From assembly GCF_001713355.1 (NCBI RefSeq), contig NZ_CP016448.1, forward strand, positions 2,790,001-2,854,000: DNA of 64,000 nt. The letters run 5' to 3'. A program made the translations under genes and the position numbers. Positions 1 to 64,000 of this stretch are shown one piece after another (position 1 is the stretch's first letter; each line of letters starts with the position of its first letter). The DNA is from Methyloversatilis sp. RAC08 (lineage in GTDB: Bacteria; Pseudomonadota; Gammaproteobacteria; Burkholderiales; Rhodocyclaceae). The notes under the pieces are model-generated. The model saw only the letters and a program-made list of their open reading frames with translations. It was not told the origin of the DNA and did no database searches.

Positions 1-206
1 CGCGCGTGTTGGTCGTGACGCCGGGCATCAGGCCGGTCGAGAACAGGCCGTCGGACGATCAGAAGCGTACCGTCGATGTCGCGCAGGCGTTGGCCAACGG
101 CGCCGATTACCTTGTGGTCGGGCGCCCGATCCGCAATGCGTCCGACCCGGCCGCGGCCGCGCGCCGGATGCAGCAGCAGATCGCACAGGCGCTGGGTGTG
201 TGCTGA
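1..206 (+). CDS. pyrF: Orotidine 5'-phosphate decarboxylase, C-terminal fragment
   Basis: This is the 3' end of a gene that begins before the window; reading is open from base 3 to a TGA at 204-206. The enzyme decarboxylates OMP to UMP in the last step of de novo pyrimidine synthesis. The fragment carries the C-terminal phosphate-binding signature of the family: VTPGIRP, then a DDQKR stretch, then [11 protein letters not shown], which closes the TIM barrel. About 65 residues are visible. It is followed after about 140 bases by an unrelated sensor gene pair, so no operon link is implied. Confidence 0.93.
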
Positions 207-348
207 CAGAAAACCTGCGCACGTCATCAGCCCTTCGGATGATGATTTGCGCGTGAGCCTTGCAGCATACTCATCGTGTCTTCAGTCAGCGTCGGGGCAG
301 TACCGCGTTCACGTGCTTGCGTCGGCACCTACACCCGCCCGGTGGTCC

Positions 349-1269
349 ATGCGCTCCCGGTTCTCCCGGGCGGCCAGGGCGCTGCTGTGCGCCTTTCTCC
401 TGCTTGGTGCGCCAGCCGCGTTCGCGGCGTCCGTGCTGGTCCTGCTCAGTGAACCGGGGGGCGCCTACGCGGAGTTTGCCGATTCATTGAAGGCTGAGCG
501 CGGCGCGCGTGGCGGCTATTCGATCGCCGTGCTGTCGCGGGCAGATTTTTCGCCGGAAGCGCTCGAGCCGCATGATCTTGTGGTCGCGGTCGGTGCGAGT
601 GCGCTGCGCACGCTTGTGCAGAGCGAGGTCAAGGTACCGGTGCTGTCCACGCTGGTGCCGAAGGCGGCCTACGAAGCCCTGGTTGCCGGTGATGCGCGCA
701 GGTGGTCGGCCATCCATATCGATCAGCCATTTTCGCGCCAGGTGGCGCTGATCCGTCTGGCACTGCCCGACGTGCGGCGCATCGGCGTGGTCGCTGATGC
801 CGATACGCCGCAACGCCTGCAGCCGCTGCGCGAGGCGATGACCGGCACGCCGCTCCAGTTGGTGTCTGCGTCCTTTACCGGCGAGGCGTCGCTTTTCTCG
901 TCGCTCACACAGGTGCTCGAGCAGTCTCAACTGTTTCTTGCACTGCCGGATCCGCGCGTGCACAACGCCGGTACCGTGCGCAATCTGCTGCTTACATCCT
1001 TCCGTGCCCGCATACCGGTAGTCGGATTTTCCGCCGCCTACGTACGTGCCGGCGCAGTGATGTCGCTTTACTCGACGCCCGAACAGATGGCGAGACAGGC
1101 CACCGACGCGATGATCGGCTGGACACGCGAACGCAGCTGGCCGCCTGCGCGCTTTCCCCGTCACTTCACGGTGTCGGTGAATACCCATGTTGCACGCTCG
1201 CTTGGCCTGCGGATCGCCGATGCCGAAGCCTTGCGCGACCAGCTGGTGCAGCAGGAGAAATCGCCATGA
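349..1269 (+). CDS. Periplasmic ABC-type substrate-binding protein (sensor partner)
   Basis: About 306 residues. The ATG at 349 is chosen because it is followed at once by a good signal peptide (basic MRSRFSRAAR, hydrophobic core, AFA-A cleavage); the longer in-frame reading would overlap pyrF. After cleavage the sequence has the two-lobe pattern of the ABC_sub_bind family (PF04392-like), with VLVLLSEPGG near the start and a VVGFSAAYVRAGA segment late. No ABC permease or ATPase lies beside it. Instead its stop overlaps the ATG of the next gene, a membrane histidine kinase (ATGA). This suggests a ligand-binding co-receptor rather than a transporter subunit; that role and the ligand are inference. 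Confidence 0.8.
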   Translation: MRSRFSRAARALLCAFLLLGAPAAFAASVLVLLSEPGGAYAEFADSLKAERGARGGYSIAVLSRADFSPEALEPHDLVVAVGASALRTLVQSEVKVPVLSTLVPKAAYEALVAGDARRWSAIHIDQPFSRQVALIRLALPDVRRIGVVADADTPQRLQPLREAMTGTPLQLVSASFTGEASLFSSLTQVLEQSQLFLALPDPRVHNAGTVRNLLLTSFRARIPVVGFSAAYVRAGAVMSLYSTPEQMARQATDAMIGWTRERSWPPARFPRHFTVSVNTHVARSLGLRIADAEALRDQLVQQEKSP

Positions 1270-3191
1270 AGCACTGGGGAATCCGATCCCGCGTTCTGCT
1301 GGTGGCACTTGCGCCCCTGCTGGTATCTGGCCTTGTCGGTGGCGTGTGGCTGGTGCTGGATCGCCTGGCCGCGCTCGAAAGCGCTCTGGTAGAACGGGGT
1401 CACGCCACTGCGCGTCAGGTTGCGGCGTCCGCCGACTACGGTGTGTTTTCCGGCAACACCGATGCACTGGTGGCGCTGATCGAGGCCGCGCGGCGGGAAC
1501 GTGACGTCACCGGCATCATGGTATCGAATCGCGACGGAGACCTCGTGGTGTCGGGCGGTTTGCTCAGCCGGGAAGCCTATGTGCCCGGTGCCCGGCCGGC
1601 CGGATTGGCACTGGTCGAACTTGAATCGTCGACCCTGTTCATCGAGCCCATCGTGCGCAGTGCGGTGATCGGGGATCAGGACATGTTCGACGGACTGACC
1701 GAAGGCTCGGTCGACAATCGCCCCGCCGGGTGGGTACTGGTCGAAGTGTCGCGCAAGCGGGTCGATGCGCTGAAGACCGATTTCGCCGTGACGAGTGCGA
1801 TCGTCATCGCCTGCGCGCTGCTGGCGGCCAGCGCCTTTGCGATCCGCATCAGCCATACGGTGACCCGACCGGTGCGGGAAGTATCGCGCGTCGTCCGGCG
1901 CATCGGCGACGGTCATCTCGACGAACGTGTGCCGGTGGCGGGAGGCGGGTCGCTGCGCATACTCGGCGAAGGCGTGAACAACATGGCCGAGCGGCTGACT
2001 CGTGCGCGTGACGAGCTTGAAGCGCGAGTCGCCGACGCGACCCGCCAGCTGCGCAGCCGAACCGATGATGCCGAGCGCGCCAATCACGCGAAGTCGCGCT
2101 TCCTTGCAGCGGCCAGTCATGACCTTCGCCAGCCGATGCACGCGCTCGGACTGTTCGTTGCCGAACTGGCCGAACGCTTGCGCGGTTCGGAGCATCGTTC
2201 CCTGATAAGGCAGATCGAGGAATCAGTCGGCGCGATGGAAGACCTCCTCGATGCGCTGCTGGACATGTCGAAGCTGGACGCCGGCGGCGTGACGGCGCGT
2301 CGTTCGGAATTCGCGCTGCAACCGCTGTTGTCCCGCATCGTCGATGATTTCGCAGCGGATGCACTGCAGCGCGGATTGCGCCTGAAGCTGCGCGCGACCG
2401 ACGCATGGGCGGATACCGATCCGCTGCTGCTTGAACGCATCATGATCAATCTGGTATCCAACGCCGTGCGCTACACGCAGCGAGGCAGCGTGCTGATTGC
2501 CGTACGACGTCGCGGCGATCAGCTGCGCATCGAGGTGCGCGACTCGGGGCCGGGCATCCCCGACGAGGCGCTCGAGATGATTTTCGAGGAGTTCTACCAG
2601 TTGCAGAATCCGGCGCGCGCGCGTGGCCAGGGTCTCGGGCTCGGGCTGGCGATCGTGCGGCGGCTGGTCGGACTGCTCGGCCACGAGGTGACCGTGCGCT
2701 CGCGGACCGGTGTCGGGTCGGTCTTCGCGATCGAAGTGCCTCGCGTCGAAAGCGGCAACCGCCCGACGCCCGAAGACGTGCCGGACGTGATGCCCGACCG
2801 GCTGTCGCTGTTCGTTGTCGTCATCGACGACGATCCGGGGTCCCGCACCAGCATCGCCGGTCTGCTTGCCTCATGGGGCTGCGAGGTGCTGTGTGCCGGA
2901 ACCCTGTCCGAAGCGCGCGATGCGATCCGGCAGCGCGACAAGGCGCCGGCACTTGTCTTGTGCGATTTTCGGCTCGCAGCCGTTGCCACCGGTATCGACG
3001 TGCTCGACACGCTGCTCGCCGAGCAGAAGGGTGAGATCGCCGCCGCGCTGGTAACCGGTGACACCGATCCGCAAGTGAGGCGCATGGCGACGGCGCGTGG
3101 CTACCCGGTGTTGCACAAGCCGGTGCGTCCGGCGCGGCTGCGCGCATTGATCCAGCAGGTTCTTGCGCAGTCACAGAACCCGGTCGCCTGA
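1266..3191 (+). CDS. Hybrid sensor histidine kinase with C-terminal receiver
   Basis: 641 residues in the inner membrane. Transmembrane segments lie at about 13-35 and 175-196, flanking a periplasmic domain of about 140 residues; a HAMP linker follows to about 250. The H-box [12 protein letters not shown] puts the phospho-accepting histidine at about residue 285. The N box ([11 protein letters not shown], about 390-405) and G boxes ([20 protein letters not shown]) are intact. A receiver domain runs from about 515 to the end, with the acidic IDDDPGS pocket and phospho-acceptor Asp567 in LCDFRL. There is no DNA-binding output domain and no response regulator gene follows, so the downstream target is unknown. 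It is translationally coupled to the upstream binding protein. Confidence 0.93.
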
Positions 3192-3219
3192 TGACGATCG
3201 AGCTTGCGTGGTGAATGTC

Positions 3220-3248
3220 TTGCTGCGTAGTGGGTTCTTCGCTAATAT
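3220..3248 (+). promoter_or_regulatory. Sigma70-type promoter of the rpsP operon
   Basis: TTGCTG at 3220-3225, a 17-bp spacer, and TAATAT at 3243-3248. This is a near-consensus -35/-10 pair 32 bases upstream of the rpsP start codon. A GGAAG Shine-Dalgarno follows at 3271-3275. The strength fits a ribosomal protein operon. Confidence 0.75.
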
Positions 3249-3279
3249 CGCGGGTTTTCCTCGTTTCGAAGGAAGTGCA

Positions 3280-3516
3280 ATGGTCGTTATCCGTCTCGCG
3301 CGTGGGGGTGCCAAGAAGCGCCCGTTTTTCAATATCGTTGCGACCGATTCCCGCAATCGTCGCGATGGTCGCTTCATCGAGCGCGTCGGTTACTACAATC
3401 CGATCGCTCCGGAAGGCACCGGCCTGTCGGTCAACGCTGAACGACTGGCCTACTGGACTGGCGTCGGCGCGCAACTGAGCCCGACGGTCGCCCGTCTGGT
3501 CAAGAAGGTCGCCTGA
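3280..3516 (+). CDS. rpsP: 30S ribosomal protein S16
   Basis: 78 residues, a normal S16 length. It begins [19 protein letters not shown], the typical S16 N-terminus, and carries the family [11 protein letters not shown] segment. The ATG at 3280 is chosen over the longer in-frame extension because it matches the family start and has a GGAAG ribosome site just upstream. It is the first gene of rpsP-rimM-trmD-rplS, an order conserved across proteobacteria. S16 binds 16S rRNA during small-subunit assembly. Confidence 0.97.
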
Positions 3517-3536
3517 TTTCCGGCTCGGCGAGCACC

Positions 3537-4058
3537 ATGGTCGTCCTCGGGCGGCTGTCGGCGCCGTTTGGCGTGCAGGGCTGGTTGAGGTTGCATGCTT
3601 TCGGTGACGACCCTCAGTCCTGGCAAGGGATTCGTGACTGGCATGTTCATGCCGATGCCGATGCGCCTGTGGCGCAGTGGAGCACGTTGAAGCTGGCCGC
3701 GTTGAAACTGCAGAATACCGGGCCGGTCGTGAAGTTCGAAGGTTGCGACGACCGTAACGGGTCGGAAAAGCTGGTTGGCCTGTATGTAGCGGTGCCGCGC
3801 CATGAACTTCCGGACACCGGAGAGGATGAGTACTACTGGGGCGACCTGATCGGTCTGATGGTCGTGAACAGTGCGGGCGTGACGCTCGGTCACATCGATC
3901 GGCTGCTGGAAACCGGTGCTGACGACGTGCTGGTCGTGGTCGATGCCCGGCCGGGCGAAGAACCGGTAGAACGGCTGATTCCTTTTGTGTCAGCCGTGGT
4001 GACCGATGTCGATCGCGAAGCGGGAGTGGTTTGCGTCGAGTGGGATGCACAGTGGTAG
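3537..4058 (+). CDS. rimM: 16S rRNA processing protein RimM
   Basis: 173 residues. The N-terminal RimM barrel begins [18 protein letters not shown], and the C-terminal PRC-barrel half contains [11 protein letters not shown] and LIPFV. RimM binds S19 on the pre-30S particle and assists maturation of the 30S head. The ATG at 3537 follows the rpsP stop by 20 bases. Its TAG stop at 4056-4058 overlaps the probable GTG start of trmD, so the two are likely translationally coupled. Confidence 0.95.
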
Positions 4059-4771
4059 GCCCTGATGGCGCTGTCGAAGCTGCCGGAACGGCGGGCATCG
4101 CCTTCGAGGTGATCACGCTGTTTCCTGAAATGTTTGCGGCCATCGAACGCAGCGGCATCACGCGACGCGCGATGGAACGGCTGTTGTGGCGGGCGAATTA
4201 CGTCAATCCGCGTGATTTCGCGACCGACGCCCACCGTACCGTGGATGACCGTCCGTATGGCGGTGGTCCCGGCATGGTGATGATGGCGGAACCGCTCGCG
4301 CAGTCGATCGCGGCGTGCCGGGCGCGCCATTGCGGCGCGGTGAAAGTGGTGCATTTTTCACCGGCGGGCGAGCGGCTGACGCATCGCCGGGTGATGGAAC
4401 TGGCGGGCGCGCAGGCACTGGTTCTGTTGTGTGGTCGTTATGAAGGGGTTGATCAGCGCCTGATCGATCGCCATGTCGACCTGGAAATATCGCTGGGTGA
4501 TTTTGTGTTGTCCGGAGGTGAATTGCCGGCGATGGTTTTGATGGATGCCATCATCCGCCAGCTTCCGGGCGCGCTGAATGATGCGAATTCGGCAGTCGAG
4601 GATTCGTTCGTTGCCGGCCTGCTGGATTGTCCGCACTACACGCGGCCGGAAACGTGGGAAGGCGAAACGGTGCCGGAGGTGCTGTTGTCGGGTGACCATG
4701 CCCGCATCCGGCGCTGGCGGGCGGAACAGGCTCTGGCACTGACGCGCAAGCGTCGTCCGGACTTGCTGTAG
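4052..4771 (+). CDS. trmD: tRNA (guanine-37-N1)-methyltransferase TrmD
   Basis: About 239 residues. It transfers methyl from SAM to the N1 of G37 in tRNAs, preventing +1 frameshifting. The SPOUT knot motifs are visible: ITLFPEMF near the N-terminus, [24 protein letters not shown] and [15 protein letters not shown]. There is no ATG before the conserved region. Candidate starts are TTG 4031, GTG 4040 and GTG 4052. I chose 4052 because it overlaps the rimM stop and has a GGGA motif about 7 bases upstream, but it still leaves roughly 14 extra residues ahead of the usual N-terminus. The start is the only uncertain point. Confidence 0.95.
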
Positions 4772-4894
4772 AAAGATGAAGTAAGGCGGTTGAAGTAGAG
4801 AGGGTGGTTGCGGTAAGGATCACTTCAATAAATGCGCGCATCACGGAACAGGTGCTCTGCGGCAAGGCAACGCCACTGACCAGGAGTTTTTGCA

Positions 4895-5278
4895 ATGAAT
4901 CTGATTGAGCAGCTCGAGCAGGAAGAAATCGCCCGTCTGGGCAAGAACATTCCCGACTTCGCGCCGGGCGATACGGTGATCGTGAACGTGAACGTGGTCG
5001 AAGGCGAGCGCAAGCGCGTCCAGGCTTACGAAGGCGTGGTCATCTCGAAGCGCAATCGCGGCCTGAACTCGAATTTCATCGTGCGCAAGATTTCCAGCGG
5101 CGAAGGCGTCGAGCGGACGTTTCAGACTTATTCGCCGCTGATCGCATCGGTCGAGGTGAAGCGTCGCGGCGACGTGCGCCGCGCCAAGCTGTATTACTTG
5201 CGCGAGCGTTCGGGCAAGTCGGCGCGCATCAAGGAAAAGCTTGTTCGCCGCGCTGCACCGGCTGCCAAGCAGGACTGA
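4895..5278 (+). CDS. rplS: 50S ribosomal protein L19
   Basis: 127 residues. It begins [15 protein letters not shown] and contains the L19 signature of KKRVQ-type and [13 protein letters not shown] sequences, then a basic C-terminal tail. L19 sits at the 30S-50S interface. An AGGAG ribosome site lies at 4882-4886, eight bases before the ATG. A gap of about 120 bases separates it from trmD, with no terminator seen between them, so it is probably the last gene of the rpsP operon. Two hairpins follow the stop. Confidence 0.97.
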
Positions 5279-5287
5279 CAGCCATCC

Positions 5288-5313
5288 TGCGGGGCGCTTC
5301 GGCGCCCCCCGCA
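5288..5313 (+). terminator. GC-rich hairpin after rplS
   Basis: A 10-bp GC stem with a TTCG loop at 5298-5301 and two extra C residues bulged in the right arm. There is no T-run directly behind it, so it is probably an RNA-stabilising hairpin acting together with the terminator just downstream. Confidence 0.5.
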
Positions 5314-5320
5314 GCGATAA

Positions 5321-5350
5321 TGAAAAAGGGACCTTGCGGTCCCTTTTTCA
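5321..5350. terminator. Bidirectional Rho-independent terminator between rplS and dxs
   Basis: Perfect 13-bp arms (5321-5333 and 5338-5350) around a TTGC loop. Each arm ends in an A5/T5 tract, so a U-run is produced in both directions. It lies between the convergent rplS and dxs genes. Confidence 0.88.
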
Positions 5351-5370
5351 CGTCTGGCTTCGCGCTGATG

Positions 5371-7260
5371 TCAGCTGGCATCCAGCGGCTGCAGCGCAGC
5401 CCGCACCCGAGCCCGCACGCCCGCCTCATCCAGACCGACCTCCGCCATCAGCTGTGCCGGGTCGCCGTGATCGACGAAGCGGTCGGGCAGACCGATGCGC
5501 ACCACGCGACAGGCGAGCCGGGCGTCGTTGACCACCCGCTCGACCTCGCTGCCGGCGCCGCCGATCAGCGCATTCTCTTCCAGCGTCACCAGCACCGCGT
5601 GGCGCTGTGCCAGTTCGATCACGAGCGCCGTGTCGAGCGGCTTGGCGAAGCGCATGTTCGCCACGCTGGCATCGAACTCATCGGCCACTGCCAGCGCCGG
5701 TGTGACCATGGCGCCAAATGCGAGCAGGGCGACTTCGCCGTCGCCGGAACGGCGCAGTTCGCCCTTGCCGATCGGCAATGCGCGCATGTCGCTCTGCAAC
5801 GGCACGCCCGGGCCACTGCCGCGCGGATAGCGCACCGCGCTCGGGCCTTCGTGCAGGTAGGCGGTGTACAGCATCTGCCGGCACTCGTTTTCGTCGCTCG
5901 GCGTCATCACGACGATGTTAGGCAGGCACATCAGGTAGGACAGGTCGAATGCACCGTGGTGGGTCGCACCATCGGCACCCACCAGACCGGCACGGTCGAG
6001 GGCCATCATGACCGGAAGATTCTGCAGGCAGACATCGTGGATCAGCTGATCGTAGGCGCGCTGCAGGAAGGTCGAGTAGATGGCGACCACCGGCTTCATG
6101 CCTTCGCATGCGATGCCGGCGGCAAAGGTCAGCGCGTGCTGCTCTGCGATGCCGACATCGAAGTAGCGAGCCGGGTATTCCTGGGCGAAGCGCACCATGC
6201 CCGAGCCTTCGCGCATCGCCGGCGTGATCGCCATCAGCCTGTCGCTCAGCGCCGCCATGTCGCACAGCCAGTCGCCGAACACCTGGGTGTAGGTCAGCTT
6301 GCCTGCGCCCTTTGCCGCCTGGATGCCCGCGTGATGGTCGAACTTGCCGACGCCGTGGTACAGGATGGGATCGGCTTCAGCCAGCTTGTAGCCGTAGCCC
6401 TTCTTCGTGATCACGTGCAGGAACTTCGGTCCAGGCAGTTCGCGCAGGTTTTCAAGCGTCGGAATGAGTGCGTCGAGATCGTGTCCGTCGATCGGGCCGT
6501 AGTAGTGGAAGCCGAATTCCTCGAACAGCGTGCCGGGCGTGATCATGCCCTTGACGTGTTCCTCCGCGCGCTTGGCGAATTCCTTCAACGACGGTGCCAG
6601 CTCCAGCACCTTCGCGCCGGCGCGGCGCGCCGCGTTGTAGGTCTGGCCGGACAGCAGGCGCGTCAGGTACTTGTTCAGCGCGCCGACAGGCGGCGAGATC
6701 GACATGTCATTGTCGTTGAGGATGACGAGAATGTCTGCGTCTTCCACGCCTGCGTTATTCAGCGCCTCGAACGCCATGCCGGCTGTCATCGCGCCGTCGC
6801 CGATCACCGCGATGCTGTGTCGCTTCAGCCCCTGTGCTCGGGCGGCAACGGCCATGCCGAGCGCCGCGGAGATCGAGGTCGAGGAGTGCGCGGTGCCGAA
6901 GGTGTCGTACTCGCTTTCGCAGCGGCGCGGAAAGCCGCTCACGCCCTGATACTGACGCAGTGTCGACATGCGGTCGCGCCGCCCTGTCAGGATCTTGTGC
7001 GCGTAGGTCTGATGGCCCACGTCCCAGACGATGCGGTCGTGCGGCGTGTTGTAGATATGGTGCAGCGCGACCGTCAGTTCCACCGTGCCGAGGTTGGACG
7101 ACAGGTGGCCGCCAGTGCGTGATACCGATTCGAGCAGAAATCTGCGCAGTTCGGCCGCCAGCGGCGCGAGGTCGCGCACATCGAGCGCACGCACGTCGGC
7201 CGGAGAGCCGATGGTGTCGAGCAGCGGGTAGGCGCTTGTCGTTTGCAAGGATCTGTCCAT
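5371..7260 (-). CDS. dxs: 1-deoxy-D-xylulose-5-phosphate synthase
   Basis: 629 residues, a normal DXS length. It condenses pyruvate and glyceraldehyde-3-phosphate with thiamine diphosphate, the first step of the MEP isoprenoid route. Visible motifs are [12 protein letters not shown] with the following HHIYNTP region, [16 protein letters not shown], the thiamine-diphosphate loop [15 protein letters not shown], and the transketolase-like ITKKGYGYK and [13 protein letters not shown]. It is the last gene of the minus-strand set xseB-ispA-dxs, starting 2 bases after the ispA stop. Confidence 0.97.
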
Positions 7261-7262
7261 GT

Positions 7263-8159
7263 TCAGTTCTGCCGTGTCAGCACGAAATCGGCGAGTTCGC
7301 GCAGGCGTTGTGCCTTGTTGCCGAAACCGGTGAGGCTGTCGAGCGCTTCGTCGTGCAGTTCGCGGGCGCGTTCGCGCGCCCGGCCAATGCCCAGCGTGGT
7401 GACATAGGTCGGCTTGTTCGCCGCGGCGTCCTTGCCCGCAGTCTTGCCCAGCGCCGCCGTGCTCGCTTCACAGTCGAGCAGGTCATCCACCACCTGGAAC
7501 AGCAGCCCGACCCGTGCCGCGTAGTGGTCCAGCTTCGCCGTGCCGACTGCGTCCAGTTCCCCGCAGGCGGCACCCAGTTTCACCGCACAGCGTATCAGCG
7601 CACCGGTTTTGTGGATATGCATGAATTCGAGCGCTTCGACGTCCAGTTCAAGATCGACCGATGCCAGATCGATCGCCTGACCACCAGCCATGCCGCGCGA
7701 CCCGGATGCAACGGCGAGTTGCGTGATCAGCGCGACCCGCGTGGCCGGGGAGACCGAACAGTGTTCCGCGAGCAGCAGAAAGGCGAGCGACTGCAGGCTG
7801 TCGCCGACCAGAAGCGCCGTCGCGTCATCGTACTGCACATGCACGGTGGGCTTGCCGCGGCGCAGCACGTCGTCGTCCATGCACGGCATGTCGTCATGCA
7901 CGAGGGAATAGACGTGGATCAGTTCGAGCGCACAGGCGGCGGCGTCGAGCACGTCCGGCGATGCGCCGGACAGGCTGCCTGCCGCGTGACAGAGCAGCGG
8001 ACGCACCCGTTTGCCGCCGCCCAGCACGGCGTAGCGCATGGCTTCGTGCAATCGGGCAGGGGCGATCGTGTCCGGCGGCAGAAATCGGTCCAGTGCGCTT
8101 TCAGTGCGCTGCTGTACCGCGCTCACCCAGTCGCGAAAAACCGGTCCGGCGTCAGTCAT
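7263..8159 (-). CDS. ispA: Farnesyl/geranyl diphosphate synthase (polyprenyl synthetase)
   Basis: 298 residues. Both aspartate-rich motifs for Mg-diphosphate binding are present: DDMPCMDDD (FARM) and DDLLD (SARM). The [10 protein letters not shown] basic motif also fits a short-chain trans-isoprenyl diphosphate synthase. The ATG at 8159 is preferred over the upstream one at 8177 because it overlaps the xseB stop in the usual ATGACTGA arrangement and gives the family-length N-terminus. It extends the five-carbon units whose synthesis begins with DXS, the next gene. Product chain length (C15 against C10/C20) is not proven by sequence. Confidence 0.95.
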
Positions 8160-8406
8160 CGCCACGCGCGGCTGCATCGGCCGGAAAATCGCGCAGCAAC
8201 CCGTCTTCGAGTATCTGCACCTTCTGTTCGGCCGCGTTCAGCGCCGACTGGCAGTGGCGCACCAGATCAACGCCTCGCTGGTAACGCTCCAGCGCGCTGT
8301 CGAGCGGCAGCTTGCCGTCTTCCATCGCACGCACGATGGATTCGAGTTCTTCGATGGCAGTCTCGAAGCTGGCGGGTTCTGACGCCGCTTCCGATTTTCG
8401 GATCAT
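8152..8406 (-). CDS. xseB: Exodeoxyribonuclease VII small subunit
   Basis: 84 residues, the usual XseB size. The core SFETAIEELESIVRAMEDG, then LPLDSALERYQRGVDL and LNAAEQKVQIL, is the typical helical family signature. The ATG at 8406 (MIRKSE...) is chosen because an earlier in-frame start would add a tail atypical for XseB. It overlaps ispA by 8 bases; xseB-ispA-dxs is a common proteobacterial order. The large subunit gene xseA is not in the window. Confidence 0.93.
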   Translation of the reverse strand: MIRKSEAASEPASFETAIEELESIVRAMEDGKLPLDSALERYQRGVDLVRHCQSALNAAEQKVQILEDGLLRDFPADAAARGDD

Positions 8407-8599
8407 GCTGGGTACGGGCGCTGGCTGGACCGCGAAAAATAGCTGATCCACCCCGGGCGGTCAAACCTGCATCTGGTTATACTCACCGGCTTTGTCACGC
8501 GCACCCGGCCCTAGCACATCCGTGCACAGACTTTCTTGTGCCGTGTGTTCCGCGCAGGCCGGCGCGCGGTTTTCCAACTTTGACTTCGGGGGTTGGGGA

Positions 8600-9703
8600 A
8601 TGTCCGATCTGCAGTCCATTACCCGTCTGGAACCGGCGCAAACTCAGTTTCCGGTGTCCTGGTACGTCGATGCATCGCTGTTCGAACTCGAAAAGCGCGT
8701 GCTGTTCGACAACGGGCCGGGCTATGTGGGGCATGAACTGATGGTGCCCGACGCGGGCGACTATCAGACCCTGGGCTGGGCCGACGATGCACTCATGCTG
8801 GTACGCAACGCGTCCGGCATCGAACTGCTGTCCAACGTGTGCCGCCATCGCCAGGCGTTGATGATGAAGGGGCGCGGCAACGCTTCCAACATCGTCTGTC
8901 CCGTCCATCGCTGGACCTACGACACGCGTGGCGAATTGCTGGGTGCACCGCATTTCCCGAATACGCCCTGCCTGAACCTGAAGCGACAGCCTCTGCAGAA
9001 CTGGAAGGGGTTGCTGTTTTCCAGCCAGCGCGACATCACCGCCGATCTGGCCGGCATGCAGGTCGCGCCGGATTTCGACTTTTCCGGTTACCGGCTCGAT
9101 CACGTCGAAATGCACCAGTGCAACTACAACTGGAAGACCTTCATCGAGGTCTATCTGGAGGATTATCACGTCGAGCCCTTCCACCCCGGGTTGGGCAAGT
9201 TCGTCACCTGCGACGACCTGAGCTGGCAATTTGCACGCGATTACTCGGTGCAGCGGGTCGGCGTGAACAATCGGCTGGCGCGGCCCGGCACGCCGACCTA
9301 CGAACGCTGGCACCGCGCGGTGCTCGACTACTACCAGGGCGAGCTTCCGCCGCATGGGGCGATCTGGCTGACCTACTATCCGAACATCATGGTCGAGTGG
9401 TATCCGCACGTGCTCGTGGTAAGCACGCTGTACCCGCAGGGCCCGGACAGCACGCTCAATATGGTCGAGTTCTATTACCCGGAAGAAATCGTACTGTTCG
9501 AGCGCGAATTCATCGAAGCCGAACGAGCGGCCTACATGGAAACGGCACGCGAGGACGACGAAATCGGCGAACGCATGGATGCCGGCCGGCGCGCGCTGAT
9601 GAAGCAGGGCCGCTCGGAAACCGGCCCCTACCAGTCGCCGATGGAAGATGGCATGCAGCACTTCCACGAGTGGTACCGCCGCGAAATGGCCGACTATCTG
9701 TGA
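8600..9703 (+). CDS. Rieske-type ring-hydroxylating oxygenase, alpha subunit
   Basis: 367 residues. The Rieske [2Fe-2S] ligands are clear: C81-x-H83 (NVCRHRQ) and C100-x2-H103 (CPVHRW). The catalytic domain has EDYHVEPFH (His-x4-His) for the mononuclear iron. The family includes aromatic dioxygenases and choline/carnitine-type mono-oxygenases; substrate cannot be assigned. No ferredoxin, reductase or beta subunit gene is adjacent, so it must use electron carriers encoded elsewhere. The ATG at 8600 is preceded by GGGG-rich sequence and begins MSDLQS; the longer in-frame reading enters the divergent promoter region shared with xseB. Confidence 0.88.
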   Translation: MSDLQSITRLEPAQTQFPVSWYVDASLFELEKRVLFDNGPGYVGHELMVPDAGDYQTLGWADDALMLVRNASGIELLSNVCRHRQALMMKGRGNASNIVCPVHRWTYDTRGELLGAPHFPNTPCLNLKRQPLQNWKGLLFSSQRDITADLAGMQVAPDFDFSGYRLDHVEMHQCNYNWKTFIEVYLEDYHVEPFHPGLGKFVTCDDLSWQFARDYSVQRVGVNNRLARPGTPTYERWHRAVLDYYQGELPPHGAIWLTYYPNIMVEWYPHVLVVSTLYPQGPDSTLNMVEFYYPEEIVLFEREFIEAERAAYMETAREDDEIGERMDAGRRALMKQGRSETGPYQSPMEDGMQHFHEWYRREMADYL

Positions 9704-9792
9704 CGGCCGGATGCCCGTGAGCCCTGGTCGGTGCCTCGTGCGGGACGGGGCACACCGGTGCCCTGCTTCCTTGTGCAGCTGAGGGTCTGACG

Positions 9793-10641
9793 ATGCAGTC
9801 GCTGTGGATGGTACTGGCCAGCCTTCTGTTCGCGTCGATGGGCGTGTGCGTGAAGCTGGCGAGCGATGCGCTGCCGGCGTCGGAAATCGCTTTCTACCGT
9901 GGATTCATCGCACTGCTGCTGGTGGCCGTGGTGATGCGCCTGCGCGGCGCCGACTTCGCCACGCCGCACGCCGGCGTTCATCTGAAGCGCGGCGTGTCGG
10001 GTGCCGTGTCGCTCATCCTGTACTTCGAGGCCATTTCGCTGCTGCCGCTGCCGACTGCGGTCACGCTGAACTACACCTCGCCGCTGTTCATGGCCGCCTG
10101 GCTGGGCTTCACCGCTTCGGGCGAATTGTCACGCCCGCTGATGCTGGCGCTGGTCATCGGTTTCGCCGGTGTCGTACTGGTGCTGCAGCCGACGCTGGGC
10201 AGCGACCAGTGGGTCGGCGGGCTGTTCGGGCTGGGCTCCGGGTTGATCGCCACCATCGCCTATCTGAGCGTGCGCGATTTGGGGCGTCTGGGCGAACCCG
10301 AGTGGCGCATCGTGCTCTACTTCTCGGCCTGTTCGGCCGTGCTGGGCGCGCTGTGGGCACTGGCCGACGGCGGCTTCCACTTCCATTCGGCACGCACCTG
10401 GGCATTGCTCGGCGGCGTCGGCGTGTTCGGCACGGCGGCTCAGCTGTGCATGACCGCCGCCTACAAGGGGGGACGTACGCTGGTGTCGGCCAGTCTGGCC
10501 TACACGACGGTCGCCTTTTCGACGCTTTACGGCATCCTGCTATGGCAGGAGGTGCCGTCTGCAGTAGTCTGGCTGGGCATGCTGCTCATCGTTGCCAGCG
10601 GCCTGCTTGCGCTGCTCAGGCCGCCGCCGGTGAAGTCATAG
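9793..10641 (+). CDS. DMT-superfamily (EamA) membrane transporter
   Basis: 282 residues, with about ten hydrophobic segments in two EamA repeats (first about 5-130, second about 145-275). It begins with a hydrophobic helix (WMVLASLLFASMGVCVKLAS) and has the YTSPLFMA motif of the drug/metabolite exporters. The substrate is unknown. It lies 89 bases after the Rieske oxygenase and 19 bases before a SpoIIAA-like gene, so cotranscription with the latter is plausible. No specificity-giving residues are recognised. Confidence 0.88.
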   Translation: MQSLWMVLASLLFASMGVCVKLASDALPASEIAFYRGFIALLLVAVVMRLRGADFATPHAGVHLKRGVSGAVSLILYFEAISLLPLPTAVTLNYTSPLFMAAWLGFTASGELSRPLMLALVIGFAGVVLVLQPTLGSDQWVGGLFGLGSGLIATIAYLSVRDLGRLGEPEWRIVLYFSACSAVLGALWALADGGFHFHSARTWALLGGVGVFGTAAQLCMTAAYKGGRTLVSASLAYTTVAFSTLYGILLWQEVPSAVVWLGMLLIVASGLLALLRPPPVKS

Positions 10642-10660
10642 TTCTACAAGGAGATTTCAA

Positions 10661-11011
10661 ATGATCGCAACCGAGTCCGAAGGCAATCTGGTGACGGTGT
10701 CCGCCTTCGGCGAATTCACGCTGGCGGATTACCGCGAGTTCGAAGACCTGGTGAATTACCGCATCAAGTTCGAAGGCGTGGTCAATCTGCTGATCGACCT
10801 GCGCCAGATGACCGATTTCACGCTCGACATGGCGCTCGAGGAACTGCGCTTCGCCCGCGCGCACAGCCACGATTTCGGCCGTATCGCGGTCATCGCAGGC
10901 AGTCCGTGGATGGTCTGGACGGCCTGGCTGTCGCAGGTGTTCGTCGATGCCGACGTGACCGTGTTCGACGACGAGGCCAGCGCGCGCGCCTGGCTCGCCG
11001 AGACGGTGTGA
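10661..11011 (+). CDS. SpoIIAA/STAS-like small protein
   Basis: 116 residues. The alternating strand/helix pattern, with VVNLLIDLRQMTDFTLD in the middle and RIAVIAGSPWMVWTAWLSQVF towards the end, matches the SpoIIAA-like (STAS/SEC14-type) family common in proteobacteria. Function of the family is poorly defined; some members may bind lipids or act as regulatory partners. An AAGGAG ribosome site precedes the ATG at 10661. It is followed 5 bases later by a rhodanese gene, so it is probably in one transcript with it. Confidence 0.75.
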   Translation: MIATESEGNLVTVSAFGEFTLADYREFEDLVNYRIKFEGVVNLLIDLRQMTDFTLDMALEELRFARAHSHDFGRIAVIAGSPWMVWTAWLSQVFVDADVTVFDDEASARAWLAETV

Positions 11012-11016
11012 GCGCC

Positions 11017-11850
11017 ATGGGCCCGCTGATCAGCGCCGAGGCACTCGCCGGTCGCCTCGGCGACGACGCCCTGGTCGTGATCGACTGCCGGCATGACCTG
11101 GCACGACCTGACGCCGGCGAGTCCGCCTGGGCCGAGAGCCATATTCCCGGGGCGCTGTTCATGCACCTCGACCGCGACCTGTCGTCGGCGAAGACCGGCA
11201 GCAACGGCCGTCACCCGCTGCCGTCGCCGGCCGCCTTCACCGCGCTGCTCGGCCGTTGCGGCATCACACCGCAGCACACCGTGGTCGCCTACGACGACGC
11301 TGGCGGCATGTTCGCCGCCCGGCTGTGGTGGATGTTGCGCTGGGTCGGACATGCCGACGCAGCCGTGCTTGACGGCGGACTCGCGGCCTGGCGCGCCTCG
11401 GGTGGCGCGCTCGACCAGACCGTGCACAGCCGCCCGGCCACGCGCTATCCGGAGGGCGCGGTCGAAACCACGCTGGATGCCGATGCGTTGCTGGCCAACC
11501 TCGACAGCGCCGCGCTGCTGGTGGTCGATGCGCGCGCGCCCGACCGTTTTCGCGGCGAGAACGAAACGCTGGATCCGGTCGGCGGCCATATTCCGGGCGC
11601 GGTCAATCGTTTCTTCAAGCTCAATCTGGCCGACGATGGCCGCTTCAAGCCGGCTGACATGCTGCGCGCCGAGTGGTGCGCGATCGCGAACGGACGCGAT
11701 CCGGCGACCCTCGTCATGCAGTGCGGCAGTGGCGTCACGGCCTGCCACAACCTGCTGGCGCTCGAGCTTGCCGGCCTGTCCGGTGCGCGCCTGTACCCGG
11801 GTTCGTGGAGCGAATGGTGCAGCGATCCTGCGCGGCCGGTGGCGCGCTGA
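11017..11850 (+). CDS. sseA: Thiosulfate/3-mercaptopyruvate sulfurtransferase (rhodanese)
   Basis: 277 residues with two rhodanese domains. The N-terminal inactive repeat holds VIDCRHDL and HIPGALFMHLDRDLS; the C-terminal catalytic repeat holds VVDARAPDRF, GHIPGAVNRF and the active-site loop CGSGVTA with Cys236. The CGSGVTA loop resembles that of mercaptopyruvate sulfurtransferases, so SseA-type activity is likely, though thiosulfate use cannot be excluded. The ATG at 11017 follows the preceding stop by five bases. Its 3' end overlaps the next gene (DUF3253) by 37 bases in another frame. Confidence 0.9.
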   Translation: MGPLISAEALAGRLGDDALVVIDCRHDLARPDAGESAWAESHIPGALFMHLDRDLSSAKTGSNGRHPLPSPAAFTALLGRCGITPQHTVVAYDDAGGMFAARLWWMLRWVGHADAAVLDGGLAAWRASGGALDQTVHSRPATRYPEGAVETTLDADALLANLDSAALLVVDARAPDRFRGENETLDPVGGHIPGAVNRFFKLNLADDGRFKPADMLRAEWCAIANGRDPATLVMQCGSGVTACHNLLALELAGLSGARLYPGSWSEWCSDPARPVAR

Positions 11851-12125
11851 ACGGCGCCGCCGACGATGCGACGATTGCGCGCGAACTGCTGGCGCAGGTC
11901 GCCTTGCGTGGCGCCGGGCGGTCGATCTGCCCGTCTGAAGTCGCGCGGGCGCTGGCCGCCGACTGGCGCGCGCTGATGCCACGCGTGCGCGAGGTGGCAC
12001 GCGGGCTGGCGCGCGAGGGCCGGGTCGTCATCACGCAGGCCGGTGAGACGCGCGATGCCGATGGCGAATGGCGCGGTCCGATCCGTATTGCTCAGGGCCT
12101 CGCGCGTTCCTCCGGCTCGACCTGA
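11814..12125 (+). CDS. DUF3253 domain protein
   Basis: 103 residues from the ATG at 11814, which has a GGAG site just upstream and lies inside the end of the sulfurtransferase gene. The core reads ICPSEVARALAADWRALMP, then VREVARGLAREGRV and a GPIRI end; this is the DUF3253 pattern, probably a winged-helix fold. Function is unknown. The last 34 bases overlap the 3' end of the convergent LysR gene (stop at 12092). Start choice is uncertain. Confidence 0.75.
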   Translation: MVQRSCAAGGALNGAADDATIARELLAQVALRGAGRSICPSEVARALAADWRALMPRVREVARGLAREGRVVITQAGETRDADGEWRGPIRIAQGLARSSGST

Positions 12126-13018
12126 GCGAATTGCTCACCGAGGAAATCCAGCAGCCGGCGCACCCGCAGCGGCATGTGGCGGCCTGCAGGCCGCATCGCG
12201 TGCAGCGGAAAATCCTCGCCGCGCCAGTCAGGCAGCAGTTCGATCAGCCGGCCGCTCGCCAGGTCTTCAATGACGTCCAGTCGCGCCTTGGTCGCGATGC
12301 CCAGCCCCTGGATCACCCACTGGCGCACCAGCGCGCCGTCGTAAGCCAGCCGGTTGCCGCGTACCGTGATCGTCGTCTCGACGCCACCGTGTTCGAAGCG
12401 CCAGGTCAGATGTGGCCGGCCGCTGCGGTACAGCGCAATGCAATTGTGCTGCATCAGTTCCGATGGATGAGAGGGTGCGCCGTGACGCGCGATGTAATCC
12501 GGCGAGGCGACGACGACCCGTCGCGTCACATGCAGCCGGCGCGCCACCATGGACGAGTCCGGCAACTCGCCGTAGCGCACTGCCAGATCGACCCGCTCGC
12601 GCACCAGATCCTGCACGGTGTCGGACACATACAGCGCCAGCCGCACGTCCGGATGCTGAGCGATGAAGCGGTCCAGCATGGCGGACAGCGCACCGCGACC
12701 GAGATCGGACGGCGCCGCGAGGTGGATGTCACCGGTCAAGGTCTCGCGCCCGGCACCGAGCAGCGCACGTGCGTCGTCCAGATCGCCGAGCGCACGCCGC
12801 GCATGGTCGCGCAGCAACTCGCCTTCGGCGGTCAAGCGCATCGAGCGCGTCGACCGTTCGATCAGACGCACGCCGAATACCGCTTCCAGACGCTTCAGCG
12901 CAGCGCTGGCGGCAGCCGGCGTCAGATCGAGCTGGCGTGCGGCGGTGCTCAGCGAACCGGCATCGGCGATGCGGATGAACAGTTCGAGTTGTGAAAGGTT
13001 GAGATCACGCAGCTTCAT
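12092..13018 (-). CDS. LysR-family transcriptional regulator
   Basis: 308 residues. The N-terminal winged HTH is at about 5-62 (LELFIRIADAGSLSTAARQL then TPAAASAALKRLE), followed by the usual substrate-binding domain. The ATG at 13018 is chosen; the longer reading needs a TTG at 13024. It is divergent from a decayed zinc-type alcohol dehydrogenase and is followed beyond it by an old yellow enzyme gene, a context typical for regulators of carbonyl/alkene reduction. A 17-bp palindrome abuts its start codon and may be its own operator. Its 3' end overlaps the convergent DUF3253 gene by 34 bases. Confidence 0.92.
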   Translation of the reverse strand: MKLRDLNLSQLELFIRIADAGSLSTAARQLDLTPAAASAALKRLEAVFGVRLIERSTRSMRLTAEGELLRDHARRALGDLDDARALLGAGRETLTGDIHLAAPSDLGRGALSAMLDRFIAQHPDVRLALYVSDTVQDLVRERVDLAVRYGELPDSSMVARRLHVTRRVVVASPDYIARHGAPSHPSELMQHNCIALYRSGRPHLTWRFEHGGVETTITVRGNRLAYDGALVRQWVIQGLGIATKARLDVIEDLASGRLIELLPDWRGEDFPLHAMRPAGRHMPLRVRRLLDFLGEQFAQVEPEERARP

Positions 13019-13019
13019 T

Positions 13020-13036
13020 TTCAAAAATCGTTTGAA
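13020..13036. promoter_or_regulatory. Palindrome TTCAAA-N5-TTTGAA, candidate LysR operator
   Basis: Perfect 6-bp arms at 13020-13025 and 13031-13036, in the divergent gap next to the LysR start codon. Its position fits autoregulation by the adjacent regulator. It does not fit the strict T-N11-A LysR box, so the assignment rests on position and symmetry. Confidence 0.5.
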
Positions 13037-13121
13037 TATGAATTGGGTTTAAGGCGGATTATCAACCGATTCTGCTGACGTTAACATAGTGACCACGCAA
13101 AGTACGATCCGAGCCATTGCC

Positions 13122-13418
13122 GTGAAAGTTGTCGCCTTCCACGAAAACCTTCCGGTGGATCGCGCAGCTTGTCTGGTCGATATCGAACTGACGCCGTCCG
13201 AGGCGCACGGGCATGATGCAGCCGTGCGGGCCGGGGCGCGGGTGCCGCAGGGCGGGCTGGCGCTGATCGACGGCCCGGGCGGCACGCACGACGCAGGCTG
13301 CCTGCGCAGCACACTGGGCGAGCACGTCGGCACCATCAATACGGTCGACCTGCGCCGTGCGCACGCACTGCCGGAAAGCGGCTAGGCACGCGGCAGGATC
13401 GTGCTGCAAGAATTCTGA
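13122..13418 (+). pseudogene. Decayed zinc-type alcohol dehydrogenase/quinone oxidoreductase remnant
   Basis: The reading starts at GTG 13122 with VVAFHENLPVDRAACLVDIEL, the N-terminus of the zinc-binding alcohol dehydrogenase family (about 335 residues when intact). It then jumps to a late motif (GGLALIDGPG) and to the C-terminal TLGEH, NLRRAHAL-like and ESG segments, so most of the catalytic and NAD(P)-binding core is missing, probably through at least two in-frame deletions. A TAG at 13383-13385 interrupts it. Beyond that stop the same frame continues with ARGRIVLQEF and a TGA at 13416-13418, matching the normal family C-terminus. This is a broken gene, not a small one. It faces the LysR gene, the usual partner of such dehydrogenases. 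Confidence 0.85.
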
Positions 13419-13523
13419 TTCCGTTCCGCGTATGGATGGCTGCAAGACCCGATCAAGGCAGATCGCTTCGGGTCGGCGCAGCATGCCTCCGCAGTTCGGC
13501 CTTTTCATTCAAGGGAGTACTGC

Positions 13524-14618
13524 ATGACAACACTTTTCGACCCGCTGAAGCTGGGCGACATCGCACTGAACAACCGCATCGTCATGGCGCCGCTGACGCG
13601 CAACCGCGCGCTGCCCGGTCAGGTGCCGGGGCCGCTGACCGTCGAGTACTACACGCAGCGCGCCAGCGCCGGGTTGATCATCGCCGAGGCGACGCAGGTC
13701 AGTGCGATGGGCCAGGGCTATCTCGATACGCCGGGCATTCATTCGGCCGAACAGGTCGCCGGTTGGCGCAAGGTGACCGATGCGGTACATGCCGCTGGCG
13801 GGCGCATCATCCTGCAGCTGTGGCATGTCGGCCGCATTTCGCACACCTCGCTGCTGCCGGGCGGCGCATCGCCGGTGTCGTCCACTTCGCGTCGGCCGAA
13901 TGCACAGTGCTTCACCCGCGACGGTTTCGTCGATGTATCGGCACCGCGCGCGCTGCGCGACGATGAACTGCCCGGCCTGATCGACGATTACCGCCGCGCT
14001 GCGCGCAATGCGATCGACGCCGGCTTCGACGGCGTGGAAGTGCATTCGGCCAACAGCTATCTGCTGGAGCAGTTCCTGCGCGACAGCGTCAACGACCGCA
14101 GCGGCCCGTACGGCGGCCCGCTCGAGAACCGCGCCCGGCTGCTGCTGGAAATCATGGCAGCGGTGGTGGCGGAAGTCGGCGCCGGTCGCACTGGCGTTCG
14201 CCTGTCGCCGGCCACGACGTTCTGCGACACGCCGCTCGACAGCAATCCGCAGGCGCTGCACAGCCACGTGCTCGACCGGCTGTCCGCCCTGGGCATCGCC
14301 TTCGTGCACATGATCGAGGGAGAGACCGGTGGCGAACGTGCGCCGGCCAGCGTCAAGCCGCCGATCGACTACGCGGCGCTGCGCGCACGGTTCAACGGTG
14401 GCTGGATCGCGAACAATGGCTACGACCGCCAGATGGCGATGGATGCCGTCGCATCGGGCGGCATCGACGCGGTGGCCTTCGGCCGGCCCTTCATTTCGAA
14501 CCCGGATCTGGTGCGTCGCCTGCGCGACAACGCGCCGCACAACGACTTGCGTGCCGACCTGATGTACGGCGGCGGTGCAGCGGGCTATACCGACTATCCG
14601 GCGCTGGGCGCAGCCTGA
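13524..14618 (+). CDS. Old yellow enzyme / alkene reductase (FMN)
   Basis: 364 residues, a normal OYE length. It begins LFDPLKLGDIALNNRIVMAPLTR, the family start. Substrate- and flavin-binding motifs are present: QLWHVGRISH, GFDGVEVHSANSYLLEQFL with the catalytic His/Asn pair (HSAN), and ADAFGRPFI-like sequence (VAFGRPFISNPDL). The family (NemA, XenB) reduces activated alkenes, nitro compounds or N-ethylmaleimide with NAD(P)H. An AAGGGA ribosome site precedes the ATG. It sits behind the dehydrogenase remnant and the LysR regulator and may once have formed one regulated unit with them. Confidence 0.93.
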   Translation: MTTLFDPLKLGDIALNNRIVMAPLTRNRALPGQVPGPLTVEYYTQRASAGLIIAEATQVSAMGQGYLDTPGIHSAEQVAGWRKVTDAVHAAGGRIILQLWHVGRISHTSLLPGGASPVSSTSRRPNAQCFTRDGFVDVSAPRALRDDELPGLIDDYRRAARNAIDAGFDGVEVHSANSYLLEQFLRDSVNDRSGPYGGPLENRARLLLEIMAAVVAEVGAGRTGVRLSPATTFCDTPLDSNPQALHSHVLDRLSALGIAFVHMIEGETGGERAPASVKPPIDYAALRARFNGGWIANNGYDRQMAMDAVASGGIDAVAFGRPFISNPDLVRRLRDNAPHNDLRADLMYGGGAAGYTDYPALGAA

Positions 14619-14621
14619 TCG

Positions 14622-14639
14622 CTCAGGGTGGGCCCTGAG
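14622..14639. terminator. Hairpin at convergent OYE/DUF454 junction
   Basis: Arms CTCAGGG (14622-14628) and CCCTGAG (14633-14639) around a 4-base loop. It covers the four-base gap and the last codons of the convergent DUF454 gene. There is no T-run, so terminator function is weakly supported. Confidence 0.35.
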
Positions 14640-15042
14640 GCAGTGGGCGCACCGCCGGTTCGGGGCGCGTCCACATCCAGCCGGCGACCACCATCAGCAT
14701 CACATATACGCTGCCGCGCACCCACCCCGGCACCGGACTGAACCACAGCGTGGTGGCGCTGAACAGCATCATCGCACTGGCCAGCCACTTGGCGCGCCGC
14801 GGAATGGCACCCTGTTCGCGCCAGTTCGTGATGTAGGGGCCATAGGTCGGGTGCGCCAGCAGTCTGGCTTCAAGTTCCGGCCAGCCCCGGCTGGCCGCCC
14901 AGGCTGCCAGCAGCAGAAAAGGCACCGTCGGCAGCACCGGCAGCACCGCACCGATCACGCCGAGCAGAACAGCCACTCCGGCCAGCAGCCGCCACAGCAA
15001 TTGTCGGGTCCAGTGGATCAACGGTTCCGGCGCAGGATTCAA
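14623..15042 (-). CDS. DUF454 (YbaN-type) inner-membrane protein
   Basis: 139 residues from a TTG start at 15042; no ATG precedes the conserved region. Two hydrophobic stretches near the N-terminus (LLAGVAVLLGVIGAVLPVLP and PFLLLAAWAAS) and a later pair of helices are separated by the family segment HPTYGPYITNWREQGAIPRRAKW. This is the DUF454/YbaN pattern; function is unknown. It lies between the OYE gene (4-base convergent gap) and a REP-like repeat. The TTG start is the main doubt. Confidence 0.82.
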   Translation of the reverse strand: MNPAPEPLIHWTRQLLWRLLAGVAVLLGVIGAVLPVLPTVPFLLLAAWAASRGWPELEARLLAHPTYGPYITNWREQGAIPRRAKWLASAMMLFSATTLWFSPVPGWVRGSVYVMLMVVAGWMWTRPEPAVRPLPQGPP

Positions 15043-15112
15043 AATCCAATTGTGCCTGCGACGCCCCCCGAGCGAACGATCCCCGTGTGAGCGACCCCTG
15101 TGGGAGCGACCG

Positions 15113-15198
15113 CTGTGGGAGCGGCGGCCTCGCCGCGATGCGAGCGCTGATCATCGACCATCGCTGCACTGATCGCGGCGAGGCCGCCGCTCCCACAG
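15113..15198. repeat. REP-like perfect inverted repeat, 27-bp arms
   Basis: Arms at 15113-15139 and 15172-15198 are exact reverse complements; each reads GTGGGAGCGG plus a GGCCTCGCCGCGAT-type end. The loop is 32 bases. Two degenerate GTGGGAGCGAC copies lie just upstream (15085-15112). The GTGGGAGCGG...CGCCGCGAT form is the style of repetitive extragenic palindromes in Pseudomonas and some betaproteobacteria. It lies between DUF454 and the transglutaminase gene, downstream of the latter. Confidence 0.85.
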
Positions 15199-15285
15199 CA
15201 AGCTCCCACAGCAAGCTCCCACAGCAAGCTCCCACAGCAAGCTCCCACAGCAAGCTCCCACAGCAAGCTCCCACAGCAAGCTCCC
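15189..15285. repeat. 13-bp tandem repeat, seven full copies
   Basis: Seven exact copies of GCTCCCACAGCAA run from 15189 to 15279, with a partial eighth (GCTCCC) at 15280-15285. The first unit starts inside the right arm of the REP-like palindrome, so the array looks like an expansion of that arm's end. The unit is not a multiple of three. Readings through it give only low-complexity protein. There are no spacers, so it is not CRISPR. Confidence 0.93.
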
Positions 15286-15325
15286 TGGCGCCCGCTCGCG
15301 GCGGCAACGCGTCCTTCCGCCGATG

Positions 15326-18300
15326 CTACCGGCGCAGGTCGAGCGTGAACGGGAAGTTCGGGTTGCGGTCTTCCGGCGGGGCGGATACGTGGCCTGGCGT
15401 GTGGCCCATGGCAAAGAATCGCGCCAGACGGCGGCCTTCCGCTTCGTAGGAATTGACCGGGAAGCTTTCGTGATTGCGGCCGCCGGCGTGCGCCACGTGA
15501 TACTGGCAGCCGCCCATCGAACGCTTCATCCAGTCGTCCACCAGATCGAACACCAGCGGCGCGTGCGGCGGTATGGTCGGATGCAGGCAGGTGGCCGGCT
15601 GCCAGGCGCGATAGCGCACACCGGCAACGTATTCGCCGACACGACCGGTCGGCGACAGCGGCACGCGCCGGCCGTTGACCGCCAGCACATGCCGGTCGTC
15701 GACCAGCCCCTGCACCTTCACCTGCAGGCGCTCGACCGACGAATCGACATAGCGCACCGTGCCGCCTGCGCCACCTTCCTCGCCCAGTACATGCCAGGGT
15801 TCCAGCGCGCTGCGCAGTTCCACCAGCACGTTGCGGGCGGAGAACTGACCCATGCGCGGGAAGCGGAACTCGAAGTGCGGCGCGAACCACTCCAGTTCCA
15901 TCGGGTAGCCGAAGGCACGCAGGTCATCGACCACGTCCCGCATGTCCTCCCACACGAAGTACGGCAGCATGAAGCGGTCGTGCAGTTCGGTGCCCCAGCG
16001 CTTGAGTTTCGGCGGTGCATAAGGCTGTTGCCAGAAGCGGGCGATGAGCGCACGCAGCAGCAATTGCTGCGTCAGGCTCATGCGGGAATGCGGCGGCATT
16101 TCGAAGCCGCGCATTTCCAGCAGGCCGAGCCGGCCAGTCGCGCCATCGGGCGAATACAACTTGTCGATGCAGAACTCGGCGCGGTGCGTATTGCCTGTGG
16201 CATCGACTAGCAGGTTGCGCAGGATGCGGTCGATCAGCCAGGGCGGTGTGTAACCGGCGTCGCGCGAACGGCGCTCGATTTCGGCGAACGCGATTTCCAT
16301 CTCGTACACCGAATCGTTACGCGCCTCGTCGATGCGCGGCGCCTGGCTGGTCGGGCCGATGAACAGGCCGGAGAACAGATACGACAGCGCCGGATGGTTG
16401 TGCCAGTAACTGATCATGCTGCGCAGCAGGTCGGGCCGGCGCAGGAAGGGCGAGTCGGCCACCGTGGCACCGCCCAGCACGAAGTGGTTGCCGCCGCCGG
16501 TACCGCTGTGGCGGCCGTCGATCATGAACTTTTCGGTCCCGAGGCGGGTTTCGTGCGCTGCCTCGTACAGGAAGGTGGTGCCCGCCACCATGTCGTCCCA
16601 CGAGTGATAGGGCTGGATATTCACTTCCAGCACGCCCGGATCGGGCGTGATGCGCAGCACCTCGACGCGCGGATCGCGCGGTGGCTCGTAGCCTTCGAGC
16701 ACCACCGGGTGGCCGCAGGCGGCCGCGGTCAGTTCGACCGCAGTGACCAGTTCGAGATAGTCGTCCAGCGTCGGCAGCGGCGGCATGAACAGGTACATCA
16801 CGCCGTGGCGCACCTGTGCACACAGCGCGGTGCGGGTGATCCAGCCGGCGGATTCGAGTGCTTCCGGCTTGCGGTCGGGGGCCGATACACGGGTCGCAGC
16901 CGGACCTGCAGGGGCGAAGTCGATCCCGGTGGTGTCGTCGTCTTCCGGCTTCTGCATGCGTACGGCAATGTCGATCTGCGGCCGCAGCGGCACCTGCCGC
17001 TGCACCGGGTCAGGTGCATGCACCCACGGATATTCGGCGGCCGACACCCAGGGCTGGGAGTCGAGCGGCAGGCGGTAGCCCATCGGCGAATCGCCCGGAA
17101 TCAGGAAGCAGCGTTCGTCGCGCAGGAACCACGGCCCGCTCTGCCAGGCGTTGCCGGCCGGCGTGCGCGCCAGCGGCAGGATGTGGCCGACCTCGCTGTC
17201 CAGCCCGTCGTGGAACAGGCGGCGCATGCGGTCGCGCTCCAGCGGGTCTTCGAGCCGTGAATCGAACGGATCGACGTTCACCGGCAACTTGCGTTCGCGC
17301 CACAGGTAGTACCAGACGTCTTCGAAGGCCGGAAACACGTACTTGCCGTCCACTTCAAGGCGCTTCGACAGCGCGTTCAGGAAGGTTGCGCAATGTTCAG
17401 CGGTGAGCTTGTAATCGACCGCTTCATCGGCGATCAGGCCGGGATCGGTCCACATCGGCTCGCCGTCGCGCCGCCAGAAGCAGGACAGCGACCAGCGCGG
17501 CAGTTGTTCGCCCGGATACCACTTGCCCTGACCGTAATGCAGCAGACCGCCCGGCGCGTAGCGCGCCTTCAGTTTCGCCAGCAGCGCGGCGCCGAGCAGG
17601 CGCTTGACCGGCTTGTCCGGCGGCGAATCGGCGGTGGTGTTCCACTCCGGGCCGTCGCGGTCGTCCACCGACACGAAGGTCGGCTCGCCGCCCATGGTCA
17701 GCCGCACATCGTGCTGCACCAGATCGGTGTCGATGCGATGACCCAGCGTTTCGATGCGCGACCACGCGTCATCGGTGTAGGGCTTGGTCACGCGCGGTGC
17801 TTCCCACACGCGCTCGACCTTCATGTGGTGTTCGAATTCGGTTTCGCACTTTTCGGTCAGCCCGCTGATCGGCGCCGCCGACGACGGGTCAGGCGAGCAG
17901 GCGAGCGGAATGTGGCCCTCGCCGGCGAACAGGCCGGACGTCGCGTCCAGCCCGACCCAGCCGGCGCCGGGCAGATACACCTCGCACCACGCATGCAGGT
18001 CGGTGAAATCCTTCTCCGGGCCGCTCGGGCCGTCGAGCGACTTCACGTCCGCGGTGAGCTGTATCAGGTAGCCGGACACGAAACGTGCCGCCAGCCCCAG
18101 ATGGCGCAGCACCTGCACCAGCAGCCAGGTCGTGTCGCGGCACGAGCCACTGCCCTTCTGCAGGGTTTCCTCCGGCGTCTGCACGCCAGGTTCCATGCGG
18201 ATCAGGTAGCGTATGTCGCCCTGCATCTGCTGGATCAGCGCCACCAGGTAATCGACGCTGGGCTTGCCGCTGCTGCCGAACAGCATGCGGGCGTCGTCGA

Positions 18301-18703
18301 CCCAGCGGGTGAATTTCGGCGCGTTGTCACGCGTCAGCGGCAGCGTGACCAGATAGGGAAACAGTTCGCGCGTCTGCTCTTCGTTGTAGCCGAAGGGGAT
18401 TTTCTCGGCCGCCGGTTCGAGGAAGAAGTCGAACGGATTGATGACCGACATTTCGGCGATCAGATCGACCTCGATGCGCAACTCGCGCGTGCGCTCCGGA
18501 AACACCAGCCGCGCCAGATAGTTGGACTGCGGGTCCTGCTGCCAATTGACGAAGTGCTCGGCCGGCGTGACGCGCAGCGAATACGACAGGATGGGCGTAC
18601 GGGTGTGCGGCGCCGGGCGCAGACGCACCACCTGCGGGCTCAGCAGCACCGGGCGGTCGTAGCGGTAGTGAGTGACGTGATTCAGTGCGACGTGGATGGA
18701 CAC
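15326..18703 (-). CDS. Large transglutaminase-like / DUF2126 protein
   Basis: 1125 residues. An N-terminal transglutaminase-like beta domain (about 1-90) is followed by the papain-like catalytic core with Cys188 (GSGSCRD), His238 (DLHAWCEVY) and Asp253 (GLDATSG). The remaining 800 or so residues are the DUF2126 region. The GTG start at 18703 has a GGAG site upstream. No signal peptide is seen. Family members are widespread in proteobacteria and actinobacteria and are often encoded beside alpha-E and ATP-grasp proteins, suggesting peptide or amide chemistry, but here it stands alone. Substrate is unknown. Confidence 0.88.
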   Translation of the reverse strand: MSIHVALNHVTHYRYDRPVLLSPQVVRLRPAPHTRTPILSYSLRVTPAEHFVNWQQDPQSNYLARLVFPERTRELRIEVDLIAEMSVINPFDFFLEPAAEKIPFGYNEEQTRELFPYLVTLPLTRDNAPKFTRWVDDARMLFGSSGKPSVDYLVALIQQMQGDIRYLIRMEPGVQTPEETLQKGSGSCRDTTWLLVQVLRHLGLAARFVSGYLIQLTADVKSLDGPSGPEKDFTDLHAWCEVYLPGAGWVGLDATSGLFAGEGHIPLACSPDPSSAAPISGLTEKCETEFEHHMKVERVWEAPRVTKPYTDDAWSRIETLGHRIDTDLVQHDVRLTMGGEPTFVSVDDRDGPEWNTTADSPPDKPVKRLLGAALLAKLKARYAPGGLLHYGQGKWYPGEQLPRWSLSCFWRRDGEPMWTDPGLIADEAVDYKLTAEHCATFLNALSKRLEVDGKYVFPAFEDVWYYLWRERKLPVNVDPFDSRLEDPLERDRMRRLFHDGLDSEVGHILPLARTPAGNAWQSGPWFLRDERCFLIPGDSPMGYRLPLDSQPWVSAAEYPWVHAPDPVQRQVPLRPQIDIAVRMQKPEDDDTTGIDFAPAGPAATRVSAPDRKPEALESAGWITRTALCAQVRHGVMYLFMPPLPTLDDYLELVTAVELTAAACGHPVVLEGYEPPRDPRVEVLRITPDPGVLEVNIQPYHSWDDMVAGTTFLYEAAHETRLGTEKFMIDGRHSGTGGGNHFVLGGATVADSPFLRRPDLLRSMISYWHNHPALSYLFSGLFIGPTSQAPRIDEARNDSVYEMEIAFAEIERRSRDAGYTPPWLIDRILRNLLVDATGNTHRAEFCIDKLYSPDGATGRLGLLEMRGFEMPPHSRMSLTQQLLLRALIARFWQQPYAPPKLKRWGTELHDRFMLPYFVWEDMRDVVDDLRAFGYPMELEWFAPHFEFRFPRMGQFSARNVLVELRSALEPWHVLGEEGGAGGTVRYVDSSVERLQVKVQGLVDDRHVLAVNGRRVPLSPTGRVGEYVAGVRYRAWQPATCLHPTIPPHAPLVFDLVDDWMKRSMGGCQYHVAHAGGRNHESFPVNSYEAEGRRLARFFAMGHTPGHVSAPPEDRNPNFPFTLDLRR

Positions 18704-18879
18704 GGAATACTCCGGTTGCGGGCAGTGAAGGGGTTGATGCGCTCAAGCAATTAGTGTGCGCGACTCAAGTTCATGATTTTCAATGTCATTGGTTTCAGCC
18801 TGTCGGCGACTCCTGCACAGTAAGGGGCGCACGCACCTCGCCGGTGCATGACGTTTCCGCGCGCAGCGGGCGTCGCCTG

Positions 18880-20409
18880 TCATTTGAGTCCTAGGCGGCG
18901 CGCCAGCTTGTGCAGATTGCTCGGGTCGACATCCAGCCGTCGTGCCGCGTCAGCCCAGTTGCCGGCACAGGCATCGAGCGCGGCGCGCACCAGCCTGCGC
19001 TGTGTGGCATCGATTGCTTCGCGCATGGACGGCAGTATGGCGCCGGACGTCGTGTCGCAGGTCTCCGGTGTTGCCGCGCGGGTGGTCACGCCATCCAGAT
19101 CGAGCAGTTCGGCCGGCAGCGACACGATGTCGGTGCGCGCGGCACCCCGGCTCACCGCCTTCAGCGCGGCACGGCTGATCACATGCTCGAGTTCGCGCAC
19201 ATTGCCGGGCCAAGGGTAGCGGCACAGCGCATCTTCCGCTTCCGGCGACAGACGCAGGCTGCGCAGGCCCAGGCGGGCACGGTTCAGTTCGAGAAAGCGT
19301 CCGGCCAGCAACAGTACGTCGCTGCCGCGCTCGCGCAGTGGCGGTATCGGCACCGGATACACCGACAGCCGGTGATACAGGTCGGCGCGGAAGGCGCCGT
19401 CGCGCACGCTGTCGCGCAGGGTGCGGTTGGTGGCAGCGATCACGCGTACATCGACGCGTCGCGGCTGGTCGGCGCCCAGGCGCTGGATTTCGCCGTTCTG
19501 CAATGCGCGCAGCAGCTTGGCCTGCACGGTCAGCGGCAGTTCGCCGACCTCGTCGAGAAACAGCGTGCCTCCATCCGCTGCTTCGAAGCGGCCCGGTCGG
19601 TCGGCGGTGGCGCCGGAGAACGCACCTTTCACGTGGCCGAACAGCTCGCTTTCAGCCAGGGATTCGGGCAGCGCGGCGCAATTGACATGTACCAGCGGCT
19701 GCGCGGCGCGGCGCGAATGACGGTGCAGGTGGCGGGCGAACAACTCCTTGCCGACGCCGGTTTCGCCGAGCAGAAGCACCGACAGTTCCGAATCGGCCAC
19801 CACCTTCATTTCGTGCAGCAGGCGCTGGATCACCTCGCTGTGGCCGACGATTTCTGCTTCGTCCGCGCTGGCGCCCTGCGCGTCGGCCCGTTCGCCGCCA
19901 CGCGACAGTCGCAGCGCGTGCAGATCCTGCTCGAGCCGGGTCACGCGCACGGCGGCTTCGACCAGCAAGGTGAAGCGGCGCAGGTCGTCGCGCGCCGCCT
20001 CGGTGAAGGTGCCGGTCTGCAGCGCGTCCAGCGTCAGCGCGCCCCAGGTCTGGCCCTCGACGTGCAGGCTGGTGCCCATGCAGTCGTGCACCGGCAGCGG
20101 TTCGCCGACGCGGGTGTCGAGCAGGCCGTCGTAGGGGTCGGGCAGCGTGCTGTCGTGGTCGAAGGCGGTGATGTCGCGTCGCGACAGGATGGTCGCCAGT
20201 CGCGGATGCTGGCCGACGACGAAGCGCCGCCCCAGCGTTTCGCGCACCAGACCGTCGACCGCCAGCGGGCGCAGGCTGTCTTCCTCGAGCTTCAGCAGCG
20301 CGACCGCCCCACAGCCGAAGTGGGTGCGCAAGCTCGATACCAGGCGTTGCAGGCGCACGGCGGGCGGCAGGTCCGACACCAGATCGGCCAGCAGCAGAGA
20401 TTCCATCAT
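18880..20409 (-). CDS. norR: NO-responsive sigma54 activator NorR
   Basis: 509 residues in NorR order: a GAF domain (about 20-170) that in the family senses NO through a mononuclear non-haem iron, a sigma54-activator AAA+ domain (about 187-420) with Walker A GETGVGKE, the GAFSGA-type loop (KGAFSGATA) and [10 protein letters not shown], then a Fis-type HTH at the end ([18 protein letters not shown]). LGRRF and LPDPYDGLL in the GAF region match NorR closely. It is divergent from ytfE-norB. Three GGT-N7-ACC sites lie directly upstream, the first touching its ATG, and no ribosome site is obvious there, so feedback control on norR is plausible. Confidence 0.95.
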
Positions 20410-20467
20410 GGTGCTAATAACCCGATTATGGTTCCAAAGACCATCTCAACTTGGGGTTAAAAATACC
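20410..20467. promoter_or_regulatory. Three NorR enhancer sites (GGT-N7-ACC)
   Basis: Exact copies at 20410-20422 (GGTGCTAATAACC), 20430-20442 (GGTTCCAAAGACC) and 20455-20467 (GGTTAAAAATACC). Centres are 20 and 25 bases apart. GGT-N7-ACC in three copies is the upstream activating sequence described for NorR in Ralstonia eutropha. They lie about 119, 99 and 74 bases upstream of the transcription start predicted from the sigma54 promoter. Site 1 directly abuts the norR start codon. Confidence 0.92.
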
Positions 20468-20508
20468 TTACTTTTTATAGGTTGTTGATTTTATTTGATT
20501 CAGAGGCA

Positions 20509-20524
20509 TGGCGCGGACCTTGCG
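20509..20524 (+). promoter_or_regulatory. Sigma54 (-24/-12) promoter of ytfE-norB
   Basis: TGGCGCGGACCTTGCG: the invariant GG at 20510-20511 and GC at 20522-20523 are exactly 10 bases apart, as sigma54 needs. Transcription should start near 20535, leaving a leader of about 25 bases before ytfE. The AT-rich stretch 20468-20500 between enhancers and promoter includes a near match to an IHF site on the minus strand, fitting DNA looping. Confidence 0.87.
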
Positions 20525-20560
20525 AAGTGAGGGTGTCTTCTTCCCCACGAGGCCTTGGCC

Positions 20561-21253
20561 ATGAACCTGATCGAACAATCCCTCGGCGCGCTTGCGCGCA
20601 GCATTCCCGGTGCGACCCGGGTGTTCCACGAACACAAGCTCGATTTCTGCTGCGGCGGCAAGCACAGCCTGCAGGACGCCGCGGCCGAGCGGGGCATTGA
20701 CGCACAGCCCATCGTCGAACGCTTGGGTGTGCTCCTGTCGCAGGCCACACGCGAGGCGCGCGACTGGCGCACCGTACCGGCCGCGGTGCTGATCGAACAC
20801 ATCCTGTTCCGCTTCCACGACCGGCATCGCGAACAGCTGCCGGAACTGACCCGCCTCGCGCGCCGCGTCGAACAGGTACACGGTGATCGCCCCGACTGCC
20901 CGACCGGTCTGGCCGACCATCTGACCGCCATGCAGCACGAACTGGAAAGCCATATGCAGAAGGAAGAGCAGGTGCTGTTCCCGATGCTTGCGCGCGGCCA
21001 GGCAAGCGCGCTGCAGGGGCCGGTCACGGTGCTGCGCAACGAACACGACCAGCACGGCGAGGCGCTGCAGCGGCTCGAGGCGCTGACCGACGACATCACG
21101 CTGCCGCGTGGTGCGTGCAACACCTGGCGCGCGCTCTACACCGGTCTGGCGGCGTTGCGCGAAGACCTGATGGAACACATTCACCTGGAGAACAACATCC
21201 TGTTCGAAGGGCTGAACGCGGCACCGGCCGAGTCGGAGGCCGCTCATGGGTGA
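20561..21253 (+). CDS. ytfE: Di-iron iron-sulfur cluster repair protein (YtfE/RIC/ScdA)
   Basis: 230 residues. The N-terminal ScdA-type segment holds the conserved DFCCGG motif; the rest is a hemerythrin-like four-helix domain with spaced His/Glu ligands (FHDRH, HLTAMQHELESHMQKEE, NEHDQHGE, HIHLENN). The family restores Fe-S centres damaged by NO or oxidants and may itself reduce or release NO. The ATG at 20561 is chosen over a TTG two codons earlier. It is the first gene behind the NorR/sigma54 promoter and overlaps norB by 8 bases. Confidence 0.93.
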   Translation: MNLIEQSLGALARSIPGATRVFHEHKLDFCCGGKHSLQDAAAERGIDAQPIVERLGVLLSQATREARDWRTVPAAVLIEHILFRFHDRHREQLPELTRLARRVEQVHGDRPDCPTGLADHLTAMQHELESHMQKEEQVLFPMLARGQASALQGPVTVLRNEHDQHGEALQRLEALTDDITLPRGACNTWRALYTGLAALREDLMEHIHLENNILFEGLNAAPAESEAAHG

Positions 21254-23531
21254 TTACCGCAAGCTGTGGTTCACGCTGATCGGCGTGCTCATCGTCACCT
21301 TTTCGCTGCTCGGTTACTACGGTGTCGAGGTGTATCGCAACGCGCCGCCGATTCCGCAGCAGATTGTCAGTGAAGACGGACGCGTGCTGTACACGCATGA
21401 CGGCATCCTCGACGGCCAGACCGCGTGGCAGTCGGTCGGCGGCATGCAACTGGGCTCGATCTGGGGCCACGGCGCCTACCAGGCGCCGGACTGGACCGCC
21501 GACTGGTTGCACCGCGAACTGCTGGCCTGGCTCGACCTCGCCGCGCAGGACGCGCACGGCAAGCCCTACGCCGAACTGGATGCCGATGCGCAGGCGCTGC
21601 TGGCAGCACGTCTGAAGCGCGAGTACCGGCGCAACACCTATGACGCGGCGACCGGCGCGGCCACCGTATCCACCTTGCGCGCCCGGGCGATCGAGCGCAC
21701 CGCCGACTACTACGTCCAGCTGTTCGGCGACGCGCCGGCGCTGCAGGGCTCGCGCGAAAGCTATGCGATGAAGGACAACACGCTGCCCGACCCGCAGCGG
21801 CGCGCGCAGCTGGCCGGCTTCTTCTTCTGGACCGCCTGGGTGGCCGCGACCGAGCGGCCGGGTACCAGCGCCACCTACACCAACAACTGGCCGCACGAAC
21901 CGCTGATCGGCAATGCGCCGACGGCGGAGAACGTGGTGTGGTCCGTCGTCAGCGTGGTGGTCATGATGGCCGGCGTCGGCTTCCTCATCTGGGGCTGGTC
22001 CTTCCTGCGCAGGCAGGATGAAAGCGACCCGGCCGCGCCGGCGCAGGACCCGCTTTCGCGCGTCGCGCCGACGCCATCGCAACGTGCGCTCGGCAAGTAC
22101 CTCGTCCTGGTGGTGGCGCTGTTCGTGTTCCAGGTCATGATGGGTGGCTTCACCGCGCACTACACGGTCGAGGGCCAGACCTTCTACGGTATCGACGTAT
22201 CGCAGTGGTTCCCGTATTCGCTGGTACGCACCTGGCACATCCAGAGCGCACTGTTCTGGATCGCCACCGGCTTTCTGGCCGCCGGGCTGTTCCTTGCGCC
22301 ACTGATCCACGGCGGGCGCGACCCGAAGTTCCAGAAGGTCGGTGTGGATGTGCTGTTCTGGGCGCTGGTCGTGGTGGTGGCCGGCTCTTTCGTCGGCAAC
22401 TACCTGGCCATTGCGCAGATCATGCCGCCGGAACTGAATTTCTGGCTCGGCCACCAGGGCTACGAATACGTCGACCTCGGCCGCCTGTGGCAGATCGGCA
22501 AGTTCGTCGGCGTGGCGCTGTGGCTGGTGCTCATGCTGCGCGGCATCGTGCCGGCGCTGCGCACGCCCGGCGGCGACAAGAACCTGCTGGCGCTGCTCAC
22601 CGCTTCGGTGGTGGCGATCGGCCTGTTCTATGGCGCCGGCTTCTTCTATGGCGAGCGCACCCACCTGACGGTGATGGAGTACTGGCGCTGGTGGGTCGTG
22701 CATCTGTGGGTCGAAGGGTTCTTCGAAGTGTTCGCGACCACAGCGCTGGCCTTCATCTTCTCCACGCTCGGTCTCGTTTCTGCCCGCATGGCGACGGCGG
22801 CCAGCCTGGCGTCGGCTTCGCTGTTCATGCTGGGCGGCGTGCCCGGCACCTTCCACCACCTCTACTTTGCCGGTACGACAACACCGGTGATGGCGGTCGG
22901 TGCCTCGTTCAGCGCGCTCGAAGTGGTGCCGCTGGTCGTGCTCGGTCATGAGGCGTGGGAGAACTGGCGCCTGAAGGATCGCGCAGCGTGGATGGCGAAG
23001 CTGAAGTGGCCGCTGATGTGCTTCGTCGCGGTCGCGTTCTGGAACATGCTCGGCGCCGGCGTATTCGGCTTCATGATCAACCCGCCGATCTCGCTGTATT
23101 ACGTGCAGGGCCTTAACACGACGCCGGTGCATGCCCATGCCGCGCTGTTCGGGGTCTATGGCTTCCTCGCGCTCGGCTTCACGCTGCTGGTGCTGCGCTA
23201 CCTGCGGCCGCAGCTGGCATTCGGTGAGCGGCTGATGCAGACCGGCTTCTGGGGGCTCAACGCGGGTCTGGTGCTGATGATCGCGACCAGCCTGCTGCCG
23301 ATCGGCCTGATCCAGTTTCACGCCAGCGTCAGCCAGGGTCTGTGGTACGCACGCAGCGAGGAATTCATGCAGCAGCCGCTGCTGGAAACGCTGCGCTGGG
23401 TGCGCACCTTCGGCGACGTGGTGTTCATCGTGGGCGCGCTGGCGGTGGCCTGGCAGGTGGTGTCGGGCGTGTTCGGCCGTAGCGGCCGCACGCCGGAACC
23501 GGTCGGCACGCTGGCAGGGGCCCGTCGATGA
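21246..23531 (+). CDS. norB: Quinol-dependent nitric oxide reductase (qNor)
   Basis: 761 residues. It reduces two NO to N2O in the cytoplasmic membrane, taking electrons directly from quinol. The length and the N-terminal extension (TM helix, then about 190 periplasmic residues resembling NorC but without a CxxCH) mark the single-subunit quinol type (norZ in some species). The haem-copper-like core follows with about 12 helices and conserved His clusters, for example WWVVHLWVEGFFEVF and GTFHHLYFAGTT. It overlaps ytfE and is followed by a strong terminator, so ytfE-norB is a two-gene detoxification operon. No nitrite or N2O reductase genes are in the window. Confidence 0.95.
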   Translation: MGDYRKLWFTLIGVLIVTFSLLGYYGVEVYRNAPPIPQQIVSEDGRVLYTHDGILDGQTAWQSVGGMQLGSIWGHGAYQAPDWTADWLHRELLAWLDLAAQDAHGKPYAELDADAQALLAARLKREYRRNTYDAATGAATVSTLRARAIERTADYYVQLFGDAPALQGSRESYAMKDNTLPDPQRRAQLAGFFFWTAWVAATERPGTSATYTNNWPHEPLIGNAPTAENVVWSVVSVVVMMAGVGFLIWGWSFLRRQDESDPAAPAQDPLSRVAPTPSQRALGKYLVLVVALFVFQVMMGGFTAHYTVEGQTFYGIDVSQWFPYSLVRTWHIQSALFWIATGFLAAGLFLAPLIHGGRDPKFQKVGVDVLFWALVVVVAGSFVGNYLAIAQIMPPELNFWLGHQGYEYVDLGRLWQIGKFVGVALWLVLMLRGIVPALRTPGGDKNLLALLTASVVAIGLFYGAGFFYGERTHLTVMEYWRWWVVHLWVEGFFEVFATTALAFIFSTLGLVSARMATAASLASASLFMLGGVPGTFHHLYFAGTTTPVMAVGASFSALEVVPLVVLGHEAWENWRLKDRAAWMAKLKWPLMCFVAVAFWNMLGAGVFGFMINPPISLYYVQGLNTTPVHAHAALFGVYGFLALGFTLLVLRYLRPQLAFGERLMQTGFWGLNAGLVLMIATSLLPIGLIQFHASVSQGLWYARSEEFMQQPLLETLRWVRTFGDVVFIVGALAVAWQVVSGVFGRSGRTPEPVGTLAGARR

Positions 23532-23580
23532 ACTGAGTGCAACCCGTCCGTCCTACTTGCCGCAACGCTTCGGCAAGGTT

Positions 23581-23616
23581 GGAGCGCCGTGCCGCGAGGC
23601 CGGCGCTCCTTTTTTT
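23581..23616 (+). terminator. Rho-independent terminator of ytfE-norB
   Basis: Arms GGAGCGCCG (23581-23589) and CGGCGCTCC (23601-23609) with an 11-base loop, followed directly by seven T residues (23610-23616). Confidence 0.9.
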
Positions 23617-23686
23617 CTTCGTCGCTATACTGTCGCCGCGCACCCGCGCGTTCCCACAGACGACTCAATAAACAGGAGAGCGGAGC

Positions 23687-24019
23687 ATGGCGAAGTTTCA
23701 GTTGAAAAAGGCTGCAAACGGCGAATTCCACTTCACGCTGCTGGGCTCGGATGACCAGTCCCTGCTGCAGAGCGAAATGTACAAGACGCGCGCGTCCGCC
23801 GAGAACGGCATCGAATCGGTGAAGAAGAATGCGGCCGACGACGGCCGCTACGACCGCAAGAAGGCCACGAACGGCAAGGATTACTACGTGCTGAAGGCAG
23901 GCAACGGCCAGGTGATCGGCCAGAGCAAGATGTTCGACAACGCCGGCGCGATGGAAGCCGCAATCGCCGCAGTGAAGGGCGGCGCTGCCGGCGCCACCGT
24001 GGATGATCAGGCCGGATGA
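23687..24019 (+). CDS. yegP: YegP-type DUF1508 protein
   Basis: 110 residues made of two tandem DUF1508 repeats of about 48 residues: first FHFTLLGSDDQSLLQSEMY and KTRASAENGIESVKKNA, second YYVLKAGNGQVIGQSKMF and AMEAAIAAVK. The family is small, soluble and of unclear function. A GGAG site at 23682-23685, close to the ATG, suggests good expression. It lies behind the nor terminator and so should have its own promoter. Confidence 0.9.
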   Translation: MAKFQLKKAANGEFHFTLLGSDDQSLLQSEMYKTRASAENGIESVKKNAADDGRYDRKKATNGKDYYVLKAGNGQVIGQSKMFDNAGAMEAAIAAVKGGAAGATVDDQAG

Positions 24020-24135
24020 GCTGAAGCAGGCGGTGCGTCCTGCCAGCGCGCGGGACGCGCCTTCATCGCGCGCCTGACAACCGTTTCGCATGGCGGATGC
24101 AATTTGCGGCAGTCACGTACTCAATGCCCTGCCGC

Positions 24136-24597
24136 TCAGGCCGCGACGCGCTTCACCTTCGGATCGTCAGCCATGCGCTGCGTCAGTTCGTGCAGCGTCG
24201 AACACAGCGCCATGAACGCCTCTTCGGGCAGGCCGGCCTGACAGGCGACTTCGCCCTGGATGCGTGCGACCGCGTGTTCCAGTTCGCGTCCGGCCGGAGT
24301 CAGGAAGGACTGAACCACTCGTTCTTCGGTCGGCGAGCGCTGCCGTTCGAGAAAGCCGGCGACTTCAAGGCGCTTCAGCAAAGGCGTGATGGCGGCCGAG
24401 TCGAGGTGCAGGCGCTGCGCCAGCTGACTGACCGAACGGCCATCCTCTTCCCACAGCGCGAGCATCACCAGGTATTGCGGGTAGGTCAGTCCGACTGCCT
24501 TCAGCCGCACCCGGTACGAGCGGGTGATGCCGTGGGTGGCGGCGTAGAGCGCAAAACAGAGCTGCCGTTCGAGCCTGAGGTTCTGGTATCGGGTCAT
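24136..24597 (-). CDS. OhrR-like MarR-family regulator
   Basis: 153 residues from the ATG at 24597; the longer in-frame reading adds a non-conserved 40-residue head. LERQLCFALYAATHG near the N-terminus carries Cys14 at the position of the peroxide-sensing cysteine in OhrR, and YPQYLVMLALWEEDG plus LDSAAITPLLKRLEVAGF with the ERVV wing match the OhrR subgroup of MarR. Such proteins repress ohr until oxidised by organic hydroperoxide. No ohr gene is adjacent, so the target is not known. Confidence 0.85.
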   Translation of the reverse strand: MTRYQNLRLERQLCFALYAATHGITRSYRVRLKAVGLTYPQYLVMLALWEEDGRSVSQLAQRLHLDSAAITPLLKRLEVAGFLERQRSPTEERVVQSFLTPAGRELEHAVARIQGEVACQAGLPEEAFMALCSTLHELTQRMADDPKVKRVAA

Positions 24598-24809
24598 GGT
24601 CCGCTGTTGTCGCTTTGGGGATGCAGTCAGGACTGCCATTTGCTCATCGTGACCGCTTTCGAGCCGGTTGCCAGATTGCTTCCTGCGGCATGGTTGCGGT
24701 CGATCCGAATGTGTCAAACGCTCGGGATGCCGTCAAGGACATGCACTGGCTGCGCGCGGTTCAATGAACAGACGACAAGGAGACGGATAGGGTCTGCAAG
24801 CGCGACGAC

Positions 24810-25409
24810 TCAGTGCGCCAGATCGTCCGCTCGGCAGGCCACGACCGCGAACAGGTCGCCCAGCGCCGCGAGGCTTGCGGCCTGCAGCGCCGCGGCGCTG
24901 ACCTCACCGCCTCCTGCGAGCGGCAGATCGCGCGTGGCGGTGGCCGATGCAATCACGGTCGGCGAATAGCCGAGATTGAACGCGCCGCGCGCGGTCGAGT
25001 TGATGCACATGTGCGTCATGAAACCCGCCAGCACGAGTTGCTTTATGTCGAGTCGCTTCAGTTCTTCGTCGAGCGAGGTCTGTACAAAGCTGTTCGGGTA
25101 GTTCTTGGTGATGACGAGTTCGCCAGCCTGTGGCGCAACGATGTCCGATATCTGGCCGATGGATGCGCTCACATCGTAGGGCGTGCCGGGACCGGCATCG
25201 TGCCGGATATGGATGACGGGGCGGCCGAGCGCGCGGGCCAGGTCGAGTGCACGGCGCGCCTCGACAAGCGCTGCCTCGACGCCGGCGAGCTGCATGACGC
25301 CCTCGCGATAGGTGTTCTGGCAATCGATCATGATCAGCGCGGCGTGGTGCAACGAGCCCGGTGCATGGCCAAGTCCTGTGAGGTCACGCAGTGTGGTGAT
25401 CGCGGTCAT
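24810..25409 (-). CDS. Isochorismatase-family cysteine hydrolase
   Basis: 199 residues from the ATG at 25409. The catalytic triad is readable: Asp29 in LIMIDCQN, Lys in ITKNYPNSF, and Cys in THMCINSTARGA. A cis-peptide region before the Cys (LVLAGFMTHMC) also fits the family, which includes nicotinamidases, isochorismatases and other amidohydrolases. Substrate is not assigned. It is divergent from a ModE-like regulator gene and lies upstream of, and in the same direction as, the OhrR-like gene, with a gap of about 210 bases. Confidence 0.88.
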   Translation of the reverse strand: MTAITTLRDLTGLGHAPGSLHHAALIMIDCQNTYREGVMQLAGVEAALVEARRALDLARALGRPVIHIRHDAGPGTPYDVSASIGQISDIVAPQAGELVITKNYPNSFVQTSLDEELKRLDIKQLVLAGFMTHMCINSTARGAFNLGYSPTVIASATATRDLPLAGGGEVSAAALQAASLAALGDLFAVVACRADDLAH

Positions 25410-25581
25410 CGGGAGATTCCTTTCGGGAGACGGTGAGGAGCGGTGCCGGGCAATGCGCTGACCGGACACAAGCCTTACCGGAAACGGATTGCATGATTGC
25501 AGATGAAGGTGTGTGAAGGTCCAATGACGACCTTTGCGTAGAGCTTATCAGTGGTCCTCGATTCACCGGATATGAAATCCA

Positions 25582-26655
25582 ATGCCTGACATGCGTATCC
25601 AGATCGAACCGGCGTGGCGCTTCCGCAATGCAGAAGGACGCGAGATCGATCCACTGCTGTTCCGCGTGCTGGCCGCCGTGCAGCGCAGCGGCAAGCTCAC
25701 CGAGGCGGCGCGCGATGTCGGGTTTTCCTACCGTCACTGCTGGAACCTGATCCGGACCTGGTCGGCGTTTTTCGGCACGCCGCTGGTCGAACTGTCGCAA
25801 GGCAAGGGCGCTGAGCTGACGCCGCTGGGCGAAAAGCTCACCTGGGCGGCACAGCGCATCCAGGCGCGGCTGACGCCGCAGCTGGAAAACCTGTCGGTCG
25901 AGATCGACCGCGAAATCAACGCCGCACTGATGGACACGCACCCGGTGCTGCGCCTGCACGCAAGCCACGGCTATGCCATTGCGCTGATGCCCGAGCTGAT
26001 ACAGCGCGTCGCCGGCGTGCGGCTTGAGCTGCAGTACCTCGGGTCGGTCGACGCGCTTGCGTCAATGTCTCGCGGCAGCTGCGACCTGTGTGGCTTTCAC
26101 CTGCCGAGCGGCCGGGTCACACCGGAACTCGCGGCACGACTCGGGCGATATCTGAAGCCGCGCGTGCATCGTGTGATCCGGCTGGTCACGCGCACGCAGG
26201 GGCTGTTCGTCGCTGCCGGCAACCCGCTGAACATCACTTCGCTGAAGGATCTGATCCGGCCTGACGTGCGCTTCATCAACCGCCAGGCGAGTGCCGGCAC
26301 TCGCCTGCTGTTCGACCTGCTGCTGGCCGAGCAATCGCTGGATCCGGACCGGATCAGCGGTTACGAAACGGTGGAATTCACGCATGCCGCGGTGGCGGCC
26401 CACATCGCGAGCGGCATGGCGGATACGGGCTTCGGCGTCGAAGCGGCCGCCACACAGTTCAGGTTGAATTTTGTGCCGCTTGCGCAGGAGCAGTACTTCC
26501 TCGCCTGCCGCGTCGAAACGCTCGAGCTGCCGTCGATGCAGCGCATGCTCGACGCGCTGCGTTCGCCCGACTTCGCCGCAGCGGTCGCCGGTCTGCCCGG
26601 CTATGCCCTCAATTCGCCGGGCGACGTGATGACGGTAACCGAAGGATTGCGCTGA
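25582..26655 (+). CDS. ModE-type HTH regulator with periplasmic-binding-protein-like domain
   Basis: 357 residues. The N-terminal winged HTH (about 15-105) resembles ModE/LysR: LAAVQRSGKLTEAARDVG then SYRHCWNLIRTW. The C-terminal 230 residues form a PBP-like domain related to molybdate/tungstate-binding proteins (GLFVAAGNPLNI, FINRQASAGTRLLFD). Members often control molybdenum- or tungsten-linked genes or formate dehydrogenase, but none lies here, so the effector and target are unknown. A second ATG at 25591 is also possible. The gene is divergent from the cysteine hydrolase. Confidence 0.82.
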   Translation: MPDMRIQIEPAWRFRNAEGREIDPLLFRVLAAVQRSGKLTEAARDVGFSYRHCWNLIRTWSAFFGTPLVELSQGKGAELTPLGEKLTWAAQRIQARLTPQLENLSVEIDREINAALMDTHPVLRLHASHGYAIALMPELIQRVAGVRLELQYLGSVDALASMSRGSCDLCGFHLPSGRVTPELAARLGRYLKPRVHRVIRLVTRTQGLFVAAGNPLNITSLKDLIRPDVRFINRQASAGTRLLFDLLLAEQSLDPDRISGYETVEFTHAAVAAHIASGMADTGFGVEAAATQFRLNFVPLAQEQYFLACRVETLELPSMQRMLDALRSPDFAAAVAGLPGYALNSPGDVMTVTEGLR

Positions 26656-26772
26656 GTCGCAATCGGAAACTTCGCACGGTGTTGGTCGACACGACAAACT
26701 ACCCCCGACGACGCGCGGAGTTGTCTCCCTTCGTGCAAGGAGGTCGAAGTGGAAGACTTTATCGAGCGCTCT

Positions 26773-26794
26773 CCCCGGTCCAATTGGACCGGGG
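26773..26794. repeat. 22-bp perfect palindrome
   Basis: A loop-free palindrome with CAATTG at its centre and GGTCC/GGACC flanks ending in CCCC and GGGG. Its right half continues into the first, degenerate copy of the GGCGGCGGCACGG repeat. It could form a cruciform or act as a terminator-like element for the upstream gene. Confidence 0.85.
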
Positions 26795-26872
26795 GCGGCG
26801 GCACGGTGATCAGCGGGGTGGCGGAGGATCGCCGGGTTCGGGTGGCGCGGCGCGGCTGTACGTGTGGGCGTT

Positions 26873-27067
26873 GGGCATCGCTGCGCTCACGCCAACCTAC
26901 GGTCTGGACCGGGCGGCGGCACGGTGATGAACGGGGCGGTGGATGATCGCGGGGTGGAGGCGCGGCTGGACGGATGGAAGTCGGGCATCGCTGCGCTCAC
27001 CCCAACCTACGGTCTGGACCGGGCGGCGGCACGTTGATGAACGGAGTGGTGGATGATCGCGGGGTGG
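26873..27067. repeat. Two direct copies of an 85-bp element
   Basis: Copies at 26873-26957 and 26983-27067, a period of 110 bases, with four mismatches. Each runs from GGCATCGCTGCGCTCAC through CCAACCTACGGTCTGGACC to GGATGATCGCGGGGTGG. A diverged partial copy of the second half lies at about 26785-26842. Confidence 0.88.
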
Positions 27068-27090
27068 GTGTCCGGCATCGCCGTTGGCTC

Positions 27091-27141
27091 CCCCAATCTA
27101 CGGGAATCTCGTAGGTTGGGGTGAGCGCAGCGATGCCCAAC
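27091..27141. repeat. Hairpin plus inverted copy of the repeat core
   Basis: CCCCAATCTACG (27091-27102) pairs with CGTAGGTTGGGG (27110-27121) with one mismatch around a 7-base loop. The segment 27111-27141 is the reverse complement of the repeat core at 26870-26900, with one mismatch. It lies about 80 bases past the rho stop codon. Confidence 0.8.
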
Positions 27142-27220
27142 GCAAACGACGGTACTGCGACCATCTTCATGGCGCGGTACCGTCGCGGGTCGGAAGCTTT
27201 GGCGGTGTTCCGTCGCCGGG

Positions 27221-28480
27221 TCAGCCTCGACGCATGGCGTCGAAGAACTCTCCGTTGCTCTTCGTCGCCTTGATCTTGTCGAGCAGGAATTCGATCGCTT
27301 CCAGATCGTCCATGTTGTACAGCAGTTTGCGCAGGATCCAGATCTTCTGCAGGATTTCCGGCTTCAGCAGCAGTTCTTCGCGGCGCGTGCCCGAGCGGTT
27401 CACGTTGATCGCCGGATAGACGCGCTTTTCCGCCATGCGCCGGTCAAGATGGATTTCCATGTTGCCGGTGCCCTTGAATTCCTCGTAGATCACGTCGTCC
27501 ATGCGGCTGCCGGTTTCGATCAGCGCGGTGGCGATGATGGTCAGGCTGCCGCCTTCCTCGACGTTGCGCGCGGCGCCGAAGAAACGCTTCGGCTTCTGCA
27601 GCGCATTGGCGTCCACACCACCGGTGAGCACCTTGCCGGACGCCGGTTGCACGGTGTTGTAGGCGCGCGCCAGACGGGTGATCGAGTCGAGCAGGATGAT
27701 CACGTCCTTCTTGTGCTCGACCAGGCGCTTCGCCTTCTCGATCACCATTTCGGCGACCTGCACATGGCGGGTGGCCGGTTCGTCGAAGGTCGAGGCAACC
27801 ACTTCGCCCTTCACCGAACGCTGCATTTCGGTCACTTCTTCCGGCCGCTCGTCGATCAGCAGCACGATGAGCATGGCTTCCGGGTGGTTGGCGGTGATGG
27901 CGTGCGCAATGTGCTGCATCATCACCGTCTTGCCGGTCTTCGGCGGTGCGACCAGCAGGCCGCGCTGGCCCTTGCCGATCGGCGCGATCATGTCGATCAC
28001 GCGCGAGGTCGTGTTTTCCTCGCCGCGCATGTCGCGCTCGAGCACCAGCGTCTCGGTCGGGTGCAGCGGCGTCAGGTTCTCGAACAGGATCTTGTGCTTG
28101 GTCGCTTCCGGCGGTTCGCTGTTGACGCGATCGACCTTGACCAGCGCGAAGTAGCGTTCGCCGTCCTTCGGTGTCCTGATTTCGCCTTCGATGGTGTCGC
28201 CGGTATGCAGATTGAAGCGCCTGATCTGGCTGGGCGAAACGTAAATGTCGTCGGTGCCGGCCAGGTAGCTCGCTTCCGGCGAGCGCAGGAAGCCGAAACC
28301 GTCGGGCAGCACTTCAAGCGCGCCGTCACCGAAAATGCTTTCGCCCTTTTTCGCGCGGTTGCGCAGGATGGCGAAGACCAGTTCCTGTTTTCGCAGCCGG
28401 TTCGCGCCTTCGATCTCGAAGGACTGGGCCATTTCGAGCAATTGGCTGACGTGAAGTGCTTTCAGTTCGGAAAGATGCAT
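27221..28480 (-). CDS. rho: Transcription termination factor Rho
   Basis: 419 residues, the normal size. It begins [18 protein letters not shown] (Rho N-terminal domain). The cold-shock-like RNA-binding domain (about 50-125) is followed by the RecA-type ATPase with Walker A PPKTGKTV, Walker B-type [16 protein letters not shown], and the Q/R-loop region [19 protein letters not shown]. As a hexamer it translocates along RNA and releases transcripts. It is the second gene of trxA-rho, an order shared with many proteobacteria; the gap between them is about 100 bases. Confidence 0.98.
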
Positions 28481-28580
28481 GGTGACGGGGTCTGTGCGAC
28501 GTGCGGGGTGGGGGGGGCGGAGCCAGGAACCGGCTCCGGCGGGCGGGGTGCGCGCAGCACCCGTCGCCGTGGAAAATTGA

Positions 28581-28907
28581 TTAGAGGTGGCTGTCCAGGA
28601 ATGCGGTCAGTTGCGACTTCGACAGGGCGCCTACTTTAGTTGCTTCGACATTGCCGTCCTTGAACAGCATCAATGTCGGAATGCCGCGGATGCCGAAGCG
28701 TGCCGGGGTGTCCTGATTCTCGTCGATATTCACCTTGGCCACGCGCAGCTTGCCGGCGTAATCACGCGCCACCTCGTCGAGGATGGGGGCAATCATCTTG
28801 CACGGACCGCACCATTCGGCCCAGTAGTCGACCAGCACGGGCAGATCGGCTTTGACCACTTCGGCTTCGAAGCTGGCATCGGTGACGTGGTGGATGTGTT
28901 CGCTCAT
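28581..28907 (-). CDS. trxA: Thioredoxin 1
   Basis: 108 residues, the standard length. The redox-active WCGPCK motif has Cys33 and Cys36, with the buried Asp (LVDYWAEW), the cis-Pro loop [14 protein letters not shown] and the terminal helix. It reduces cytoplasmic protein disulfides together with thioredoxin reductase (not in the window). It is likely cotranscribed with rho. A perfect ATATAT-type palindrome 63-83 bases upstream of its start is a possible control site. Confidence 0.97.
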
Positions 28908-28969
28908 CGTTTCCTCGCGGGGCTTGACTTGGGGGGAGACCTGGAATGCCGGATCGTTTCTTGGATATG

Positions 28970-28990
28970 GGTATATCGGTCGGATATACC
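28970..28990. promoter_or_regulatory. Palindrome GGTATATC-N5-GATATACC upstream of trxA
   Basis: Perfect 8-bp arms at 28970-28977 and 28983-28990 around GGTCG. The AT-rich arms stand out in GC-rich DNA, and symmetry of this size is typical of dimeric repressors. It lies upstream of trxA-rho on the minus strand. The regulator is not known. Confidence 0.5.
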
Positions 28991-29416
28991 GTCGAAAACC
29001 GGATGTGGGCTGGACGCTGTTGTGTTAGCCGGGCTGAATGCCTGACGCGCACAGCGCAGGCCGGGAATTCGTGAGCGGGTGTGTGCGGGGGTTGCAGACC
29101 ACCGCGGCAGACACGGGGCAGATCACTCTGGCAGCGCGCTGACCGCACACCTGCGCGATCGCGTTCGTTACGCTGTTTTCACGCTGTTTCCATGATGCTA
29201 ATACAAAAAACACCGTGTTGCGCAGACTGATGGATGTACGCCCGACAAAAATTCATGCTGGCATGCCGCCTCTGCACACCGCATGGAACGGCTTTGCCGC
29301 GGGCCGCGGTGATAAAATCTATGCCGTTTTCCGGACTGTCATCGTCCCGAGATTCCGATCAAACCATCCCGTGGTTCGCCTGCCGTCGGGCAATGCAACC
29401 ACCGCACGGAGAAATC
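28991..29416. other. Divergent trxA/fdxA intergenic region without a recognised gene
   Basis: About 430 bases beyond the palindrome. I see no RNA gene or credible small ORF. Two near-copies of ACGCTGTTT lie at about 29170-29190 and an A6 tract at 29205-29210. A GATAAAAT stretch at 29311-29318 may be the -10 of the fdxA promoter, but no good -35 is at proper spacing. Short readings over the ferredoxin leader lack coding character. Confidence 0.5.
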
Positions 29417-29740
29417 ATGACTTACGTCGTCACCGAATCCTGTATCAAGTGCAAGTACACCGACTGCGTCGACGTGTGCCCGGTCGACTGCTTTCGCGAA
29501 GGCCCGAATTTCCTGGTGATCGACCCCGATGAGTGCATCGACTGCACGCTGTGCGTTGCCGAATGTCCGGCCGAAGCGATTTTCGCCGAAGACGACGTGC
29601 CGTCCGACCAGATCCATTTCATCAAGCTGAACGCCGAACTGTCCGCCGAATGGCCTGCCATCATCGAGCGCAAGGAAGCACCGGCCGATGCTGATGAATG
29701 GGTCAAGGTGAAGGACAAGCTCGGCATGCTGGAACGCTGA
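29417..29740 (+). CDS. fdxA: 7Fe ferredoxin FdxA
   Basis: 107 residues. The N-terminal half has the cysteine set of a [3Fe-4S][4Fe-4S] ferredoxin: Cys9, 12, 17, 21 and 25, then Cys40, 43, 46 and 50 ([12 protein letters not shown]). The C-terminal half ([15 protein letters not shown] to the end) is the extension typical of the FdxA class in proteobacteria. The ATG at 29417 is preceded by GGAGAAA; the longer reading reaches into the leader. It carries electrons at low potential; the partner is unknown. Confidence 0.96.
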
Positions 29741-29783
29741 GCGCGTCGCCGCGCGCCTGCCGGCCCAGGTCGCGTCCTCGAGC

Positions 29784-32441
29784 ATGAGCACGGCGGGCTT
29801 TGAAACCCTGTGCCTGCCGGCCGACGCCGCACTGTTCGCCCGGCTTGCGCGCCTGCTGATCGATCGCCATGGCGATGCGCTCGCCGATTGTGACCTGCTG
29901 CTACCCGTCATGGCGCATGCGCCGGTGCTGCGTGGTGCGCTGCTGGCTGAAGCCGGACACGCGCTGTTCATGCCGCGCATGCTCACGCCGGCTCTGCTGG
30001 CTGCGCGCTGGCAGGGCGATGCACCGGTCGATCCCCACCCCCGCCGTCTGCTGCATCTGGTGGCGCAACTGCGCCAGCAGACCTGGCTGGGCGACGTCGA
30101 TCCGTGGTCGGCCGCGCAGGAACTGCTCGAACTGGCCGACGCGCTGGCCGCATTGCCGGCGCCGCCGGACGAAAATGCCCTGCAGCAGGGTTTCGAACGC
30201 GCCCACGGGCTGGCCGACAGCGCTGCATTGTCGCTGGAGGCGCGTCTGGTGCATGCGGTATGGCACAGCGACTGCACCGGAACGCCCGGTCATGCGCGCG
30301 CCGTCACGCAGGCCTTGATGCGCGCAGCAGGGGCAGCGCGCCGTCCGCTCATCCATCTTTCCGCACGGGTCGAGCCAGCGCCAGCGTGGCTCGAATTGCA
30401 CGCTGCGCGCGTGCCGGTGCTGAATGTCCTGGCAACCCGCGCGCTGACCGACACACCGGTGGCCCGCGTGCTTCACGCCGCCTGGCCACCCGTTTCGCCA
30501 CCCGTGCTGACGCACGCCCCATCCAGAGACGATGCGCTCGAATTGGCTGGCCGCGTGCGCCTCGTCGGTGCGCAGTCGCTCGAACAGGAAGCGCAATGTG
30601 CCGCGTCCTGCATTGCCGGCTGGCTGTCTGAAGGCCGCCGCAACATCGCGCTGGTGGCACTCGACCGCGAGGCAGCGCGTCGCACCCGCGCGCTGCTGGA
30701 ACGCCGGCAGGTGTTGCTGGCCGATGAAACCGGCTGGAAGCTGTCGACCACGCGCGCGGCGGCCACGGTCGATGCCCTGCTGCAATGCTTCGCGTCCGAC
30801 GGCTATCACCGCGACCTGCTCGATCTGCTGCACTCGCCGCACGTGGCAGGCTCGCTCGACCGCGATGACCACGCACAGGCGATTGCGGCCATCGACGACT
30901 GGGTGGTCAGGCGCAACCACGTCGATGGCCTGCACGCCTTGCTCACCGATGCCGGCCGCGAATTTGCCGGCTGTCCGGCGGGCCGGTTGATCGACGCGCT
31001 GTCGCGGGCCTTTGCGCTGATGCCCACCCACAACGCACCCGCCAGCTTCCGGGTCGAGCGCCTGCTGGCAGCGCTCGATGCGCTGGGCGCACGCGCTGCA
31101 CTGGCGCAGGACGCAGCCGGCGCGCAGGTGGTCAATCTGCTGGAGCAACTGCGTGCCGACAGCAGCGGCGTGGCACTCGACCTGTCCTTCGCGGACTGGC
31201 GCAAGTGGCTCAACAGCGAGTTCGAGCAGGCGTTGTTCCGCGACAGCGCCATCGACAGCCCGGTGGTACTGACCCCGCTGGCGGCGACCCGGCTCCGTCG
31301 TTTCGACGCCGTGTACGTAATCGGTGCCGACAGCCGGCACCTCGCGCCGGTGCGCCTGCGCGGCGTGCTCGGCCACGAGGGCCTTCGGCGCGAACTTGGA
31401 CTGCCTGATTCGCAGGTCGCCGCCGGGCAGCTGCGCGACGATCTCGCCGGTCTGATCGCCTGCAGCGACCAGACCGTATTCAGCTGGCAGACACAACGCA
31501 ACGGTGAAGCGAACCTGCCCGGCGTGGATCTGCAGCGCCTCGATCTGGTATTGCAGCGCGCCGGCCTGCCGTCGGCCATTTGCAGCGCGCCGTCGCTGGC
31601 CGATCCGCCGCCGCTTCCGGAACTGGTGGTCTCCAGTGCGCCGGTGCTCGATCCGGCGCGCGTGCCGTCGCGGCTGACGGCAAGCGGTCTGGCCGACCTG
31701 ATGGCCTGTCCCTATCGCTACTACGCGCGCCACGTACTCGGCCTCGGCGCTGGCGACGAAGTCGAGGACGCCATGGGCAAGGGCAGCGTCGGCGAGCTGG
31801 TGCATCGCGTGCTGCACGACTTTCACGTCGCTCACCCCCGGCTGGCCGACGCTGCGCCACCTGCACTGGCCGACGCCTTGCGCGCGCAGATCGCGGCTGC
31901 CTTCGACGGCGCCATTGCGCGCAATTTTCAGGAACATGCGTGGGCGGATCGCCTGCACGATCGCGCCGACGCCTACATCGCGTGGGCCGTGCAGCGCGAG
32001 TCCGACGGCTGGCTGTTCGACAGCGGTGAGGCCAGGCGCGCGCATGTGCTCGAATTGCCGGATGGGGCTGCGCTGTCGCTCGAAGGCCGCATCGACCGCA
32101 TCGACCGCAATGCAGAGGGCGATGTCGCGCTGCTCGACTACAAGCTGCGCAGCGCCGAACGCGTCCGCAAGACCCTGCAGGCCGATGACGTGCAACTGGC
32201 GTTCTACACCGTGCTTGAAGGCGGCGCAGTGAGCGAGGCGGCCTATCTGGCGCTGGAAGAGGATGTGCCGGTCGCGTTCATCCAGGACGATCCGCCAGCG
32301 GCCGCGCAGGCGCTGCTGTCGCTGGTGTCCGAACTGTTCCCGGCGCTGCGCAACGGCGCCAGCCTGCCGGCCCACGGCGACGAAGCGGCCTGCCTGCATT
32401 GCGACATGCGCGGCCTGTGCCGCAAGGACTGGCTGGCATGA
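29784..32441 (+). CDS. AddB/RexB-like PD-(D/E)XK nuclease subunit
   Basis: 885 residues. The N-terminal part is an inactive helicase-like region with no clear Walker A. The C-terminal nuclease domain has GRIDRIDRN then LLDYKL (catalytic Asp and DYK), with the four cysteines of the AddB iron-sulfur staple: Cys642 (MACPYRYYAR) and Cys870, 873, 879 (CLHCDMRGLC). With the next gene it should form an AddAB-type helicase-nuclease that resects DNA double-strand ends for RecA. It starts 43 bases after fdxA and its stop overlaps the next ATG (ATGA). Confidence 0.88.
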   Translation: MSTAGFETLCLPADAALFARLARLLIDRHGDALADCDLLLPVMAHAPVLRGALLAEAGHALFMPRMLTPALLAARWQGDAPVDPHPRRLLHLVAQLRQQTWLGDVDPWSAAQELLELADALAALPAPPDENALQQGFERAHGLADSAALSLEARLVHAVWHSDCTGTPGHARAVTQALMRAAGAARRPLIHLSARVEPAPAWLELHAARVPVLNVLATRALTDTPVARVLHAAWPPVSPPVLTHAPSRDDALELAGRVRLVGAQSLEQEAQCAASCIAGWLSEGRRNIALVALDREAARRTRALLERRQVLLADETGWKLSTTRAAATVDALLQCFASDGYHRDLLDLLHSPHVAGSLDRDDHAQAIAAIDDWVVRRNHVDGLHALLTDAGREFAGCPAGRLIDALSRAFALMPTHNAPASFRVERLLAALDALGARAALAQDAAGAQVVNLLEQLRADSSGVALDLSFADWRKWLNSEFEQALFRDSAIDSPVVLTPLAATRLRRFDAVYVIGADSRHLAPVRLRGVLGHEGLRRELGLPDSQVAAGQLRDDLAGLIACSDQTVFSWQTQRNGEANLPGVDLQRLDLVLQRAGLPSAICSAPSLADPPPLPELVVSSAPVLDPARVPSRLTASGLADLMACPYRYYARHVLGLGAGDEVEDAMGKGSVGELVHRVLHDFHVAHPRLADAAPPALADALRAQIAAAFDGAIARNFQEHAWADRLHDRADAYIAWAVQRESDGWLFDSGEARRAHVLELPDGAALSLEGRIDRIDRNAEGDVALLDYKLRSAERVRKTLQADDVQLAFYTVLEGGAVSEAAYLALEEDVPVAFIQDDPPAAAQALLSLVSELFPALRNGASLPAHGDEAACLHCDMRGLCRKDWLA

Positions 32442-35400
32442 GCCGCGAAGATGATCTGCGCGCCCTCGACCCGGCCCGCAGCGTCGTGGTCGAGGCGTGC
32501 GCCGGCAGCGGCAAGACCTGGACGCTGGTGTCGCGACTGATCCGCCTGCTGCTGGCCGGTGCGCAGCCGGGTGACATTCTCGCCATCACCTATACGCGCA
32601 AGGCGGCGCGCGAAATCGAGGAGCGCCTGCAGCACTGGCTGGCGGAACTGGCCGTGGCCGACGATCAGCGGGTGAGCGCCTTCCTGGCCGAACGCGGCCT
32701 GAACGCGCAGCGCGATCCGGCGCTGATCGCGCGCGCGCGGGCGCTGTTCGAGCAGGTTGCCGACGCGCGGCCCGGACTGACGGTGAACACCTTCCACGGC
32801 TGGTTTTCGTCACTGCTGGGCGCCGCACCGCTGAACAGCGGTTTGCGTGGCCTGCAGCTGTCGGAGCGCACGGCACAGTTGCGCGATCAGGCCTGGGCTG
32901 CGCTGATGCGCCGCGCCGGGCGGGCGCCGGACAGCGAGCTGTCGCTGGCGCTGCGCAGCCTGCTCGGCCGGTGCGGGGTGGCGGGCACCAGGGCGCTGGC
33001 GGGCGCACTGGTCGATCGCCGCGCCGAATGGGAAGCCTGGCTCGCGGCGCAGGGCGGCCTGGCCGGCGCTGTGGACCACCTGCGGCAGTTTTTCGGAGCC
33101 GACGCCGAAGCACCGGTCGACGTGCTGGCCGGCGACGAACTGCTGCGCCGTCGCGCCCTCGATCTCGCGCGTCTGCTCGGTCAGGGCACGGAGGCGCAGC
33201 AGCGCAAGGCGACGGCGATCGAACAGGCGTGTGTGCAGGTCGAAGCGCAGTTGTTTTTCGCCGGCCTGCGCGCCCAGCTGCTCAAACAGGATGGCGAGCC
33301 GGCGAGCTTCAAGCCGGGCAAGGCGCTCGAAAAGGTCGGTGTTGCCGACGCCGTGCTCGCGCTGAACGAGCAGGTTGCGGCGCGTCTGGTGCACTGCCTG
33401 AACGCGCAGTCCGACCTGGCCGCGTGGGCGCTCAACGAACAGGGCCTGCAGGTCGCCGCGGCGTTGCTCGAGGCCTACGACCGCATCAAGCAGAACGCCG
33501 GCGTGCTCGACTTCGGCGATCTCGAATGGCATGCCGCACGGTTGTTGTCGGATGCCCAGACCGGACCCTTCGTGCAGGCGCGTCTGGACGCGCGCTACCG
33601 CCACCTGCTGCTGGATGAATTCCAGGACACCAATCCGCTGCAGTGGCAGGTGCTGATGCACTGGCTCGACGCCTACGCACCGGGTCAGGTGCAGCCGGTG
33701 GTGTTCGTGGTCGGCGATCCCAAGCAGTCGATCTACCGCTTCCGGCGCGCCGACCCGCGCATCTTCACGCATGCGGCCAGGGTGTTCGAACAGCGCTTCG
33801 GCGCCATCCTGCTGCAGCGCAATGAAACCCGGCGCAGCAGCCCGGCGGTGGTGAGTGTGGTCAACGCCGTGTTCGGCGACATGGACGTGTTCGAGGGCTT
33901 TGCGCCGCACAGCACGACCCGGACCGATCTGCCGGGCCGGGTCGAAGTGCTGCCGGCTTTCGGGCATGAAGCCGATGCCAAAGCGGAAGCCGACGCACAG
34001 GCTGCGGCGACCGGCCTGCGCAATCCGCTGCGCCAGCCACGGATGGCCATCGAGGACAGCCGTCGCAGGCGCGAGGCGGATGCGCTGTGCGCGCGACTCA
34101 AGGGCATGGTCGGGCGTCTCGCGGTGCGCGATGCGCACACCGGTGACACGCGCGCCGCGCGCTACGGCGACATGATGATCCTGCTGCGCCGGCGCACCGG
34201 GCTGGCGGTGTACGAGGCGGCACTGCGCGCCCATGGCATTCCCTACTTCGGTGCCAGCCGCGGCCGCCTGCTCGATACGCTCGAAGCGTCCGATCTGCTC
34301 GCGCTGCTGCGCTTTCTCGCCGCGCCGGCCGATGCACTGTCGCTCGCTCATGTGCTGCGCAGTCCGCTGTTCGCGTTCGACGACGCGCAATTGCTCGACC
34401 TGACCCGCGATGGCGCCGCACGGTTCTGGCCGATGCTGCGCGCCCGACGCGCCGGCAGCGATCAGGCCTATGCGCGCGCGGCCGCGCTGCTGGAGGGCTG
34501 GCTCGACGCGGCGACCCGCCTGCCGGTGCATGATCTGCTGGACCGGGTATTCGACCAGGGCGCGCTGATGCCGCGTTACGCCGCCAGCGTCGACGCGATG
34601 GCCTGGCCCGGCGTGCGCGCCAATCTCGAAGCCTTCATCGAACTGGCGCTCAAGGTGGACAGCGGCCGCTACCCCAGCCTGCCGCGCTTCATCGACGAGC
34701 TGACACGCCTGCGCAACGAAGACGACGAAGCGCCGGACGAAGGCCTCATCCTCGGTGAAGACCCTTCGCGCGGCAGGGTGCGCGTCCTCACCATCCACGC
34801 GGCCAAGGGGCTGGAAGCGCCGATCGTCTGGCTGGCGGACGCAGTGGCGCGGGGGCGCACCGACAGCGGCGCGCGCGTGCTGCTGGCGTGGCCCCCCGGC
34901 GATGCAGCGCCCGGGCATCTTTCACTGCTGCAGAACAAGGGCAATCAGGGCCATGCCCGAGCCGCCTTCATCGACGCCGAAGCTCGCGCTGCGGCGCGCG
35001 AAGACGCGAACCTGCTGTACGTCGCGCTCACGCGCGCCCGACAAGTGCTGTATGTCAGTGGTGTCAGCCCTTCCAAGGGCAGCAGCGCGGGCAGCTGGCT
35101 TGACCGGGTCACCGCTTCGCTGGGCGGCTGCGTCGATGCAGTCCCCACGGACGGCGGTGGCATGCGGCTCGAACATGGCGTACTTGCCGACTGCGTGGAC
35201 GACGCACCCGACGACCCGGTCGTCCCGGTTGTGATGGCCGATGCGCCCATGCTGCCCGCCATCGGCGAACGACGGCCGCTGGTCGCGCTCGATCCGGTCC
35301 AGCTGTGGGGCGTGGGACTGCACAGCTGGCTGGAGGCACTGGCGGGCGGCGAACCGCCGCCCGCGCGGCCAGCTGGTCTCGATGCCGCGCAATGGCGCGA

Positions 35401-35716
35401 TCTGGAAGCGATCGCGCGCCGCCTCGTGGCAAGTGACTCGCTGCAGCGCTTTTTCGATCCGGCGCAGCACCGCTGGTCGGCCAACGAACTCGAATTCGTG
35501 CTGCCGGACGGCCAACCGGGCCGGATCGACCGTCTGGTCGAATTCGATGACGACATCTGGATACTCGATTACAAGAGCGGACAGGGTGACCGTTTTGCCG
35601 AAACCTACACTGCGCAGCTTGCCGGCTATGCCGAGGCCGTGGCAGCAATCCGGCCCGGCAAGGCGGTGCATGCTGCGCTGATCCGGCCGGATGGCGCGCT
35701 CGACGTGCGCTTCTGA
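32438..35716 (+). CDS. AddA-like UvrD/Rep helicase-nuclease
   Basis: 1092 residues from the ATG at 32438, which overlaps the previous stop. Superfamily 1 helicase motifs run in order: EACAGSGKTWTL (I), LAITYTRKAAREIE (Ia), LLDEFQDTNPLQW (II), VVGDPKQSIYRFRRAD (III), VRVLTIHAAKGLE (V) and LLYVALTRARQVLYV (VI). A C-terminal nuclease domain carries GRIDRLVEFDDDIWILDYKSG with the catalytic Asp and DYK. Both subunits therefore look nuclease-competent, as in AddAB and unlike RecBCD, which has one. No recC or recD lies here. Confidence 0.93.
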   Translation: MSREDDLRALDPARSVVVEACAGSGKTWTLVSRLIRLLLAGAQPGDILAITYTRKAAREIEERLQHWLAELAVADDQRVSAFLAERGLNAQRDPALIARARALFEQVADARPGLTVNTFHGWFSSLLGAAPLNSGLRGLQLSERTAQLRDQAWAALMRRAGRAPDSELSLALRSLLGRCGVAGTRALAGALVDRRAEWEAWLAAQGGLAGAVDHLRQFFGADAEAPVDVLAGDELLRRRALDLARLLGQGTEAQQRKATAIEQACVQVEAQLFFAGLRAQLLKQDGEPASFKPGKALEKVGVADAVLALNEQVAARLVHCLNAQSDLAAWALNEQGLQVAAALLEAYDRIKQNAGVLDFGDLEWHAARLLSDAQTGPFVQARLDARYRHLLLDEFQDTNPLQWQVLMHWLDAYAPGQVQPVVFVVGDPKQSIYRFRRADPRIFTHAARVFEQRFGAILLQRNETRRSSPAVVSVVNAVFGDMDVFEGFAPHSTTRTDLPGRVEVLPAFGHEADAKAEADAQAAATGLRNPLRQPRMAIEDSRRRREADALCARLKGMVGRLAVRDAHTGDTRAARYGDMMILLRRRTGLAVYEAALRAHGIPYFGASRGRLLDTLEASDLLALLRFLAAPADALSLAHVLRSPLFAFDDAQLLDLTRDGAARFWPMLRARRAGSDQAYARAAALLEGWLDAATRLPVHDLLDRVFDQGALMPRYAASVDAMAWPGVRANLEAFIELALKVDSGRYPSLPRFIDELTRLRNEDDEAPDEGLILGEDPSRGRVRVLTIHAAKGLEAPIVWLADAVARGRTDSGARVLLAWPPGDAAPGHLSLLQNKGNQGHARAAFIDAEARAAAREDANLLYVALTRARQVLYVSGVSPSKGSSAGSWLDRVTASLGGCVDAVPTDGGGMRLEHGVLADCVDDAPDDPVVPVVMADAPMLPAIGERRPLVALDPVQLWGVGLHSWLEALAGGEPPPARPAGLDAAQWRDLEAIARRLVASDSLQRFFDPAQHRWSANELEFVLPDGQPGRIDRLVEFDDDIWILDYKSGQGDRFAETYTAQLAGYAEAVAAIRPGKAVHAALIRPDGALDVRF

Positions 35717-35818
35717 GCGCCGTCCGAAACTTTGCGCCGCTGGCGGTTTTGACTACCATCTGCGATATTCAACCGAGGTGTGCGTTTCACGCATGCGCAG
35801 CAAGAAGGGGTGGCCGTC

Positions 35819-36268
35819 ATGCAAGTACATGAAATCCTGCGCATCAAGGGAACGGTGCTGTACACCGTCGTCCCGTCGCAGTCGCTGGATAACGCAGTCG
35901 CCACGATGGCCGATCTGGATGTCGGTTCGCTGGTTGTCATGGAACACGGTCTGATGGTCGGCATGCTGAGCTTTCGCGAAGTGTTGCGCGCCTTGCGAAC
36001 GGCCGGTGGCGGCTGGCAGACGCTCACGGTCGCCGACGTGATGCAGCGTGATCCTGCAACCGCCCACCCGGACATGGAAGTGGACGAATTGCGTCGCCTC
36101 ATGCTCGAGCGGCACTGCCGCTACCTGCCGATCATGGAAGGCGACACGCTGATGGGTGTGCTGTCCTTTCACGATGTGGCGCGCGCCATGCTGGAAGAGC
36201 AGAGTTTCGAAAACCGCATGCTGAAGAGCTATATCCGCGACTGGCCGATGGACGACGCGTCGGGCTAG
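35819..36268 (+). CDS. Stand-alone CBS-domain pair protein
   Basis: 149 residues from the ATG at 35819. Two CBS domains in tandem occupy nearly the whole protein: first about 8-65 ([33 protein letters not shown]), second about 75-135 ([35 protein letters not shown]). CBS pairs bind adenine nucleotides and sense energy state. No partner domain is fused. It lies 70-100 bases between addA and fadD in the same direction; a link with either is not evident. Confidence 0.9.
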
Positions 36269-36341
36269 GCCACACGACGGCCGGCCGGCCGCCGAGCGCG
36301 CGCAGACGCAGGGTGGTGCCGGTCGAACACGGGGGAGGGCT

Positions 36342-38018
36342 ATGGACAAGGTCTGGCTGAAAAGCTTTCCGGCCGGCGTGCCGGCCGAAATCGATCCATC
36401 GGAGTTCAGGTCGATCGGCGATGTGTTCGAGCGCAGCTGCCGCGAATTCGCCGATCGTGACGCCTATGTCTGCATGGGCAAGGCGATCAGTTTCACCGAA
36501 ACCGAAAGGCTGAGTGCCGCTTTCGCCGCCTACCTGCAGTCGGTGCTTGGTCTTGCGCCCGGTTCGCGGGTGGCGCTGATGATGCCCAATGTGCTGCAGT
36601 ACCCGGTGGCCATGTTCGGCGCGCTGCGCGCCGGCTATACGGTGGTGAACTGCAATCCGCTGTACACCCCGCGCGAACTGGAACACCAGCTGGTCGACAG
36701 CGGCGCCGAAGTCATCGTCGTACTGGAGAATTTCGCCTCGACGCTGCAGCAGGTGCTGGCCCGCACGCCTGTGCGCCACGTCGTGGTGACCGCGCTGGGC
36801 GACATGCTGCCGGCGCCCAAGGGCTGGCTGGTGAATTTCGTCGTGCGCCACGTGAAGAAGATGGTGCCGCTGTTCGAACTTCCGGATGCGGTTCGCTTCA
36901 ACGACGCGCTCAAACTCGGTCGCGGCCATGCGCTCAATCCGGTCAATGTGGTGCATGAAGACATCGCCTTCCTGCAATACACCGGTGGCACGACGGGCGT
37001 CGCCAAGGGCGCGATGCTCACGCATCGCAATATCGTCGCCAACATGTTGCAGGCCGATGCGTGGATCAAGCCCTTTCTGACCGGGCAGCAGATCGTCATC
37101 ACTGCGCTGCCGCTCTATCACATCTTCGCGCTGACCGCGAATTGCCTGGTATTCCTGAAGCTTGGCGCAAGGAATGTGCTGATCACCAATCCGCGCGACA
37201 TTCCGGGTTTCGTCAAGGAATTGTCGAAGCACCGTTTCACGGCGATCACGGGCGTCAATACGCTGTTCAATGCGCTGCTCAACAACGCAGACTTCGCCCG
37301 GGTCGATTTTTCGGCGCTCAGGGTGTCGCTGGGTGGTGGCATGGCCGTCCAGCGGGCGGTTGCCGAACGCTGGAAGAAGGTGACCGGACGGCCCCTGATC
37401 GAAGCCTATGGATTGACCGAAACATCGCCTGCCGTGTGCATCAACCCGCCCGACCAGGCGGAATTCAGCGGCGCCATCGGCCTGCCTGTTCCGTCGACCG
37501 AAATCTCGATCAGGAATGACGAGGGTGTCGAATTGCCGATGGGCGAGGCGGGTGAATTGTGCGTGCGCGGCCCGCAAGTGATGAAGGGTTATTACCGGCG
37601 GCCGGAAGAAACCGCAAAAGTGATGACGCCGGATGGATATCTGCGGACCGGCGATGTGGCGATAGTGGATGAAACCGGGTTCGTGAAAATTGTCGATCGC
37701 AAGAAAGACATGATTCTGGTGTCCGGATTCAATGTTTATCCGAACGAGGTGGAAGAAGTCATCGTCGATTGCGAGGGCGTGCTTGAATGCTGCGTGATCG
37801 GGGTCGCGGACGAGCATTCGGGCGAGGTGGTCAAGGCATACGTCGTGCGCAAGGACATGACGCTCACGACGGAACAGATCATCGTGCATTGCCGGACGCA
37901 ATTGACTGCGTACAAGATTCCCCGTCAGGTGGAATTTCGCGACGAACTGCCGAAAACGAATGTCGGAAAGATATTGCGCCGAGCGCTCAAGGAAGAGACG
38001 CAGAAGACGCGTCCCTGA
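36342..38018 (+). CDS. fadD: Long-chain fatty acid--CoA ligase
   Basis: 558 residues. The AMP-binding P-loop [18 protein letters not shown] is intact, with [12 protein letters not shown], the [10 protein letters not shown] aromatic loop, [16 protein letters not shown] and a C-terminal lysine in [10 protein letters not shown]. The length and [13 protein letters not shown]-type core fit FadD-type long-chain acyl-CoA synthetases. It activates fatty acids for beta-oxidation or lipid use. GGGGGAGG precedes the ATG. A perfect terminator follows. No other beta-oxidation gene is adjacent. Confidence 0.94.
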
Positions 38019-38036
38019 ACGAGCTGGCACCAGTGA

Positions 38037-38068
38037 ATGAAAAAGGCACCATCAGGTGCCTTTTTCAT
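38037..38068. terminator. Bidirectional Rho-independent terminator fadD / H-NS-type gene
   Basis: Perfect 14-bp arms (38037-38050 and 38055-38068) around ATCA. Each arm has an A5/T5 tract, so the element works in both directions. It lies between fadD and the convergent H-NS-type gene. Confidence 0.92.
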
Positions 38069-38095
38069 TTGTCGTGCATGCAACCGATCAACCGT

Positions 38096-38428
38096 TCAAT
38101 TCACGCGTGCGGCGTTCAACTGGTCGGCCGTCATGCTGGCAAGCCAGCCCGGCTTGCGGCCGGCCGCGCCGACTTCCTTGATTTCACCGTTTTCCGGATT
38201 GCGGTACTTGCCCGGAGCAATTTTTACCTTGGCGCCGGTAGTCGGGCGTGCGGCACGTTTCGCCGAAGAACCGGACAAACCGACGTCGGCGGCTGACAGA
38301 TTGTATTTCTTGATCTTTGCCTTGACGTCGGCAATAACCGATTCGAGTTCAGCCCGACGCACCACCTCGGCCTGCTGTTGAAGATCCGAGATTCTTGCCA
38401 TCAATTCGTCGTAACTTTGACCGGACAT
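38096..38428 (-). CDS. H-NS-family nucleoid protein with divergent DNA-binding loop
   Basis: 110 residues from the ATG at 38428, with a GGAGAAG ribosome site upstream. The first half is a coiled-coil oligomerisation helix (YDELMARISDLQQQAEVVRRAE, then VIADVKAKIKKY). The second half holds the H-NS C-terminal pattern KYRNPENG...AAGRKPGWL. The usual TWSGRGRxPxW loop that enters the minor groove is altered to an IKEVGAAGRKPGWL form. It probably binds AT-rich DNA as a silencer. The DNA just upstream of its start is unusually AT-rich for this chromosome, which would suit autoregulation. Confidence 0.88.
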   Translation of the reverse strand: MSGQSYDELMARISDLQQQAEVVRRAELESVIADVKAKIKKYNLSAADVGLSGSSAKRAARPTTGAKVKIAPGKYRNPENGEIKEVGAAGRKPGWLASMTADQLNAARVN

Positions 38429-38786
38429 CGATACTTCTCCATTGAGTAATGAAATTGGATGATAGACCGATTCGACAATCAAGGTAAATCGATTCAGCGA
38501 ATTTCAATCCCGGAGACGAATGGAATCGTGATTCTGGCGCGGAATGCAGCAGAGAAGTCCGGCATCGCACCGTGTGTCCGGACCTGAAGGTTCGTGGGCT
38601 CACGGATGACTCCGGTTGCGCCATGGCCGGCGATCTGCGCCGGTTTGTTGCACTGCAGCCAAAGCGGTGGCGCTTGACGTGGGTCAAGATCGTCGCGAGC
38701 CCCTGCACATACCCTTCGTTCCGGATCATGCGGGCTCGTGCGGGCTGACGGGCGCGAAGCGGAATTTCAATGTGGAGTAGTCAAAA
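38429..38786. promoter_or_regulatory. Divergent control region of the H-NS-type gene and ccoN
   Basis: 358 bases. The left part, to about 38510, is AT-rich with a possible TTTACC-N18-TATCAT promoter on the minus strand for the H-NS-type gene. The right part contains the FNR-type box at 38674-38687 and the ccoN leader. No gene is seen inside. Confidence 0.6.
38674..38687. promoter_or_regulatory. FNR-type box upstream of ccoN
   Basis: TTGAC-GTGG-GTCAA, a perfect 14-bp inverted repeat of the CRP/FNR class, 99 bases upstream of the ccoN ATG. If it sits at -41.5 (class II activation), transcription starts near 38722 with TACCCT at 38710-38715 as the -10 element. An FNR gene with all ligands is encoded at 56.2-56.9 kb. 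Confidence 0.78.
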
Positions 38787-40229
38787 ATGAAAACAGCGGC
38801 AACGGGCGGGGTCGGCGAGACCTACGACTACCGGGTGGTGAGGCAATTCTCGCTGATGACCGTGGTCTGGGGCATCGTGGGCATGCTGGTCGGCGTGATC
38901 ATCGCCGCCCAGCTGGTATGGCCTGAACTGAACTTCGGCGAGTGGTTCCACTTCGGGCGCCTGCGGCCCCTGCACACGAACGCGGTGATTTTCGCCTTCG
39001 GCGGCTGTGCGCTGATGGCGACTTCGTTCTTCGTCGTGCAACGCACCTGCCACACCAGGCTGTTTGCGCCCTGGCTGGCCGGTTTCGTGTTCTGGGGCTG
39101 GCAGACGGTCATCGTGCTGGCGGCCATCACCTTGCCGCTCGGCTACACGCAGGGCAAGGAATACGCCGAGCTCGAATGGCCCATCGACATCCTGATCACG
39201 CTGGTCTGGGTGTCCTACGCGATCGTGTTCTTCGGCACCATCGTGAAGCGCAAGACACCGCACATCTATGTCGCGAACTGGTTCTACGGCGCCTTCATCC
39301 TCGCGGTGGCGATGCTGCATCTGGTTAACAGCGCAGCCATCCCGGCCGGTTTCTGGAAATCCTACTCAGCCTATGCCGGCGTGCAGGACGCGATGATCCA
39401 GTGGTGGTACGGTCACAATGCGGTCGGCTTCTTCCTGACCGCCGGCTTCCTCGGCATGATGTATTACTTCGTGCCCAAGCAGGCCGAGCGCCCGGTGTAT
39501 TCCTACCGCCTGTCGGTGGTGCACTTCTGGGCGCTGATCTTCACCTACATGTGGGCGGGCCCGCACCACCTGCACTACACCGCGTTGCCCGACTGGACGC
39601 AGTCGCTCGGCATGGTGTTCTCGCTCATCCTGCTGGCGCCGAGCTGGGGCGGCATGATCAACGGCATCATGACGCTGTCGGGGGCCTGGCACAAACTGCG
39701 CACCGATCCGATCCTGAAGTTCCTGATCACTTCGCTGTCCTTCTACGGCATGTCGACCTTCGAAGGTCCGATGATGTCGATCAAGACGGTCAATGCGCTG
39801 TCGCACTACACGGACTGGACCATCGGCCACGTGCATTCGGGCGCTCTGGGCTGGGTGGCGATGATTTCCATCGGCTCGATCTACTACCTGATTCCGCGCC
39901 TGTTCGGCCAGGAAAAGATGTATTCGGTGCCGGCCATCAGCATCCACTTCTGGATGTCGACCCTGGGCGTGGTTCTCTACATCGCCGCAATGTGGATCGC
40001 CGGTGTCATGCAGGGCCTGATGTGGCGCGCCATCAACGACGACGGCACGCTGACCTACACCTTCGTCGAAAGCGTCAAGGCGACCTATCCGTTCTGGTTC
40101 ATCCGCTTCCTTGGCGGCGCACTGTTCCTCGCGGGCATGTTCGTCATGGCGTGGAACGTGTGGAAAACCATCGCCGGCCAGAAGGCCTACAACGCCCCCG
40201 TCATAGCGCCTGCTGCCGCGCACGCCTGA
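38787..40229 (+). CDS. ccoN: cbb3-type cytochrome c oxidase subunit I
   Basis: 480 residues, with twelve or more membrane helices. This is the haem-copper catalytic core that reduces O2 at high affinity and pumps protons. Conserved histidines are visible: HTNAVIF (low-spin haem), [15 protein letters not shown] (CuB pair) and [17 protein letters not shown] (haem axial ligands). The lack of the Tyr-His motif of aa3 oxidases and the NWFYGAFI stretch fit the cbb3 class. It is the first gene of ccoNOQPGH, behind an FNR-type box. Confidence 0.97.
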
Positions 40230-40245
40230 TTACCGGAGAATCATC

Positions 40246-40860
40246 ATGGCTGCATCCAAACACGAACTGATTGAACGCAACGTTGGCCTGATGGCGATAC
40301 TCACCGTGCTGGTGATCGCCGTCGGCGGCCTGGTCGAAATCGTGCCGCTGTTTTTCCAGCACTCGACGACCGAACCGGTCGAGGGCGTCAAGCCCTACGA
40401 GCCGCTGCAGCTGGCCGGCCGCGACATCTACGTGCGGGAAGGTTGCTACAACTGCCACTCGCAGATGATCCGCCCGTTCCGCGCCGAGACCGAACGCTAT
40501 GGCCACTATTCGGTGGCCGGCGAATTCGTCTATGACCGCCCGTTCCAGTGGGGTTCCAAGCGCACCGGCCCGGATCTGGCACGCGTCGGCGGCCGCTACT
40601 CGGACGAGTGGCATCGCGTGCACCTGATCAACCCGCGTGACGTGGTGCCGGAGTCGAACATGCCGGCCTTCGCCTTCCTGGAGCGCCCGGTCAAGGCATC
40701 GACCATCGAGCAGCACATGCGCGCACTCGCCCGCGTCGGTGTGCCTTACTCCGAGGAACAGATGGCGGGTGCAGCCGAATCGCTGAAGGGCAAGACCGAA
40801 ATGGAGGCGCTTATCGCCTACCTGCAGGGTCTGGGTACCGCGATCAAGCGCGTCAACTGA
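40246..40860 (+). CDS. ccoO: cbb3 oxidase subunit II (mono-haem cytochrome c)
   Basis: 204 residues. One N-terminal membrane anchor (about 14-37) precedes a periplasmic domain with a single haem c site, CYNCH at 67-71, and the family segment [18 protein letters not shown]. It passes electrons from CcoP to CcoN. It starts 16 bases after ccoN with a CCGGAGAA ribosome site. Confidence 0.97.
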
Positions 40861-40871
40861 AGGATTCCATC

Positions 40872-41048
40872 ATGGACTACGACATCAATACCCTGCGGGC
40901 GGCCGTGACGGTTGCCGGATTCGCCTGCTTCATCGTCATCGTCATCATGGCCTGGCGGCCGGGCGCACAGCGTGCCCATCACGAGGCGGCAATGCTGCCC
41001 TTCGCTGACGACGATCGCGTGCACCTCGATAGCGGAGAAACAAAGTGA
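40872..41048 (+). CDS. ccoQ: cbb3 oxidase small subunit CcoQ
   Basis: 58 residues, too short for most gene lists. It begins MDYDINTLRAAVTVAGFACF and has one membrane helix (about 10-30), the usual AWRPG turn after it, and an acidic tail. Its position between ccoO and ccoP identifies it. CcoQ stabilises the CcoP-containing oxidase complex. Its stop overlaps the GTG start of ccoP. Confidence 0.92.
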   Translation: MDYDINTLRAAVTVAGFACFIVIVIMAWRPGAQRAHHEAAMLPFADDDRVHLDSGETK

Positions 41049-41986
41049 GCGACTTCATCAGCGATTTCTGGAACGTCTATGTGGTGGTGCTCGTCATCGC
41101 CAGCCTGGTGTTCTGTGCCTTCATCATCCTGTCCAACCGCGGTGCGCGACCGACCGGTACGGTCGAACTGCACGGCCACCAGTGGGACGAAACGCTGGCC
41201 GAGTGGAACAACCCGCTGCCGCGCTGGTGGGTGTGGCTGTTCTGGATCACCATCGTCTTTGCCATCGTCTATCTGATCGCCTATCCGGGCCTGGGCCGTT
41301 TCGGCGGCAAGCTGGAGTGGACCTCGGTCAACGCCTACGAGCGCGAAGTGAGCGTGGCCGACGCGAAGGTTGCGCCGCTGTTCGAGCGCTATTCGAAAAT
41401 GGACGCGATGCAGGTGGCGGCCGATCCGGAGGCGCGCGCCATGGGCGAACGCCTGTACCTGAACAACTGTGCGCAGTGCCACGGTACCGACGCGCGCGGC
41501 TCGCGCGGCTTCCCGAATCTGGTCGACAGCGACTGGCTTTACGGCGGCGATCCGGAAGCCATCAAGGCGACGCTGGTCCATGGCCGCAACGCGATGATGC
41601 CGGCTTTCTCCGCCGTGCTCGACTCGGAGGCGCAGCGTGACGTGGTGCATTACGTGCGCTCGCTGTCGGGCCTGACTGCCGACAACCTGCGCGTGCAGCG
41701 CGGCAAACCGGTGTTCGCCACCAACTGTGCGGCCTGCCATGGCGCTGAAGGGCGTGGCAATCAGGCGATGGGTGCGCCCAACCTGACCGACGGTGTGTGG
41801 CTGTACGGCAGCACCGAAGCGATCGTCGCGCAGAGCGTCGCACGAGGGCGCAACGGTCACATGCCGGCGCACGGTGAATTGCTCGGCGAGCACAAGATCC
41901 ATCTGCTGACCGCCTATGTGTGGGGCTTGTCGAACAACACCGCCAAGGCCGCGACTGCCGACAGCAGTAGCAGTACGACTCAGTGA
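41045..41986 (+). CDS. ccoP: cbb3 oxidase subunit III (di-haem cytochrome c)
   Basis: 313 residues. Two N-terminal helices (about 10-30 and 62-82) surround the HGHQWDETLAEWNNPLPRWW segment typical of CcoP. Two haem c sites follow: CAQCH at 142-146 and CAACH at 228-232. It takes electrons from soluble cytochrome c. The GTG start at 41045 overlaps the ccoQ stop (GTGA). Its stop overlaps the ATG of ccoG (TGATG), so translation of the cluster is coupled. Confidence 0.96.
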   Translation: MSDFISDFWNVYVVVLVIASLVFCAFIILSNRGARPTGTVELHGHQWDETLAEWNNPLPRWWVWLFWITIVFAIVYLIAYPGLGRFGGKLEWTSVNAYEREVSVADAKVAPLFERYSKMDAMQVAADPEARAMGERLYLNNCAQCHGTDARGSRGFPNLVDSDWLYGGDPEAIKATLVHGRNAMMPAFSAVLDSEAQRDVVHYVRSLSGLTADNLRVQRGKPVFATNCAACHGAEGRGNQAMGAPNLTDGVWLYGSTEAIVAQSVARGRNGHMPAHGELLGEHKIHLLTAYVWGLSNNTAKAATADSSSSTTQ

Positions 41987-43434
41987 TGGAACCGAGACCT
42001 GCTTCCGCGGGCCAGCCGGCACGGGTGATTCCGATCACCGAAGTGCCGGCTGACGAATCCGATCTGTATGCGGCGCGCAAGAAGATTCAGCCGCGCAGCA
42101 TCAAGGGGCGCTTCAATTCGCTGCGCTGGGCCATGGTGTGGATCACCCAGCTGGTGTTCTACGGCCTGCCCTGGCTGCCCTGGAACGGTCGCCAGGCGGT
42201 GCTGTTCGATCTTGTGGAACGCAAGTTCTACATTTTCGGGCTGGTGCTGTGGCCGCAGGACGTGGTGTACCTGACGCTGCTGCTGATCATCAGCGCGCTC
42301 GGGCTGTTCCTGGTCACCGCCGTGGCAGGTCGTGTCTGGTGCGGCTATGCCTGTCCGCAGTCGGTCTATACCGAAATCTTCATGTGGATAGAGCGTCACG
42401 TCGAAGGCGATCGGTCGGCGCGTATGAAGCTGGACGCCGCATCGATGAGTCTGTCGAAGTTCGGCCGTCGATTCGCCAAGCACGGTATCTGGGCCGCGCT
42501 GGCGCTGTGGACCGGCTTCACCTTCGTCGGCTTCTTCTCGCCGATCCAGGAACTGGCGGCCGAAGTCGGCAGTTTCGGACTGGGCCCGTGGGAAGGCTTC
42601 TGGATGCTGTTCTACGCCGCCTTCACCTATCTGTTCGCCGGTCACATGCGCGAACAGGTATGCAAGTACATGTGTCCGTACGCGCGCTTCCAGGGCGTCA
42701 TGTTCGACCCCGACACGCTGATCGTCAGCTATGACGCGAACCGCGGCGAGCCGCGCGGCAACAAGAAGAAGGCGAAGGAAGGTCAGCCGGTCGGCGACTG
42801 CGTCGACTGCGACTGGTGCGTGCAGGTCTGTCCGACCGGCATCGACATCCGCAACGGCCTGCAGTACGAATGCATCGGCTGCGCGCTGTGCATCGACGCC
42901 TGCGATCAGGTGATGGACAAGGTCGGACGGCCGCGCGGGCTCATCGCCTATTCGACCGAACGCGCCCAGCTTGCCGGCAAGCCGGCGCATGAAGGCTGGC
43001 GCGAAGTGCTTGCGCACATTCTCCGTCCTCGGGTCATCCTGTATACGAGCCTGTTGCTGTTCATCGTGTCCGGCTTCGCGTGGGCGCTGCTGACCCGCAC
43101 ACCGGTCAAGATGAACGTGATGCGCGACCGTGCCTCGCTGGCGCGCGAGGTCGAAGGCGGCAAGATCGAGAATGTGTACCAGTTACGGGTGATGAACACG
43201 TCTGAATCGGCGCGTCGCTTCGTGCTTGAGGTCGAAGGCCTGCCGGGCGCCGCCATACCCGGACTGCGCGAAATCGAAGTCGAAGCAGCCGGATCGCGCG
43301 ATGTGGGCGTGCGCGTGCAGGTCGATGCCGAGTCGTTGGCGCCGGGTTCGCATACCGTGTATTTCAATCTGCAGGCGGTCGATGCACCCGATGTCCGGGT
43401 GCACGAAAAGTCGTCCTTCCTGCAACCGAGGTGA
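41986..43434 (+). CDS. ccoG: cbb3 oxidase accessory protein CcoG (FixG/RdxA)
   Basis: 482 residues. About five to six membrane helices carry two cytoplasmic ferredoxin-type clusters: VDCDWCVQVCPTGIDIRNG and ECIGCALCIDACDQVMD, and an earlier WCGYACPQSV motif. The C-terminal domain (from about 375) is periplasmic and beta-rich. CcoG is implicated in reducing Cu(II) for insertion into CcoN. The ATG at 41986 overlaps the ccoP stop; its own stop overlaps the fixH region by three bases of leader. Confidence 0.95.
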   Translation: MEPRPASAGQPARVIPITEVPADESDLYAARKKIQPRSIKGRFNSLRWAMVWITQLVFYGLPWLPWNGRQAVLFDLVERKFYIFGLVLWPQDVVYLTLLLIISALGLFLVTAVAGRVWCGYACPQSVYTEIFMWIERHVEGDRSARMKLDAASMSLSKFGRRFAKHGIWAALALWTGFTFVGFFSPIQELAAEVGSFGLGPWEGFWMLFYAAFTYLFAGHMREQVCKYMCPYARFQGVMFDPDTLIVSYDANRGEPRGNKKKAKEGQPVGDCVDCDWCVQVCPTGIDIRNGLQYECIGCALCIDACDQVMDKVGRPRGLIAYSTERAQLAGKPAHEGWREVLAHILRPRVILYTSLLLFIVSGFAWALLTRTPVKMNVMRDRASLAREVEGGKIENVYQLRVMNTSESARRFVLEVEGLPGAAIPGLREIEVEAAGSRDVGVRVQVDAESLAPGSHTVYFNLQAVDAPDVRVHEKSSFLQPR

Positions 43435-43436
43435 CC

Positions 43437-43952
43437 ATGTCAGACAATTCGACACTGCAGCTGCCCTGGTATCGCCACCGCTGGCCCTGGCTGCTGATGC
43501 TCGGGCCGGTCACCGTCATCGTGGCCGGCGTCATCACGACCTGGCTTGCCGCCACCGGCAATACCGCGCTGGTCGCGGATGACTATTACAAGCAGGGCCT
43601 GACGATCAACCGCACGCTGGAACGCGAACGGCGCGCCGACGAACTCGGCGTCAAGGTGGCGATCACCGCACTGCCGCAGGGTGAGGGCAGCGGTGACGGC
43701 ACGATGAGGCTCGACGTCCGGTTGTCGATGACCGATCCGGCGAAGCTGCCCGGTCGCTTGCGGATCTTTCTCGCGCACCCCACGCGCAGCGAGCTTGATC
43801 GCGAACTGCTGCTCGATGGCGTTGGTGGTCTGTACTCGGGTGTGGTGCAGGATCTTGCACCGACCCACTGGAAGCTGGTGATCGAAGACGATGTGCGCGA
43901 CTGGCGGCGTCAGGATTCGCTGCTGCTCGACGCGGGGAAGAACCGTGGCTGA
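43437..43952 (+). CDS. fixH: FixH/CcoH-family protein
   Basis: 171 residues from the ATG at 43437; a GTG at 43431 is also in frame. One helix (WLLMLGPVTVIVAGVITTWL) near the N-terminus anchors a periplasmic beta domain with the DYYKQGLTINRTLERE segment typical of FixH. FixH/CcoH is needed for stable assembly of cbb3 oxidase. Its stop overlaps the GTG start of the next small gene, extending the operon by one. Confidence 0.9.
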   Translation: MSDNSTLQLPWYRHRWPWLLMLGPVTVIVAGVITTWLAATGNTALVADDYYKQGLTINRTLERERRADELGVKVAITALPQGEGSGDGTMRLDVRLSMTDPAKLPGRLRIFLAHPTRSELDRELLLDGVGGLYSGVVQDLAPTHWKLVIEDDVRDWRRQDSLLLDAGKNRG

Positions 43953-44229
43953 AGCGTTCAACGACGAAGATCCGCACGATACCCACCGCACGCCGGGGGG
44001 CGCAGCGCGATTGTTCGCGCTCGTGTCCTGGCCCTCTTTTCTGGTCGCTGCAGTCGCCGAACTGGTGTTCTTCAGCGTCATCAATCCGCAGGAGCTTTAC
44101 CTGCTCGGCGAGCCGGTCGGCTTTTCGCCGGTCGCGACCTATTCGATCGGGTTCTTCGGCTTCTGGGCAGTCACCGGCGCATCCAGCCTGATGACGGCCT
44201 GGCTGGCTGAAAAGCTGCCGGCACGCTGA
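43945..44229 (+). CDS. Unnamed 94-residue membrane protein at end of cco operon
   Basis: Starts with GTG at 43945 inside the fixH stop. The N-terminus is polar and His/Asp-rich (EDPHDTHRT). Two hydrophobic segments follow (about 22-45, ALVSWPSFLVAAVAELVFF; and about 62-85, TYSIGFFGFWAVTGASSLM). It is not CcoS, which is about 50-60 residues and quite different. Coding bias and overlap with fixH support a real gene cotranscribed with ccoNOQPGH. I do not recognise a family; a role in oxidase assembly is inferred only from position. Confidence 0.75.
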   Translation: MAEAFNDEDPHDTHRTPGGAARLFALVSWPSFLVAAVAELVFFSVINPQELYLLGEPVGFSPVATYSIGFFGFWAVTGASSLMTAWLAEKLPAR

Positions 44230-44277
44230 TCGCGTGCCGTACAGGGTGGCGGGCGTCGCCGTCCGCCACTGCTGCGC

Positions 44278-44730
44278 TCAGCGGTAGACCAGTACCGGTA
44301 TCTTCGAATTCGACAGCACCTTCTGCGTGACGCTGCCCAGCAGCAGGCTGGCCAGCCCGCGCCGGCTGTGCGAACCCATGAAGATCACGTCGGCCTTGCG
44401 CGACAGACCGATCTCGATGATCGCCTTGTGCGGCTCGTCCTGCGTCACCGCAATGCTGTCGACGGCGACACCGGCCGCTTCCGCCTCGGCACGTGCCGCC
44501 TGCAGGATGCGGTCGGCGTGCGTGCGCATCGCGTCCGTGAAGTCGTTCGGCGCGATCGGATCGATGCTCTCCTCGTCCGCCTCGCTGTGCAGCAGCGATA
44601 CCGGGTAATCCTTCATCACGTACAGGAAGGTGACGTGGCCCGACACATCTCTGGCAAAGCAGATGGCGTGCGTCACCGTAGCCTTTGAAAGGTCTGATCC
44701 ATCGACCGGCACGAGTATGTGGCGAAACAT
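44278..44730 (-). CDS. Universal stress protein A family
   Basis: 150 residues from the ATG at 44730. It begins MFRHILVPVDGSDLSKAT and ends with the nucleotide-binding GSHSRRGLASLLLGSVTQKVL and PVLVYR, so it belongs to the ATP-binding UspA type (G-2x-G-9x-GST pattern). It converges on the end of the cbb3 cluster. Such genes are often induced under oxygen limitation; no FNR-type box was found ahead of this one. Confidence 0.93.
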   Translation of the reverse strand: MFRHILVPVDGSDLSKATVTHAICFARDVSGHVTFLYVMKDYPVSLLHSEADEESIDPIAPNDFTDAMRTHADRILQAARAEAEAAGVAVDSIAVTQDEPHKAIIEIGLSRKADVIFMGSHSRRGLASLLLGSVTQKVLSNSKIPVLVYR

Positions 44731-44836
44731 CCTGTATGACTCCTCTGTATTGATTGACCGGCTGCCGCGTCGGCATCCGGCCGGTTCGAACACACGGCCT
44801 CTGCGGGTCGTTGCGTTCCGTCGCACGCGCTGATCA

Positions 44837-44857
44837 GGTGCCGCGGAACGCGGCACC
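44837..44857. terminator. Hairpin near the 3' end of the desaturase transcript
   Basis: Perfect 9-bp arms GGTGCCGCG (44837-44845) and CGCGGCACC (44849-44857) with a GAA loop. On the minus strand it follows the main desaturase terminator and the universal stress gene promoter lies beyond it. It is probably a secondary stem or backup. Confidence 0.45.
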
Positions 44858-44865
44858 ACAAAGAA

Positions 44866-44899
44866 AAAGCCGGACGTGCAATCAAGCACCTCCGGCTTT
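44866..44899 (-). terminator. Rho-independent terminator of the desaturase gene
   Basis: On the minus strand AAAGCCGGA (44899-44891) pairs with TCCGGCTTT (44874-44866), with an inner GTGC/GCAC stem in the loop, and a T5 run follows. It lies 20 bases after the desaturase stop. Confidence 0.85.
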
Positions 44900-44918
44900 C
44901 GCCCACACGGGAGGTGCG

Positions 44919-46094
44919 TCAGACCGCGTAGGTCTTCAGGCGCCTCGAAAAGTCCTGCAGCTGCTTGATGCCGCTGGACTCTGCGCGAGCACACCAATCC
45001 TGCAACTGCTTCAAGAGCTGTTCGCTCGACGCGGTGGAACGCGCCCACAGTGCAATCAGTTCATGGCGCATCGTGTGCACCGTTTCCAGTCGGCTGCTGT
45101 GTGCCAGAACGGATGCCATTTCGGCATCGTCGCTCGCCGGCTGCGCGTTTTCACCGCGACTGAGCCAGCGCTTGAAGCGCTGATAGCGGTCGCCATCGGC
45201 CAGCGCAACATGCGACGTCCGCAGCTTTTCAACCTCTTCGGCGTAGATCGAGCGCAGCGATTTCATGTAGCGGGTCATCACGTCGTAACGATGCGTGATG
45301 ATCGCTTCGAGCGTCTGGGTATCCACCACGTCGCGAGCCTGGAAACGCGGCTGCGGAATGGTTTTCTTGGCCTTGGCCAGACCCATGATCTCGAGAATGC
45401 GGATGTACATCCAGCCGATGTCGAACTCGTACCACTTCGACGACAGCTTGGCCGACGTGGCGAAGGCGTGGTGATTGTTGTGCAGTTCCTCGCCGCCGAT
45501 CAGGATGCCCCACGGCGAAATGTTGGTCGCGGCGTCCGTGCAGTCGTAATTGCGATAGCCCCAGTAGTGGCCGAGACCGTTCACGACGCCGGCCGCCCAG
45601 ATCGGGATCCAGGCCATCTGCACGGCCCAGATCGTCAGGCCGAGCGGGCCGAACAGGATCACGTTGGTGATCAGCATCAGGCGGATGCCCAGCCCGGAGT
45701 GGCGGGTGTACAGGTTGCGCTCGATCCAGTCGTCCGGTGTGCCCTGGCCGTAGCGCGCCATGGTTTCCTTGTTCTTCGCTTCGAGGCGGTATAGTTCTGC
45801 GCCTTCGGTCAGCACCTTCTTGATGCCCAGAACCACCGGGCTGTGCGGATCTTCGGGCGTTTCGCACTTGGCGTGGTGCTTGCGGTGAATGGCCGCCCAC
45901 TCCTTGGTCACCATGCCGGTCGTCATCCACAGCCAGAAACGGAAGATGTGGCTGGGCAGCGGGTGCATTTCGAGCGCACGGTGCGCCTGGTGGCGGTGCA
46001 GGTAGATCGTGACGCCTGCGATCGTGAGGTGGGTAAACGCCAGCGCTACAACGATGTAACCCCACCAGGGCAGATCAATCAAACCATTTAACAT
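44919..46094 (-). CDS. Acyl-lipid/acyl-CoA fatty acid desaturase
   Basis: 391 residues. Three histidine boxes bind the di-iron centre: HRHQAHR (about 33-39), HRKHHA (about 70) and HNNHHAF (about 213). Paired membrane helices lie before the first box and around 140-175. The form resembles bacterial delta-9 type desaturases (DesC/OLE-like); the regiochemistry is inferred. The long C-terminal region from about 265 is helical and specific to this subgroup. A sigma70-type promoter precedes it and a good terminator follows, so it is a single-gene unit. Confidence 0.9.
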   Translation of the reverse strand: MLNGLIDLPWWGYIVVALAFTHLTIAGVTIYLHRHQAHRALEMHPLPSHIFRFWLWMTTGMVTKEWAAIHRKHHAKCETPEDPHSPVVLGIKKVLTEGAELYRLEAKNKETMARYGQGTPDDWIERNLYTRHSGLGIRLMLITNVILFGPLGLTIWAVQMAWIPIWAAGVVNGLGHYWGYRNYDCTDAATNISPWGILIGGEELHNNHHAFATSAKLSSKWYEFDIGWMYIRILEIMGLAKAKKTIPQPRFQARDVVDTQTLEAIITHRYDVMTRYMKSLRSIYAEEVEKLRTSHVALADGDRYQRFKRWLSRGENAQPASDDAEMASVLAHSSRLETVHTMRHELIALWARSTASSEQLLKQLQDWCARAESSGIKQLQDFSRRLKTYAV

Positions 46095-46131
46095 TCAGGT
46101 CTTTCTCGGTAAAGCAAAGGTCAAGCCTTGG

Positions 46132-46159
46132 ATTCTACGCGAGCCGGGCCCGCGGTCAA
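46132..46159 (-). promoter_or_regulatory. Sigma70-type promoter of the desaturase gene
   Basis: On the minus strand TTGACC (46159-46154), a 16-bp spacer and TAGAAT (46137-46132). Transcription would start near 46125, about 30 bases before the ATG at 46094. Confidence 0.65.
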
Positions 46160-46170
46160 TTTGCGCCGCG

Positions 46171-47487
46171 TCAAGTGTTTGCGACATCGCCCGGCGGGGT
46201 CGAAACGTTTCGGTCGCGGATAATCCTTAGTTCGCGTTGCGGGAACGGTATTTCAATACCCGCGGCACGGAAACGTTCGAGTATTTCGAGCTGGATGGCC
46301 GAGCGCAGTCCGAGCGCCCCCCCTTCCGGGTCGGCGATCCAGATGCCCAGCTCGAGGTTGATGCCCGAGTCGCCGAAGGAGTGGAGAAAGGCCGCCGGAG
46401 CGGGCGATTTCAACACCCGCTCCTGGGTCAGTGCGGCGTCCTGCAGGATGGCCAGTGCAGCCGGTACGTCGTCGCTGTAACTGACCTGCACCGCGATGGC
46501 GATGCGCACCTGCCGGTCCGACAGGCCTTCGTTCTGCACCACCGAGCTGATCAGCAGTTCGTTCGGGATGATGGATTCGACCCCCGACAGGCTGCGCACA
46601 ACCGTATAGCGCGTGGTGATCTGGGTGACCTGGCCCCGGTCGGTGCCGACCGAAATCAGGTCGCCGATGCGGATCGAGCGGTCGAGCAGCAGGATGAACC
46701 CCGATACATAGTTGGCCATGATCTTCTGCAGACCGAAGCCCAGCCCCACGCCCAGCGCGCCACCGAACACCGACAGCGCGGTCAGGTCGATGCCGACCAG
46801 CGGCAGCGTGATGATCAGCCCGAGCAGTACCAGTGCAACCTTTGCCACCCGTGCCAGCACGATGCGCAGATTGCTGTCGATCGGCGCCCGCATCAGCTTG
46901 CGCTCGACCGATCCCGACAGCCAGATCGACGCGATCAGCGTCATCAGCACCCAGGCACCGCCCTGCAGCAGCGTCCACATCGTCAGCTTCTGCTTGCCCA
47001 GCGTGATCTGCTGGCTGTCCAGCCAGTCGATGACTTCGGGCAGGATGTCCAGCGCGTGCATCGCCCAGGCGGTCCAGATGGCCAGAACGATCAACACCTC
47101 GAAGGTGCTCAGCCAGCCGGCCGGTGCAAAGACCTGGCGCAGCGCATACACGATGAGCCGGATGACCCCCATCGCCACCAGCATGGCGATCACCAGATGC
47201 ATCAGCACCGGCGTCTGGTGCAACAGGGCGAATGCGCCGCGCGCCAGCGCCAGCAGCAGGATGCCGGCCAGCGGGAACATCAGCCGCTGCATGCCGGCCC
47301 GACCCAGCCGCGCCGCGTTGCTCAATACCTCGTTGCCGTTGGCCAGCACCTCGGCGCGCTGGCGCCGGATCATGTGGCGCGCAAACAGGCCGGCCAGCAA
47401 GAGGCAGGCTGCGATGACGCCCAGTTCCAGTCGCGTGCTGTCGAGCGCCAGCAACGCCATCAGTGCGTCGAAAGACAGGTTGTTCAT
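46171..47487 (-). CDS. MscS-family mechanosensitive channel
   Basis: 438 residues. About five hydrophobic segments precede the MscS core (from about 215): the pore helix FGGALGVGLGFGLQKIMANYVSGF, then the beta domain DLISVGTDRGQVTQI and ESIIPNELLISSVVQNEG. It is longer than E. coli MscS, with extra N-terminal helices like the YjeP/YbiO-type subgroup. It releases solutes on osmotic downshock. It is the last gene of the minus-strand set purN to mscS, 5 bases after the PLD-type gene. Confidence 0.93.
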   Translation of the reverse strand: MNNLSFDALMALLALDSTRLELGVIAACLLLAGLFARHMIRRQRAEVLANGNEVLSNAARLGRAGMQRLMFPLAGILLLALARGAFALLHQTPVLMHLVIAMLVAMGVIRLIVYALRQVFAPAGWLSTFEVLIVLAIWTAWAMHALDILPEVIDWLDSQQITLGKQKLTMWTLLQGGAWVLMTLIASIWLSGSVERKLMRAPIDSNLRIVLARVAKVALVLLGLIITLPLVGIDLTALSVFGGALGVGLGFGLQKIMANYVSGFILLLDRSIRIGDLISVGTDRGQVTQITTRYTVVRSLSGVESIIPNELLISSVVQNEGLSDRQVRIAIAVQVSYSDDVPAALAILQDAALTQERVLKSPAPAAFLHSFGDSGINLELGIWIADPEGGALGLRSAIQLEILERFRAAGIEIPFPQRELRIIRDRNVSTPPGDVANT

Positions 47488-47492
47488 GAGGG

Positions 47493-48098
47493 TCAGGGCG
47501 TGACGGCTTCACCGCGCAGGGTTTCCTGCACCGCATCGGCAAAGCTGACCGACTGCGCGCGGTGGCGCTTCCAGTTCTGCATATATGAAGCTGCGAGCGC
47601 ACGCTGGCCGCTCAGCACGAGCACGTTCTCGGCGTTCTTCGACTTGCCCGCGACGCTGAAGTTGTAGGAACCGGTCACCACGACCGGCTCCTTGCCGTCC
47701 GGGTCGATGATCATCACCTTGCTGTGCGCCGCGCTGTAGGCACCATCCAGCCACAGCGGCACGCCGGCGCCTGCGACCCGGGGCAGCGCGCTGTATTCGT
47801 CCTTCAGCACCTTGTCGCGATCGGCGATCACTTCGACCTTGATGCCGCGCTCGTGCGCCGCGATCAGCGTCTTCGCGATCTGCCGGCTGGTCAGCATGTA
47901 GGCCTGGACATACACCGCCTGCTTCGCACCGTCGATCTGGTCCATGACCAGCCGCTCGACGTCGTCCCACGGCGCGAAGCCGACTTCGACCTTGCCTTCG
48001 GCCGGCAGCGCAGGGCCCGCCTGCACGGTGCCGCCCGCCAGCAGGCCGACGGCCAGCAGCGCGACGGCCAGGATGGGGGCGCGCCGTTCAGGATTCAT
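47493..48098 (-). CDS. Exported phospholipase D-like protein (Nuc-type)
   Basis: 201 residues with a signal peptide (ILAVALLAVGLLAGGTVQA). One HKD-type motif is readable: AHSKVMIIDPDG, then VVTGSYNFSVAGKSKNAEN. A single HxK motif per chain is the pattern of the Nuc endonuclease subgroup, which acts as a dimer in the periplasm. It overlaps the methyltransferase gene by 11 bases and precedes MscS by 5. Whether it cuts DNA or lipids is not shown by sequence. Confidence 0.88.
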   Translation of the reverse strand: MNPERRAPILAVALLAVGLLAGGTVQAGPALPAEGKVEVGFAPWDDVERLVMDQIDGAKQAVYVQAYMLTSRQIAKTLIAAHERGIKVEVIADRDKVLKDEYSALPRVAGAGVPLWLDGAYSAAHSKVMIIDPDGKEPVVVTGSYNFSVAGKSKNAENVLVLSGQRALAASYMQNWKRHRAQSVSFADAVQETLRGEAVTP

Positions 48099-49389
48099 CG
48101 ACCGTCTCCGGGTTGCGGGCTGCGCTGTCCGGAGCGCGGCGCTCCATCACCGCAGCGTAGAAGCCATCGGTGCCATGCACGTCGGGGCGCAGTTCGAGAT
48201 CGACGCCGGTGTCCAGATCGATCCGGCCGGCCGCCAGGATTTCATTCGCCGGCACGCGCACGAAGTCCGGATGACTGGCCAGAAAGGTGTCGATCACGCC
48301 GCGGTTTTCCGCGTCGAGCAGGCTGCAGGTCGCATAGACCAGACGGCCGCCCGGTTTCACCAGCCGCGCCGCGCCGGCCAGGATGGCGCCCTGCTTGACC
48401 ACCAGTTCCTCGACCGCAGTCGGCGTCTGGCGCCACTTCAGGTCCGGATTGCGGCGCAGCGTGCCCAGACCGGAGCACGGCGCATCGACCAGCACGCGGT
48501 CGATCTTGCCGGCCAGTCGCTTCACCTTGATGTCGTTCTCGCTGTCGATCAGCACCGGGTGGATGTTGGACAGGCCGGAACGTGCGACCCGCGGGCGCAT
48601 CTTGATCAGCCGCTTTTCCGACACATCGAAGGCGTACAGCCGCCCGGTCGACCGCATCATCGCGCCCAGCGCCAGCGTCTTGCCACCGGCGCCGGCGCAG
48701 AAATCGACCACCATTTCGCCGCGCTTGGGCGCGAGCAGCAGCGCCAGCAGCTGACTGCCTTCGTCCTGCACCTCGATGATGCCCTTCTCGTACAGCGGAT
48801 TCTTGGTCAGCGACGGACGTTCGCCCAGACGCAGGGCCCACGGCGAAAAGCGCCCGGGTGTCACGGTCAGACCATTGTTGGTGAGCGTCGCGGTGACCGC
48901 ATCGATGTCGCTCTTCATCAGGTTCACGCGCAGGTCGAGCGGCGCCTGCGTGTTCAGCGCGCGCGCCAGCGACAGCAGCGATGCTTCGTCCATCTGCGTA
49001 AGCAGGCGCTCGATCACCCAGTCCGGCAGGTCGGTGCGTTCGCCCAGCGACAGTTCGGTGTCGGCGGTCGGCGCCAGCGTTTCCAGCCACTGCGCCTCAT
49101 TGCGCGAAATCAGCGGTGCGAGAAACTTGTGTCCGAGACCTTCGATGCGCGCCAGCGCGGTGATCAGCAGCTTGCGCGCACCGGCGTTCTCGCCCGCCAC
49201 GGCGCGCAGCCAGCGCAGACGGCGCAGCACCAGGTAGGCATGCTCGGCGACGAAGGCGCGCTCGCGCGACTGCAGCGCGCGCTGATCGCGGAAGTGGGCC
49301 GACAGCACGCTGTCGGCGGTGTGTTCGAAACGCAGCATCCGGCTCAGGACGTCGGCGGTGCTGTCTATCAGTTTTTCGGTCGGTTTCAT
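48088..49389 (-). CDS. RsmB/NOP-family RNA m5C methyltransferase
   Basis: 433 residues. The SAM-binding region DFCAGAGGKTLALGAMM and the two catalytic cysteines, DAPCSGLG and YATCSLLDAENR, are intact. The N-terminal half (about 1-150) is helical as in RsmB-type proteins, and DEGSQL precedes the catalytic domain. The target base is uncertain: RsmB-like C967 of 16S rRNA or another site. It overlaps DUF3108 by 4 bases (ATGA) and the PLD-type gene by 11 bases. Confidence 0.93.
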   Translation of the reverse strand: MKPTEKLIDSTADVLSRMLRFEHTADSVLSAHFRDQRALQSRERAFVAEHAYLVLRRLRWLRAVAGENAGARKLLITALARIEGLGHKFLAPLISRNEAQWLETLAPTADTELSLGERTDLPDWVIERLLTQMDEASLLSLARALNTQAPLDLRVNLMKSDIDAVTATLTNNGLTVTPGRFSPWALRLGERPSLTKNPLYEKGIIEVQDEGSQLLALLLAPKRGEMVVDFCAGAGGKTLALGAMMRSTGRLYAFDVSEKRLIKMRPRVARSGLSNIHPVLIDSENDIKVKRLAGKIDRVLVDAPCSGLGTLRRNPDLKWRQTPTAVEELVVKQGAILAGAARLVKPGGRLVYATCSLLDAENRGVIDTFLASHPDFVRVPANEILAAGRIDLDTGVDLELRPDVHGTDGFYAAVMERRAPDSAARNPETVDES

Positions 49390-50600
49390 CGCAGGTAGGG
49401 GTTGGCGGGTTCTTCCGCCGGCTCGTATCGGGGTGGCGGATCGACCGGATCGCCGAAGGGCGCGGTCGTTCCGGCAGCGGCACCGGCAGTGCCGGCACGC
49501 AGACTCAGGTTTTCATACTCGATCAGGCGCACGCGCTGGTCGTACACATCGCCCTTGCGATCGGTGAAGCGGATCAGCACCGGCAGCCAGCGCAGATTCG
49601 GTGCCAGCCAGACTTCGATCTGATTGTCGCCGGCCTGGGCGCGCGCCTGCAGCCGCTTGACCAGCTGCCGTCCGACGGCGGTATCGAGACTGCCGAGCTC
49701 CGGGTCGGCCACGAACCAGCGCGGCGTGAAGCGCTTGCCGGTGGCCAGCGTGAAATCGAAGTCGCCGCCGTGTTGTGCGCGCCAGATGATTTCCAGCCAC
49801 AGGCTCAGCATGTCCTGCGCACCGGGCGACAGCGCGTGTTCCGACTGCTTGGTACCGGCGCGCAGCATAACCCGATTGCCGTCCCAGTCGAACACCACCT
49901 CCTCCTCGGTCGCCTTGCCCTGTGTCGCCCGCGACACATAGCGCAGCGGCTTCAGACCTTGCGCCGTCACTTCGCCCGTGCTGCGCTGTTCGACGCGCAG
50001 CGGCTTGAGCAGGCCGGCCAGACCGGTCGTTTCGGTGACCTGATCCATCTGGTAATCACTCCCGTCGTGCACCCAGTGATAGCGGGTTTCGCCGATGGCC
50101 AGTTCGCCGCGGAACACCGCGAACTCCAGTCTTGCTTCGCTGACCACGGCGCGCTGCGCTGTCAGGCCGACCGTATCGTCGCGATCGGGCAGCGCACCTT
50201 CGGCTATCGCCCGGTCCAGCAGTTCGCGATCGCCAATGGCGTCCTGGTTTTCGCCGTCATCCGCCACCGGATCGTCGCTCGGCGCGGGTTGCGGTGGCAG
50301 CTCGGGCGCAGGCTCGGGTTCGGGCAGCGCCACCGGCGCCGGCTTCGGGCTGCGCGGCCTTGGCGGTTGCTTGGGCGCCTGCACCGGCACCGGCGTCGCC
50401 TCGGCGACCGGAGATGGCGTCGGCTCGGCTTTCGGTGGCGGCGGGGCGGGCGGCGCAATCAGCGCCGCACGTATCGTGCTGCGCTCGTCCGGCAGGCGCT
50501 CGTGATCGAAGCTGCGCAGCCCGCCGGCCAGCAGAAGGTGCAGCAGCACCGAAACGGCCAGTGCGAACAGCAGCCGGGATCGGTTCAGCGGTTCAGACAT
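49386..50600 (-). CDS. DUF3108 protein with TonB-like proline-rich N-terminus
   Basis: 404 residues from the ATG at 50600, which overlaps the purN stop by eight bases. A membrane anchor (about 10-28, LLFALAVSVLLHLLLAGGL) is followed by a Pro/Ala/Glu-rich linker (about 50-115) that resembles TonB. From about 150 the DUF3108 beta domain begins (FAVFRGELAIGETRYHW, VWLAPNLRWLPVLIRFTDRKGDVY). A periplasmic scaffold role is likely but unproven. It lies in a coupled operon with purN upstream. Confidence 0.85.
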   Translation of the reverse strand: MSEPLNRSRLLFALAVSVLLHLLLAGGLRSFDHERLPDERSTIRAALIAPPAPPPPKAEPTPSPVAEATPVPVQAPKQPPRPRSPKPAPVALPEPEPAPELPPQPAPSDDPVADDGENQDAIGDRELLDRAIAEGALPDRDDTVGLTAQRAVVSEARLEFAVFRGELAIGETRYHWVHDGSDYQMDQVTETTGLAGLLKPLRVEQRSTGEVTAQGLKPLRYVSRATQGKATEEEVVFDWDGNRVMLRAGTKQSEHALSPGAQDMLSLWLEIIWRAQHGGDFDFTLATGKRFTPRWFVADPELGSLDTAVGRQLVKRLQARAQAGDNQIEVWLAPNLRWLPVLIRFTDRKGDVYDQRVRLIEYENLSLRAGTAGAAAGTTAPFGDPVDPPPRYEPAEEPANPYLR

Positions 50601-51234
50601 CCGCACTCGGAACGCACAGCGCAGCGCTGTCCGGCGTGGCGTCACCGTGCAGCACGGCGCGGCCGTCGTGCAGCGCGAGCCGGCCATCGACAAACCAGCG
50701 CACCACCTGCGGGTACAGCACATGCTCCTGCTTCAGCACGCGTGCGGCCAGCGTGGTTTCGTTATCGCCCGCCAGCACCGGTACCGCCGCCTGCGCGATG
50801 ATCGGGCCGCCGTCGAGTTCGCCGGTCACGAAATGCACCGTGGCGCCGGCCACCCGGCACCCCGCCTCGATGGCGCGCCGGTGCGTGTGCAGCCCGGTGA
50901 AGGCCGGCAGCAGAGACGGATGGATGTTGATCATGCGGCCGCGATAGTGCTCGACGAAGCCGGGCGTCAGGATGCGCATGAAGCCGGCGAGCACGACCAG
51001 ATTCGGGGCATGGCGATCGATGCAGGTGGCCAGCGCGGCGTCGAAGGCGGCGCGGTCGGGGTAGGTGGTGTGGTCGACCACCGCGGTTGCGATGCCGCGA
51101 TCGCGTGCGTAGGCGAGGCCGGCGGCGTCCGGCCGGTTGCTGATCACGGCGCGGATGTCCGCCGGCAGGCCGGCGTCGACGATGGACCGCATATTGCTGC
51201 CGCGTCCGGAAATCAGGATGACGACGGATGTCAT
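50593..51234 (-). CDS. purN: Phosphoribosylglycinamide formyltransferase
   Basis: 213 residues. It begins VVILISGRGSNM and contains the catalytic INIHPSLLPAFTGLHTHRRAIEAG and the HFVTGELDGGPII Asp. It transfers formyl from 10-formyl-THF to GAR in purine synthesis. The first gene of a tight minus-strand set: purN, DUF3108, RsmB-type, PLD-type, mscS. No purM is adjacent in the window. Confidence 0.96.
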   Translation of the reverse strand: MTSVVILISGRGSNMRSIVDAGLPADIRAVISNRPDAAGLAYARDRGIATAVVDHTTYPDRAAFDAALATCIDRHAPNLVVLAGFMRILTPGFVEHYRGRMINIHPSLLPAFTGLHTHRRAIEAGCRVAGATVHFVTGELDGGPIIAQAAVPVLAGDNETTLAARVLKQEHVLYPQVVRWFVDGRLALHDGRAVLHGDATPDSAALCVPSADV

Positions 51235-51293
51235 TCGGGGCTGTCGGTAGGAGGAATCAAGGGCGGATTATCGCCGTCCGACGCGGCGCCTGC

Positions 51294-52028
51294 CTATCTG
51301 ACCGGCAGGAACACCGCGGTCGCCAGCGACTGCAGGATGCGCGTCACCACGCGCCGGTTCTTGTCCGCAACGATCTGCGAACTCATGTCGAGCCAGCCGA
51401 TCATTTTGCCCATTTCGCGCTCGAAGCTCAGGTTGCGCATGCCGTCAGGGCCGATTTCGTTCGACAGCAGCAGCAATTCGCCGGCGACGTCGCGCGACTG
51501 CGCAAGCTTCCACGCCGAAATCTCGACGTTGCGTGCGCAGTTCGACAGCGCCTGCGGATCGAGTTCATCCATGATGAACAGTTCGGTCCGGTCGGCCCAC
51601 GCGGTCTGGATCATGCCGCCCATGCCGACGATCAGCGCCGCCACCCGGTCGCCCGCGAATTCGGCCGAAAAGGCCAGCCGCATCACCTCGATGTCGCGCT
51701 TGCCGTCGAATTCGGCCAGCTGCCATCCGCGATCGGCATTGAACAGTCTGGCCAGCGCTTCTTCCCGACTGTTCAGCCCGGCACGCCGCCATTCGCGCGG
51801 GTTGCGCCGGTACAGCTTGTCGGCCAGCCGTTCCAGACTGGCGAATATCTCCCGGTGATGCGCTTCGAGTACCCGGTCGATATCACTTTTAACAATCTGT
51901 TTCGGATGCATGGAATCAGCCACTGGCGCGGGTTTCTGGCCAGTGCCGCCGCAGCCCGTGATCCAGTTGGCTATCGCGGCGCAACACAGCACGCGCACAA
52001 TCGTCTTACAGGCTGTCATAGCACTCAT
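51294..52028 (-). CDS. Putative lipoprotein of unknown function
   Basis: 244 residues from ATG 52028, or 241 from ATG 52019. The N-terminus has a hydrophobic stretch ending in ITGC (a plausible lipobox), so it is likely anchored to a membrane after signal peptidase II. The rest is mostly helical; HREIFASLERLADKLYRRNP and FSAEFAGDRVAALIVGMGGMI are the best-conserved-looking parts. I do not recognise the family. It is divergent from the small gene at 52.1 kb and lies behind purN on the same strand, with a gap of 59 bases. Confidence 0.72.
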   Translation of the reverse strand: MSAMTACKTIVRVLCCAAIANWITGCGGTGQKPAPVADSMHPKQIVKSDIDRVLEAHHREIFASLERLADKLYRRNPREWRRAGLNSREEALARLFNADRGWQLAEFDGKRDIEVMRLAFSAEFAGDRVAALIVGMGGMIQTAWADRTELFIMDELDPQALSNCARNVEISAWKLAQSRDVAGELLLLSNEIGPDGMRNLSFEREMGKMIGWLDMSSQIVADKNRRVVTRILQSLATAVFLPVR

Positions 52029-52122
52029 GACCGACAGCGTACGACAACCCGGGCCCGCTTTGGGCGCGCGACGCACCCGCGGCGCGCGCACGAGCAAGTC
52101 CCAGAACCTCCGTACATCAACC

Positions 52123-52650
52123 ATGAAGATGGAACAACTCGAGCGCGTGCGCGCTCCGGGCGTCAAGGCAGGCAGCCGTCGCTTCGGCCAGCTGCTACGC
52201 ACCCTGATGCGGGCCGACCACGGCGGCGTGCTGCTGTGCGGCGGGCGCGACGTCCAGTGCGATGCGCTGGCGATGGCGCTCGCCCGGCTGCGCGATCAGC
52301 CGCTGATGCGCGTCGAACTCGAGGCCGCCAACGACGAGCCGATCAGCGCCGAACAGTGGCGGCCGTCGCTGCAGCAGGCGCGTCGGCAGGCTGCGCTGCT
52401 CTATCTTCATCTGGGGGATGGCGCAGAGGGCGCGTTCGGCCGGGTCAGCGGCGGGGTGGCCAGCCTGCGCGCCGAGCGTCTGCTGGCCGACGTGCAACGC
52501 GCCGGTGTGGTCGTCATCGTGGCCGGTGCCGAACGCTACAGTTTTGCGCTCGAAGCCTGCTGGCCGCGCATCAGACTGGATTTCCCGAAGCCGGCCCGAA
52601 CTTTGCGCGCACCCATGCGACTACCAGGGGTGCGAGCGATATCGCGATGA
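52123..52650 (+). CDS. Hypothetical protein with AAA-like N-terminal region
   Basis: 175 residues from the ATG at 52123 (or 207 from ATG 52027). Third-position G/C bias over most of it supports a real gene. VLLCGGRDVQCDALAMALARL resembles a nucleotide-binding fold without a Walker lysine, and RAGVVVIVAGAERYSFALEACW ends the core. I do not recognise the family. The last 80 bases overlap the convergent dedA gene (stop at 52571), and the final residues read unlike the rest, so the original stop may have been lost. Confidence 0.6.
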   Translation: MKMEQLERVRAPGVKAGSRRFGQLLRTLMRADHGGVLLCGGRDVQCDALAMALARLRDQPLMRVELEAANDEPISAEQWRPSLQQARRQAALLYLHLGDGAEGAFGRVSGGVASLRAERLLADVQRAGVVVIVAGAERYSFALEACWPRIRLDFPKPARTLRAPMRLPGVRAISR

Positions 52651-53227
52651 TCGCCAGAATCACCAGCGTCAGGTTTTCCTTCACCCACGGCAGGTTGCCG
52701 AACCAGTAGCCGGCCAGCGCCAGCGACACCACCCAGATGATGGCGCCTGTGATGTTGAACATCGCAAAGCGCGGGTAGCTCATCTGTGCCACCCCGGCCA
52801 CGAAGGGTGCGAAGGTGCGGATCAGCGGCATGAAGCGCGCGATGATGATCGTCTTGCCGCCGTGCTTCTCGTAGAACGCATGCGTGCGGTCGAACGCCGT
52901 GCGGTTGAAGAAGCGCGAATTTTCCCATTTGAACACCCGCGGGCCGCACCACGCGCCCACCGCGTAATTCACCGCGTCGCCCAGCACGGCTGCGATGATC
53001 AGCAGCACGATCAGCAGGCCGATGTGCATGCCGCCCGCTGCCGCGATCGCGCCGGCGACGAACAGCAGCGAATCGCCGGGCAGGAAGGGCGTCACCACCA
53101 GACCGGTTTCGCAGAACACGATCAGGAAGAGGATGGCGTAGACCCAGGCGCCGTACTGTGTCACCAGCATGGCCAGATGCTTGTCCAGGTGCAGCATGAT
53201 GTCGATGAAGGTGGTGAGCAGTTCCAT
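52571..53227 (-). CDS. DedA-family membrane protein
   Basis: 218 residues. The SNARE-associated/DedA core is visible: FCETGLVVTPFLPGDSLLF, then the GDAVNYAVGAWCGP loop, FYEKHGGKTIIIARFMPLIRTFAPFVAG with the conserved basic residues, and NITGAIIWV. Members are thought to be undecaprenyl-phosphate or phospholipid flippases. It is divergent from mutL, and its 3' end overlaps the convergent unknown gene by 80 bases. Confidence 0.94.
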   Translation of the reverse strand: MELLTTFIDIMLHLDKHLAMLVTQYGAWVYAILFLIVFCETGLVVTPFLPGDSLLFVAGAIAAAGGMHIGLLIVLLIIAAVLGDAVNYAVGAWCGPRVFKWENSRFFNRTAFDRTHAFYEKHGGKTIIIARFMPLIRTFAPFVAGVAQMSYPRFAMFNITGAIIWVVSLALAGYWFGNLPWVKENLTLVILAIIAISLAPLVVAWVRAKFGPASGNPV

Positions 53228-53316
53228 GGTGGGTCGCGCTGAAATCGAGCCCGGATGATAGCGGATGACTGTGACGGCCCGTAAAATCGACGCCCGCCCC
53301 CGTTTTCTGCCTGCGC

Positions 53317-55074
53317 ATGCCTTCCATCCAGCTGTTGCCCGACCTGCTGATCAGCCAGATTGCCGCCGGCGAGGTGGTCGAGCGCCCCGCATCGGTGCTG
53401 AAGGAATTGCTCGAAAACAGCCTCGACGCCGGCAGCCGCGACATCCGCGTGCAGCTCGAAGCCGGTGGCGTGAAGCGCCTGAGGGTGGCCGACGACGGTT
53501 GCGGCATGCCGCCCGAAGACCTGCCGCTGGCGCTCGCCCGCCACGCCACGTCGAAGATTGCGTCGCTCGATGACCTCGAAGCGGTGGCCACGATGGGTTT
53601 CCGCGGCGAGGCGCTGGCGTCGATCGCCAGCGTGGCCCGGGTGGTCATCACCAGCCGGCAGACCGGTTCTCCGCACGCCTGGCGGATCGATGCCGGCAGC
53701 GCGCCGGAACCGGCCGCACTTGATGCCGGCACCGTAGTGGACGTGGCCGATCTCTATTACAACACCCCGGCCCGGCGCAAGTTCCTGCGCACCGAACAGA
53801 CCGAGTATGGCCACTGCGACGACGTGTTCCGGCGCATCGCGCTGTCGGTGCCGCAGGTCGCCTTCCAACTGCAGCACAACGGCCGCGTCACGCAGCGCCT
53901 GCCGGCGGCCGACATGGCGAGCCGCGTGCGCGCACTGCTGGGCGACGAATTCATGCAGCACGCGCGCCCGGTCGAGGCCGACGCCGGCCCGCTCCGGATA
54001 TCGGGCTTCGTCGCCCAGCCGGCGTTTTCGCGCGCCGGGCGTGACGCCCAGTACTGCTTCGTCAATGGCCGCTTCGTGCGCGACCGCCTGCTGGCGCACG
54101 CGCTGCGCGAGGCCTACGCCGACGTGCTGCACGGCGCGCGTCACCCGGCTTACGTCGTGTTCATTGAACTCGATCCGCGCGCCGTCGATGTGAATGTGCA
54201 TCCGGCCAAGACCGAAGTGCGCTTTCGCGAGGCGCGCGGCATTCACCAGTTCGTGTTCCACGCGGTCGAGCGCGCACTGGCGCTGTCGACGCAGACGGCC
54301 GAGCCGGTTGCGTCGCAGACTGCGGATCCGGATGCCTTCCGGTCGCCGCCCTCGCAAACCGGCTGGTCGATGCAGCAGGGCCGGGGCGTCGAACAGCCGC
54401 TGGCGCGCTACTTCGATTTCGTCCGTCACGACGCACTGCCTGCTGCGGCCCGCCCCGATGCCGCGGGCCTGCCGGACGCGCCATCCGAGTCCGGTCCGCC
54501 GCTCGGATTCGCGCTCGCCCAGTTGCAGGGCGTGTATGTGCTGGCGCAGAACAGCGCCGGCCTGGTGCTGGTGGACATGCATGCAGCGCACGAACGCATC
54601 CTGTACGAGCAATTGAAGAAGGTGCTCGAAGGCGCGCCGGCGGTGCAGCGGCTGCTGATTCCGGCCGTGCTGTCGATGAGCGCGCGCGAAGTGGCGACCG
54701 CCTTCGAATACGCCGACGTGCTCGACAAGCTCGGTTTCGACGTCGGCCAGGCGGGGCCGAACGAATTGATGGTGCGTGCCGTGCCGGCGCTGCTGGCGCG
54801 TGCCGACACCGCCGCATTGTTGCGCGCGCTGCTGGAAGAGCTGCGCGAGGCGCCAGCCAGCCAGGTGGTCGAGCGGCGGCGCAACGAACTGCTCGCGACG
54901 ATGGCCTGCCATGGCGCGGTGCGTGCCAACCGTCTGCTGGCGCTGCCGGAAATGAATGCGCTGCTGCGCGACATGGAAGCGTGCGAGCGCGCCGACCAGT
55001 GCAATCACGGCCGGCCGACCTGGGTGCAGCTGACCATGGGCGAACTGGACCGCCTGTTCATGCGCGGCCGCTGA
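53317..55074 (+). CDS. mutL: DNA mismatch repair protein MutL, endonuclease type
   Basis: 585 residues. The GHKL ATPase motifs lead: [33 protein letters not shown] and [13 protein letters not shown]. The C-terminal domain has [12 protein letters not shown] at about 420, which fits DQHA(x)2E(x)4E of nicking MutL proteins except Met for Gln, with ACHGAV and CNHGRPT matching the other two metal-site motifs. It therefore probably nicks DNA itself, unlike E. coli MutL. The gene is followed 1 base later by miaA, a common coupling. Confidence 0.95.
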
Positions 55075-55075
55075 C

Positions 55076-56014
55076 GTGCCGCCCGCCTCCGCACCCGTGC
55101 TGGTGCTGCTCGGCCCGACCGCCAGCGGCAAGACGGCCGCCGTCGCCCGCATTGCCGGCGCGTTGCCGGTCGAACTGGTCAGCGTCGATTCGGCGCTGGT
55201 GTTCCGCGACATGGATATCGGCACTGCCAAGCCGACGCCGGAAGAGCGGGCGCTGTGCCCGCACCACCTGATCGACATCGTGTCGCCGCAGGAGGCGTAT
55301 TCGGCCGCGCGCTTTGCCGCCGACGCGCGCACGCTTATCGCCGCCATCCAGGGTCGCGGCAACATCCCGCTGCTGGCCGGCGGCACCATGCTGTACATCA
55401 AGGCGCTGCGCGACGGCTTGTCCGACCTGCCGGAAGCCGATGCCGATCTGCGCGCCGACATCGACCGCCGTGCCGCCGCACAGGGCTGGCCGGCGCTGCA
55501 CGCCGAGCTGGCCGCGTGCGACCCGGCCGCCGCCGCCCGTCTCAAGCCGAACGACGCGCAGCGCATCCAGCGCGCGCTGGAAATCGTCACGCTGACCGGC
55601 CGGCCGCTGGCCGAAAGCTATGCCCGGCGTGAAGTCGATGCGCCGCTGCCGCCGATGACCGTGCTGTCGCTCGAACCTTCGGATCGCGCCTGGCTGCACC
55701 GGCGCATCGAGGCGCGCTTCGATGCGATGCTGGCGCAGGGGCTGGTGGACGAGGTGCGCAGGCTGCGCGAAAAGTACGCGCTCGACGCCGGCATGCCGTC
55801 GATGCGTTGCGTCGGTTACCGGCAGGTGTGGAACTACCTCGAAGGCGACATCGACGCCACCGCAATGCGCGACACCGGCATCTACGCCACCCGCCAGCTC
55901 GCCAAGCGGCAGATCACCTGGCTGCGCTCGATGCCGATCGACCGGCGCATCGATTGCTGTCGCGCCGACGCGGCGGACGCGGTGCTGGAGACCTTCGCCC
56001 GCGTGAGCGGGTGA
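55076..56014 (+). CDS. miaA: tRNA dimethylallyltransferase
   Basis: 312 residues from GTG 55076, one base after the mutL stop. The P-loop [15 protein letters not shown], the [18 protein letters not shown] substrate segment (the usual SVDSAQVYR), [12 protein letters not shown] and the [11 protein letters not shown] tail are clear. It adds dimethylallyl from DMAPP to A37 of UNN-reading tRNAs, and DMAPP comes from the dxs/ispA branch. Confidence 0.95.
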
Positions 56015-56105
56015 AGGTCTCCAGCACCGGGACGCAAGATTCAAGATGAAAGGAAAACCGGACGAGCGCCGCAGTCCGCAGCTCGCACCTGAAACCGTCC
56101 GAAAC

Positions 56106-56136
56106 GCAAAGGGCGCCTCGCGACGCCCTTTGCTTT
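56106..56136. terminator. Terminator between miaA and fnr
   Basis: Arms GCAAAGGGCG (56106-56115) and CGCCCTTTGC (56124-56133) around an 8-base loop. TTTC follows on the plus strand and a TTTGCG-like stretch on the minus. Copies of CAAGATTCAAGATG-type sequence at 56035-56050 and reverse forms at 56137-56162 flank it, so a larger fold is possible. Confidence 0.6.
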
Positions 56137-56161
56137 CATCTTGCATCTTGGATCTTGAATC

Positions 56162-56896
56162 TCAACACCGCGGACTCATCGCCTTCTTCAGGTCGTCCAG
56201 CTTGTGGATGCGGATGTTCTTGTTGCTGACCGACAGCAGCCCTTCGTCCTGCAGGCGCGACAGGCCGCGGCTGACGGTTTCGAGCTTGAGGCCGAGATAG
56301 GAGCCGATCTCTTCGCGCGTCATGCGCAGGTTGAATTCGGTCGCCGAATAGCCGCGCGACATGAAACGCTGCGACAGATTCACCAGGAAGGCGGCCAGAC
56401 GTTCTTCTGCGCGCATCGTGCCGAGCAGCATCATCACGCTCTGGTCGCGCACGATTTCGCGGCTCATCACCTTGTGGAAGTGGTGCTGCAAGGTGTCGAT
56501 CTCGCGCGACAGTTCCGACAGGCGGTTGAACGGGATGACGCACACCTCGCTGTCCTCCAGCGCGCGGGCATCGCAGTTGTGCTGACCGGTGCCGATGCCG
56601 TCCAGCCCCATCAGTTCGCCCGCCATCTGGAAGCCGGTCACCTGCTCGCGGCCGTCTTCCGACACGACTTCGGTCTTGAAAAAACCGGTGCGGATGGCGA
56701 ACAGCGACTGAAAGGCCTCACCGGACAGGTAGAGCGGCATGCCGCGCGCCACCTTGCGGCGCGCGCCGACCAGTTCATCGACCCGTTCGATTTCCTGTTC
56801 CGACAGGCCGACCGGCATGCAAAGCTCGCGCAGATTGCAGGCCGAACAGGCTACTTGAAGACCGTGTGACGTGATGGGTATCGGGACGCTGCTCAT
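56162..56896 (-). CDS. fnr: FNR oxygen-sensing transcription regulator
   Basis: 244 residues. The [4Fe-4S] ligands are all present: Cys17, Cys20 and Cys26 in CSACNLRELC, and Cys108 in GQHNCDARAL. The cAMP-type beta-roll spans about 45-130 and the C-terminal HTH has EEIGSYLGLKLETVSRGLSRLQ (E..SR for TTGAT half-sites). It activates anaerobic genes when O2 is low. An FNR box lies 2 bases upstream of its ATG and would block its own translation start or promoter, and also serves hemN on the other strand. Confidence 0.96.
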   Translation of the reverse strand: MSSVPIPITSHGLQVACSACNLRELCMPVGLSEQEIERVDELVGARRKVARGMPLYLSGEAFQSLFAIRTGFFKTEVVSEDGREQVTGFQMAGELMGLDGIGTGQHNCDARALEDSEVCVIPFNRLSELSREIDTLQHHFHKVMSREIVRDQSVMMLLGTMRAEERLAAFLVNLSQRFMSRGYSATEFNLRMTREEIGSYLGLKLETVSRGLSRLQDEGLLSVSNKNIRIHKLDDLKKAMSPRC

Positions 56897-56898
56897 TA

Positions 56899-56912
56899 TT
56901 GACGTCGATCAA
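56899..56912. promoter_or_regulatory. FNR box between fnr and hemN
   Basis: TTGAC-GTCG-ATCAA, a near-consensus FNR palindrome. For hemN, the centre lies at about -41.5 from a start near 56947 with CATGAT at 56935-56940 as the -10 element, so class II activation is expected. For fnr it lies directly upstream of the ATG, where a ribosome site should be, suggesting negative feedback. Confidence 0.8.
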
Positions 56913-56969
56913 TGCGCGGTGGGGGACGCGCTTGCATGATGCACGCACCGCAAAGTGTGCCAAGAAATC

Positions 56970-58355
56970 ATGAATGTCGCAAAAGAACTCGTGTTCGACC
57001 CGCAGCTGATGCGGCGTTTTGATGTGCCCGGCCCGCGCTACACCTCGTATCCGACGGCCGATCGCTTCAACTTCTCGCACGACGCCCGGGCGCACGGCGC
57101 GCGGCTCGAAGCGCGCAATGCGGCGGCCGGGCCGTTGTCTATCTACATCCACATCCCGTTCTGCGACACGATCTGCTACTACTGCGCCTGCAACAAGATC
57201 ATTACCAAGGATCACGCGCGCGCCGACAGTTACGTCGATACGCTGCTGCGCGAACTGGCGATGAAGGCGGCGCTGGTCAAGGGCAGTCGCGAAGTGGCCC
57301 AGCTTCACCTGGGTGGCGGCACGCCGACCTTCCTGAACGACGCGCAGATGACCCGGCTGTTCGAAGGCCTGCGCAGCCACTTCCGCATCGCCGAATCGGC
57401 GCAGTGCTCGATCGAAATGGATCCGCGCGGCGTCAGCGCCGCCCGCATCGCGCATCTGGGCTCGCTCGGCTTCAACCGCATCAGCATCGGCGTGCAGGAC
57501 TTCGACCCCGTGGTGCAGCGCGCAGTGAACCGCGTGCAGAGCGTGGAAGAGACCGAAGTCGTGCTGCGTGCGGCGCGCGCCAATGGCTTCGTGTCATCCG
57601 GCGTCGACCTGATCTATGGCCTGCCGGGGCAGACGCTCGACAGTTTCGACGCCACGCTGGCCACCCTGATCCGGCTGGCGCCGGATCGCGTCGCCATCTA
57701 TCACTATGCCCACCTGCCGAAGCAGTTCATGCCGCAGCGGCGCATCGACGAAAGCATGCTGCCGGACGTCAGCGTGCGCCCGCAGCTGCTGAAGCTGGCG
57801 ATCGACCGCCTGCACGAAGCCGGTTACGTGCATGTCGGCATGGACCACTTCGCCCGCCCGGACGACGAACTCGCGCAGGCGCAACGCCACGGCCGGCTGC
57901 AGCGCAATTTCCAGGGCTATTCGACGCACGCCGGCTGTGACCTTATCGGGCTCGGCGTGTCGGCCATTTCCCGCGTCGGCGCCAGTTTTGCGCAGAACCA
58001 CCGCACCCTCGAAAGCTGGGCCAAATCGATCGACGACGGCGAATTGCCGGTCATGCGCGGCCTGGACATGACGGCCGACGACAGCGTGCGCAGCGCCGTG
58101 ATCGGCGCCTTGATGTGCCACTTCGAACTGTCCATCGAAGCGATAGAAAGCAGTTACGCAATTGATTTCAAAAAATATTTTGCCCCGGAGCTGGCTGAGC
58201 TGCAGGAACTGGCCGATGCCGGCCTGCTGACCATCGAGCCGGACTGGATCGGCATCACGCCGCGCGGTCGCCTGCTGGTGCGCGCCGTATGCATGGTGTT
58301 CGACCGCTATCTGCGCCTCGATTCGGAAACGGTTCGCTACTCGAAGGTCGTCTAG
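56970..58355 (+). CDS. hemN: Oxygen-independent coproporphyrinogen III oxidase
   Basis: 461 residues from the ATG at 56970. The radical-SAM cluster motif C65-x3-C69-x2-C72 is in HIPFCDTICYYCAC, and HLGGGTPTFL and GVQDFDPVVQ follow; all fit the true HemN type with its C-terminal domain. It makes protoporphyrinogen precursor for haem without O2. The divergent FNR box and the fnr gene beside it mean haem supply is tied to oxygen limitation, matching the haem demand of the cbb3 oxidase. Confidence 0.97.
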   Translation: MNVAKELVFDPQLMRRFDVPGPRYTSYPTADRFNFSHDARAHGARLEARNAAAGPLSIYIHIPFCDTICYYCACNKIITKDHARADSYVDTLLRELAMKAALVKGSREVAQLHLGGGTPTFLNDAQMTRLFEGLRSHFRIAESAQCSIEMDPRGVSAARIAHLGSLGFNRISIGVQDFDPVVQRAVNRVQSVEETEVVLRAARANGFVSSGVDLIYGLPGQTLDSFDATLATLIRLAPDRVAIYHYAHLPKQFMPQRRIDESMLPDVSVRPQLLKLAIDRLHEAGYVHVGMDHFARPDDELAQAQRHGRLQRNFQGYSTHAGCDLIGLGVSAISRVGASFAQNHRTLESWAKSIDDGELPVMRGLDMTADDSVRSAVIGALMCHFELSIEAIESSYAIDFKKYFAPELAELQELADAGLLTIEPDWIGITPRGRLLVRAVCMVFDRYLRLDSETVRYSKVV

Positions 58356-58374
58356 GGTCTGTTCTCCTCAAATC

Positions 58375-58396
58375 GCGCACCGTGTCTGTGGTGCGC
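58375..58396 (+). terminator. Hairpin after hemN
   Basis: Arms GCGCACC (58375-58381) and GGTGCGC (58390-58396) with an 8-base loop. No T-run follows, so it may be only an RNA 3' end structure. Confidence 0.4.
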
Positions 58397-58507
58397 ATGC
58401 CGTCAGCGGCGTGACGTCAGCAGATACTCGCGCGGCGTCGCCTTGCATGCGCACGGGGCGAAGCGCACGATCGCGCCACCTACCCGTTCAAAAGTGATTG
58501 ATTTCCC

Positions 58508-59233
58508 ATGAGTCTCGGTCTTGCCGCGATATTTCTGGTCGGCCTGCTCGGCGGCGTGCACTGCGCCGGCATGTGCGGCGGCATCGTATCGGCGATATCC
58601 GCCGGCGTGCCCCACGTCCGCCAGCCCGGCTGGCGCGCGCAGTTGCCAGCTCTCTCGCTGCACCTTGCCTACAGCACCGGCCGCATCACGAGCTATGCCT
58701 TTGCCGGGGCGGTTGCCGGCGGCATCGGCGGCGTTGGCCTGCTGGCCGGCAGCGCGCTGCCGCTGCAGACAGTGCTGTATGTGCTGGCCAATGTGATGAT
58801 GATCGCGCTTGGTCTGTACCTCACCGGCTACACACGGGTGCTCGCACCCATCGAGGCGCTCGGCCGCCCGTTGTGGGCGCGCATCCAGCCCATCGCCGGC
58901 CGTTTCCTGCCGGCGCGCACGCCGGCGCAGGCGCTGGGCGTCGGCCTGCTGTGGGGTTTTTTGCCGTGCGGCATGGTCTACAGCATGCTCGGGCTGGCCC
59001 TGCTTTCCGGCTCGCCGGCCAGCGGCGCGCTGATCATGCTGGCTTTCGGGCTGGGCACGCTGCCCAACCTGCTGCTGGCCGGCATGCTGCTGACCCGGTT
59101 GCGCGCACTGACCCGAAATCCGGCGCTGCGCAGGGTGGCCGGCCTGATGGTGCTGGGCTTCGGTCTGGTCGGGCTGGCACGCGCATCCACCCTCGGCGAT
59201 GGGCTGTGGAACGGGCTCATCTGCCATACTTGA
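58508..59233 (+). CDS. SafE/TauE-type membrane protein (sulfite exporter family)
   Basis: 241 residues with about six helices. HCAGMCGGI in the first helix and GFLPCGMVYSML in the second repeat carry paired cysteines; both are family marks. Genes of this kind are often next to cco operons or fnr/hemN and have been linked to copper or redox supply for cbb3 maturation, though they are annotated as sulfite exporters. The next gene is a universal stress protein 28 bases later. Confidence 0.85.
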   Translation: MSLGLAAIFLVGLLGGVHCAGMCGGIVSAISAGVPHVRQPGWRAQLPALSLHLAYSTGRITSYAFAGAVAGGIGGVGLLAGSALPLQTVLYVLANVMMIALGLYLTGYTRVLAPIEALGRPLWARIQPIAGRFLPARTPAQALGVGLLWGFLPCGMVYSMLGLALLSGSPASGALIMLAFGLGTLPNLLLAGMLLTRLRALTRNPALRRVAGLMVLGFGLVGLARASTLGDGLWNGLICHT

Positions 59234-59261
59234 GTGTCCCTGCAACGAGACTGATTTCACC

Positions 59262-59687
59262 ATGCGTATCCTGCTTGCCGTCGATGGTTCCGAACACGGC
59301 GTGCGCGCCGTCGCCGAAGTGCTGCGCCTGTCGGCCAATTTCACCAGCGTGCCGGAAATCCACCTGTTGTTCGTGCACGCAGCAGTGCCCAGCGGCCTGC
59401 TGCAGCACCATGTGAGTCGAGAGGCGCTGAACGACTACTACCGCGAAGAAGGCGAGGACGCGACTCGCATTGCGCTGGAAACACTGCGCAATGCCAAGGT
59501 CGAACCCATCCTCCACCTGCACGTCGGTCCGCCGGCGGAAACGATAGCCCGCTATGCGGAACAGCACGACTGCGAAATGATCGTCATGGGTCGCCGCGGC
59601 CACGGCGCACTGGCCAGCTTCGCGCTGGGCTCGATCGCCAGCGGTGTGCTGCATCATTCGAAGCGGCCGGTGCTGCTGGTCCGATAA
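59262..59687 (+). CDS. Universal stress protein A family (second copy)
   Basis: 141 residues from the ATG at 59262. It begins MRILLAVDGSEHGVRAVAEV and ends with the ATP-type loop GRRGHGALASFALGSIASGVL. It has only moderate likeness to the copy at 44.3 kb. It is downstream of the FNR/hemN block and may belong with it, though no box was found directly ahead of it. Confidence 0.93.
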   Translation: MRILLAVDGSEHGVRAVAEVLRLSANFTSVPEIHLLFVHAAVPSGLLQHHVSREALNDYYREEGEDATRIALETLRNAKVEPILHLHVGPPAETIARYAEQHDCEMIVMGRRGHGALASFALGSIASGVLHHSKRPVLLVR

Positions 59688-59797
59688 CTGTTGCCTGCCC
59701 GGCTGCGATCCGCGCCGGGCCTTGCGCTGGGCTTTATGCTCGCTCAAGAAATCGCAGCGGCGCGCCGTTAGCTGGAAGAGTTCCCTACTTTTCCGCA

Positions 59798-61258
59798 ATG
59801 GATACGCACATGAGCGCCACACCCGTTGCCACCGATCCACTGCAGGTCTGGGTGGACAAGCTGCGCAATCAGGACATGCCCATCTTCAGCGCGACGCTGG
59901 CCGCCATTGGCGAGGTCGCGGAGAACGACGCGAGTCCGACGTCGGCGCTTGGACGCATCATCCTGCGCGATGCCGGCATGACCGCGCGCGTGCTGCGCAT
60001 GGCCAATTCCGTGTTCTTCCACGGTGAAGGCAGCCGCATCAACACCATTTCGCGCGCCATCGTGCTGCTCGGTTTCGACACCGTGCGCAACATCGCGATC
60101 TCGGTCGCGCTGATCGACGCCTTTCTGGCCGGCGGCGTACGCGACCGGGTCAGCGCCGAAATGGCGCGCTGCTTCCACGCGGCCGTCCATGCAAAGCATG
60201 CCGCCACGGTGCGCGGCGATGCCTCGCCCGAAGAGGTGTTCATCGCGACACTGCTGTCGCGCATCGGCGAGTTGGCCTTCTGGTGTTTTTCGGGTGAAGC
60301 GGGTCAGCAGTTGGATCGCGCCCTGCGCAAGCCGGGTGTCGTGCCGGAAAAGGTCGAATCAGAAGTGCTCGGCTTCCGTCTGCGCTCGCTCACCCAGTTA
60401 CTGGCGCGCGAATGGGCGCTGCCCGGGCTGGTGGCGAATGCCTGTGTGGACAGCGCGCGCTCAGACAGCCGCGAAGCGCTGGTAATCGCCAGCTACCGGC
60501 TGGCCAGTGCTGCCGAAGCCGGATGGCAAAGCGAAAAGGCACGGGAATCGGTGCGCGACTACGCGAAACTGTTGCGGCAGGATGTGGCGACCGTTGCGCC
60601 GGTGGTCGCCGCACACGCGCGCGAAGCGGCCTGCCTGGCTGGCTTTTACGGTTGCGAAGAAGCCGCAGCGCGCATCCCGGTGCCGGCGCGTCCGGACGAA
60701 GAGGACGAGACCGGCGCACCGGCCATCCTGGCCGACCCCGATCCGGCGCTGCAGTTCGACATATCGCGCCGCATGGTGGCGCTGATCGCCGCGCACTCGG
60801 CTTCAGGCGCGGTGCTCGACCTGGCGCTCGAAGGCGCCGGCCGCTCGCTGGGCGCCGACCGCGCCGTGCTCGCGCTGGTCACCGCCAACCGCTCGCAGCT
60901 CGCCGCCCGGGCCACGCACGGCCGCGGCGCGCAGCAACTCATGCGCCATTTCAATTTCCTGCTGGCCGGCGCGGCGCGCGATGCGCTGACCGAACTGGTC
61001 GATCACGGACGCGTCATCGACGTCGAGGCGTCACATGTGCCCGCCCCCGGATTGCCGTCGATCACACGCCTGCGTTCGGCACTTGGCCAGCGACACCAGG
61101 TGCTGGTGCCGATCAACGCCCATGGCCACGTCGTGGGCGTGCTGTACGTCGATCGCGCCGCGACGCGCCCGCCGATGCGGCCCGGCACGCCGGACGCGCT
61201 CGCGACCTTCGCCCAGCTTGCCGGCATCGCCCTGGAAGCGTCCTCGCGCAAGTCCTGA
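59798..61258 (+). CDS. HDOD-GAF signalling protein
   Basis: 486 residues. The first half is an HDOD domain (a degenerate HD fold without metal His-Asp), with ILRDAGMTARVLRMANSV, ISRAIVLLGFDTVRNIAI and an LSRIGELAF segment. From about 310 to the end a GAF-like domain follows (AALDLALEGAGRSLGADRAVLALV-type and LVPINAHGHVVGVLYVD). Such proteins take part in motility and c-di-GMP-linked signalling. The second ATG at 59810 is also possible. It is a single gene, convergent with the PEP-CTERM set. Confidence 0.88.
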   Translation: MDTHMSATPVATDPLQVWVDKLRNQDMPIFSATLAAIGEVAENDASPTSALGRIILRDAGMTARVLRMANSVFFHGEGSRINTISRAIVLLGFDTVRNIAISVALIDAFLAGGVRDRVSAEMARCFHAAVHAKHAATVRGDASPEEVFIATLLSRIGELAFWCFSGEAGQQLDRALRKPGVVPEKVESEVLGFRLRSLTQLLAREWALPGLVANACVDSARSDSREALVIASYRLASAAEAGWQSEKARESVRDYAKLLRQDVATVAPVVAAHAREAACLAGFYGCEEAAARIPVPARPDEEDETGAPAILADPDPALQFDISRRMVALIAAHSASGAVLDLALEGAGRSLGADRAVLALVTANRSQLAARATHGRGAQQLMRHFNFLLAGAARDALTELVDHGRVIDVEASHVPAPGLPSITRLRSALGQRHQVLVPINAHGHVVGVLYVDRAATRPPMRPGTPDALATFAQLAGIALEASSRKS

Positions 61259-61283
61259 CCGGGCGGCGCCCCGTCAGCTCACC

Positions 61284-62678
61284 TTACTTCCGGCGCCGCG
61301 ACGCCGCGGCAATCAGACCCAGACCGGCCAGCAGCATCGCGTACGTTTCGGGTTCCGGCACGACCGTCACATCCACCCACACCGCCTTGTGGTCAGAGCT
61401 CGCCAGATTGGCGTACAGATTGGGGTCGCGGAATGTGCCGACGAGGTCGAACAGGTCGCCGGTGGTGTTCGGCACCGACGTATCCGGATCGACCGGCCAG
61501 AAGATGCCGGCATCGGTCATTTCGAGGTTGGCCGACGGCAGCACGTAATCGACGCGCAGATTGCCCGGTGCCGAATCGCTGAAGTCGGCGGTATCGAACT
61601 GCGGGTCGCCGATGTGCGACTGGTTCGCCGTGCCGTTGTTGCTGGGGTAGGTCGCCGCGGCGGTACCGCCGGCCGACGCCGGGGTCAGCGAGGTATTCAC
61701 CCGCGGGTCGCCCAGCAGCTGGTTGATCGCACCCTGATAGCTGTCGCCGTCGAACGGGTCGGCGTTGTAGTCGCCCGCGATGACGAACTTCGCGCCCGCA
61801 GCCAGGCCGCCGTTGCCACCCTGATCATCATAGATGTAGCCGGCGCCATTGACGTAGTCGGCCCAGAAGCGGATTTCGTCGTGATTGCGCTTGCCGTTAC
61901 GGTCTTCCGCGCCGTCGAAGGTGGGCGGCGTCGGGTGGGCGGTCAGGAAATGCACGTCCTGACCGTTGATGCGCACCGTCACATCGACATGATTCTTCGA
62001 CGACAGGCGCAGCGCATTGATTTCGTCTGCAGAGTAGAAGTCGGTGAGCGGATTGGCGGTCGGGTCATTGGTCAGCAGATTGCCCGGCATGTCCTTCCAC
62101 AGGAAATTCTGGAAGCTGCGCACGCCGACGATCTCGTACTTCGAGTAGATCGTGAAACCGAACTGGCCGCCGTAGTTGCCGAAACCGAATGCATCGTCGC
62201 CGCCACCGATCACGCCGTTATTGTTCAGGTCGAAGCCGGACGCCAGACCCGTGTTGGTGTTCGGCGTGTAGCGATACGCGTAATCGATGCCGCTGGTCAG
62301 GCCGCGCACCCCATTGCCCTGGCCGACCGACAGGAAGTTCTGCTGGAACAACCGTGCGCCTTCGCTCGAATAACCGAGGCCCATCGGCACGCTGCTGGCA
62401 GTGGGTGTGCCATTCAGATCGAAGTCGAATTCGTTCACCAGCAGTACGTCGGCCTGCACGCGTTGGGCGATTTCGGCCACGTTGCGCGCCTGCTGAATGC
62501 GATTCGCGACGATGGTGCTGACGCCGACCGCGCCCGGGTTGGCGAGGTCGGACAGCAGATCACCCGCGGCGTCGCGGTTCAGCGAGGCATTGAAGGTGGC
62601 GAAACGGACGGTTTCCGCCTGCGCGGCGCCGGCCGTGGCCAGCAGTGCAAGGGCGATCGGGGTGAGTGCGTATTTCAT
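61284..62678 (-). CDS. Secreted endonuclease/exonuclease/phosphatase-fold protein with PEP-CTERM
   Basis: 464 residues with a signal peptide (TPIALALLATAGAAQA). The metal-enzyme core shows VRFATFNASLNRD, VLLVNEFDFDLNG, FVIAGDYNADPFDGD and SSDHKAVWVDV, the four typical EEP blocks with catalytic Asn, Glu, Asp and His. It may hydrolyse nucleic acid or phosphoesters outside the cell. The end is VPEPETYAMLLAGLGL with a basic RRRK tail, a PEP-CTERM sorting signal. It is followed upstream, 26 bases away, by another PEP-CTERM gene, so the two are probably one operon. Confidence 0.9.
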   Translation of the reverse strand: MKYALTPIALALLATAGAAQAETVRFATFNASLNRDAAGDLLSDLANPGAVGVSTIVANRIQQARNVAEIAQRVQADVLLVNEFDFDLNGTPTASSVPMGLGYSSEGARLFQQNFLSVGQGNGVRGLTSGIDYAYRYTPNTNTGLASGFDLNNNGVIGGGDDAFGFGNYGGQFGFTIYSKYEIVGVRSFQNFLWKDMPGNLLTNDPTANPLTDFYSADEINALRLSSKNHVDVTVRINGQDVHFLTAHPTPPTFDGAEDRNGKRNHDEIRFWADYVNGAGYIYDDQGGNGGLAAGAKFVIAGDYNADPFDGDSYQGAINQLLGDPRVNTSLTPASAGGTAAATYPSNNGTANQSHIGDPQFDTADFSDSAPGNLRVDYVLPSANLEMTDAGIFWPVDPDTSVPNTTGDLFDLVGTFRDPNLYANLASSDHKAVWVDVTVVPEPETYAMLLAGLGLIAAASRRRK

Positions 62679-62704
62679 GTCGGGTGTCCTTTCAGAGGGG
62701 CGGC

Positions 62705-63880
62705 TCAGCGACGGCGCATGCGCAGCGTCAGCGTCATCAGGCCGAGGCCGGCGAGAAACTGCGCGATGCGGGTGGGTTCGGGTACGGGAGACACTTCGAG
62801 TGCGATGAACTGGGTGACCTGGGTGCCGCTGAAGTTGTTGTCCGCGGCCAGCACCAGCGTGCGGTTGCCGTTGGCCAGCGTGTGGCCCCAGCTGATCGCC
62901 TCGATGTTGTCCAGCGTGATGCCGTTGAACGTGATCGGCATGTCGAGCAGCAGCTCGCGGCGCATCGGCGTGTAGGTCGCACCGGTGAGGCTGGCGAAGC
63001 TGCTGACGTCGGTCGTGTCAGGCATGATTTCGGCCAGCGTGAGGCGGATGGTGTTGCCGACCCCGAAGGCGAAGGCGCGTTCCACAGCGATGAACTGCGT
63101 GTCGGAAATCGCCAGCAGCTCGGGCAGGCCGTTGTCCGGGCCGAACGGTGCGCCTGGCACGGCATCGACCGGAATCGGCGGCAAGGCGTATACATATTGC
63201 GCACCTGATGCGCCGCTGACCGGATCGATCGCCGTGACGCGCACCACGCTGCCGTTGCTCACCGAGGTGAGCGGGCCGTCCTGCACCAGCGCGTCTTCGT
63301 TGGCGATCCAGATCGTGCCGTTCGGCGCCACCGTCAGTGCTTCGAACAGCTTGTTGCTGCGCCCGCCGGTGGTGGCGTTGTCGACGTAGTTGAACATCGC
63401 CGGTGTGGCGAACTCGCGCACGAAGGCGCCCGAAGTGGTCATTTCCCGCACGAAGGGCTGGTAGCGGCTGGCCGCATTGGCGCTCCAGTTGCCCTCCGAC
63501 GACCAGTACAGGTTGCCGTTCGGCGCCACCCGGATGCCTTCCGGATCGACCGTGCGCGCATTCGACGGGAAGGTCGAGCCGTCCGGCCGCTGCATGAAGG
63601 TCTGGTTGTTCACGGTGACGCTATTGAAGCCGGCCGCGTCGTAGTCCAGTGACAGGTTGTAGAAGCGCGGCGTGCCGCGCTCGCCGCCGCGGTCATCCGA
63701 AATCGCCCAGTAGCGGCCATCGGCGGCGCGGTCGAGCCCGGAAATGCCACCGAACTCGACGCCCTCGAACAGCGTGCCGGTCGCGATGCGCTGCTCGCCG
63801 ATGACGCGCAGCGAAAAGTCGGCTGCCATTGCGTGGCCGGCAAAGGTGGCGAGCAGGGCCACCAGCAAGGTCTTTTTCAT
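62705..63880 (-). CDS. Secreted phytase-like esterase with PEP-CTERM
   Basis: 391 residues with a signal peptide (LLVALLATFAGHAMA). The beta-propeller-like region has EFGGISGLDRAADGRYWAIS, DPEGIRVAPNGNLYWSSEG and FEALTVAPNGTIWIANED, the pattern of the family named esterase-like activity of phytase. The C-terminus is SPVPEPTRIAQFLAGLGL with an RMRRR tail, a PEP-CTERM signal. It starts 18 bases after the next PEP-CTERM gene stop and belongs to one minus-strand set. Confidence 0.88.
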   Translation of the reverse strand: MKKTLLVALLATFAGHAMAADFSLRVIGEQRIATGTLFEGVEFGGISGLDRAADGRYWAISDDRGGERGTPRFYNLSLDYDAAGFNSVTVNNQTFMQRPDGSTFPSNARTVDPEGIRVAPNGNLYWSSEGNWSANAASRYQPFVREMTTSGAFVREFATPAMFNYVDNATTGGRSNKLFEALTVAPNGTIWIANEDALVQDGPLTSVSNGSVVRVTAIDPVSGASGAQYVYALPPIPVDAVPGAPFGPDNGLPELLAISDTQFIAVERAFAFGVGNTIRLTLAEIMPDTTDVSSFASLTGATYTPMRRELLLDMPITFNGITLDNIEAISWGHTLANGNRTLVLAADNNFSGTQVTQFIALEVSPVPEPTRIAQFLAGLGLMTLTLRMRRR

Positions 63881-63898
63881 CTCGTTGACTCCGGGTGA

Positions 63899-64000
63899 TC
63901 AGGCGCGACGACGGGCGGCGAAGCCGATCAGGCCCAGGCCCGCCAGCAGCATCGCGTAGGTTTCGGGTTCGGGTACGGCGGCCAGCGCAGCCAGTGCGGT
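63899..64000 (-). CDS. PEP-CTERM protein, C-terminal fragment
   Basis: Only the last 33 codons are inside the window, so the gene starts beyond its right edge. The frame ends with VPEPETYAMLLAGLGLIGF, an AARRRA basic tail and a TGA at 63901-63899. This is a complete PEP-CTERM exosortase signal, nearly the same as in the gene at 61.3 kb. The domain before it is not visible. It is the first visible gene of the three in tandem. Confidence 0.88.
   Translation of the reverse strand, partial: TALAALAAVPEPETYAMLLAGLGLIGFAARRRA

Follow-up and report, generated by a model that had tools for sequence, protein, structure and literature searches.

The DNA that we analyzed is a stretch of 64,000 nucleotides from Methyloversatilis sp. 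RAC08 (the window; positions are counted from its first letter). In it, norR lies divergent from ytfE and norB, and the control region occupies the 151-bp intergenic region between norR and ytfE. The genes and the terminator behind them are as follows.

18880 to 20409, minus strand: norR, 509 amino acids, an NO-sensing sigma-54 activator with GAF, AAA+, and Fis-type HTH domains and a GAFSGA motif
20561 to 21253, plus strand: ytfE (norA), 230 amino acids, a di-iron Fe-S repair/NO-binding protein
21246 to 23531, plus strand: norB, 761 amino acids, a single-subunit quinol NO reductase (qNor)
23581 to 23615, plus strand: intrinsic terminator 3' of norB, GGAGCGCC ... GGCGCTCC and then a T run (scan match at 23589 to 23606)

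The NorR protein scored 719 bits against NCBIfam NF003451 (cutoff, 476), has the Pfam domains GAF, Sigma54_activat, and HTH_8, adjoins its target operon, and is 97% identical to the NorR of a Methyloversatilis metagenome-assembled genome. YtfE scored 341 bits against NF008221 (cutoff, 254) and carries ScdA_N plus hemerythrin domains. NorB has the Pfam domains NorB_cytochrome_c-like and COX1 and matches over its full length the chains of solved structures of nitric oxide reductase subunit B, e.g., 8bgw and 6qq5. The genome search found one NorR, one YtfE, and one qNor, along with rpoN (sigma-54) and three genes of the HU/IHF family. Searches for NirS and NirK gave only weak or subthreshold matches, and the NO reductase is therefore not tied here to a recognized nitrite reductase. 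The 8-nt overlap of ytfE and norB and the terminator after norB bear out the original prediction that the two genes form a single unit. Elsewhere in the window, at 15087 to 15310, repeated amino acid strings in overlapping open reading frames (LLWELAVGACCG, and SSHSKLPQQAPTA in another frame) point to a short stretch of DNA repeated in tandem.

The intergenic region contains five features.

20410 to 20422, no strand: predicted NorR site 1, GGTGCTAATAACC, exact GGT-N7-ACC, adjoining the norR ATG
20430 to 20442, no strand: predicted NorR site 2, GGTTCCAAAGACC, exact GGT-N7-ACC, 20 bp from site 1
20455 to 20467, no strand: predicted NorR site 3, GGTTAAAAATACC, exact GGT-N7-ACC, 25 bp from site 2
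20478 to 20490, minus strand: IHF-like site, AATCAACAACCTA, within the AT-rich spacer, differing from WATCAANNNNTTR by one mismatch
20509 to 20523, plus strand: predicted sigma-54 promoter of ytfE-norB, TGGCGCGGACCTTGC, TGGCGC-N5-TTGC, with GG at 20510 to 20511 and GC at 20522 to 20523

The three exact GGT-N7-ACC sites that had been read here stand letter for letter at 20410, 20430, and 20455. Single matches to this pattern are common in the GC-rich window (n = 39), as would be expected if the three were chance palindromes of a GC-rich genome. First-order Markov simulation of the 151-bp region yielded no sequence with three sites in 20,000 runs (14 had at least two), and three in a row, scored as two overlapping pairs, occur only at this locus in the 3.94-Mb genome. 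When the genome was searched with the looser pair pattern GT-N7-AC, each strand had 278 matches, which is below the number for the reversed control, and the search was for that reason uninformative. The register of the sites is moreover kept across relatives in the Betaproteobacteria and Pseudomonas, which already refutes chance palindromes as an explanation; we give it practically no probability.

To follow this register, we compared the regions between norR and its divergent neighbor in relatives from the genus, the order, the class, and plasmids. A triple of the GGT type was found at 35 loci including the window, 34 of them distinct, as two (L001 and L108) are apparently the same contig; at three of the 35 it departs by one or two letters. 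The site spacings are 18 to 21 and 24 to 26 bp at all of these loci. A sigma-54 element lies 39 to 42 bp past site 3 at nearly all of them, the exceptions being L091 and L095 (52 to 53 bp) and L097, where none was scored. Within the N7 stretches and the gaps, the letters vary freely, and what is conserved is therefore the register and not a recent sequence identity. Three other genomes of the genus (L114, L115, and L116) have norR-ytfE, but norB was not found behind ytfE; a DUF1508 gene comes after ytfE in L114, which means that norB was either lost there or inserted between ytfE and the DUF1508 gene elsewhere.

In the window, the −24/−12 element TGGCGCGGACCTTGC has 9 of the 10 consensus letters and begins 41 bp beyond the end of site 3, in agreement with the GG-N10-GC promoter originally proposed ahead of ytfE. 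From the position of this element, transcription of ytfE probably starts near 20535, the same position that had been suggested before. The AT-rich stretch that was said to separate the sites from the promoter is also present, at 20468 to 20508, and holds the IHF-like motif, although about 9% of shuffled sequences do equally well, so that the motif of the window taken alone is not beyond chance. Most relatives have such a motif on the minus strand, 9 to 11 nt past site 3, and in several (L002, L092, L093, L127, and L128) it is free of mismatches. At L005, L096, and L097, it is found about 12 nt farther on, on the plus strand; across the relatives, the spacer thus offers two alternative positions and strands for the motif, approximately one helical turn apart.

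The closest known system is that of Cupriavidus necator (Ralstonia eutropha) H16, where plasmid pHG1 carries a divergent norR and norA(ytfE)-norB in the same order, with a qNor, three GGT-N7-ACC sites (spaced 19 and 26 bp), an IHF-like site, a sigma-54 promoter 39 bp on, and an in-frame norR ATG that exactly abuts site 1, as in the window. The two NorR proteins are 71% identical. The differences are that the locus of the window is chromosomal, that the annotated norR ATG of C. necator lies 9 nt further in, and that ytfE and norB are 46 nt apart there and overlap in the window. NorR is known to activate norVW of Escherichia coli and norAB of R. eutropha through three GT-N7-AC sites in tandem that precede a sigma-54 promoter (PMC1274295), and in Ralstonia solanacearum, norA expression is 15-fold lower without norR (PMC9045102). 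The module is thus already known, and the R. eutropha norAB regulon is the same system. The coupling of YtfE with a quinol NO reductase, which the original prediction had singled out as an economical design, is a real unit but not a new one, since the gene order is shared with C. necator H16 and norAB is on record (PMC1274295).

The enteric norR-norVW loci, including that of E. coli, likewise have three tandem NorR sites (20 to 21 and 24 bp apart), an IHF motif, which is perfect there, and a sigma-54 promoter, and in E. coli, the NorR hexamer is scaffolded by the three enhancer sites, none of which is dispensable (PMC2941729). They differ from the window in their site type (GTC-N5-GAC) and in their target, which according to the literature is flavorubredoxin. 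The GAF iron-site block DSxLPDPYDG ... VHDCMG, including its H-x-C pair, is conserved between the window NorR and the enteric NorR. In the sigma-54 contact loop, the enterics have the usual GAFTGA, and the window NorR has GAFSGA (residues 262 to 267, about 19609 to 19626). This substitution counts against a norAB-type reading, though it is clade-wide, being present in all GGT-clade NorR proteins examined. The last helix of the HTH (18880 to 18970 in the window) reads SNLHK in the window and in most GGT-type NorR proteins, in contrast to ANLHR or ANLQR in most GT-type ones; in the recognition helix of the enterics, it is ANLHR. These letters parallel the operator type, GGT-N7-ACC against GTC-N5-GAC, and the correlation points to a possible specificity switch.

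Family assignment, the presence of rpoN, and position-exact conservation together strongly support the reading of the region as a NorR/sigma-54 switch, and we consider it very probable that the locus belongs to the C. necator norAB type of NorR-dependent sigma-54 enhancer-promoters. We infer the following course of events from these parts. NorR dimers would occupy the three tandem sites and assemble a hexamer restrained by the GAF domain; NO binding at the GAF iron would release the AAA+ ring, which, with the spacer looped by IHF or by intrinsic bending, would open the sigma-54 polymerase at 20509 to 20523. The ytfE-norB mRNA would then run from near 20535 to about 23615, YtfE would repair or buffer NO damage, and qNor would turn NO into N2O. 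On the other side, NorR bound at the operators would repress transcription of norR.

The lightly documented detail of the locus is the position of the first NorR site against norR's own start codon. As had been predicted, site 1 touches the norR ATG (minus strand, 20409 to 20407), with a gap of 0 nt, and a second in-frame ATG follows directly at 20406 to 20404. There is no separate ribosome site: the only Shine-Dalgarno-like letters of norR are those of the operator's own GGGT half, and the best anti-Shine-Dalgarno duplex has −3.2 kcal/mol, against −5.9 for ytfE and −9.5 for norB (norR median over 32 loci, −3.9 kcal/mol). An in-frame norR ATG lies 0 to 3 nt from site 1 at 31 of the 34 distinct GGT-type loci (the exceptions are L097, L098, and L116), whereas in most enterics, the norR start is tens of nucleotides from the site, in some cases with a Shine-Dalgarno sequence. 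The betaproteobacterial NorR-hmp clade (L008, L102, L103, and L118 to L122) resembles the window in having norR divergent from an NO-detoxifying gene and three sites with the norR ATG at site 1, but its target is the flavohemoglobin Hmp, read as the neighbor of norR in L008, L103, and L118, and its ATG lies within site 1, as in GTNNNNATGAC. About half of the Methyloversatilis genomes, six in number (L117 to L122), have a second NorR (55 to 58% identical), which the genome of the window lacks; this second norR has its start codon inside operator site 1 and is divergent from hmp in L118. The contact between operator and start codon is a real and conserved feature, as judged by comparison of these loci. 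We found no description of it in the searchable literature; the primary papers on the R. eutropha NorR may have one.

Neither a consensus scan nor a weight-matrix scan over the 35 loci revealed a sigma-70 promoter for norR that stands out (best window score, 7.2; shuffle mean, 6.7). A −50 promoter match that recurred in some relatives was discarded, as it follows from the conserved letters of site 3 and the IHF motif. With site 1 ending right at the start codon of norR and no strong Shine-Dalgarno sequence or sigma-70 promoter recognizable, a norR promoter located in the gap would have to overlap the operators, and NorR therefore most likely represses its own transcription. Negative autoregulation was suggested for NorR2 by Rodionov et al. 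2005 (PMC1274295). The original prediction held that NorR at site 1 should limit its own translation or transcription. The transcriptional half is plausible, the geometry being compatible with autorepression via site 1; a direct block of norR translation is not supported, because NorR is a DNA-binding protein and in the mRNA the operator halves are single-stranded RNA.

The contact could also result from compaction of the intergenic region, with an enhancer fixed about 150 bp off the ytfE start and a weak promoter that keeps norR expression constantly low and free of regulation by NorR; this alternative bears on the autoregulation step alone. The enhancer-promoter register is fixed in all clades, so that compaction by itself would move the start of norR closer to site 1, and the lack of a recognizable norR promoter fits as well. 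Yet the register of 0 to 3 nt survives large sequence divergence, pure compaction does not need the ATG inside site 1 that is seen in the NorR-hmp clade, and any promoter in the gap would still have to overlap bound NorR. We consider compaction rather unlikely, though worth keeping in mind. A further alternative is a norR mRNA with little or no leader, its start lying inside site 1 and being physically covered by bound NorR. The weak Shine-Dalgarno energies in the window and across the 32 loci, together with the conserved start codon contact, would agree with this, but the N7 letters show no conserved −10 element where one would be required, and a weak AAGG or GAGG stands at 12 nt in several relatives. 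The weight-matrix scan gave no support to leaderless transcription driven by a canonical −10 element, and we regard a leaderless norR as improbable.

Autorepression at the level of transcription remains our preferred account of the contact. A more far-reaching idea, which we put forward as speculation with the odds against it, is that in the GGT-type and betaproteobacterial hmp-type clades, the distal site has become fused with the start codon of norR and serves at once as enhancer, as a cover of the transcription start, and, in the RNA, as the whole ribosome-loading region. If true, the fused distal site would be a self-limiting enhancer, and one that is conserved in both Beta- and Gammaproteobacteria. 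A bacterium of a methylotroph genus with a single such NO reductase has the C. necator norAB switch, position for position. This leaves the broad picture unchanged, and the conserved contact between operator and start codon makes NorR autoregulation directly testable.
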